DNA of 32,750 nucleotides from Clostridia bacterium (GTDB lineage Bacteria; Bacillota; Clostridia; Oscillospirales; QAMX01): positions 1 through 32,750 of the forward strand of contig JAFQKV010000045.1 of the NCBI GenBank assembly GCA_017414715.1, given 5' to 3'. A program made the translations under genes and the position numbers. Of the stretch, positions 1 through 32,750 are shown piece after piece; the stretch's first letter is position 1; the number at the start of each line of letters is the position of its first letter. The notes beneath the pieces are model-generated. The model was not told the DNA's origin. It did no database searches and saw only the letters and a list, made by a program, of their open reading frames with translations.

Positions 1-2
1 CA

Positions 3-290
3 GTGCATTTGTTTTCCTTTTTTACTTTTGAGCTTAAGCTTTTCTCCAAACATATTTGGATAAGACGTATGGTAGTAATAGCATTCAGCCTTTTAGTCAT
101 GTTTGTAGGCGGATATATATTTGGAAGCACTCGCTTTGAACTTAAGAGTTTGGTCGTTTATTGTATTGCAGCTTTGATTTTTACTATGGTTATTGTATTT
201 GCATATTATGTTGCTGATAAGATCGAACAACGGAATCTAAATTTAATCAATCAAAAGCTTAGTGAGAAGAATAAAGGTAATATAGAATAA
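3..290 (+). CDS. small AT-rich membrane protein, possibly 5'-truncated by the window edge
   Basis: I do not recognise this 95-residue protein with confidence. It opens with a GTG codon two bases from the window edge, so the true start may lie upstream. Two hydrophobic segments, about residues 22-42 and 49-70, are followed by a charged tail (DKIEQRNLNLINQKL) that would be cytoplasmic. This is the layout of small two- or four-helix membrane proteins; a DUF3021-like C-terminus is a weak guess. Codon use is strongly AT-rich (TTT, TTA, ATA, AAA), unlike every other gene here, which points to a different origin. A GC-rich hairpin begins six bases after the stop codon. Confidence 0.5.
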   Translation: MHLFSFFTFELKLFSKHIWIRRMVVIAFSLLVMFVGGYIFGSTRFELKSLVVYCIAALIFTMVIVFAYYVADKIEQRNLNLINQKLSEKNKGNIE

Positions 291-295
291 AAATC

Positions 296-323
296 GCCCC
301 GCCTCGCGCGGGGCTTCGCTTTT
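296..323. terminator. GC-rich terminator hairpin, probably bidirectional
   Basis: A perfect 7-bp stem (GCCCCGC at 296-302, GCGGGGC at 308-314) with a five-base loop follows the stop of the first gene. Reading plus, it runs into TTCGCTTTT. Reading minus, it runs into GATTTTTATT. It can therefore end the AT-rich gene and also back up the minus-strand terminator at 377-406. A second, 8-bp hairpin lies directly beside it at 319-336. Confidence 0.6.
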
Positions 324-376
324 GTGTCCACAAAAGCAGTGCTTGTCAAGAAAATTGACACGGCATAGATGAACAT

Positions 377-406
377 AAAAAAGGCTCCCTTTACAGAAGG
401 GAGCCT
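377..406 (-). terminator. intrinsic terminator, minus strand (degV transcript)
   Basis: A 10-bp perfect stem (382-391 with 397-406, loop 392-396) is followed, reading minus, by five T residues (381-377). This is a textbook Rho-independent terminator for transcription coming from degV. It has no T-run in the plus direction. It lies about 180 bases past the degV stop codon, so the degV mRNA should carry an unusually long structured 3' tail. Confidence 0.75.
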
Positions 407-408
407 CA

Positions 409-517
409 TTACCGCCCGACAGTACATCTAAAAGGTGTAACACACTATACCTTGCAGGCAAGGCGTGTGAAAAGGAGCACGGACATTTTAGTTCGTACTC
501 CTTTTGTCGGTAGGTAA
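409..517. ncRNA. candidate structured RNA or element: compact four-way junction
   Basis: The DNA folds into four helices with almost no unpaired bases between them. P1 pairs 409-421 with 505-517 (11 of 13 pairs). P2 pairs 423-428 with 434-439. P3 pairs 441-445 with 465-469, with an inner stem 450-455/458-463. P4 pairs 470-483 with 492-505 (13 of 14 including one G-U; its last pair competes with P1 for 505). Strand is unresolved: G-U pairs slightly favour plus, but only the minus strand has a terminator immediately after it (406-377). It could be a 3'-UTR-derived small RNA of degV, an independent ncRNA or a miniature mobile element. No protein-coding signal is visible. Confidence 0.45.
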
Positions 518-582
518 AATCTGCTTTATGGAAGGCACCCCTTCCCGTCCTTTTGTTGTTGATTTAGAAAACAGTCCTGTCT

Positions 583-1470
583 TCAGGCGCTGCGCGTATC
601 TCCCCAGAAGAAGACGGCAACGGTACCAGGACCCGTATGGCTGCCGATGGTGGTTCCGATGTTGTTGATGAGCACGGGTCCGTCAAGGGAGGGGAAGGCT
701 GCTTCAATCATATCGGCCACCGTGCGGGCATCCTCTATGCAGGCGGAATGGCAGATATAGCACTTGCCGCTGTAGGCGGTGCCGCCCTCCGCGTGGGTCT
801 TCATGCGCTCGACGATCTCTGAGATGGCCTTCTTCTTGCCGCGCAGCTTAGCCCGGGGGATAAGACGGCCCTCGTGGTCCATATTCAGAAGGGGACAGAT
901 GTTGAGCAGCCCGCCGAAAATGCAGGAGGCGCGGGAGATGCGTCCGCCGCGGAAATAACTGGTCAGATCAGTGGAGAAGAACCAGTGGTGCAGCCGAAGC
1001 TTTTCGGCCTCCGCAAAGGCATACACCTCGTCGATGCTGCGGCCGGCATCCCGCAGATCGGCAAGCTTATCTACAAAAAGGCCGCTGCCGGAGGAGGCTC
1101 CGAGAGAATCAACGATAAGAAGCTTCCGATCGGGAAAACGCTCGGCGGCGATACGCGCGGCATTCGTTGCAGAGTTGAAGGAGCCGGAAAGACCGGAGGA
1201 GAGGCATACGTGCAGAACGTCAAGCCCCCGGGAAAGGTAACCGGAGAAGAAGTCGAGATACTCCGAGATGTTCACCTGTGAGGTTTCGGTCACGGCACCG
1301 CGGGAAATGGCGGTATAGAACTCGTCGTAGGAAAGGGTCTTGCCAAGGTCATCGGTGTATGCCTTTCCGTCTACCGAATAATGGAAACTTAAAAAGGGTA
1401 CGTTCCGGCGAGCAAGATGCTCCCCGGAAAGATCGACGGTAGAACAGCAGCTGAGAATGAACTGTGACAT
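583..1470 (-). CDS. degV: DegV family fatty-acid-binding protein
   Basis: DegV/FakB proteins are soluble two-domain proteins that hold one fatty acid, and several present it to a kinase (FakA) for phosphorylation into phospholipid. The 295-residue length is typical. Family marks are an N-terminal strand ending in CCSTVDL, the central HVCLSSGLSGSFNSA loop that contacts the carboxylate, the basic stretch around RGGRISRA, and the C-terminal GTTIGSHTGPGT signature. The start is supported by AAAGGAG upstream of the ATG and by a good promoter at 1513-1541. No fakA is present in the window, so the fatty-acid role is family knowledge. Two direct repeats ACTCTATT (1550-1557, 1583-1590), 33 bases apart, lie upstream of the promoter. 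Confidence 0.9.
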   Translation of the reverse strand: MSQFILSCCSTVDLSGEHLARRNVPFLSFHYSVDGKAYTDDLGKTLSYDEFYTAISRGAVTETSQVNISEYLDFFSGYLSRGLDVLHVCLSSGLSGSFNSATNAARIAAERFPDRKLLIVDSLGASSGSGLFVDKLADLRDAGRSIDEVYAFAEAEKLRLHHWFFSTDLTSYFRGGRISRASCIFGGLLNICPLLNMDHEGRLIPRAKLRGKKKAISEIVERMKTHAEGGTAYSGKCYICHSACIEDARTVADMIEAAFPSLDGPVLINNIGTTIGSHTGPGTVAVFFWGDTRSA

Positions 1471-1512
1471 GATGGTTTCGTTTGCTCCTTTTGGTTGATT
1501 GATCCTGCCTGT

Positions 1513-1541
1513 ATTGTACCCGTAAGAGGGGCGGTAGACAA
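1513..1541 (-). promoter_or_regulatory. sigma-A promoter of degV
   Basis: Reading minus, TTGTCT (1541-1536) and TACAAT (1518-1513) are separated by 17 bases. The start point falls about 40 bases upstream of the degV ATG. Confidence 0.7.
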
Positions 1542-1595
1542 CCCAAAGGACTCTATTTCTGTCGGTAGAGATACAGGAGAGAACTCTATTCTTCG

Positions 1596-1652
1596 AAAAA
1601 GAGCCCGAAGGTGCACCTTTTGTATCACAGGTGCGCCAACGGGCTCTTTTTT
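1596..1652. terminator. bidirectional terminator downstream of the XRE gene
   Basis: AAAAAGAGCCCG (1596-1607) pairs with CGGGCTCTTTTT (1640-1651), giving U-runs on both strands. The long loop holds two near copies of AGGTGCNCC (1609-1618 and 1630-1637). It lies 16 bases after the stop of the minus-strand XRE gene and insulates degV from it. Confidence 0.8.
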
Positions 1653-1667
1653 AAAAAATCAAAACAC

Positions 1668-2240
1668 TTATTTCTTGCGCTTGAGGATGTGATGGCTTAA
1701 GAATACGATGGCCTCAGCCGGGGCAAGGAGCAGAAAGATCTTCCAGGGGGTATAGGCCCGGAAAATGTAATAGATGAGCAGAAACAGCGAAAGCACCAAT
1801 GCCGCAACGATGTACTGATTTGCCCGGCGGTCAAACCACAGGGCGTTCAGAATGAGCATGGCCGTCAGAGACACGGGAAGCGCCGCAATGAAGAAAAGCC
1901 AGACCGGCTTTTCAATCATCCAGAAAATGACGAAGAGCAGCAGCGCCAGCGTCCAGATTCCGAGCTGGACCACAGCGGTGATATTTGCGGTGGAGACATG
2001 GAAGCGGGCTTCGCACTTCTGCCAGCCGCCGTGAGGCTCGGTCAGATCCTCGGGAGAGACACCGAGCGCGGCGGCAATGCTTTCAATGACCGCCGGGGCA
2101 GGCATGGCATCGGCCCGTTCCCATTTGGATACGGATTTGTCGGAATAATTGATGCGCTCCGCAAGCTCGGCCTGGGTCAAATGGGCTTCTGTCCGCAGGC
2201 GGATGAGATTGGAGGCGAAAATAAGCTTTCTTTCTTCCAT
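1668..2240 (-). CDS. XRE-family HTH regulator with C-terminal membrane domain
   Basis: The N-terminal ~65 residues form a Cro/CI-type helix-turn-helix (LTQAELAERINYSDKSVSKW). The rest holds four hydrophobic segments (about residues 84-105, 109-128, 138-156 and 160-185) and a basic tail, so this is a membrane-tethered DNA-binding protein. Such proteins usually sense an envelope or small-molecule cue, but the ligand is unknown. I chose the ATG at 2240 over the upstream in-frame ATG at 2312 for two reasons. GAGGAG lies just before 2240, and the promoter at 2284-2312 would start transcription downstream of 2312. It is monocistronic, with a terminator 16 bases beyond the stop. It is divergent from the sepF operon, with promoters about 50 bases apart, so it could regulate that operon; this is inference. 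Confidence 0.8.
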   Translation of the reverse strand: MEERKLIFASNLIRLRTEAHLTQAELAERINYSDKSVSKWERADAMPAPAVIESIAAALGVSPEDLTEPHGGWQKCEARFHVSTANITAVVQLGIWTLALLLFVIFWMIEKPVWLFFIAALPVSLTAMLILNALWFDRRANQYIVAALVLSLFLLIYYIFRAYTPWKIFLLLAPAEAIVFLSHHILKRKK

Positions 2241-2283
2241 GGAAACTCCTCGTACAGGGGTGGGTGAAATCAATACACAATAA

Positions 2284-2312
2284 ATTATAACAGAAAAAAC
2301 AGGCGCACGCAA
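2284..2312 (-). promoter_or_regulatory. sigma-A promoter of the XRE gene
   Basis: Reading minus, TTGCGT (2312-2307) and a perfect TATAAT (2289-2284) lie 17 bases apart. The start point falls near 2277, about 37 bases before the ATG at 2240. Confidence 0.75.
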
Positions 2313-2341
2313 GACTTTGAAAAGAATGAGAAAAAAGGCCG

Positions 2342-2391
2342 ACCGATTTTTAACGGAATCGGTTGTTTTGAGCAGATGAATATGTTATAAT
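2342..2391 (+). promoter_or_regulatory. promoter of the sepF operon with overlapping dyad
   Basis: TTGTTT (2363-2368) and TATAAT (2386-2391) are separated by 17 bases. A 7-bp dyad, ACCGATT (2342-2348) and AATCGGT (2357-2363), ends on the first base of the -35 box. It could be an operator, possibly for the divergently encoded XRE protein; that link is inference. Confidence 0.7.
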
Positions 2392-2441
2392 CTATAGATA
2401 GAAATCGTTTATGCTTCAGCGTCGCAAAGGAGAGTGAGCAA

Positions 2442-3662
2442 ATGGTCCGGAAACTGTCGGGAAGCGAAAAGACGGCCATTGTTCTGACGGCCTTTGTGAT
2501 GCTCCTGATGGTGCTGGCGCTTGTGATCGGCCGGTCGGTCATCGCCGGCGGAAATCATATCACCACCACCGTTGTGGAGTATGACACCGTGCGGGATACC
2601 GCGGAGGCGGAGGGTCTGGTCATCCGGCAGGAGAAGGCTCTCTCTGCGTCCGGCGGACAGTATGGTCTTCTGCTGGCGGCGGATGGTGAGAAGGTGGCGC
2701 AGGGGGACGAGGTCGCGCTGCGGTTTTCCACGGAAAGCCAGCTTGCGGCGCACCGGGAGGCCCAGCGTCTGAAGGAGGAAATCGAGCGCCTCCGTGAGGT
2801 CAAGGCCACCGCCGGTCGGGATTCCGATCTTACCGGTGTCAACGAGCGGCTGTATGAATCCCTGCTGGGGCTTTCTGCGGCGGCGGAACGTGGCAGCGCA
2901 GGGGATATTTATGCTGACCGTGCGCTGGATGCCATTGTGCTGCGCAACTGTATTCTGGTTGAAAACTACGACATCTCTGCCCGTATCACAGCGTTGGAGA
3001 ATGAATATGACCGCCTTGTGCGTGCCGCCGGGGGCGGAAGCTACGTGCGTGCACCCTCTGCAGGGTATTATTCTGCGGCTTCTGACGGATACGTTGGCCG
3101 CCTGCTTTACAGTAAGGCGGAGCAGCTGGATACGGCGGAGCTGCTTGAACTGCGCAGGTCCGTGGGAGCGGTTTCTCCCGACACCGCGGGTACGCTCATC
3201 TTCGGATATGAGTGGTATTATGCGGCGCTTCTTGCAGAAGCGGATGTTAAAACGCTGCGGGAGGGAAGAACCTACGCTCTTTCCTTTGCGGATTTTGAAG
3301 TTAATGGGACCCTGGTGCGTATGGGAACACCCGCTGAAGGGAAAGTCCTGTGTCTGTTTTATATCAATACCCGCCTGGAGCGAGCCGTATCCATGCGTGA
3401 GGTCTCGGCGGAAATCGTGTTTGACACCGTATCGGGTTACCGTATCCCCAAAGCAAGCCTGCGCGTCAGTGCGGAGGGCAAGCGCGGCGTATACGTCATA
3501 CGCGGACAGCGCTGCGTCTTTATGGAAGTGGACATCCTGTTGGAAAAAGACAATTACTATGTCGTCCGGGCCGACCTTACCGACAACTCCGGTCTGTATC
3601 TTTATGATACGCTGGTGCTGTCCGGAAAGGATCTGTACGACGGTATGGTGATCAATAATTAA
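2442..3662 (+). CDS. HlyD-like membrane-anchored protein of the sepF locus
   Basis: A 406-residue protein with one N-terminal membrane anchor (about residues 12-34, after a short basic cytoplasmic tail) and a large extracytoplasmic part. This part resembles HlyD/membrane-fusion adaptors. A lipoyl-like half (EAEGLVIRQEKALSA, GGQYGLLLAADGEKVAQGDEVA) is followed by a helical hairpin (about residues 100-190) and a C-terminal beta domain with an RIPKASLRV strand typical of these proteins. No transporter lies beside it, so it is unlikely to be a conventional export adaptor. Similar genes are common just upstream of sepF in Clostridia, which suggests an envelope or division role. The start has AAAGGAGAG 7-8 bases upstream. 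SepF begins 11 bases after its stop. Confidence 0.7.
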   Translation: MVRKLSGSEKTAIVLTAFVMLLMVLALVIGRSVIAGGNHITTTVVEYDTVRDTAEAEGLVIRQEKALSASGGQYGLLLAADGEKVAQGDEVALRFSTESQLAAHREAQRLKEEIERLREVKATAGRDSDLTGVNERLYESLLGLSAAAERGSAGDIYADRALDAIVLRNCILVENYDISARITALENEYDRLVRAAGGGSYVRAPSAGYYSAASDGYVGRLLYSKAEQLDTAELLELRRSVGAVSPDTAGTLIFGYEWYYAALLAEADVKTLREGRTYALSFADFEVNGTLVRMGTPAEGKVLCLFYINTRLERAVSMREVSAEIVFDTVSGYRIPKASLRVSAEGKRGVYVIRGQRCVFMEVDILLEKDNYYVVRADLTDNSGLYLYDTLVLSGKDLYDGMVINN

Positions 3663-3673
3663 GGAGAATTATC

Positions 3674-4123
3674 ATGGGTTTTATCGACAAACTGAAGAAG
3701 TGGACCAATCTGGACGAGTATGAAGAGGATGCCGTTCCCGAGATCCGGGAAGAGGAGCCTGCGGCGGCACCGGAGGAAAAGACCAGCGCCTATTCCTTTG
3801 AATCTTTCTCCAAGAGCCGCAACCGCGTGACCACCATCAATACCACCACCAAGCTGCAGGTCGTTCTGGTCAAGCCTACGGATTTTGACGATGCCGCTGC
3901 CATTGCCGATGACCTCAAGCAGTCCCACACCGTCGTACTTAATCTGGAGGCGACCAATCGCGACACCGCCCGACGTCTGCTCGATTTTCTCAGCGGCGTC
4001 GCCTATGCCATTTCCGGCAAGATCCAGCGTATTGCAAACAACACCTTTATCATCGTTCCCTTCAACGTCGGCATTTCCGGCGATATCATGGACGAGCTGG
4101 AGAACAGCGGCATCAGCTTCTGA
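3674..4123 (+). CDS. sepF: cell division protein SepF
   Basis: SepF assembles into rings that bundle FtsZ filaments and tether them to the membrane. The 149 residues show the family plan. The N-terminus (MGFIDKLKKWTNL) can form the amphipathic membrane-binding helix, followed by an acidic linker to about residue 50. The globular domain from about residue 55 includes the hallmark stretches VVLNLEATNRDTARRLLDFL and SGVAYAISGKIQRI, and the closing NVGISGD. AAGGAG lies 8 bases before the ATG. It sits between the HlyD-like gene and a DivIVA-like gene, the expected neighbourhood for a Gram-positive division cluster. I see no unusual features. Confidence 0.95.
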   Translation: MGFIDKLKKWTNLDEYEEDAVPEIREEEPAAAPEEKTSAYSFESFSKSRNRVTTINTTTKLQVVLVKPTDFDDAAAIADDLKQSHTVVLNLEATNRDTARRLLDFLSGVAYAISGKIQRIANNTFIIVPFNVGISGDIMDELENSGISF

Positions 4124-4158
4124 TCTCTTCCCCAATTTTCCCAAAAGGAGAATGACCA

Positions 4159-4842
4159 ATGGCAAAGGATGAAAAGACCACCCGCTTCGGCAAGGTTTCC
4201 TTCGGCGGCTATAAGCCGGACGAGGTCGACGTGTATATCACATCTCTTAAGGTAGAGCTTGAGGAGCAGCGGGCCCGCGTGGCCGACCTGACCGACAAGC
4301 TGCGCTATCTTGTGCGCGTGGTGGAGGAGATGCAGCAGGGCGGCACCGCACCCGCGGCGGCACCGGCCCCGACTCCCGCACCGGTGCAGAAGGATGACGG
4401 CGCGGAACGGGCGGCGGAGCTGCTTGCAGCCATCCGTGCCCGCCTGTCCGAGACGGCGGAGAGCGTGGCGGCGCTCTTCGGCGCGGAGCTTGCCGCCTAT
4501 GCGGAGCTGGCGGAGTCACTGGAAAAGAAGCTCCCGGCAGAGGAGACACCTGCCCCTGCGGAAACGCCTGCACCGGAGAGCCTGAGCTTTGATACCATGT
4601 GCTTTGAGACCCTTCGCAGGGATATTGATGATCTTGCCGGAGAGAAGTATATCCCCGGGCAGGAGGACCCTACCATTGTGGCGGATGACCTGAAAAGCAT
4701 CGTCGTCCGTCCCGTGTCGTGCCACGGTGCCAAGGCAGAGCCTGCCGTAACGGAGAAAGAGGACATCCTTCCCGAAAATGAGAAAAAGAACGGGAATGAT
4801 GAGGACAATGATGTTCATTTCTCTCTGTTTAAGCGGAGATAA
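4159..4842 (+). CDS. DivIVA-domain protein
   Basis: DivIVA proteins recognise curved membrane at poles and septa and recruit partners. Residues about 8-60 contain the family core: FGKVSFGGYKPDEVDVYI followed by a short coiled coil (LEEQRARVADLTDKLRYL). The conserved glycine-tyrosine loop normally inserts into membrane. The remainder (227 residues in all) is unusual. It has an Ala/Pro-rich linker, a second helical segment (about residues 80-120), another Pro-rich linker and an acidic, low-complexity tail. It is probably a divergent DivIVA/GpsB-like scaffold and not the classical polar DivIVA. AAAGGAG precedes the start. The lspA ATG lies seven bases past its stop. Confidence 0.8.
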   Translation: MAKDEKTTRFGKVSFGGYKPDEVDVYITSLKVELEEQRARVADLTDKLRYLVRVVEEMQQGGTAPAAAPAPTPAPVQKDDGAERAAELLAAIRARLSETAESVAALFGAELAAYAELAESLEKKLPAEETPAPAETPAPESLSFDTMCFETLRRDIDDLAGEKYIPGQEDPTIVADDLKSIVVRPVSCHGAKAEPAVTEKEDILPENEKKNGNDEDNDVHFSLFKRR

Positions 4843-4848
4843 GGTATC

Positions 4849-5355
4849 ATGGTAAAAATCAGCAAACCCGCACCCGGAAAGCTTTTCGGGTTGGTTCTGT
4901 TTGCCCTGCTTATCGTCATTGCCGACCGGCTGGTAAAGGATCTTGTGCTGGCAAACATTGACCTTCATGAGAGCATTGATCTGATCCCCGGTGTATTCCG
5001 ACTGACCTATACACAGAATACCGGCGGTGCTTTCAGCGCATTTTCCGGGGCATCCTGGCTCTTTCATATTGTCGTCCCGCTGGCGGTGCTTTTGCTTGTT
5101 GCCGCCATGCTTTTCCGCGTTTTTACCGGCACCTGCTGCGTGCTGTCCTGCACGGCTGTGATCGGCGGTGCCGTCGGCAACTATATCGACCGCGTGGCCT
5201 ACGGCTATGTGGTGGATATGTTCGATTTTTATCTGATCGATTTTGCGGTGTTCAATCTTGCGGACTGTTTTATTACCGTGGGCTGCATACTGCTGATGAT
5301 TTGCGTGCTCTTTTCCTCTGAGGATAAAAAGGAGAAGAAGCCATGCGGGAACTGA
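4849..5355 (+). CDS. lspA: lipoprotein signal peptidase II
   Basis: LspA removes the signal peptide of diacylglyceryl-modified prolipoproteins in the membrane. The 168-residue protein has four hydrophobic helices. The family motifs are visible: NTGGAFSAF (usual NxGAAF), then GGAVGNYIDRVAYGYVVDMFDF and FNLADCFI. These carry the paired catalytic aspartates D123 and D139. Downstream of sepF it is probably read from the same transcript. Its ribosome-binding purines overlap the end of the DivIVA-like gene, and its last 13 bases overlap the start of the pseudouridine synthase gene. A candidate substrate, the BIG2 lipoprotein at 14911, is in the same window. Confidence 0.95.
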   Translation: MVKISKPAPGKLFGLVLFALLIVIADRLVKDLVLANIDLHESIDLIPGVFRLTYTQNTGGAFSAFSGASWLFHIVVPLAVLLLVAAMLFRVFTGTCCVLSCTAVIGGAVGNYIDRVAYGYVVDMFDFYLIDFAVFNLADCFITVGCILLMICVLFSSEDKKEKKPCGN

Positions 5356-6281
5356 TCACCGTGCCGACCGCATCGGAGGATGCGGTCGGCCTTCGTGTTG
5401 ATGCCTATCTTGCAGCGGCGCTGCCGGAGCTCTCCCGCAGCGCCGTGCAGAAGCTGCTTTCGGAAGGTGCTGTGCTTTGCGGAGAGCTGCCCTGCCGGAA
5501 AAATGACCGGGTGAAGGCGGGAGACGTGTTTTCGGTGTATTTTGAACCGCCGCAGCCCTGCGAGGCTCTGCCGGAGGATATTCCCATCGACGTGGTCTAC
5601 GAGGACGATGATGTCATCGTTGTCAACAAGCCGCAGGGCATGGTGGTGCATCCGGCACCAGGCAACGAGAGCGGAACGCTGGTCAACGCGCTGCTGTACC
5701 GCTTCGGCGGGGAGCTTTCCGGGATCAACGGGGTCATCCGTCCCGGGATCGTGCACCGTATTGACAAGAACACCTGCGGACTTCTGATGGTGGCAAAAAA
5801 CGACAGAGCTCACCGGGGGCTCGCCGCACAGATTGCGGCGCATACCTTCCTGCGGGAATATGAGGCCGTATGTATCGGAACACCGCGGGATTGCTCTGGG
5901 CGGATCGACAAACCCGTCGGCCGCAGCCGGACGGACAGGAAAAAGATGGCCGTCGTGCCCGACGGCCGCCCGGCGGTTACGAACTATGAGGTTCTCGCAT
6001 CCTTCCGCGGCTACAGTCATATCCGCTGCCGGCTGGAGACGGGGCGTACCCACCAGATCCGCGTGCATATGGCAAGCCTCGGACATCCCGTTTTGGGAGA
6101 TGATGTGTACGGACCCGCCACAAATCCGGCGAAGTTTGCCTTTTTGCAGGGGCAGGTGCTCTGTGCGAGAAAACTGGGCTTTTCCCACCCTGCGGACGGC
6201 CGCTGGATGGAATTTTCAGCCCCCCTGCCGCAGCATTTTGAACGGGTGCTCGAGGTGCTTTTGCGGGATTTTTCCGCATAA
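5343..6281 (+). CDS. rluD: RluA/RluD-family 23S rRNA pseudouridine synthase
   Basis: Converts uridines in large-subunit rRNA to pseudouridine. The 312 residues have an N-terminal S4 RNA-binding domain (about 13-75, GLRVDAYLAAALPELSRSAV) and an RluA catalytic domain (about 85-300). Motif I holds the catalytic aspartate D141 in HRIDKNTCGLLMVAK. Other family marks are VNKPQGMVVHPAPG and the ETGRTHQIRVHMASLGHPVLGD block. The RluD assignment rests on the S4-plus-RluA layout and the customary pairing with lspA in Firmicutes (ylyB). The exact target uridines cannot be told from sequence. Its start lies inside the end of lspA, so translation is probably coupled. Weak hairpins follow at 6292-6330. Confidence 0.9.
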   Translation: MRELITVPTASEDAVGLRVDAYLAAALPELSRSAVQKLLSEGAVLCGELPCRKNDRVKAGDVFSVYFEPPQPCEALPEDIPIDVVYEDDDVIVVNKPQGMVVHPAPGNESGTLVNALLYRFGGELSGINGVIRPGIVHRIDKNTCGLLMVAKNDRAHRGLAAQIAAHTFLREYEAVCIGTPRDCSGRIDKPVGRSRTDRKKMAVVPDGRPAVTNYEVLASFRGYSHIRCRLETGRTHQIRVHMASLGHPVLGDDVYGPATNPAKFAFLQGQVLCARKLGFSHPADGRWMEFSAPLPQHFERVLEVLLRDFSA

Positions 6282-6291
6282 GCATAAATGT

Positions 6292-6330
6292 GCACAATTT
6301 TGTGCCGCATTTTACCTGCTTTTCGGCAGG
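6292..6330 (+). terminator. weak hairpin pair after the sepF operon
   Basis: GCACAA/TTGTGC (6292-6297 with 6300-6305) and CCTGC/GCAGG (6315-6319 with 6326-6330) are two small stems between rluD and the hydrogenase promoter. Neither is followed by a clear U-run, so termination here is uncertain. Confidence 0.3.
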
Positions 6331-6348
6331 GGAAGCGCATGTCAAATC

Positions 6349-6377
6349 TTGATTTTTTCTGTCGCTCATGCTATAAT
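6349..6377 (+). promoter_or_regulatory. sigma-A promoter of the hydrogenase operon
   Basis: TTGATT (6349-6354) and a perfect TATAAT (6372-6377) are separated by 17 bases. The start point is expected near 6384, giving a ~60-base leader before hydC. Confidence 0.8.
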
Positions 6378-6392
6378 CTCTAAGGTTAGAGA
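6377..6392. promoter_or_regulatory. palindromic operator candidate on the hydrogenase start site
   Basis: TCTCTAA-GG-TTAGAGA is a perfect 7-bp dyad that begins at the last base of the -10 box and spans the expected start point. A repressor here would block open-complex formation. It does not match the Rex consensus, the usual NADH-sensing repressor of fermentation genes. No candidate regulator is encoded next to it. Confidence 0.5.
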
Positions 6393-6444
6393 CCTTGCGT
6401 TAATTTTCTGCATAAAATGTATATTTTTTCAGGAGGAAAGATAA

Positions 6445-6945
6445 ATGGCAAAGAAAAAGACCATGGTGCCCTTCAAGGGTACGCCCGAACAGGAGAAGAA
6501 GCTTCTCGAAGTGATCCACTCCCATCAGGAGGCCGGAAAGCTCATGCCCATCCTGCAGGAAGCTCAGGAGATCTACGGTTATCTGCCCGTTGAGGTCCAG
6601 GCGATCATCTCCCGCGAGACCGGCATCTCCATGTCCGAGATCTACGGCGTTGTCACTTTCTATGCACAGTTCAACCTCAACCCCAAGGGCAAGTACAATA
6701 TTGCTGTCTGCCTCGGCACCGCCTGCTATGTTAAGGGTGCCGGTGATGTCATTGAGAAAATCAAGCAGATCCTGAAGGTCGACGTTGACGAGATCACGCC
6801 CGACGGCAAGTTCTCTCTTGAGGCAACCCGCTGCATCGGTGCCTGCGGTCTGGCTCCTGTCCTGACCATTGCCGGCGAAGTCTACGGCCGTCTGACCGCT
6901 GACATGATACCCGACATTCTCAAGAAGTACATGGAGATGGACTGA
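6445..6945 (+). CDS. hydC: NAD-linked [FeFe]-hydrogenase subunit HydC (NuoE-like)
   Basis: HydC is the small [2Fe-2S] subunit of the HydABC hydrogenase and passes electrons to or from the HydB flavin subunit. The 166-residue protein matches the NuoE family. It has an N-terminal helical part (LMPILQEAQEIYGYLP, IYGVVTFYAQF) and a thioredoxin fold with the four cluster cysteines in CLGTAC and CIGAC. AGGAGG lies 8-9 bases before the ATG. It is the first gene of the operon, 41 bases ahead of the first DRTGG gene and about 4 kb from its catalytic partners hydB and hydA. Its codon choice (AAG, GGT, ATC) resembles theirs and suggests high expression. Confidence 0.92.
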   Translation: MAKKKTMVPFKGTPEQEKKLLEVIHSHQEAGKLMPILQEAQEIYGYLPVEVQAIISRETGISMSEIYGVVTFYAQFNLNPKGKYNIAVCLGTACYVKGAGDVIEKIKQILKVDVDEITPDGKFSLEATRCIGACGLAPVLTIAGEVYGRLTADMIPDILKKYMEMD

Positions 6946-6986
6946 TCGCCTGACGGGCATCCAAACATTCCGGAGGTAAGACGGTT

Positions 6987-7340
6987 ATGAAGATCGGCAA
7001 AATCGCGGATCTGCTCCACGCGGACGTGCTCTGCGGGGAGGAACATCTGGAGAATGAAGTCCATTCCGCCTGCGGTGCGGATATGATGAGCGACGTGCTT
7101 GCATTTGTCAAGGATCAGGCGGTGCTCATCACCGGACTGGTCAATCCCCAGGTTGTCCGAACGGCTGAAATGATGGATATGCGCTGCATTGTTTTCGTTC
7201 GCGGCAAGATGCCTGCGGATGATATCGTGGAGCTTGCCCGCGAGTCGGGCATCGTTATCCTCGCAACGATGGAGCGTATGTATCAGGCCTGCGGAATTCT
7301 CTATGAAAACGGTCTCTATCACGGAGGTGTTGCACAGTGA
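6987..7340 (+). CDS. DRTGG domain protein of the hydrogenase cluster (first copy)
   Basis: A 117-residue stand-alone DRTGG-type domain (KIADLLHADVLCGEEHLENEV at the N-terminus, an ITGL core, and a closing ESGIVILATMERMYQACGILYENGL stretch). DRTGG domains occur next to CBS domains and in phosphotransacetylases and are thought to sense small molecules, but the ligand is not established. It ends in a four-base GTGA overlap with the next gene, so the two are translationally coupled. A related protein of similar size is encoded at 9090. The two could form a heteromer; this is inference. GGAGG precedes the ATG. Confidence 0.75.
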   Translation: MKIGKIADLLHADVLCGEEHLENEVHSACGADMMSDVLAFVKDQAVLITGLVNPQVVRTAEMMDMRCIVFVRGKMPADDIVELARESGIVILATMERMYQACGILYENGLYHGGVAQ

Positions 7341-7759
7341 GCGAGCCTGTCCGTTTCCACTTTGACGTGGCAGGGGAGAATTTCGTTTCCGCCGGTGAGG
7401 CTTCCGCTGCGGTAAAAAAACTGCTGCGGCAGCTGGGCATGGATCCTGCGGTCATCCGCCGGGTGTCCATCGCCATGTATGAGGGTGAGATCAATATGGT
7501 CATTCACGCCAACGGCGGTACAGCGGATATCCTCGTTTACGCGGACCGGATCGTTATTGTGCTGGAGGACCACGGTCCGGGCATACCCAACGTAGGGCTT
7601 GCCATGCAGGAGGGCTATTCCACGGCGGCGGAAAATGTCCGCGCTCTTGGATTTGGCGCCGGTATGGGACTGCCCAATATGAAGCGATATACCGACAGCA
7701 TGGATATTGAAACCGCCGTCGGTGTCGGGACGAAGATCACCATGGAGGTGCGTCTGTAG
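7337..7759 (+). CDS. RsbW/SpoIIAB-like ATP-binding protein (anti-sigma kinase type)
   Basis: A 140-residue stand-alone GHKL ATPase domain of the anti-sigma-factor kinase type. The N-box (AMYEGEINMVIHA, with the Mg-binding Glu/Asn pair), G1 box (DHGPGIP) and G2 box (GFGAGMGLPNMKRY) are all intact, so ATP binding is expected. Family members phosphorylate a STAS anti-anti-sigma protein on serine or bind a sigma factor. Neither partner is present in this window. It starts with GTG overlapping the preceding stop, directly upstream of the sensory hydrogenase-like gene. A signalling role triggered by that protein is plausible but inferred. Confidence 0.8.
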   Translation: MSEPVRFHFDVAGENFVSAGEASAAVKKLLRQLGMDPAVIRRVSIAMYEGEINMVIHANGGTADILVYADRIVIVLEDHGPGIPNVGLAMQEGYSTAAENVRALGFGAGMGLPNMKRYTDSMDIETAVGVGTKITMEVRL

Positions 7760-7795
7760 ATCCCTTTTTGAAATGTGACAGGAGGTGTTTTTGCA

Positions 7796-9100
7796 GTGAG
7801 CAATTCCTACCGCCATTCCGTGACTCTGAAAATTGAGGAATGCAATGGCTGCACTACCTGTCTGAAACGCTGTCCCACGGAAGCCATACGCATCCGCGAG
7901 GGACATGCGGTCATCCGGGCGGAGCGCTGTATCGACTGCGGAGAATGTATCCGTGTCTGTCCGCACAAGGCGAAGAAAGCGCTCTACGACCCCCTGTCCG
8001 TTATGGATGGGTACGATGTCAGGATCGCGCTGCCGGCTCCCGCTCTGTACGGACAGTTTGACCGGCTGGATGATCCGGATATCATTCTCGAAGGTCTGCT
8101 GCGTATGGGCTTTGACGGCGTGTTCGAGGTGGCAAGGGCAGCGGAGCTCGTCTCCGGCTATACCCGGCACTATCTGCGGCGCAAAGATATCAAAAAGCCC
8201 GTCATCAGTTCGGCCTGCCCTGCGGTGAGCCGCATCATCAGCGTTCGATTCCCTTCCCTTTGCGAGAATGTGCTGCCCCTGCTGCCGCCGGTGGAAATGG
8301 CGGCAAGGCTTGCCAAGGAGGAGGCGCGGGAGAAATATCCCGATGTTCCTGCCGACCGTGTGGGCTGCTTCTTCATTTCCCCCTGCCCCGCAAAGGTAAG
8401 CTATGTAAAAAACCCTGAGTCGGAGGACCGAAGCGCCGTGGATGGGGTTCTGTCCATGAGCGACATTTACTTCCGTCTCATTTCCGAAATGCGGGAAGTC
8501 ACCAACCCCACTGTTTCGTCGGAAACCGGTCTTATCGGCGTTTCCTGGGCGGGAACAGGCGGTGAATCCGCGGCCCTTTTCAATGACCGCTATCTTGCGG
8601 CTGACGGCATCGAGAATGTGATCAAGGTGCTGGACGAGATCGAGAATGAACACATTTCCGATCTGGAATTCGTTGAGCTCAACGCCTGCAACGGCGGATG
8701 TGTCGGCGGTGCGCTGACGGTGGAGAATCCCTACATCGCCAAGGCCCGTCTGCAGAACCTCAAGCGTTACCTTCCCGTCTCCAGAAATCTGGTGGAGGAG
8801 GGGGACGGCGAGGTTCCCGATGCGTTCATGTGCAAGGAACCACTGCGCTATCAGCCGGTCATGTCCCTTTCGGCGGATAAGGCAGAGGCCATGCAGAAAA
8901 TGCTCGCCATCGAAAAGCTTGACCGCGAATTCCCGCATATGGACTGCGGCTCCTGCGGTGCGCCCACCTGCCGGGCTCTGGCCGAAGACATCGTTTCCGG
9001 CGAGGCAAGTCCGGTGGACTGCATCATCAAATGGCGCGACGAGATCAAGCAGGCCTTTTCGAAGGTCAGCCCTGTACCGGAGGCACGACATGAAGATTAA
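7796..9100 (+). CDS. sensory-type [FeFe]-hydrogenase-like iron-sulfur protein
   Basis: Domains in order: two ferredoxin [4Fe-4S] motifs (CNGCTTCLKRCP, CIDCGECIRVCP), an [FeFe]-hydrogenase large-subunit domain, and a C-terminal FeS domain (DCGSCGAPTC...C, about residues 381-411). The four H-cluster cysteines are present: C141 in SSACPAV, C197 in SPCPAK, and C298 and C302 in NACNGGC. The proton-relay cysteine that precedes the first ligand in productive enzymes is alanine (A140), as reported for sensory hydrogenases such as Thermotoga HydS. It therefore probably senses H2 or redox state and makes little H2. I chose GTG at 7796 (AGGAGG at 7780-7785) over the in-frame GTG at 7775, which lies upstream of that ribosome site. 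There is no PAS, kinase or phosphatase output domain, so output must go through neighbours. Confidence 0.85.
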   Translation: MSNSYRHSVTLKIEECNGCTTCLKRCPTEAIRIREGHAVIRAERCIDCGECIRVCPHKAKKALYDPLSVMDGYDVRIALPAPALYGQFDRLDDPDIILEGLLRMGFDGVFEVARAAELVSGYTRHYLRRKDIKKPVISSACPAVSRIISVRFPSLCENVLPLLPPVEMAARLAKEEAREKYPDVPADRVGCFFISPCPAKVSYVKNPESEDRSAVDGVLSMSDIYFRLISEMREVTNPTVSSETGLIGVSWAGTGGESAALFNDRYLAADGIENVIKVLDEIENEHISDLEFVELNACNGGCVGGALTVENPYIAKARLQNLKRYLPVSRNLVEEGDGEVPDAFMCKEPLRYQPVMSLSADKAEAMQKMLAIEKLDREFPHMDCGSCGAPTCRALAEDIVSGEASPVDCIIKWRDEIKQAFSKVSPVPEARHED

Positions 9101-9419
9101 AGAGCTTCGGGATGCTTTAAACCTCCGCGTTTTGTCGGAGGGCGATACAGAGCGTGAGATCTCCGGCGGCTATTGCGGTGATCTGCTCAGCTTCGTCATG
9201 GGCAGATGCCCAGCCGACAGCGTCTGGGTCACCATTATGAATAACGTTAACGTCCTTGCGGTGGCGAGCCTTGCCGATGCGGCGGCCGTTATCCTCGCTG
9301 AGGATACGGAGCCGGACGAGGCGGTGCTTGCAAAGGCACGCGCCGAGGGACTGAATCTCTACACCTCGCCCATGACCGCTTTTGAGCTCTGCGGCAGGCT
9401 TTATGATCTTCTTGCGTAA
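9090..9419 (+). CDS. DRTGG-like domain protein of the hydrogenase cluster (second copy)
   Basis: A 109-residue protein related in layout to the protein at 6987. It has an N-terminal KIKELRDALNLRVLSEGD segment, a central VTIMNNVNVLAVASLADAAAVIL core in place of the ITGLVNPQVV region, and a closing GLNLYTSPMTAFELCGRLYDLL. It looks like a second, diverged DRTGG-type sensor domain. The reading frame is open far upstream, but GGAGG at 9079-9083 and the homologous N-terminus fix the ATG at 9090. This start overlaps the sensory hydrogenase gene by 11 bases. PHP follows after 12 bases. Its function is unknown. Confidence 0.7.
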   Translation: MKIKELRDALNLRVLSEGDTEREISGGYCGDLLSFVMGRCPADSVWVTIMNNVNVLAVASLADAAAVILAEDTEPDEAVLAKARAEGLNLYTSPMTAFELCGRLYDLLA

Positions 9420-9431
9420 GCGAGGACGGGA

Positions 9432-10154
9432 ATGAAGACCTATCGTTACGATCTGCATATCCACTCCTGTTTGTCTCCCTGCGGGGATGACGAGATGACC
9501 CCTGCAACCATCGCCGGTCTTGCCGCTCTCGGCGGGCTGGATATCGCTGCCCTGACCGATCATAACACCTGTGGCAACTGCGCAGCCTTTCTTCGTGCCT
9601 GCGAGGCCTACGGTGTTGTCGGTATTCCGGGAATGGAGCTGACGACCGCCGAGGATGTGCATCTTCTGTGTCTCTTTTCGGCGCTTGACGATGCTCTTGG
9701 CTTCTCCGATGCGGTGGCCGCCCAACGTGTCCGTATCGCAAACCGCCCGGATATCTTCGGGCATCAGTATTATATGAACGAAGATGACGGCATCACCGGT
9801 GAGGAACCCGATCTTCTCATCAATGCAACGGAGCTCACCCTTTCGGATGCAGCCTCCCTTGCCCGCGCATTCCGGGGAGTTCCGATCCCGGCTCATGCGG
9901 ATAAGGTGTCCAACGGCATCGTCACGATGCTGGGATCCCTGCCTGCGGACTGCGGTTTCAAAACGGTTGAATACACCACGGAATATGCGCCGGATGCGCC
10001 GGGTGCGGAAGGACTGTTTCGCATCTGCGATTCCGATGCGCACTACCCGCAGGATATCCGGGACGGTGAAAGCGCATCCTTTATGCGCTTGCCCGGTGAG
10101 ACGGCGGATGAGATCCGCGCGGCACTTCTCAGACGGCTGGAGGAGGGAAAATGA
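9432..10154 (+). CDS. PHP-domain metal-dependent phosphoesterase
   Basis: PHP proteins are trinuclear-metal phosphoesterases. The 240 residues hold the usual motifs: DLHIHSCLSP at the N-terminus, TDHN, GMELTT with a metal-binding Glu, IPAHADK and CDSDAH. All expected metal ligands appear to be present, so the enzyme should be active. An insertion around residues 75-135 is normal for the cysteine-rich hydrogenase-linked PHP family. The substrate is unknown; a nucleotide or phosphoprotein would fit a signalling module, but this is inference. It overlaps the next gene by four bases (ATGA). Confidence 0.85.
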   Translation: MKTYRYDLHIHSCLSPCGDDEMTPATIAGLAALGGLDIAALTDHNTCGNCAAFLRACEAYGVVGIPGMELTTAEDVHLLCLFSALDDALGFSDAVAAQRVRIANRPDIFGHQYYMNEDDGITGEEPDLLINATELTLSDAASLARAFRGVPIPAHADKVSNGIVTMLGSLPADCGFKTVEYTTEYAPDAPGAEGLFRICDSDAHYPQDIRDGESASFMRLPGETADEIRAALLRRLEEGK

Positions 10155-10708
10155 GAGAACTTTCCCTGAATATTCTTGATATTGCCCAGAATTCCGTCCG
10201 GGCTGAAGCAAAAAACATTGAGATCGCTCTCCTTGAGGATGAAAACGGCTGGCTGACCTTCCGTATTACAGACAACGGAAAGGGTATGGATGCCGAAACC
10301 GTCCGCCGTGTATCCGATCCCTTCTATACGACCCGCACCACCCGCCGGGTGGGGCTCGGTCTGCCCTTTCTCCGCATGGGGGCGGAGATGACCGGCGGAA
10401 GCTTTTCCATCAGGTCCAAACCCCGTGAGGAAGGGGAGGGGCACGGTACGGTCGTTACCGCCGTATTTAATATGAAGCATATTGATGCGGTACCTCTCGG
10501 CGATATGGTCTCCACCGTCTGTGTTCTCCTGCAGGGCCAGCCGGATATTGACTGGCTGTTTATCCATTCCACCCCCGCCGGAGAGGTCCGGCTGGATGCT
10601 GCCGAGCTGCGGAGCATCCTTGGGGAGGAAGTATCCCTTGGCGAGACCGAAGTGATCAACTGGATAAGAGATTATCTGGATGAGCAATACAGTTCCCTGA
10701 ATCCCTAA
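10151..10708 (+). CDS. stand-alone histidine-kinase-type ATPase domain (GHKL)
   Basis: 185 residues comprising a kinase CA domain without a dimerisation/phospho-acceptor domain. N-box LDIAQNSVRA, G1 DNGKGM, F-box DPFYTTRTTRR and G2 VGLGLPFLRMGAE are all intact. The residues after about 120 form a non-catalytic C-terminal segment I do not recognise. Lacking an acceptor histidine, it cannot be a classical sensor kinase. It may phosphorylate a partner in trans or act as an ATP-driven switch. It follows the PHP gene with a four-base overlap and lies 31 bases before the ferredoxin gene. It is the second nucleotide-binding switch in the operon after the RsbW-like protein. Confidence 0.8.
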   Translation: MRELSLNILDIAQNSVRAEAKNIEIALLEDENGWLTFRITDNGKGMDAETVRRVSDPFYTTRTTRRVGLGLPFLRMGAEMTGGSFSIRSKPREEGEGHGTVVTAVFNMKHIDAVPLGDMVSTVCVLLQGQPDIDWLFIHSTPAGEVRLDAAELRSILGEEVSLGETEVINWIRDYLDEQYSSLNP

Positions 10709-10739
10709 AATAGAAAACTAAACATGGAGGTATCCCCAC

Positions 10740-11117
10740 ATGAAAACTTTGGCTGAACTTGCTGAAATCCGCGAAAAGATGAAGGGTAAGGTCGCGATGC
10801 GTCAGAATGACGGCAACGAGACCCGCATCATCGTCGGTATGGGCACCTGCGGTATCGCCGCCGGCGCGCGTCCCGTGCTTTCTGCCCTTGTCGAGGCTGT
10901 CAGCAAGGAGAAACTCGAGGAATCCGTCACTGTTACCCAGACCGGCTGCATCGGCATCTGCCAGTATGAGCCCGTGGTCGAGGTTATCGAGCCCGGTAAG
11001 GACAAGGTCACCTATGTCAAGATGACCGCCGAGAAGGCCCAGCGTGTTGTTGCCGAGCACATCAAGGGCGGCAAGGTCGTCGCCGAATACACCATCGGCG
11101 CCAGCGTGGCAAAATAA
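10740..11117 (+). CDS. thioredoxin-fold [2Fe-2S]-type ferredoxin with one ligand missing
   Basis: A 125-residue protein of the NuoE/thioredoxin-like ferredoxin family, found beside hydB in many NAD-linked hydrogenase operons. Two cluster regions are recognisable, GMGTCGIAAGA and TGCIGICQYEPVVEV. Only three of the usual four cysteines are present: the first position of the C-x4-C pair is valine, while the homologous N-terminus of HydB keeps CGGTGC. It may bind an unusual cluster, use another ligand, or be structural. Strong AAG/GGT/ATC codon bias matches hydB and hydA. GGAGGT precedes the ATG. The next gene, hydB, follows after 19 bases. Confidence 0.8.
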   Translation: MKTLAELAEIREKMKGKVAMRQNDGNETRIIVGMGTCGIAAGARPVLSALVEAVSKEKLEESVTVTQTGCIGICQYEPVVEVIEPGKDKVTYVKMTAEKAQRVVAEHIKGGKVVAEYTIGASVAK

Positions 11118-11136
11118 GTAGGGAGGACATACACTC

Positions 11137-12936
11137 ATGATTCGTTCACACGTACTGATCTGCGGCGGAACGGGCTGCACCTCTTCCGGCAGCATGAAGC
11201 TGCAGACCATCCTGGAGCAGGAACTGGCCAACCGCGGCCTTACCGACGAGATCAAGATCGTTAAGACCGGTTGCTTCGGTCTCTGCGAGCACGGTCCCGT
11301 TATGATCGTTTATCCCGACGGCACCTTCTACAGCCGAGTCCAGCCTGAGGACATCGCTGAGATCGTTGAGGAGCATCTGCTGAAGGGTCGCGTCGTCACC
11401 CGCCTTGCCTACACCGATACCGGTGATGCAGAGGCGAAGGCTGATGAGCTTCCTTCTCTCAACGACACCGCTTTCTACAGATCTCAGCAGCGCATTGCTT
11501 TGCGTAACTGCGGCGTTATCAACCCCGAGGTTATCGACGAGTATATCGCCATGGACGGTTACAAGGCTCTCGGTAAGGTCCTTACCGAGATGAAGCCCGA
11601 GGAAGTTATCGACATCATCACCAAGTCCGGTCTTCGCGGCCGCGGTGGTGCAGGCTTCCCCACCGGCCGCAAGTGGGCCTTCGCCGCTGCAACTCCCGGT
11701 GAGATCAAGTACGTCTGCTGCAACGCTGACGAAGGTGACCCCGGTGCATTCATGGACCGTTCCGTCCTGGAAGGTGACCCCCATGCCGTTATTGAGGCTA
11801 TGACCATTGCCGGTTATGCCATCGGTGCCCATCAGGGTTACGTTTACGTCCGTGCCGAGTACCCCATCGCCATCGAGCGTCTCCGTATCGCCATTGAGCA
11901 GGCCAAGGAGTATGGACTTCTCGGTAAGAATATCTTCGGTTCCGGCTTTGACTTCGAGCTGGATCTCCGCTTCGGTGCAGGTGCCTTCGTCTGTGGCGAA
12001 GAGACCGCTCTCATGACCTCCATCGAGGGTGAGCGCGGTGAGCCCCGTCCCAGACCTCCCTTCCCCGCTGTGAAGGGTCTCTTCGGCAAGCCCACCGTCC
12101 TCAACAATGTTGAGACCTATGCAAACATCCCCCTCATCATCAACAACGGTGTTGAGTGGTTCAACTCCATCGGTACCGAGACCTCCAAGGGCACCAAGGT
12201 TTTCGCCCTCGTCGGTAAGGTCAACAACACCGGTCTCGTTGAGGTTCCCATGGGTACCCCCCTGCGCACCATCATCGAGGAGATCGGCGGCGGTATTCCC
12301 AACGGTAAGAAGTTTAAGGCTGCCCAGACCGGTGGTCCCTCCGGCGGCTGCATCCCCGCTCACCTCATCGACACCCCCATCGACTATGAGAACCTTCTTT
12401 CCATCGGTTCCATGATGGGATCCGGCGGTCTCATCGTTATGGATGAGGACACCTGTATGGTCGATATCGCGAAGTTCTTCCTCGAATTCACCGTTGACGA
12501 GTCCTGCGGTAAGTGCACCGCCTGCCGTATCGGTACCAAGCGTCTGCTTCAGATCCTTGAGAAGATCACCAGCGGCAACGGCACTATGGAGGATCTCGAC
12601 ACCCTTGAGGAGCTTGCTGCGCATATCAAGACCACTGCTCTTTGCGGTCTTGGTCAGACTGCTCCCAACCCCATCCTGTCCACCCTGCGTTACTTCAGAG
12701 ACGAGTACATTGCCCACATCGTGGACAAGAGGTGCCCCGCCGGCGTTTGCAAGGCTCTGCTCTCCTATGTTATTGATGAAGAGAAGTGCAAGGGCTGCAC
12801 CGCCTGTGCCCGCAAGTGCCCGGTCAATGCCATCACCGGCAGCGTGAAGAATCCGCATGTCATCGACACCGCCAAGTGCATCAAGTGCGGCGCCTGCGTA
12901 GAGACTTGCCGGTTCGACGCTATCTACAAGAAATAA
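11137..12936 (+). CDS. hydB: NAD-linked [FeFe]-hydrogenase subunit HydB (NuoF-like flavoprotein)
   Basis: HydB is the FMN- and NAD(H)-binding subunit and the presumed site of electron bifurcation or confurcation in HydABC. The 599 residues carry, in order, an N-terminal thioredoxin-like [2Fe-2S] domain (CGGTGC...GCFGLC), the Rossmann-like FMN/NADH core (GRGGAGFPTGRKW, CNADEGDPGAFMDR, GAFVCGEETALMTSIEG), an SLBB domain, the NuoF [4Fe-4S] motif (ESCGKCTACRIG) and two C-terminal ferredoxin clusters (CKGCTACARKCPVNAI, CIKCGACVETC). This is the full layout known for Thermotoga and Acetobacterium enzymes. GGGAGG lies before the ATG. hydA starts 17 bases after its stop. Confidence 0.96.
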   Translation: MIRSHVLICGGTGCTSSGSMKLQTILEQELANRGLTDEIKIVKTGCFGLCEHGPVMIVYPDGTFYSRVQPEDIAEIVEEHLLKGRVVTRLAYTDTGDAEAKADELPSLNDTAFYRSQQRIALRNCGVINPEVIDEYIAMDGYKALGKVLTEMKPEEVIDIITKSGLRGRGGAGFPTGRKWAFAAATPGEIKYVCCNADEGDPGAFMDRSVLEGDPHAVIEAMTIAGYAIGAHQGYVYVRAEYPIAIERLRIAIEQAKEYGLLGKNIFGSGFDFELDLRFGAGAFVCGEETALMTSIEGERGEPRPRPPFPAVKGLFGKPTVLNNVETYANIPLIINNGVEWFNSIGTETSKGTKVFALVGKVNNTGLVEVPMGTPLRTIIEEIGGGIPNGKKFKAAQTGGPSGGCIPAHLIDTPIDYENLLSIGSMMGSGGLIVMDEDTCMVDIAKFFLEFTVDESCGKCTACRIGTKRLLQILEKITSGNGTMEDLDTLEELAAHIKTTALCGLGQTAPNPILSTLRYFRDEYIAHIVDKRCPAGVCKALLSYVIDEEKCKGCTACARKCPVNAITGSVKNPHVIDTAKCIKCGACVETCRFDAIYKK

Positions 12937-12953
12937 CCGGGAGGTTGAGAGTA

Positions 12954-14717
12954 ATGGAAACGAAAATGGTAAATATTAAGATCAATAACGTGGATGTTCA
13001 GGTCCCCGCCGGCAGCACCATTCTTGAGGCTGCCCGCTCTGTGGGTATCGACATCCCCACCCTCTGCTACTTGAAGGACATCAACGCCATCGGTGCCTGC
13101 CGTCTGTGCGTGGTCGAGGTCAAGGGTGCCCGCTCTCTGGTCACCGCCTGCGTGTATCCCGTCAATGAGGGCATGGAGGTCTTCACAAACACCCCCGCTG
13201 TCCGCAAGTCCCGTAAGACTACTCTGGAGCTCATTATCTCTAACCATCGCCGTGAGTGCCTGACCTGCTCCCGCAGCCAGAACTGCGAGCTGCAGAAGTT
13301 TGCCAAGGACTACGGCATTGAGGAGTGGAAGTTTGCCTCCGATGATATGAAGGCTGATATCGAGGATTCTTCCCCCCACCTCGTCCGTGACAACTCCAAG
13401 TGCATCCTCTGCCGTCGCTGCGTGGCTGCCTGCAAGAATATGCAGAAGATCTCCGTCATCGGCCCCATCGATCGTGGCTTTGATACCCACATCGGCTGCG
13501 CCTTTGATGAGAAGCTTGCCAATGTTGCCTGCATCGACTGCGGTCAGTGCATCAACGTTTGCCCCACCGGCGCTCTGAAGGAAAAGAGCAGCCTGGATGA
13601 GGTCCGCGCTGCCATCGCCGATCCCGACAAGCATGTCGTTGTCGGTACCGCTCCCTCCGTCCGTGCCGCCCTCGGTGAGGACTTTGGCATGGCCATCGGC
13701 ACCAACGTGGAGGGCAAGATGGTCGCCGCCCTCCGCCGTCTCGGCTTCAACGGCGTGTTCGATGTGGATACCGCCGCTGATGTCACCATCATGGAGGAAG
13801 GCACCGAGCTTCTCCACCGTCTTGAGAACGGCGGTGCTCTGCCCCTTATTACCTCCTGCAGCCCCGGCTGGATCCGCTTCTGCGAGTACTTCTATCCGGA
13901 GTTCATTCCCAACCTGTCCTCCTGCAAGTCTCCCCAGCAGATGTTTGGCGCTCTTATGAAGACCTACTATGCTGAAAAGATGGGTATCCCCGCCGAGAAG
14001 ATCTACGTGGTCACCGTTATGCCCTGCACCGCAAAGAAGTACGAGATCGGCCGTGAGGATCAGCAGGCGGTCAAGGGCCTCGACGATGTCGATGCTACCA
14101 TCACCACCCGTGAGCTCGCCGAATTCATCAAGGATTCCGGTCTGCGCTTCACCGAACTGCCCGACGAGACCTTTGATCCCGCCTTCGGCATCGCTTCCGG
14201 TGCCGGCCACATCTTCGGTGCTTCCGGCGGTGTTATGGAGGCTGCTCTCCGTACGGTTTCCGAAGTCGTCACCGGTAAGGCTCTTGAGAAGCTCGAGTTC
14301 CATGAGGTTCGCGGCATTGAGGGTGTCAAGGAAGCCGAATACGATCTGAACGGCACCACGGTCAAGGTTGCTGTTGTCTCCGGTACTGCCAATGCCCGCA
14401 AGCTTCTCGATGCCATCAAGGCCGGCGAGAAGGAGTACCACTTCGTTGAGATCATGGCCTGCCCCGGCGGCTGTGTCAACGGCGGCGGTCAGCCCATCCA
14501 GCCCGCTTCCGTGCGCAATTTTGTGGATCTGCGTGCCGAGCGTGCCAAGGCTCTCTACAGTGAGGACGGCGCAATGGCCCTCCGCAAGAGCCACGAGAAC
14601 CCCATCGTCAAGGAGCTCTATGACGAGTACCTGGAGAAGCCCGGCAGCCACAAGGCTCACGGCATCCTTCACACCACCTACACCGCAAGAAAGTCCATCT
14701 TCCGCGACGCTAACTGA
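12954..14717 (+). CDS. hydA: NAD-linked [FeFe]-hydrogenase catalytic subunit HydA
   Basis: HydA carries the H-cluster that makes or oxidises H2. The 587 residues contain a plant-type [2Fe-2S] domain (CYLKDINAIGACRLC), the His-Cys [4Fe-4S] site (HRRECLTCSRSQNC), two ferredoxin clusters (CILCRRCVAACK, CIDCGQCINVCP), the H-cluster domain and the small C-terminal domain (KSHENP...HTTY). H-cluster loops are TSCSPGW (C302), MPCTAKK (C358) and MACPGGCVNGGGQP (C503, C507). L1 has Ser303 where the textbook TSCCPxW has its second Cys, and an extra Cys324 follows in LSSCKSPQQ. The frame is open upstream into hydB, but GGGAGG before 12954 and the domain boundary fix the start. A strong terminator lies 19 bases downstream. 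No HydE/F/G maturases are in the window. Confidence 0.96.
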   Translation: METKMVNIKINNVDVQVPAGSTILEAARSVGIDIPTLCYLKDINAIGACRLCVVEVKGARSLVTACVYPVNEGMEVFTNTPAVRKSRKTTLELIISNHRRECLTCSRSQNCELQKFAKDYGIEEWKFASDDMKADIEDSSPHLVRDNSKCILCRRCVAACKNMQKISVIGPIDRGFDTHIGCAFDEKLANVACIDCGQCINVCPTGALKEKSSLDEVRAAIADPDKHVVVGTAPSVRAALGEDFGMAIGTNVEGKMVAALRRLGFNGVFDVDTAADVTIMEEGTELLHRLENGGALPLITSCSPGWIRFCEYFYPEFIPNLSSCKSPQQMFGALMKTYYAEKMGIPAEKIYVVTVMPCTAKKYEIGREDQQAVKGLDDVDATITTRELAEFIKDSGLRFTELPDETFDPAFGIASGAGHIFGASGGVMEAALRTVSEVVTGKALEKLEFHEVRGIEGVKEAEYDLNGTTVKVAVVSGTANARKLLDAIKAGEKEYHFVEIMACPGGCVNGGGQPIQPASVRNFVDLRAERAKALYSEDGAMALRKSHENPIVKELYDEYLEKPGSHKAHGILHTTYTARKSIFRDAN

Positions 14718-14736
14718 TTTGATTTTCAGAGCAAAG

Positions 14737-14770
14737 GCGCGGGTCACGGTATCGTGACCCGCGCTTTTTT
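14737..14770 (+). terminator. intrinsic terminator of the hydrogenase operon
   Basis: A perfect 12-bp GC-rich stem (14737-14748 with 14753-14764), a GTAT loop and six T residues. It begins 19 bases after the hydA stop. Confidence 0.95.
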
Positions 14771-14833
14771 ACATATCTGTCCAAATATCCGCATAATGGC
14801 AGTCGGCACAGACACAAAATGTGCCATTCTCTC

Positions 14834-14862
14834 TTGAAATTGTTCGGAATATATAGTAGAAT
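14834..14862 (+). promoter_or_regulatory. sigma-A promoter of the BIG2 lipoprotein gene
   Basis: TTGAAA (14834-14839) and TAGAAT (14857-14862) are separated by 17 bases. A small hairpin, GGCACA/TGTGCC (14805-14810 with 14820-14825), sits just upstream. The rest of the 14771-14910 gap shows nothing else. Confidence 0.75.
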
Positions 14863-14910
14863 ATCAATATACGTACCCGTATAACAATAATCTATCGGAG
14901 GCGCAAAATT

Positions 14911-17727
14911 ATGACGAGAAAATTCCGTACGACCGCAGTGATCCTGCTGCTCGCCATGGCGATCTCGATCTTTGCCGGTTGCAGTGATATCCCCGGTTCC
15001 TCAAGCTCTGAGATCGGCGAGCCGGCATTGAATATGACGGAGACCGTCCTCGCTGTGTACGATACTGTTTTCCTGATCCTTGAAAACCCGACGGATGCCG
15101 TCAATGACTGGCATATTGCAGAGGGTGAAGAATTTGTAAAGCTGGAGCAGACGGGCAACAACACCGTCCAGATCGCCGGTATGAAGGAAGGCGAGGCTGT
15201 GATCCACTGTGAATTTACCAGCGGAGATCGGAACTACATGCTTTCCTGCACGGTGACCGTTGTGCCCCGCAACTTTACGCTTAACCCCTCCAACTGTCTT
15301 CTTGAGTATGGCCAGTCGCTGAACCTTGCGACCTATCCGATCTTTACTTCCAAGCTCGTTTGGGAATCCAGCGACACATCCGTTGCTGTTGTGGATGCCA
15401 TGGGCAAGGTCACGGCTGTGGGAGTCGGTTCCGCCACCATTACCGCGAAAATCGAGAAAAAGCCGGAAATCAATGCTTCTGCCGCCATAATCGTTGTTGA
15501 GGCGACCACCGGCAACTCCGGCCAGATGAGCATCGTTCCCTCGAAGATTGAAACAGAGGTTGGCGCTACAACGAAGCTTACCGCAAACGGCGGCTCCGGA
15601 ACCTACACATGGAAGTCCTCTAACACAGCAAAGGCAACGGTTACCTCCAACGGTATCGTCAGTGCCCTGTCCACTGGCACGGTGACCATCACTGCGACCG
15701 ACAGTTCCGGAAAGAGCGCCACCTGTAAAGTAACCATCTACCGCGCACCGACCAGCATTACCGTTTCCCCCGTGAGCGCATTGCTTGCTGTCAAGGAGAC
15801 CAAGAAGTTCACCGCATCGGTCTATCCCGAAGATGCAAGCAAGAATATTAACTGGTACTCCAGCGACACGTCCGTTGCAACGGTTTCTTCCTCCGGCGTT
15901 GTTACCATGCTGAAGGAAGGCACCGTTACCATCACCGCAAAGTCTGCCTACAACAGTGTTATGGCCACCGCCACCGTCAGCACCGGTGCCAAGGTCACCG
16001 GAATTACCGTGGATAAGGCGACCCTGACTGCTTCCGTCGGCCAGGCATTCACCCTCAATCCCGTTATTGCACCGCAGAATGCTGCCATCCGTACCTATTC
16101 CGTTACCATCGGCGACACCAACGTCGTCAAGCTCAGCGGAAACGAGAAGAATTCCTTCATCGCGGTAAACCCCGGCACCACCACCATCACCTTCAAGAGC
16201 GATGACGGCAGCTTTACCGCCACCACCACCGTCACCGTTCAGAGTGTGGTCAAGAGTGCAGCGATCCAGCCCAGCATCGCACAGGTTACGGTCGGCAGCA
16301 CCACGCAGCTCTCCGTCAAGGTGGAGCCGGAGGATGCCAATGCCGAGGGAACCTGGAAGATCTCCGATGCCTCGATTGCAAAGATTGATGAGAAGGGTGT
16401 CGTTACCGGCCTCAAGGAGGGCGTGACCTCCGTTTCCTACGTCTTTAAAAACAACTCTCTGACGGTCACCTCCGTCGTCAAGGTCGTGAAGGGTCTTTCC
16501 CTCAGCGCGGAGAAGCTGGAGCTTGTGCCCGGCGGTACTGCGACCCTCACCGTATCTCAGGCGGATGTTTCCGGTGCCTGGAGCAGCGATAAGACCGACG
16601 TTGCGACCGTGGATGACAAGGGAATTGTCACCGCCGTTTCAGCCGGTACCGCGAATGTCACCTTTAAGCCCGCATCCGACAGCTATCCCAGCGTCATTTG
16701 CCCCGTGACCGTCTATGCGGCCACCGAATCCATTGAACTGGATGCAGAGGACGTTTATCTCACCAAGGATGCTACCCATACGCCGAAGGTCACCATTCTG
16801 CCTGCCGGCGCAAAGCAGTCCGGCAAGTGGACGGTTACCGCCGGAACGGATATCGTCGAGATCTCCGAGGCCGGTGTGATCACCGCCAAAAAGACCGGCA
16901 AGGCCACTCTGGTCTTCGCAACCCTTGACGGAAAGACCGCGGAACTCCGCATCTATGTTGGAAAGCGAGCCACCGGAGTTGCGCTGGACAAGAAGACGGC
17001 GGAGATCACCGTGGGTGAGCAGCTGACGCTGAAGCCCGTCTTTGCCCCGGAGGATGCCGCCAACGTCAGCGGCACCTGGACCACCTCCGATCCTATGATC
17101 GCCGGCGTTTCTGCCTCCGGTGTCGTTACCGGCTATGTTCCCGGAACCGCAAAGATCACCTTTACCGCCACCGATGGCGGATTCAAGTCGGAATGCACCG
17201 TTAAGGTCAACGGCCACACCGATAAGAAGATCGTGCTTACTTATGATCAGCACAATATCACCGAGTCTACCAAGCTGATCGCCACCCCCGGTGAGCTCGT
17301 GCTGGATGCTGCGTTGGATCCTGCAACGGATAACGTCACCTACTCTGTGATGTTCACAACCCCTGTTGAGGGCCTCGGTGCCACGGTCTCCGGCGGCAAG
17401 ATCACCCTGAAGAGTGAGAAGATCGGCTCCACAAACGTCGTTGTCCTTGCAAAGTCGGGAGATAAGACCTACAGCATCATCTTTGCACTGCAGATCAACC
17501 CAACCCCCTCCGTGACCCCGACCACTAAGCCCACCGCTACCCCCACCGCAGCACCTTCTGCAACGCCTACGACAGCGCCTACCGCAACACCCAGCACGGC
17601 ACCTACCGCTACTCCAACTACGGCACCTACCGCAACACCCACCACAGCGCCTACCGCAACACCCACCACGGCACCGACCGCAACACCCACCACGGCGCCT
17701 ACCGCAACACCGACTGCCGGTGCATAA
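14911..17727 (+). CDS. large lipoprotein of tandem bacterial Ig-like (BIG2) domains
   Basis: A 938-residue secreted lipoprotein. The N-terminus has a basic start, a hydrophobic stretch and the lipobox FAGC, which would lipidate Cys24. About nine BIG2-type repeats of ~75-85 residues follow, with the recurring signatures SSDTSVATV, GVVTGL/GVVTML and GTxTITA. A final beta domain (about 765-860) comes next. The last ~70 residues are Thr/Pro/Ala octapeptide repeats with no LPxTG or other wall anchor after them. Anchored at its N-terminus, it would extend outward and expose the Thr/Pro tail, perhaps to cross the wall or be glycosylated. BIG2 proteins often serve adhesion, but no binding domain is visible. 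GGAGG precedes the ATG. It has its own promoter and terminator. Confidence 0.9.
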   Translation: MTRKFRTTAVILLLAMAISIFAGCSDIPGSSSSEIGEPALNMTETVLAVYDTVFLILENPTDAVNDWHIAEGEEFVKLEQTGNNTVQIAGMKEGEAVIHCEFTSGDRNYMLSCTVTVVPRNFTLNPSNCLLEYGQSLNLATYPIFTSKLVWESSDTSVAVVDAMGKVTAVGVGSATITAKIEKKPEINASAAIIVVEATTGNSGQMSIVPSKIETEVGATTKLTANGGSGTYTWKSSNTAKATVTSNGIVSALSTGTVTITATDSSGKSATCKVTIYRAPTSITVSPVSALLAVKETKKFTASVYPEDASKNINWYSSDTSVATVSSSGVVTMLKEGTVTITAKSAYNSVMATATVSTGAKVTGITVDKATLTASVGQAFTLNPVIAPQNAAIRTYSVTIGDTNVVKLSGNEKNSFIAVNPGTTTITFKSDDGSFTATTTVTVQSVVKSAAIQPSIAQVTVGSTTQLSVKVEPEDANAEGTWKISDASIAKIDEKGVVTGLKEGVTSVSYVFKNNSLTVTSVVKVVKGLSLSAEKLELVPGGTATLTVSQADVSGAWSSDKTDVATVDDKGIVTAVSAGTANVTFKPASDSYPSVICPVTVYAATESIELDAEDVYLTKDATHTPKVTILPAGAKQSGKWTVTAGTDIVEISEAGVITAKKTGKATLVFATLDGKTAELRIYVGKRATGVALDKKTAEITVGEQLTLKPVFAPEDAANVSGTWTTSDPMIAGVSASGVVTGYVPGTAKITFTATDGGFKSECTVKVNGHTDKKIVLTYDQHNITESTKLIATPGELVLDAALDPATDNVTYSVMFTTPVEGLGATVSGGKITLKSEKIGSTNVVVLAKSGDKTYSIIFALQINPTPSVTPTTKPTATPTAAPSATPTTAPTATPSTAPTATPTTAPTATPTTAPTATPTTAPTATPTTAPTATPTAGA
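17551..17718 (+). repeat. seven 24-bp tandem repeats coding APTATPTT
   Basis: Seven in-frame 24-base units encode variants of APTATPTT (APSATPTT, APTATPST and APTATPTA occur once each). Downstream units are nearly identical at DNA level and differ mainly at third positions (GCACCT/GCGCCT/GCACCG), so copy number should vary by slippage or recombination. Confidence 0.9.
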
Positions 17728-17737
17728 ATGAAATTGG

Positions 17738-17779
17738 AAAACGGGTGAAGATCCGAACCGGATCTTCACCCGTTTTTTT
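17738..17779. terminator. shared terminator between the BIG2 gene and the minus-strand HTH gene
   Basis: A long perfect stem (17738-17754 with 17760-17776, loop GAACC) with a run of seven T residues at 17773-17779. Reading minus it is followed by only a short T stretch. The stop codon of the convergent HTH gene (17766) lies within the stem. Confidence 0.9.
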
Positions 17780-18131
17780 CTGTGCCGTGCAGGGCGAGGA
17801 GACGTACGGACTCGTCAAGAAGAGCCCGGTCTTCCGCTGAAAGGCTGTCCGCAGAGCCTAACAATGCATTCTGCAGGTCAAAAAAGAGCTTGATGGATTT
17901 TGTATCACCGCTGCGGCAGCCCGTGATGACGGATTTTCGTATCAGGGCGATCTCCGCTTCCGCATATCTGCGGGAGAGAGTCTCCGCCTCTGCCACAAAC
18001 TCGCGATCAAGCAACCACCGATAAAAGGTCTCCGGCTGTACGCCGATAGCCTCTGCGATCTCGGCCTTTGTCAGTGTGCAGTCGGGATTTGCAAGCATTT
18101 CCGCAGCCCGCCGCTGTTTTGGGTTCAGCAA
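17766..18131 (-). CDS. phBC6A51-type helix-turn-helix protein
   Basis: About 121 residues. The N-terminal half (LNPKQRRAAEMLANPDCTLTKAEIAEAIGVQPETFYRWLLDREFVAE) matches the HTH family known from phage and insertion-element proteins (phBC6A51-like, terminase-small-subunit-like). The C-terminal half is a helical segment ending in an acidic stretch. It probably binds DNA, but no terminase or phage gene lies nearby, so it looks like a domesticated or stranded phage-type regulator. Both candidate starts are TTG. The codon at 18131 is preferred because GGGAGGAG then lies about six bases upstream; at 18137 the ribosome site would abut the start. No independent promoter is obvious. Confidence 0.7.
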   Translation of the reverse strand: MLNPKQRRAAEMLANPDCTLTKAEIAEAIGVQPETFYRWLLDREFVAEAETLSRRYAEAEIALIRKSVITGCRSGDTKSIKLFFDLQNALLGSADSLSAEDRALLDESVRLLALHGTEKNG

Positions 18132-18157
18132 GGTCAACTCCTCCCATCAAAGAAAGA

Positions 18158-18189
18158 AGCCTGCGGACCCGGATAAGGGTCCACAGGCT
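18158..18189 (-). terminator. terminator of the lacZ operon
   Basis: AGCCTG-C-GGACCC (18158-18170) pairs with GGGTCC-A-CAGGCT (18177-18189), with one mismatch and a six-base loop. Reading minus it is followed by the T-rich stretch TCTTTCTTT. It lies about 20 bases beyond the lacZ stop and just before the HTH gene. Confidence 0.75.
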
Positions 18190-18210
18190 ATAATTATAGA
18201 TATGACCGAC

Positions 18211-21297
<3,087 letters not shown>

Positions 21298-21320
21298 TCA
21301 GAAACGGTAGGGTGAAAGAA

Positions 21321-22142
21321 TCAATAGCCGATGGAGGCGAGATACTCGCGGCTTGCCTTTGCACTCTCCATGGGGGAGAGGTTGGTGGCGAGATCCTGCT
21401 CCACGATGATGGTGTGGGTGCCGGCATCTTCCGCCGCAGCGAGGATCGCGGGAATGTCCTGGCAGCCCTGTCCGATGGGGCGGAACTCAAAGCCGCTCTT
21501 GGGACGGTTACCCTTGGTGGAATCGTCGCCGATAAGCTCATAGACGGGCTCACCCTTGACGTAGCCCTCACAGATAAAGTCCTTGAGATGGAGAACGGGA
21601 ACCTTGCCGGCGTATTTCCTGATGTAGTTCACGGGATCCGCGCCGGAGAAACGTACCCAGCAGCAGTCGAATTCCGGCCAAAGCTCGGGAAGATCGCGGA
21701 AGAGGATATCGATCTTGCGCTCCTCACCGAGGAATTCAAACTCAAAATCGTGGTTGTGGTAGAGAAGCTGCAGTCCGGTTCCGCGGAAGGCCTCGCAGAT
21801 GGCAGCAATCATATCGCGGGTGGGCTCGTAGTTTGCCTCGCCGGGCGTGCGCTCCTTGTTCATCCAGGGAATGGCCATATAGGAAACGCCGAGAGTCTGC
21901 TGCTCGGCAACAATAGCGGGGATACCGGCCATCTCCTTGGGAAGCATGGTGTGGGTGGAGACGAGCTTCAGACCGGCCTCTTCCACGGCAGCGCGGAAAT
22001 CCTCGGGCGAAAGACCGCAGTAGCCGGCGCTTTCCACGCAGTCGTAACCCATCTCGCGCACGAGCTTGAGAGTTCCGCGGGGATCAGCCTCCATTTCGTC
22101 ACGGATGGAGAAAAGCTGAAGCCCAACATTGAATTTGCTCAT
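21321..22142 (-). CDS. sugar phosphate isomerase/epimerase (AP-endonuclease-2 TIM barrel)
   Basis: A 273-residue TIM-barrel protein of the xylose-isomerase-like/IolE family. Visible marks are NVGLQLFSIRDEM at the N-terminus, YHNHDFEF with putative metal ligands, EFDCCWVRFSGADP, HLKDF, and a C-terminal VEQD. Members isomerise, epimerise or dehydrate sugars and inositols, and many close relatives have no known substrate. The pairing with lacZ suggests it processes a product of beta-galactoside breakdown or a 3-keto-sugar; that is inference. GGAGG precedes the ATG. It is the first gene of the operon, behind a consensus promoter and an operator-like dyad. Confidence 0.85.
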   Translation of the reverse strand: MSKFNVGLQLFSIRDEMEADPRGTLKLVREMGYDCVESAGYCGLSPEDFRAAVEEAGLKLVSTHTMLPKEMAGIPAIVAEQQTLGVSYMAIPWMNKERTPGEANYEPTRDMIAAICEAFRGTGLQLLYHNHDFEFEFLGEERKIDILFRDLPELWPEFDCCWVRFSGADPVNYIRKYAGKVPVLHLKDFICEGYVKGEPVYELIGDDSTKGNRPKSGFEFRPIGQGCQDIPAILAAAEDAGTHTIIVEQDLATNLSPMESAKASREYLASIGY

Positions 22143-22170
22143 AATAAAGACCTCCGGATATCATAATAAT

Positions 22171-22186
22171 CATACACAGTTGTATG
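22171..22186. promoter_or_regulatory. operator-like dyad of the isomerase-lacZ operon
   Basis: CATACA-CAGT-TGTATG, a perfect 6-bp dyad, overlaps the expected transcription start (~22185). This is the classic position for a LacI- or GntR-type repressor of a sugar operon. No such regulator is encoded in the window. Confidence 0.5.
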
Positions 22187-22191
22187 TGTTG

Positions 22192-22220
22192 ATGATAGCC
22201 CATTTTTTACCCGGTGTCAA
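22192..22220 (-). promoter_or_regulatory. sigma-A promoter of the isomerase-lacZ operon
   Basis: Reading minus, a perfect TTGACA (22220-22215) and TATCAT (22197-22192) are separated by 17 bases. It is divergent from the tRNA-Gly promoter. Confidence 0.85.
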
Positions 22221-22254
22221 GGAAAAAACCGAAAAAATTAAATGAAAAAGTGGG

Positions 22255-22283
22255 TTGACAAATGCTGCTGAATTTGCTATAAT
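22255..22283 (+). promoter_or_regulatory. consensus promoter of tRNA-Gly
   Basis: A perfect TTGACA (22255-22260), a 17-base spacer and a perfect TATAAT (22278-22283), placed 15 bases before the mature tRNA 5' end. Confidence 0.9.
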
Positions 22284-22298
22284 ACTCGTCGTTGACAT

Positions 22299-22374
22299 GC
22301 GGATGTAGCTCATCTGGTAGAGCGCCACCTTGCCAAGGTGGAGGTAGCGAGTTCGAGCCTCGTCATCCGCTCCA
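22299..22374 (+). tRNA. tRNA-Gly (GCC)
   Basis: A complete 76-base cloverleaf. The acceptor stem is GCGGATG/CATCCGC, discriminator T, with CCA encoded. The anticodon stem is CCACC/GGTGG with anticodon GCC at 22332-22334. The T-loop is GTTCGAG. A terminator follows directly, so it is a single-tRNA transcription unit. Confidence 0.97.
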
Positions 22375-22401
22375 AGCGGAGCTTTTTGGCTCCGCTTTTT
22401 T
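22374..22401 (+). terminator. terminator of tRNA-Gly
   Basis: A 9-bp stem (22374-22382 with 22389-22397) followed by T residues to 22401. It starts on the last base of the tRNA CCA end. Confidence 0.9.
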
Positions 22402-22435
22402 GTTGTTGTTCTGTGTGAACGGAAAGGAGTCTTTC

Positions 22436-22843
22436 ATGGCAAAACGCAATCTCGGTTTCACCCCCGAGTTTTCCGCAGGCTGGAAAATGGCGCAGCGCTG
22501 GCCGATTCTGTTTCTTATCCCATTTGGAGTTACTGCCTGGGTGACCTTCGGATATCTTGCTTATGTACTTAAACGCTGGTATCTTTATCTTTTTGCAGCG
22601 CTTTACACGACGCCCGCCGTTGTCGGACTCGTTTTTTCCTATGTGAATTTCGGAAATGAGAGTGTAAACACCTTTGTAAGCGACGTGGTATTCAATGCGG
22701 TACTGGTCGGCTGGCTGTTATCCATGGTGCATACGGGATTCCTGTGGAAAGACTATATGTACGACCGTATGGCAAAAAAACGCGCCCGCAATGCCGAAGA
22801 GGAGCAGCTTCGGACGGACGGAGAAAAAAACCTGTGTCAGTAA
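22436..22843 (+). CDS. small membrane protein of unknown function
   Basis: I do not recognise this 135-residue protein. An N-terminal segment (NLGFTPEFSAGWKMAQRW) precedes three hydrophobic stretches (about residues 22-42, 50-70 and 82-100). A charged tail (DRMAKKRARNAEEEQLRTDGEK) is probably cytoplasmic. The start is set by GGAAAGGAG upstream of the ATG. The reading frame is open back through the tRNA, but that part is not coding. No promoter is seen between the tRNA terminator and the gene, so it may depend on read-through. IreB follows after about 100 bases under its own promoter. Confidence 0.7.
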   Translation: MAKRNLGFTPEFSAGWKMAQRWPILFLIPFGVTAWVTFGYLAYVLKRWYLYLFAALYTTPAVVGLVFSYVNFGNESVNTFVSDVVFNAVLVGWLLSMVHTGFLWKDYMYDRMAKKRARNAEEEQLRTDGEKNLCQ

Positions 22844-22878
22844 GCACGCGGACTTTGAAACTTTTTCTGAAAAAACCC

Positions 22879-22907
22879 TTGAAATCAGGCCGCTTTTGTT
22901 ATATGAT
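22879..22907 (+). promoter_or_regulatory. sigma-A promoter of ireB
   Basis: TTGAAA (22879-22884) and TATGAT (22902-22907) are separated by 17 bases, about 34 bases before the ireB start codon. Confidence 0.75.
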
Positions 22908-22940
22908 AAGTGTGTGAAAGATTCGTAAGGGAGGAATTCT

Positions 22941-23186
22941 ATGAACTCCGATACCATGAAATTCAGCATTGACGAGGAACGCGCGAAGGAGATTCGCCCG
23001 ATCCTGCAGGAGGTTTATTCTGCCTTGTTGGAGAAGGGCTACAACCCCATTATCCAGATCGTCGGCTATATTCTGTCCGAGGATCCCGGGTATATTACCA
23101 ATCATAAAAACGCGCGCGCGCTGATTCGCCGTGTCGACCGCTATGAGCTTCTTTCCGAGCTTGTAAAGTCTTATCTGAATATCTGA
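22941..23186 (+). CDS. ireB: IreB family regulatory phosphoprotein
   Basis: An 81-residue member of the IreB/DUF965 (YrzL) family. In Enterococcus, IreB is phosphorylated by the PASTA kinase IreK and influences cephalosporin resistance. Family hallmarks are [30 protein letters not shown] (written here with QEV) and [22 protein letters not shown], with the full usual length. The N-terminus MNSDTMKFS retains the threonine and serine region where phosphorylation occurs in homologues. In most Firmicutes ireB sits between alaS and ruvX; here both neighbours are absent and it has its own promoter. GGGAGG precedes the ATG. Confidence 0.92.
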
Positions 23187-23194
23187 AAAGATCA

Positions 23195-23223
23195 TGCCAG
23201 CGGATTGTGTTTTTCCGCTGGCA
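23195..23223 (+). other. strong hairpin just after ireB
   Basis: A perfect 10-bp stem TGCCAGCGGA/TCCGCTGGCA (23195-23204 with 23214-23223) begins nine bases after the ireB stop. There is no U-run after it, so it may protect the mRNA end and not terminate it. The 23224-23337 stretch contains a short open frame described in the findings. Confidence 0.5.
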
Positions 23224-23337
23224 GTTGTGCGGATGCGGTGGAGAAGGCCATCCGAGCGGCAGCAGCACAGCTTCCGGCAGAGGATTCGGGATTCACAGCA
23301 GAAGAGGATACCACCGGCGCACCGGTGTAACAGATGT

Positions 23338-23370
23338 GAAGGAAGGGAGGGAAACCGTCCTTCTTTTTTT
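23338..23370 (+). terminator. terminator of the ireB unit
   Basis: GAAGGA (23338-23343) pairs with TCCTTC (23358-23363), followed by seven T residues (23364-23370). The loop is large, so strength is moderate. Confidence 0.65.
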
Positions 23371-23397
23371 GTCGAACAATCCTTTTCATGTCAGAGG

Positions 23398-23426
23398 TTG
23401 ACATAATCGGTGTTAGATGGTAAAAT
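23398..23426 (+). promoter_or_regulatory. sigma-A promoter of the 100-aa protein gene
   Basis: A perfect TTGACA (23398-23403), a 17-base spacer and TAAAAT (23421-23426), about 50 bases before the start codon. Confidence 0.8.
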
Positions 23427-23477
23427 AGATAAAACTGGTTCATCCCGCCCTTTTATGAGAGATTGGAGTATATAGAC

Positions 23478-23780
23478 ATGGCTGATAAAGAAATGAACCC
23501 CGCAGGTACGTTGACCTATAAGGGTCGTCCTCTGCTTCGCAAGGACAATGTGATCTATTACGGCAGTATTTCGGATAAGTACATCTCCATGCTGCAGATC
23601 ATGGCATCCAAGGAAGAAAACGGGGTACAGATCCCCACCAAGATCATCGTGACTATCCAGCACACCGATGAGACGATGCGTCCCAAGGACCGTATCGTCA
23701 AGTCCAGTGAGAAGTCCGGCCTGTACGAGGCCATGGACATTGCCACCATCTGGCTTAATCGTTATAATTCCGCGAAGTAA
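23478..23780 (+). CDS. conserved small protein of unknown function
   Basis: A 100-residue soluble protein, predicted alpha/beta (TLTYKGRPLLRKDNVIYYG, KYISMLQIMA, KIIVTIQHTDETM, YEAMDIATIWLNRY). It looks like a short hypothetical protein shared by many Clostridia, but I cannot assign a function. ATG at 23478 is preferred over an upstream TTG at 23463, because GGAG (23465-23468) then has a normal spacing of about nine bases. It has a good promoter of its own and may share its transcript with the NlpC/P60 gene. A 7-bp hairpin (23821-23827 with 23846-23852) lies between them. Confidence 0.75.
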   Translation: MADKEMNPAGTLTYKGRPLLRKDNVIYYGSISDKYISMLQIMASKEENGVQIPTKIIVTIQHTDETMRPKDRIVKSSEKSGLYEAMDIATIWLNRYNSAK

Positions 23781-23886
23781 GCGCGGCACGTGACCCCAAA
23801 TCCGCCGTACAGACCAGGCACGGCAAAAGAGGACAAGCCCTTTTGTTTGCCGCCACCGATCCAGAAGAATTTGAGGTAATGATTTT

Positions 23887-25233
23887 ATGAGTTTGAGAAA
23901 AAGGACCCGCCGGCTTGTGTCTGCGGCTGTGATCCTTGCGGTTTGCGCCATCGGTGCTACCGTATCGATGTGGGATCTCGGTGCGGATGATGCTGCGCAT
24001 CTTCCTGCGTTGGATGAGCCCGGTTCCGTTGTGATCAACGCAGAGGTCCTGAATTACGCAAGTCCCATGGAAACTCCGGATCTAGCGGATGATGTTGAGG
24101 CCCTGCTCACCACCGGTGACGGAAGCCTGCATTCTACTGTTATTTCCAACGATGCACAGAAGCCCGAGCCAACGCCCGAGCCTGCACCGGTACCGACGGC
24201 TGCACCTTCTGTCGCGCCGACGGCGGCCCTGACAACTTCTCCGACTGCTGAACCAACCGCGACCCCCGTGCCCACGCAGCCGGCAGCGGAAGAAACACCC
24301 GAACAGCCGGATTTTGTTGAGGAGGCTTACACGGAGGGTCTGCGCATCGGTACGGTCACCGGCAAGAGCGTCTATTACCGTTCAAAGCCCACCACGGATG
24401 GAAAGAAGCTGGGTTCTCTTACCAAGGGAAGCGCAGTGGTCGTTTTTGCCTTGGCTGACGGTTGGTATAAGGTCAATGTTGCCGGTACTGTCGGCTATAT
24501 GAGCGCCGATTACGTCACCTCCGCCGATGAAGGCGATGGAAAGCTTGGATATGGTAAGGTCACCGGCTCTGTGGTGCATCTGCGTGACCGCGCCGCCATC
24601 GCCGGCAAGTCGCTTGCAAAGCTGCCGGAAGGTACCGGCGTTACGCTGCTGGGTGTTTCCAACGGCTGGTATAAAGTCAAATACGGGAATACCACCGGTT
24701 ATATGCACGGTGAGTATGTTGAACCCACCGAAAAGATCACGGCAGCGCCCAGTAAGGCTCCTGCCGCATCTGCCGGTACTACTTCTTCAACTTTTTCTGC
24801 GACGGAGACGGTCACCTTCGGCTCCTCTCCCTATAAGGCACTGGACAACGCCTATGCCGAGGAGATACAGAAGATCCTTGATCTTGCCCATGCCCAGCTC
24901 GGTGTGCCCTACGTTTGGGGCGGCACCACCCGCAAGGGCTTTGACTGCGGCGGCCTGATCTATTATATCTTCCGCAATCTCGGTTATACTGATTTCCCCC
25001 GTACCAAGCAGTGGACGGCGGGAACTAAGGTCACCTACAGTCAGCTCGTGCCCGGAGATCTGGTTTATTTCTCCAACAACGGCGCGGGCGCAGGTCACGT
25101 GGGCCTTTATGTCGGCGACGGCATGTTTATCCATGCACCGTCCCCCGGCAAGAAGGTTCAGTATACCACCTTGGCCAGCGGCTATTACCGCAATCATTTC
25201 CTATATGGAGCACGGATCATCGGCGACGTTTGA
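23887..25233 (+). CDS. secreted SH3b-NlpC/P60 peptidoglycan endopeptidase
   Basis: NlpC/P60 enzymes cut peptide stems of peptidoglycan. The 448 residues have a basic N-terminus plus one hydrophobic segment (about 10-28, signal peptide or anchor). A Pro/Thr/Ala-rich linker (about 95-140) follows, then two bacterial SH3 domains (about 145-210 and 215-280, each with GWYKV and GYM signatures) and an Ala/Ser linker. The C-terminal NlpC/P60 domain starts at about 320. Catalytic residues are C354 in FDCGGL, H404 in GHVGLYVGDG and H416 in FIHAPSPG. It acts outside the cell, in wall turnover or separation. GAGG precedes the ATG. A GC-rich hairpin follows the stop. Confidence 0.93.
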   Translation: MSLRKRTRRLVSAAVILAVCAIGATVSMWDLGADDAAHLPALDEPGSVVINAEVLNYASPMETPDLADDVEALLTTGDGSLHSTVISNDAQKPEPTPEPAPVPTAAPSVAPTAALTTSPTAEPTATPVPTQPAAEETPEQPDFVEEAYTEGLRIGTVTGKSVYYRSKPTTDGKKLGSLTKGSAVVVFALADGWYKVNVAGTVGYMSADYVTSADEGDGKLGYGKVTGSVVHLRDRAAIAGKSLAKLPEGTGVTLLGVSNGWYKVKYGNTTGYMHGEYVEPTEKITAAPSKAPAASAGTTSSTFSATETVTFGSSPYKALDNAYAEEIQKILDLAHAQLGVPYVWGGTTRKGFDCGGLIYYIFRNLGYTDFPRTKQWTAGTKVTYSQLVPGDLVYFSNNGAGAGHVGLYVGDGMFIHAPSPGKKVQYTTLASGYYRNHFLYGARIIGDV

Positions 25234-25241
25234 TCCTGTTG

Positions 25242-25264
25242 CGGCCTGCCCGCCGGGCAGGCCG
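25242..25264 (+). terminator. hairpin after the NlpC/P60 gene
   Basis: A perfect 10-bp stem CGGCCTGCCC/GGGCAGGCCG with a three-base loop, followed by TTATGATTG. The U-run is poor, so it is a weak or partial terminator. I find no convincing promoter between it and the next gene. Confidence 0.5.
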
Positions 25265-25317
25265 TTATGATTGTGTAATGGATATATTTCACCAAGAGTA
25301 GAACCAGGAGAAAGATT

Positions 25318-26241
25318 ATGGAATTTCGTGAATTCCGCGGTATGATGCCCATCATGCCGACCACCATCGATGAAAACTGTAACATCGACGTTGAAAGCAC
25401 CGTCCGCATCGTAGATTATCTGATGGACTGCGGTGCGGTTGCCATAGGCCATCTTGCAGGTGCCTCCGAGCACGGAAAGGTTCCCTTTGAGGATCGCGAG
25501 CTCATCATCCGCACCGTTGTCGACCGGGTTGCCGGCCGCGTGCCCACTTTCTTTGGCTGCGCCGCCGCAAATCTGAAGGATACCATTCGCAATGCAAAGA
25601 TCGCTGAAGCCAACGGTGCGGACATGCTCATGCTCTGTTCTCCCACCTACGGCCACTGCGATCAGCCTATGCTGTTTGAATACTACAAGAAGACCTGTGA
25701 AGCGGTTAATATCCCCGTTATCGTGCAGGATACCGGCGGATCCGCCGGCTGCTACACCCCGGAATTCATGCTTCGCCTCTTCAATGAGATCGAGAATGTC
25801 GGTTACGTCAAGGCTGAGGGCGGTAATAACTGGCTGGAGAAGATGCACACCCTTTCGGTGATCTCCGAGGGCAAGGTGCCCATCATCGGTGGTGCCGCCG
25901 GTATGCATATGGTCCAGATGCTCCGTCTCGGCGTCAAGGCCTTTATGACCGGCACCGAGGCCTGCGAGTTCCATTCCGAGGTGGTCAATGCATGGCTTTC
26001 CGGAGACGAAGATCTTGCTGTGGATCTCTACTATACTCTGGTTTGGCCCTATCTGGAGATGTACACCATGAACAACCGCGCTTTCCTCAAATACATGCTC
26101 AAGAAGCGCGGCCTCGTGACCAATGATGCTGCCCTTGCCCCCATGGACTACGGCCCTGCAGATCCCTGGCTGTATGAGGAGCTGGACTGGATCCTTAAGC
26201 GCACGTTCAACAACAAGATAAAGTGTGGTAGACACAAATGA
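25318..26241 (+). CDS. DapA/NanA-family aldolase or lyase with non-canonical active site
   Basis: A 307-residue TIM-barrel protein of the dihydrodipicolinate synthase/N-acetylneuraminate lyase family. The Schiff-base lysine is K165 in GYVKAEGG, followed by the usual IIGG-to-GAKAFMTG-like strands. Twenty-eight residues earlier, where DapA and NanA carry the catalytic tyrosine, it has Q137 in VIVQDTGG. It is therefore unlikely to be DapA itself and may act on a different keto-acid or sugar acid. AGGAG precedes the ATG. It is the first gene of a run of five and overlaps the metallohydrolase gene by four bases (ATGA), so the two probably act together. Confidence 0.85.
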   Translation: MEFREFRGMMPIMPTTIDENCNIDVESTVRIVDYLMDCGAVAIGHLAGASEHGKVPFEDRELIIRTVVDRVAGRVPTFFGCAAANLKDTIRNAKIAEANGADMLMLCSPTYGHCDQPMLFEYYKKTCEAVNIPVIVQDTGGSAGCYTPEFMLRLFNEIENVGYVKAEGGNNWLEKMHTLSVISEGKVPIIGGAAGMHMVQMLRLGVKAFMTGTEACEFHSEVVNAWLSGDEDLAVDLYYTLVWPYLEMYTMNNRAFLKYMLKKRGLVTNDAALAPMDYGPADPWLYEELDWILKRTFNNKIKCGRHK

Positions 26242-27029
26242 TCAATTTCACTATTCACGGTTCCTGCGCAGGTACGGCTCCGATTCCCGGTGCACGCCAT
26301 ACCTCCTACTGCATGGAGATCAACGGCTCAGTCTACTGGATCGATGCCGGTGAGAACTGCTCCTATTCCGCCCATTTAAACGGCGTTGATCTGCTCGCGA
26401 CCCGGGCAATCTTTATCACCCACCCCCATATGGATCACATCGGCGGGCTCGGTAATCTCTTCTGGAACATCCGCAAGCTGACCTATGTCTATAAAGAAGA
26501 GGGCATGGCGAGGATGGAAGGGAAGACGATAGCCCTGCGCATCTCCGAGCTGCGCTCCTGGCACGGCATCTATGAGATGCTCTGCTGCACCGAAGGGGAT
26601 TTCGGTATCAATTTCACCATTGATGCCGCGCCTGTTCAGGACGGAGAGATATTCCGGGATGAGAATATGGTCGTGACCGCCCATCATAACAGCCATTTGA
26701 TCCCCAAGACCGAGGGGGACTGGAAATCCTATTCCTTCGTAATACACGCCGATGGGAAGAAAATCGTCTGCTGCGGTGATATCCGGGACTATGCGGAGAT
26801 CGGCGATGTTTATGAGGGGGCCGATATCATCTTCGTGGAGACGGGACACCACAAGGTGGACAAGGTTTGTAATTTCTTTCTTGAAAAGGGATATAACTTC
26901 GGAAAGCTCGTTTTTGTCCATAACGGACGGCGGGTGTTGGATAACTATGAGGAAAGCCTTGCTGCTGCAAAAGCTCTTGTCGGCGATCGGGTGATCATTT
27001 CCCGCGACGGCATGAAGTTCTCACTGTGA
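26238..27029 (+). CDS. metallo-beta-lactamase-fold hydrolase (RNase Z-like branch)
   Basis: 263 residues with an intact binuclear-metal site: THPHMDHIGG, AHHNSHL, CGDIRD and a C-terminal FVHNGR. The sequence resembles stand-alone MBL hydrolases related to RNase Z, but it lacks the tRNA-binding exosite arm, so tRNA processing is unlikely. Position directly after an aldolase suggests a lactonase or phosphodiesterase on the same pathway; this is inference. It overlaps the aldolase gene by four bases. Its stop codon overlaps the gtrA start (TGATG), so translation is coupled through the operon. Confidence 0.8.
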   Translation: MINFTIHGSCAGTAPIPGARHTSYCMEINGSVYWIDAGENCSYSAHLNGVDLLATRAIFITHPHMDHIGGLGNLFWNIRKLTYVYKEEGMARMEGKTIALRISELRSWHGIYEMLCCTEGDFGINFTIDAAPVQDGEIFRDENMVVTAHHNSHLIPKTEGDWKSYSFVIHADGKKIVCCGDIRDYAEIGDVYEGADIIFVETGHHKVDKVCNFFLEKGYNFGKLVFVHNGRRVLDNYEESLAAAKALVGDRVIISRDGMKFSL

Positions 27030-27421
27030 TGCTGAAAAAACGATTCAACCGCGAAAGTCTCGGCCGCCTTCTGCGCTATTTTGTCAGCGGCGGCTCTGCG
27101 GCTTTGGCAGAAATCCTGCTCTATTGGTTTCTCACCGGGCCGGTGGGAATGGTGCCTGCCTGGGCCCACGCGGCGGTGTATACCGTCACCTTTTGGATGA
27201 GCTTTCTGCTCAATAAGTTCTGGACCTTCAAGAGCAGGGAGAATTTTTTGCCCCAGCTTGCGAAGTACGGAATTCTCTTTGTCTTTAATCTGACGGCAAC
27301 TTCCCTGCTTCTGTCCGGTCTTGTGTCGGTGGGCGTGCATGCCATGCTTGCAAAGCTCATCGTCATGGCTTCGGTGGTCTGCTGGAATTTTCTTGTCTAC
27401 AGGTTTGTAATCTATAAGTAA
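27029..27421 (+). CDS. gtrA: GtrA-family membrane protein (putative polyprenyl-sugar flippase)
   Basis: A 130-residue protein with four hydrophobic helices, opening with YFVSGGSAALAEILLYWFLT and containing SFLLNKFWTF, both typical of GtrA. Family members are thought to flip undecaprenyl-phosphate-linked sugar across the membrane for glycosylation of surface polymers. The ATG at 27029 overlaps the preceding stop; an in-frame GTG three bases upstream is an alternative. The next gene is the matching GtrB-type glycosyltransferase, so the pair is complete. Confidence 0.88.
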   Translation: MLKKRFNRESLGRLLRYFVSGGSAALAEILLYWFLTGPVGMVPAWAHAAVYTVTFWMSFLLNKFWTFKSRENFLPQLAKYGILFVFNLTATSLLLSGLVSVGVHAMLAKLIVMASVVCWNFLVYRFVIYK

Positions 27422-27426
27422 AGGCG

Positions 27427-28377
27427 GTGCCGTCTGTGCTTGTTTCCATCATCATCCCCGTCTACAACGAGGGAGAGCATATCGAAGAGAATATTCTTGC
27501 CATACGTGACCGTTCGAAAACCGAAAATGTCATTTTTGAATTCGTTCTGGTGGATGATGGCTCTGCCGACGATTCCTGGCAGGCCATGCAGCGGGTCTCA
27601 GAGCGGCTGAACGCCTGCCGCCTCATCCGCCTTTCCCGCAATTTCGGAAAGGAAGCGGCGGTGACTGCAGGCCTTGCGCAGGCGGTGGGAGAGGCGTGTA
27701 TCGTCATGGACAGCGATCTGCAGCATCCTCCGGAGATCATTCCGGAGATGATCCGCCTCTGGTCGGAGGAAGGCTATGAGGTGGTCGATGCCGTCAAGGC
27801 CGACCGGGGCAGGGAAAGCTTTCTCTATAAGCTCTTTGCGCGCCTCTTTTACGGCAGCTTCAATAAACTGTCGGGACTGGAGCTTGAGGGTGCCTCGGAT
27901 TTCAAACTGATGGACCGAAAGGCTGTGGATGCGTGGAAGGCTATGCCTGAACGCGCAACCTTCTTCAGAGGCATGTCCACCTGGGTCGGATTCCGTCACA
28001 TTGCCATCCCCTTTGAGGTGGCGGCGCGCGCGGGAGGGAAGACCAAGTGGTCCTTCCGCAAGCTTGCAGGCCTGGCCGTCGGTGCCATCACGTCGTTTTC
28101 GGCTCTGCCGCTGCAGCTTGTGACGGTGACAGGACTGATCTTCCTCATCGGTGCGATCGTTCTCGGCATCGAAACACTGGTGATGTGGATCCTCGGACAT
28201 GCGGCCAGCGGATTTACGACGGTTATTCTGCTTCTGCTCATCATTGGAAGCCTTTTGATGCTCAGCCTCGGTGTTATCGGCACATATATCGCAAAAATCT
28301 ACGATGAAGTCAAAGCAAGGCCTCGGTACATCATCGCAGAAGAGAAGTGCTCTGCCCGACGGGAGATCGAAAAATGA
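27427..28377 (+). CDS. gtrB: GtrB/DPM1-type polyprenyl-phosphate glycosyltransferase (GT2)
   Basis: Transfers a sugar from a nucleotide donor to polyprenyl phosphate. The 316 residues have a GT-A domain (SIIIPVYNEGEHI, LVDDGSADDSW, the metal-binding MDSDLQHPPE and an RAGGKTKW loop) followed by two C-terminal membrane helices (about 235-257 and 265-292) and a basic tail. This is the layout of bactoprenol glucosyl/mannosyl transferases. Two GTG starts are possible. The one at 27427 gives the listed length, while 27436 has better spacing from AAAGG at 27420-27424. It overlaps the next gene by four bases. Confidence 0.9.
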   Translation: MPSVLVSIIIPVYNEGEHIEENILAIRDRSKTENVIFEFVLVDDGSADDSWQAMQRVSERLNACRLIRLSRNFGKEAAVTAGLAQAVGEACIVMDSDLQHPPEIIPEMIRLWSEEGYEVVDAVKADRGRESFLYKLFARLFYGSFNKLSGLELEGASDFKLMDRKAVDAWKAMPERATFFRGMSTWVGFRHIAIPFEVAARAGGKTKWSFRKLAGLAVGAITSFSALPLQLVTVTGLIFLIGAIVLGIETLVMWILGHAASGFTTVILLLLIIGSLLMLSLGVIGTYIAKIYDEVKARPRYIIAEEKCSARREIEK

Positions 28378-30425
28378 TCGGATTTCTGTATTTTCTTCTG
28401 ACACTTGTCTGCGGAAGCGCAGTTTCGCTTCTTGTTGCTCCCTCTTTTGGTCACGTGCGCTCCGCACGGCCGTTGCTGCAGGGAAGGTATACCCCGAAAG
28501 CCTGGTCGGTCTGGCTGCCGGCAAGCTTTATTTTTGGCGTGATGATTTCCGCCTGGTCAGCCTGCATCGGGGCGTATGCCTTTGCCGACTCCGGCCATCC
28601 CATGCTATGGGGTGCGGTGTGCTCGGCTGCGCTTTGTCTGGTTTTTGTCGTGCTTGCGGCATGCATCTGCAGAACGCGCATCCAAACAATGGTACGGGAG
28701 CTGCGCCAAAAGGGCTTTAAAGCGCTGCTTTTGGAGAACCGCGCCGAGCTTCTTTTTCTGCTTGCTGTTGCGGTCTTCTGGTCGGTGCTTATCATCCGTT
28801 CCTTTTATTATGCGGACGGAGATCTGAAGGTCGGCTTCTCGGTTTACTCCGATTTCTGTCCTCATCTCGGGGTCATTCGCTCTTTTTCCGAGGGCTCGAA
28901 TATCCCGGTGCAGTATCCCCATTTTGCCGACGGTACCATACGTTACCACTTTATGTTCCAGTTTGCTGTAGGAATGCTGGAGTATCTCGGCATGCGCCTG
29001 GATATTGCCTTCAACCTCCTGTCGCTTTGCTCCATTCTTGCGATGATGCAGCTTCTGCGCGCCCTGACCCTGCAGGTGACAGGAAGTCGGGCAGTGGCGC
29101 ATCTTACGGCGCTATTCTTCACCTTTCGTTCTTCCTTTGCCGTGTTCACCTACTTTCTCGGAGCAGAGGAGGGGGTCGGTTCAGCCCTTGCGGCGCTCTT
29201 TACCTCCACGGAACACATTGGCAATACCCAAAGTGAAAGCTGGGGCCTGTGGACACAAAAGGTCTATTTGAATCAGCGCCATTTGCCGCTGGGCTTTGCC
29301 GTGGCTTTCTTTGGCATCATCTGTTTTTATCCCCTGCTTGTCCGCATGGTGGACGATCTGCGGGCTGCCCGGTCGAAAAAGAAAAACGCAGGCGGCAGAA
29401 TGCGGGTCTTTGCTCTCTCGCGGAGTGCATGGCTTCCGGGAAATGCCGTGTTTCCCGTGGTGATGGGGCTGCTTCTCGGTATGCTCGGCTTCTTCAACGG
29501 TGCGGTGCTTATTTCCGTGCTCGCGGTGCTCTTTTTTATGGCGATGCTCTCGCGGGAACGCCTGTCCTATCTTGTTGCCGCCGTGATCGCCGTCGCACTT
29601 GTACTGTTGGAATCCCGCTTCTTTATTCCCACCGGCAGTGCGGCGGTATCCCCCCGGCTGACCATCGGTTTTCTTGCGGAAAGCGCGGCATTCTCCGATA
29701 TCGTCGCCTATCTTGTGGAGCTTCTCGGCGTACTGCCCTTTGTTATTGTGGTCTTTGTTCCTCTTATGCCAAAGGGTCTCCGCTGGCTGACGCTGTGCTT
29801 TACAGCCCCGGTTCTTGTGGCGGAGATGCTGCAGCTGACGCCGGATATCACCGTCAACCATAAGTACATCATGTTTGGCTGCGCACTGCTGGATATCGTC
29901 GCCGCCGCTGCCCTGGTACGGCTTTTCAGTAAAAAAACGGTGCTTTTGCGCATTGTATCAGTGGCCCTTGTGATCCTGATGACCCTTACAGGCTTTGCGG
30001 ATCTTATCACCCAGTGGAGTCTGGATCGAAATGCCGTCCGACTGGATGAAGACGCACCCCTGAAAACCTTTATTGAGGAAAACACCGGGGCAGGTGCCGT
30101 ATTCCTGACGGATACGACCTATGCCCTCGGCGATATCCTCATGGCCGGGCGCATGCTTTATTGCGGCTGGTCCTATTTTGCCTGGTCTGCCGGCTATGAC
30201 ACCTACGGCCGCACGCAGAAGACGGCAGAAATTTACGGCGCAGCCGATGCGGAGACGCTTCTTGCTCTGCTGCGGGAGGAAAATATCGACTACGTTCTCG
30301 TCGACGATACCAACCGCACAAGCGAGGATTATGTCCTTAACGAGTCGCTTATTGCCGATACCCTTCGTGAAGTCTATGCTGATGCGTCGGCGAAAACCTT
30401 TGTTTATGCCGTTGATCCGTCGTGA
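28374..30425 (+). CDS. large polytopic membrane protein, probable GT-C-type glycosyltransferase
   Basis: 683 residues with more than ten hydrophobic helices and a soluble C-terminal domain (about 565-683). The long first extracytoplasmic loop carries a conserved-looking block (GFSVYSDFCPHLGVIRSFS, YPHFADGTIRYHFM) with acidic and histidine residues, as in lipid-linked-sugar-dependent GT-C enzymes. NQRHLPLGFAV lies further on. With GtrA/GtrB upstream it would be the third component, the transferase that moves the flipped sugar to its acceptor. Acceptor and sugar are unknown. I set the start at the ATGA overlap with gtrB, preceded by GGGAG. Its 3' end overlaps the convergent minus-strand gene by 22 bases. 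Confidence 0.7.
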   Translation: MIGFLYFLLTLVCGSAVSLLVAPSFGHVRSARPLLQGRYTPKAWSVWLPASFIFGVMISAWSACIGAYAFADSGHPMLWGAVCSAALCLVFVVLAACICRTRIQTMVRELRQKGFKALLLENRAELLFLLAVAVFWSVLIIRSFYYADGDLKVGFSVYSDFCPHLGVIRSFSEGSNIPVQYPHFADGTIRYHFMFQFAVGMLEYLGMRLDIAFNLLSLCSILAMMQLLRALTLQVTGSRAVAHLTALFFTFRSSFAVFTYFLGAEEGVGSALAALFTSTEHIGNTQSESWGLWTQKVYLNQRHLPLGFAVAFFGIICFYPLLVRMVDDLRAARSKKKNAGGRMRVFALSRSAWLPGNAVFPVVMGLLLGMLGFFNGAVLISVLAVLFFMAMLSRERLSYLVAAVIAVALVLLESRFFIPTGSAAVSPRLTIGFLAESAAFSDIVAYLVELLGVLPFVIVVFVPLMPKGLRWLTLCFTAPVLVAEMLQLTPDITVNHKYIMFGCALLDIVAAAALVRLFSKKTVLLRIVSVALVILMTLTGFADLITQWSLDRNAVRLDEDAPLKTFIEENTGAGAVFLTDTTYALGDILMAGRMLYCGWSYFAWSAGYDTYGRTQKTAEIYGAADAETLLALLREENIDYVLVDDTNRTSEDYVLNESLIADTLREVYADASAKTFVYAVDPS

Positions 30426-30664
30426 CCGAAGAGCAGCAGATATCCGATGGCAACGATGAGCCCGAATCGGTCCTCCCTTTCGCTGTTGAAGAGAACGACA
30501 AGCAGAGCCATGAGCAGCAGGTCATCAATACCGCCGCCGCGGGGCAGGGCCTTTAAAATGGAATCCATCACACCCGAGAGGACGTGAAGCGGAGGCTTCG
30601 CGTCCTCTTTTTCGGCTTCGTCAAAAGCAGGCAGGGCGAGAAATGAAAAATCCGGTTCAGCCAC
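30404..30664 (-). CDS. small hydrophobic protein, third gene of a minus-strand trio
   Basis: About 86 residues and not a family I can name. A soluble N-terminal half (AEPDFSFLALPAFDEAEKEDAKPP) is followed by GGGIDDLLLMALLVVLFNSE and GLIVAIGYLLLFG, two short hydrophobic stretches split by an acidic turn, which suggests membrane association. The GTG at 30664 is preferred because GGAGG then has six-base spacing; the in-frame ATG at 30670 abuts that site. It overlaps the end of the upstream gene by eight bases. Its own 3' end overlaps the convergent membrane-protein gene. Confidence 0.6.
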   Translation of the reverse strand: MAEPDFSFLALPAFDEAEKEDAKPPLHVLSGVMDSILKALPRGGGIDDLLLMALLVVLFNSEREDRFGLIVAIGYLLLFGHDGSTA

Positions 30665-30977
30665 GGTCATCCTCCTCCTCTCCGTATATGGCTACGCGGG
30701 CAACATCCGCAATGCGCATGGCGGTGATGGCAGAATCCACCTTCTGTGCCCGCCCCGACGTTAGAAAGGGCCGCAGCGCCAGCAGAAGTCGGACCCGTTC
30801 GTCGTTTTTGCTTCCTGCGTTAAAGGAAGAGAACGCCGCCTGCAGAATCTTCAGCACGCGCCCCTCGCTGAAAAGATCGGGAGCGGATGCGGGTGCTTCC
30901 TGCGGAGGAGAAGCGGCACCGCCCGAGCCGGAGAGACCGCCGATCAGGCGGAGAATATCGGACAGATCGCCGTCCAT
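30657..30977 (-). CDS. small conserved Clostridia-type protein, second gene of the trio
   Basis: 106 residues. A Gly/Pro/Ala-rich middle (about 15-35) precedes a helical region with the pattern RVRLLLALRPFLTSGRAQKVDSAITAMRIADVAR. This is reminiscent of short hypothetical proteins common in sporulating Clostridia (consensus like LLxALKPFLxxxRxxKID). I cannot assign a function. GGAGG lies eight bases before the ATG. It is 20 bases downstream of the first gene of the trio and overlaps the third, so all three form one operon. Confidence 0.65.
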   Translation of the reverse strand: MDGDLSDILRLIGGLSGSGGAASPPQEAPASAPDLFSEGRVLKILQAAFSSFNAGSKNDERVRLLLALRPFLTSGRAQKVDSAITAMRIADVARVAIYGEEEDDRG

Positions 30978-30997
30978 AGATATGACCTCCGTATTTG

Positions 30998-31276
30998 CTA
31001 TTTTCGCCCGATTACGGCGAAGAGCTCACTAACCAGGGCAGAGCCCTCCGGGTCGGACACAAGGCCGCTGATGAGAGTTTTTGCGGCATTGGGGGCATCT
31101 GCGGACGATGCCGCGGCATTGCGCAGGGCATCACTGCCGGCACCGCCGAGATGGCGCAGAAGCCGCCGCCCCTCGGCGGAATTGATGGCATTGATGATGG
31201 CCTCCATGTTTCGCAGAATGGTTCCGCTCTGCGGGGAGGAAAAGATAGCACGGGTGATATCGTCAGTCATAGGCAT
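30998..31276 (-). CDS. small helical protein, first gene of the trio
   Basis: 92 residues, predicted mostly helical (AIFSSPQSGTILRNMEAIINAI, GRRLLRHLGGAGSDALRNAA, TLISGLVSDPEGSALVSELFAV). The DPEGxxLVxxL end recalls small hypothetical proteins found beside the family of the next gene in Clostridia. The ATG at 31276 is chosen because AAAGGAGG lies about nine bases upstream; the more distal in-frame ATG at 31306 lies upstream of that site. It is divergent from the YerC-like regulator. Function is unknown. Confidence 0.6.
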   Translation of the reverse strand: MPMTDDITRAIFSSPQSGTILRNMEAIINAINSAEGRRLLRHLGGAGSDALRNAAASSADAPNAAKTLISGLVSDPEGSALVSELFAVIGRK

Positions 31277-31346
31277 AAGATACAGCCTCCTTTCGTTCAT
31301 ACACATACTATGCCGAAATGGGCAGAATTGTTTTTTGTAAAATGTG

Positions 31347-31375
31347 TTTACTTTTACGCTTTAGTGTGGTAGAAT
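31347..31375 (+). promoter_or_regulatory. promoter of the YerC-like regulator
   Basis: TTTACT (31347-31352) and TAGAAT (31370-31375) are separated by 17 bases. Transcription should begin near 31382, downstream of the ATG at 31376, which supports the start at 31406. Confidence 0.6.
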
Positions 31376-31405
31376 ATGACTGCGCTAAAGAAGGAAGGGC
31401 TTATT

Positions 31406-31696
31406 ATGAATCTGAAATACCGTGATGAAGAACTCAATCGGCTGTTTGATGCACTGCTTTCTCTCAAGACGCGGGAGGAATGCGAGCAGCTGCTGGATGA
31501 TCTGTGCACCGTCAGTGAGGTACTTGCCATGAAGCAGCGTCTGCAGGTGGCAACCCTTCTGCGTTCCGGTGCGCCTTACCATGAGATCGTGGAGACCACC
31601 GGTGCCAGCACCTCCACCATCAGCCGCGTCAACCGCTGCCTGCAGTACGGAAGCGACGGCTATAATACGGTGCTGGACCGCATTGATGTGAAATGA
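31406..31696 (+). CDS. YerC/YecD-family TrpR-like transcriptional regulator
   Basis: A 96-residue member of the TrpR-superfamily YerC/YecD group. The helical core has the characteristic EECEQLLDDLCTVSEVLAMKQRLQVA and a helix-turn-helix (PYHEIVETTGASTSTISRVNRCLQYG). Such proteins bind DNA as dimers; the effector is not known. AAGGAAGGG precedes the ATG at 31406, and the in-frame ATG at 31376 sits on the promoter. It overlaps the methyltransferase gene by four bases (ATGA), so the two are co-translated. Confidence 0.88.
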   Translation: MNLKYRDEELNRLFDALLSLKTREECEQLLDDLCTVSEVLAMKQRLQVATLLRSGAPYHEIVETTGASTSTISRVNRCLQYGSDGYNTVLDRIDVK

Positions 31697-32430
31697 GCGC
31701 ATACGGGGATTTTGCCTACGTCTACGATGACCTGATGGGTGATCTGCCCTATGCGGCGTGGGTGGATATGTACGAAGATATCTGGTGCCGCTATGACCGC
31801 CGTCCAAAGCTCCTTTTGGATGCCGGCTGCGGCACGGGTACGGTGGCCTGCATGCTTGCGGAGCGCGGCATGGAGGTCATCGGCTGCGATCCGTCGGAGG
31901 ATATGCTGGGGATTGCAAATGAAAAGGCGGCGGAACTGGGTGTTCGTCCGCTCTTTTTGTGTCAGCGAATGGAAAATCTCGATCTTTACGGCACGGTGGA
32001 CGGGGTGATCTCCAGTCTGGACTGCATCAATTATCTGCCGGACCGAGAGACTCTTTGCGCAGCCCTTGCTCGCATCTCCCTGTTTATGGAGCCGGGGGCG
32101 CTCTTTATCTTTGATATCAATACCGAGGAGAAACTTCGGAGCCTTGATGGGCAGACCATCGTCAAGGAAACGGAGGATATTTATTGCGTCTGGCAGAACG
32201 ATTTCCTTGCGGAAGAGGGAAAATGCCGCTTCTTAATTGATATGTTCGTCGCCGATTCGGCAGGCTGGCAGCGCATGCAGGAGGAACAGTACGAGACTGC
32301 CTTTACGGATGCCGAGCTGCGCGAGGCCATTGATGCCGCCGGACTGCGGCTTTTGGAGATAACGGAGCCGACGGCGTATATGCCGGAGACAGGGACGGAG
32401 CGTCGCTTTTACATCACCGAAAAAAAGTGA
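31693..32430 (+). CDS. class I SAM-dependent methyltransferase
   Basis: 245 residues with a Rossmann methyltransferase core. Motif I is LLDAGCGTGTVACMLAERG, an acidic ribose-binding position follows in IGCDPSEDML, and post-motif SSLDCINYL is present. The N-terminus YGDFAYVYDDLM is typical of the YqeM/UbiE-like small-molecule methyltransferases common in Firmicutes. The substrate cannot be read from sequence. It is coupled to the YerC-like regulator. A tRNA promoter begins about 20 bases after its stop. Confidence 0.85.
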   Translation: MSAYGDFAYVYDDLMGDLPYAAWVDMYEDIWCRYDRRPKLLLDAGCGTGTVACMLAERGMEVIGCDPSEDMLGIANEKAAELGVRPLFLCQRMENLDLYGTVDGVISSLDCINYLPDRETLCAALARISLFMEPGALFIFDINTEEKLRSLDGQTIVKETEDIYCVWQNDFLAEEGKCRFLIDMFVADSAGWQRMQEEQYETAFTDAELREAIDAAGLRLLEITEPTAYMPETGTERRFYITEKK

Positions 32431-32449
32431 AAAAATAGCAGATTGGGTC

Positions 32450-32478
32450 TTGACATTTACAGCTGTATAGGATATAAT
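32450..32478 (+). promoter_or_regulatory. consensus promoter of the tRNA array
   Basis: A perfect TTGACA (32450-32455), a 17-base spacer and a perfect TATAAT (32473-32478), 29 bases before the first tRNA. Confidence 0.92.
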
Positions 32479-32507
32479 ATTCGAGCCGACTTCGAGAAGG
32501 TCGACAG

Positions 32508-32583
32508 GGGAGCATAGCTCAGCTGGGAGAGCATCTGCCTTACAAGCAGGGGGTCACAGGTTCGAGCCCTGTTGTTCCCACCA
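32508..32583 (+). tRNA. tRNA-Val (TAC)
   Basis: A 76-base cloverleaf with acceptor GGGAGCA/TGTTCCC, discriminator A and encoded CCA. The anticodon TAC is at 32541-32543, flanked by TCTGC/GCAGG. It is the first of three tRNAs behind one promoter. Confidence 0.96.
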
Positions 32584-32589
32584 GAATTT

Positions 32590-32666
32590 GGCCTGGTAGT
32601 TCAGCTGGTTAGAACGCTAGCCTGTCACGCTAGAGGTCGTGGGTTCGAGTCCCATCCAGGTCGCCA
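32590..32666 (+). tRNA. tRNA-Asp (GTC)
   Basis: A 77-base cloverleaf with acceptor GGCCTGG/CCAGGTC, discriminator G and encoded CCA. The anticodon GTC is at 32624-32626 between CTAGC and GCTAG. It lies six bases after tRNA-Val. Confidence 0.97.
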
Positions 32667-32670
32667 ATAT

Positions 32671-32746
32671 GCCTCTGTAGCTCAGTTGGTAGAGCAGTAG
32701 ACTGAAAATTTACGTGTCGCTGGTTCGATTCCGGCCGGAGGCACCA
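32671..32746 (+). tRNA. tRNA-Phe (GAA)
   Basis: A 76-base cloverleaf with acceptor GCCTCTG/CGGAGGC, discriminator A and encoded CCA. The anticodon GAA is at 32704-32706 between GTAGA and TTTAC. It ends four bases before the window edge, so the array may continue. Confidence 0.97.
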
Positions 32747-32750
32747 ACTG

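Follow-up and report, generated by a model that had tools for sequence, protein, structure and literature searches.

Among the described elements that come closest to the one reported here, MTnSag1 (tISSag10) and tISCpe8 are small mobilizable transposons of the IS1595 type (PMC5704250). MITEs are regarded as hitchers of transposable elements, and MITEs and oriT-only hitchers are listed as separate kinds (PMC11389934). With respect to transfer origins, MobM of pMV158 contacts 5'-AAGtaTAGTGTG-3' in the right hairpin arm beside the G/T nick (PMC5863519). The locus analysed here lies in a 32,750-nucleotide stretch of DNA from a Clostridia bacterium (contig JAFQKV010000045.1, assembly GCA_017414715.1), hereafter the window, in which a strongly folded stretch adjoins degV. 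This folded stretch is no new RNA gene; it forms the conserved left end of a mobile DNA element, small and enzyme-free, which has inserted into the loop of the degV terminator.

The minus strand from 517 to 409 forms four helices round a junction, with an RNA minimum free energy of -45.7 kcal/mol (z -6.77; none of 200 shuffles folded as well), and as DNA the same stretch yields -22.2 (z -5.42 in the shuffle comparison); folding of the broader region 370-530 gives z -7.1. An intrinsic terminator with a T tail follows on the same strand (hairpin 407-381, tail to about 377). Both the four-helix fold at 409-517 and the minus-strand terminator at about 407-377 had been proposed in an earlier note on this DNA, and both are borne out. 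The note had recognised no named RNA family, and the Rfam search agrees in that no family for the element was returned at gathering or loose thresholds, the sub-gathering matches being at chance level; PyrR, the L10 leader and the Phe leader, which appeared among the loose matches, were rejected as chance hits.

The element extends beyond the folded stretch, from 540 to past the contig start. Read on the minus strand, a terminator arm is followed by the terminal repeat, hairpin B, the predicted oriT, a variable middle (modules D and E) and the cargo, whose 3' end faces module E. The features of the window copy are as follows:

583..1470, minus: degV, host gene with the interrupted terminator (Pfam DegV PF02645, E 3.6e-57)
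542..556, minus: left arm of the split host terminator, ACAAAAGGACGGGAA, a perfect 15-bp complement to TTCCCGTCCTTTTGT; the terminator is intact at the orthologous site in genome G001
541..543, minus: position of the target duplication, AAG here and AAC at the other end (agreement at 2/3 bases); the 3-bp register comes from the shuffle test
521..540, minus: left terminal inverted repeat, GGGTGCCTTCCATAAAGCAG, kept across copies; right-end counterpart (reverse complement) GGCGTACCTGCGATAAAGCAG
470..505, minus: hairpin B, a 15-bp stem flanked by an A-run and a T-run, resembling a bidirectional terminator; a hairpin is present here in 53 of 54 copies
435..469, minus: predicted MobV-type oriT, CACACGCCTTGCCTGCAAGGTATAGTGTG/TTACAC, predicted nick 441/440 (by match to the footprint of MobM and its G/T nick, PMC5863519, and to sites upstream of mobV genes)
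416..420 (right arm) and 506-510 (left arm), minus: junction helix P1, not kept in all subfamilies
377..407, minus: module D in its short form, here an intrinsic terminator; many copies have a long, nested palindromic form
292..360, minus: module E (CTTGACAAGCACTGCTTTTGTGGACACAAAAGCGAAGCCCCGC...), which recurs between module D and the cargo and includes a GC-rich hairpin
3..290, plus: 3' part of the gene for a cargo membrane protein (complete at 140 aa in element L086)

The target-duplication position shares two bases with the terminator arm, and the second arm of the degV terminator, TTCCCGTCCTTTTGT, is found on contig C17 of the same genome, past the other end of the element. C17 also contains a LytTR gene and a right end of this type, and the missing right half of the window element appears to lie on it. 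That C16 and C17 join is inferred from their matching terminator arms, with support from the empty site in G001, at which the sequences of the degV and C17 sides lie next to each other. A complete element of the window type (L086, 1375 bp) occupies another locus in a second genome and comprises the same left end, the membrane protein, a LytTR regulator (6.8e-23) and the right end GGCGCACCTGCTTTATCGCAGGTACGCC. Its membrane protein is nearly identical to the window frame 3-290 when the two sequences are compared by eye, and the membrane protein had no match in Pfam. The window copy probably carries the LytTR/membrane-protein pair, of which the frame 3-290 is the end. Module D (AGGCTCCCTTTACACAAGGGAGCC, with longer versions bearing TCCGTCACGG.. 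arms in L011, L051, L086 and others) is a repeat with a variable interior, and the window terminator is a short form of it. In L072 and L075, the sequence past the oriT core holds an apparent insertion-sequence end and a transposase-like frame (IS30-like by eye), suggesting that an insertion sequence has entered module D. Several copies (L003, L004, L006, L072, L075 and L089) contain a further, distinct palindromic repeat, either GTAGGGCGG...CCGCCCTAC or GTAGGGGCG...CGCCCCTAC, nested in the interval from the terminal repeat to hairpin B.

The search for further copies in the same genome that the earlier note had advised found partial ones on six other contigs, at 81-88% identity. Near full-length copies occur in other genera and families, with identity of up to 88%, and a copy in another order of Clostridia also reaches 88%. 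The pattern of the oriT hairpin was found at no fewer than 116 further places in Clostridia genomes of the GTDB collection (at least 116; the records are titled Clostridia, Oscillospiraceae, Clostridiales/Eubacteriales, Bacillota or uncultured bacterium, together with Angelakisella massiliensis). Since flanking DNA within the same genus is merely 85-90% identical, an 88% match of a non-coding element across orders points to horizontal spread. DNA searches of phage and plasmid collections returned no match to the element. Many copies lie at contig ends, as is expected of repeats that break assemblies. The copies L002 and L012 adjoin an apparent tRNA gene end, and a tRNA cluster is located at the end of the window (32508-32743).

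Not all parts of the fold are equally conserved. Across 54 copies, 91-98% of cells are paired in hairpin B and in both oriT stems, compared with 63-79% in P1 and 80% in P4. Pairs with two-sided change show no excess (9 versus 7.3 in shuffles), while cells with two-sided change number 25 versus 13.1. The arms of hairpin B differ between the two subfamilies, and L006, L046 and L054 have a third arm type. Subfamily 2 lacks the left arm of P1, P4 and a terminator after the oriT block. The four-way junction described in the earlier note therefore stands as a fold of this copy but not as a conserved unit; the kept units are hairpin B and the oriT hairpin, and the junction is no hallmark of the family. 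The pairing pattern itself cannot tell DNA from RNA.

The ends of the element bear terminal inverted repeats of the GGCGNACCTGCGATAAAGCAGGT type (left AAGGGGTGCCTTCCATAAAGCAGGT, right, as reverse complement, TTGGCGTACCTGCGATAAAGCAGGT), and the right end is palindromic, its 11-bp arms enclosing a loop of 6 nt. Among 46 complete elements, the left flank is typically an A-run with a stem arm, and the right flank the complement of that arm with a T-run. Flank complementarity averages 9.8 versus 6.5 for re-paired flanks (Mann-Whitney p 1.6e-13), although in part of the elements it is no better than in the control. When element flanks were joined and sought in relatives, three orthologous empty sites were identified in the same-genus genome G001, each of them an intact short-loop terminator:

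G001, site occupied in the window: AAAGGACGGGAATTTTTCCCGTCCTTTA
G001, site occupied on contig C69: GGAAGCACCCCCATCGGGGGTGCTTC
G001, site filled in genome G002: AAAAGAGACCGGAACTTCCGGTCTCTTTT

A 3-bp duplication is exact in 8 of 16 elements of subfamily 2 (1.7 expected; 0 of 20000 shuffles; a single register). The signal is weaker in subfamily 1, to which the window copy belongs (8/28, p 0.013), partly because the target there is nearly always AAx. The 3-bp flank repeats and the empty terminators are marks of transposition, and the family shows what characterises a MITE, namely terminal inverted repeats, a target duplication, and dispersed copies with empty sites. A tyrosine-recombinase att site, brought to mind by the 11-6-11 palindrome, was set aside as the ends are inverted and the 3-bp duplication is present. 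Terminator targeting is not confined to one family: a second terminator-inserted family with an unrelated type of terminal repeat (ends TAGGGCTGTACTCTTAAGGACAGTTTG / CAAACTGTCCTTTAAGGATACCGTCCTA; contig C107 at about 34708-36322, or L230 at about 1709-3323) holds, in the window's own genome, the terminator that in G002 is filled by the first family. The single cargo gene of this second element reads like what we take to be a glycerol-3-phosphate dehydrogenase. The literature searched contained no report of terminator-loop targeting as an element preference.

The folded stretch is not the 3' UTR of degV itself, as a short ordinary terminator occupies the same place in the same-genus genome. Of the three options that the earlier note had offered, a processed small RNA, an independent ncRNA and a miniature element, the miniature element is the right one: dispersed copies with target duplications, named beforehand as the sign that would speak against an RNA gene, are what was found. 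Strongly folded intergenic repeats such as 409-517 can be explained by a mobile element and may be mistaken for ncRNAs.

The block 469-435 reads CACACG-CCTTGC-ct-GCAAGG-TATAGTGTG-TTACAC and has the layout of a MobV-type oriT, in which a stem-loop (here CCTTGC-ct-GCAAGG) precedes TAGTGTG and the dinucleotide G/T of the nick (TATAGTGTG-TTA). The same layout is located approximately 80 nt upstream of the annotated mobV of a Listeria plasmid and, allowing one mismatch, ahead of the mobV of a Bacillus badius plasmid; two clostridial contigs have it in front of Mob_Pre genes, and in Angelakisella it lies near a frame that reads like a serine recombinase. The exact motif was absent from the other MobV plasmids examined (Staphylococcus, Campylobacter), so the window-type block represents one class of MobV oriT. 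Judged by sequence and predicted fold, the helix at 435-469 is a likely pMV158/MobV-type oriT. Its conservation in the large copy set is biased because those copies were baited with the block. Among the 25 elements found through their terminal repeats, 22 carry it, at 82-262 nt from one end, although the bait had led to some of these genomes as well. In L289 (3480-3732), an element of 252 bp has the terminal repeats at both ends but no oriT, and it directly adjoins a larger oriT-bearing one; the oriT is not essential to family membership. No Mob_Pre relaxase was detected in the window's own genome, which is about 92% complete, so a helper is either absent or outside the assembly.

The 46 complete elements divide into 28 short, non-coding ones (<700 bp, mostly about 330 bp) and 18 with cargo (0.8-3 kb); in 17 of the 18, the cargo is oriented opposite to the oriT. 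Examples run through Pfam indicate mostly XRE-type regulators, along with AraC, MerR with a hydrolase-like frame, LytTR, GNAT and RDD proteins, and no transposase, relaxase or integrase was seen in this census of the 18 cargo-bearing elements. A non-exhaustive search by terminal repeat, which covered the window's own genome, 245 genomes from its order, 19 named genomes, IMG/VR and one genus from a different order, likewise found no transposase with these ends and returned only cargo of the above and similar kinds. MITEs usually have a parent transposase with matching ends, but need not. In L171 (1500-3023), a terminal repeat is followed by a TnpV-family frame (PF14198, 1.5e-31); it was rejected as the transposase because TnpV is not one. 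We take it to be of the kind known from Tn4451-like elements, and it may possibly be a link to helpers.

Taken together, it is highly probable that the family consists of non-autonomous, MITE-like elements that insert into the loops of intrinsic terminators, carry a MobV-type oriT, are either non-coding or cargo-bearing, and are both moved and mobilised in trans. A transposase supplied in trans would move the element within a genome, the MobV relaxase of a co-resident mobilizable element would nick the oriT, and the nicked copy, or the replicon holding a copy, would be transferred by conjugation. Hairpin B and module D would stand in for the interrupted terminator, and such replacement by the element's own terminators would leave little cost of insertion to the host. 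To judge from its sequence, the element looks able to hitch-hike between gut bacteria on the enzymes of its helpers. That it is a plain MITE, whose oriT-like block is a relic or a promoter with no role in transfer and whose spread between species is due to other routes such as phages, plasmids or transformation, seems unlikely. The block does contain a promoter-like TTCACA-16-TATAGT, the own genome has no relaxase and the element has no match in plasmid or phage collections; however, conservation continues beyond the -10 box and across the nick site (TATAGTGTG/TTAYAC), albeit in copies baited with this block, a stem lies inside the would-be promoter spacer, as in MobV oriTs, and the oriT is kept in most elements found by their ends.

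The palindromic right end, the hairpin targets and the cargo frames without a recombination enzyme could also belong to integron-like cassettes, for which a recombinase would read the folded palindromic ends and the terminator hairpin and insert into the loop with no classical DDE transposase; the second, unrelated terminal-repeat type, with its single cargo gene in a terminator that the first family fills elsewhere, would fit as well. We nevertheless consider this improbable, given that terminal inverted repeats together with a duplication fixed at 3 bp usually point to a DDE transposase and that no recombinase of any kind is linked to the elements. Least probable is a small RNA of about 60 nt, transcribed from a promoter at 471-444 on the minus strand, starting at about 437 and ending at the terminator at about 377: the strong fold, the promoter-like match and the terminator downstream of it would suit such a transcript, but the copies are dispersed repeats, and subfamily 2 has neither the terminator after the block nor the P1 left arm and P4.

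If the trans-mobilised MITE-like element is the right reading, transposition in trans and conjugation in trans would be joined in elements down to about 300 bp, providing a route for single regulator genes between families of gut bacteria, and terminators are predicted to be insertion hot spots. In the literature searched, no terminator-loop-specific element with a built-in MobV oriT was described, which is not in itself proof of novelty.

The window family shares with MTnSag1 and tISCpe8 a small size, terminal inverted repeats, cargo and the lack of a relaxase, and conjugal mobilisation in trans, reported for those two (PMC5704250), is likely here. However, those transposons encode a transposase, generate 8-bp duplications, show a preference for AT-rich targets and have an oriT inside a cargo gene that is probably fortuitous (PMC5704250), whereas the window family has no transposase that was seen, a 3-bp duplication, terminator-loop targets and a dedicated MobV-type oriT unrelated to theirs. 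Like MITEs, the family includes non-coding forms of about 300 bp with terminal repeats and many copies and would depend on a helper transposase; in contrast to MITEs, it has an oriT, cargo-bearing versions and terminator-loop landing, and no parent transposon was found. With iOriT, or oriT-only integrative hitchers (PMC11389934), it shares an oriT without a relaxase and the need for the MOB of a helper, but it is multi-copy, very small, transposon-like at its ends and devoid of an integrase. The sequence layout and the G/T nick position are those of the pMV158 MobV oriT (PMC5863519), and the clostridial Tn4451-type IMEs L084 and L085 share the oriT block; pMV158 and these IMEs encode a relaxase, the IMEs also a serine recombinase, while the window family has neither, and the integrase and relaxase of a canonical Tn4451-like IME are both missing from the 18 cargo-bearing elements. 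More tentatively, and with somewhat less than even confidence, gut Clostridia may harbour a pool of enzyme-free cassettes with palindromic ends, a conjugative origin of their own and often a regulator gene, delivered specifically into terminator loops by a trans-acting enzyme. Such a pool, if real, would parallel integron cassettes, with the difference that transfer origins are built in and that safe landing sites exist genome-wide.
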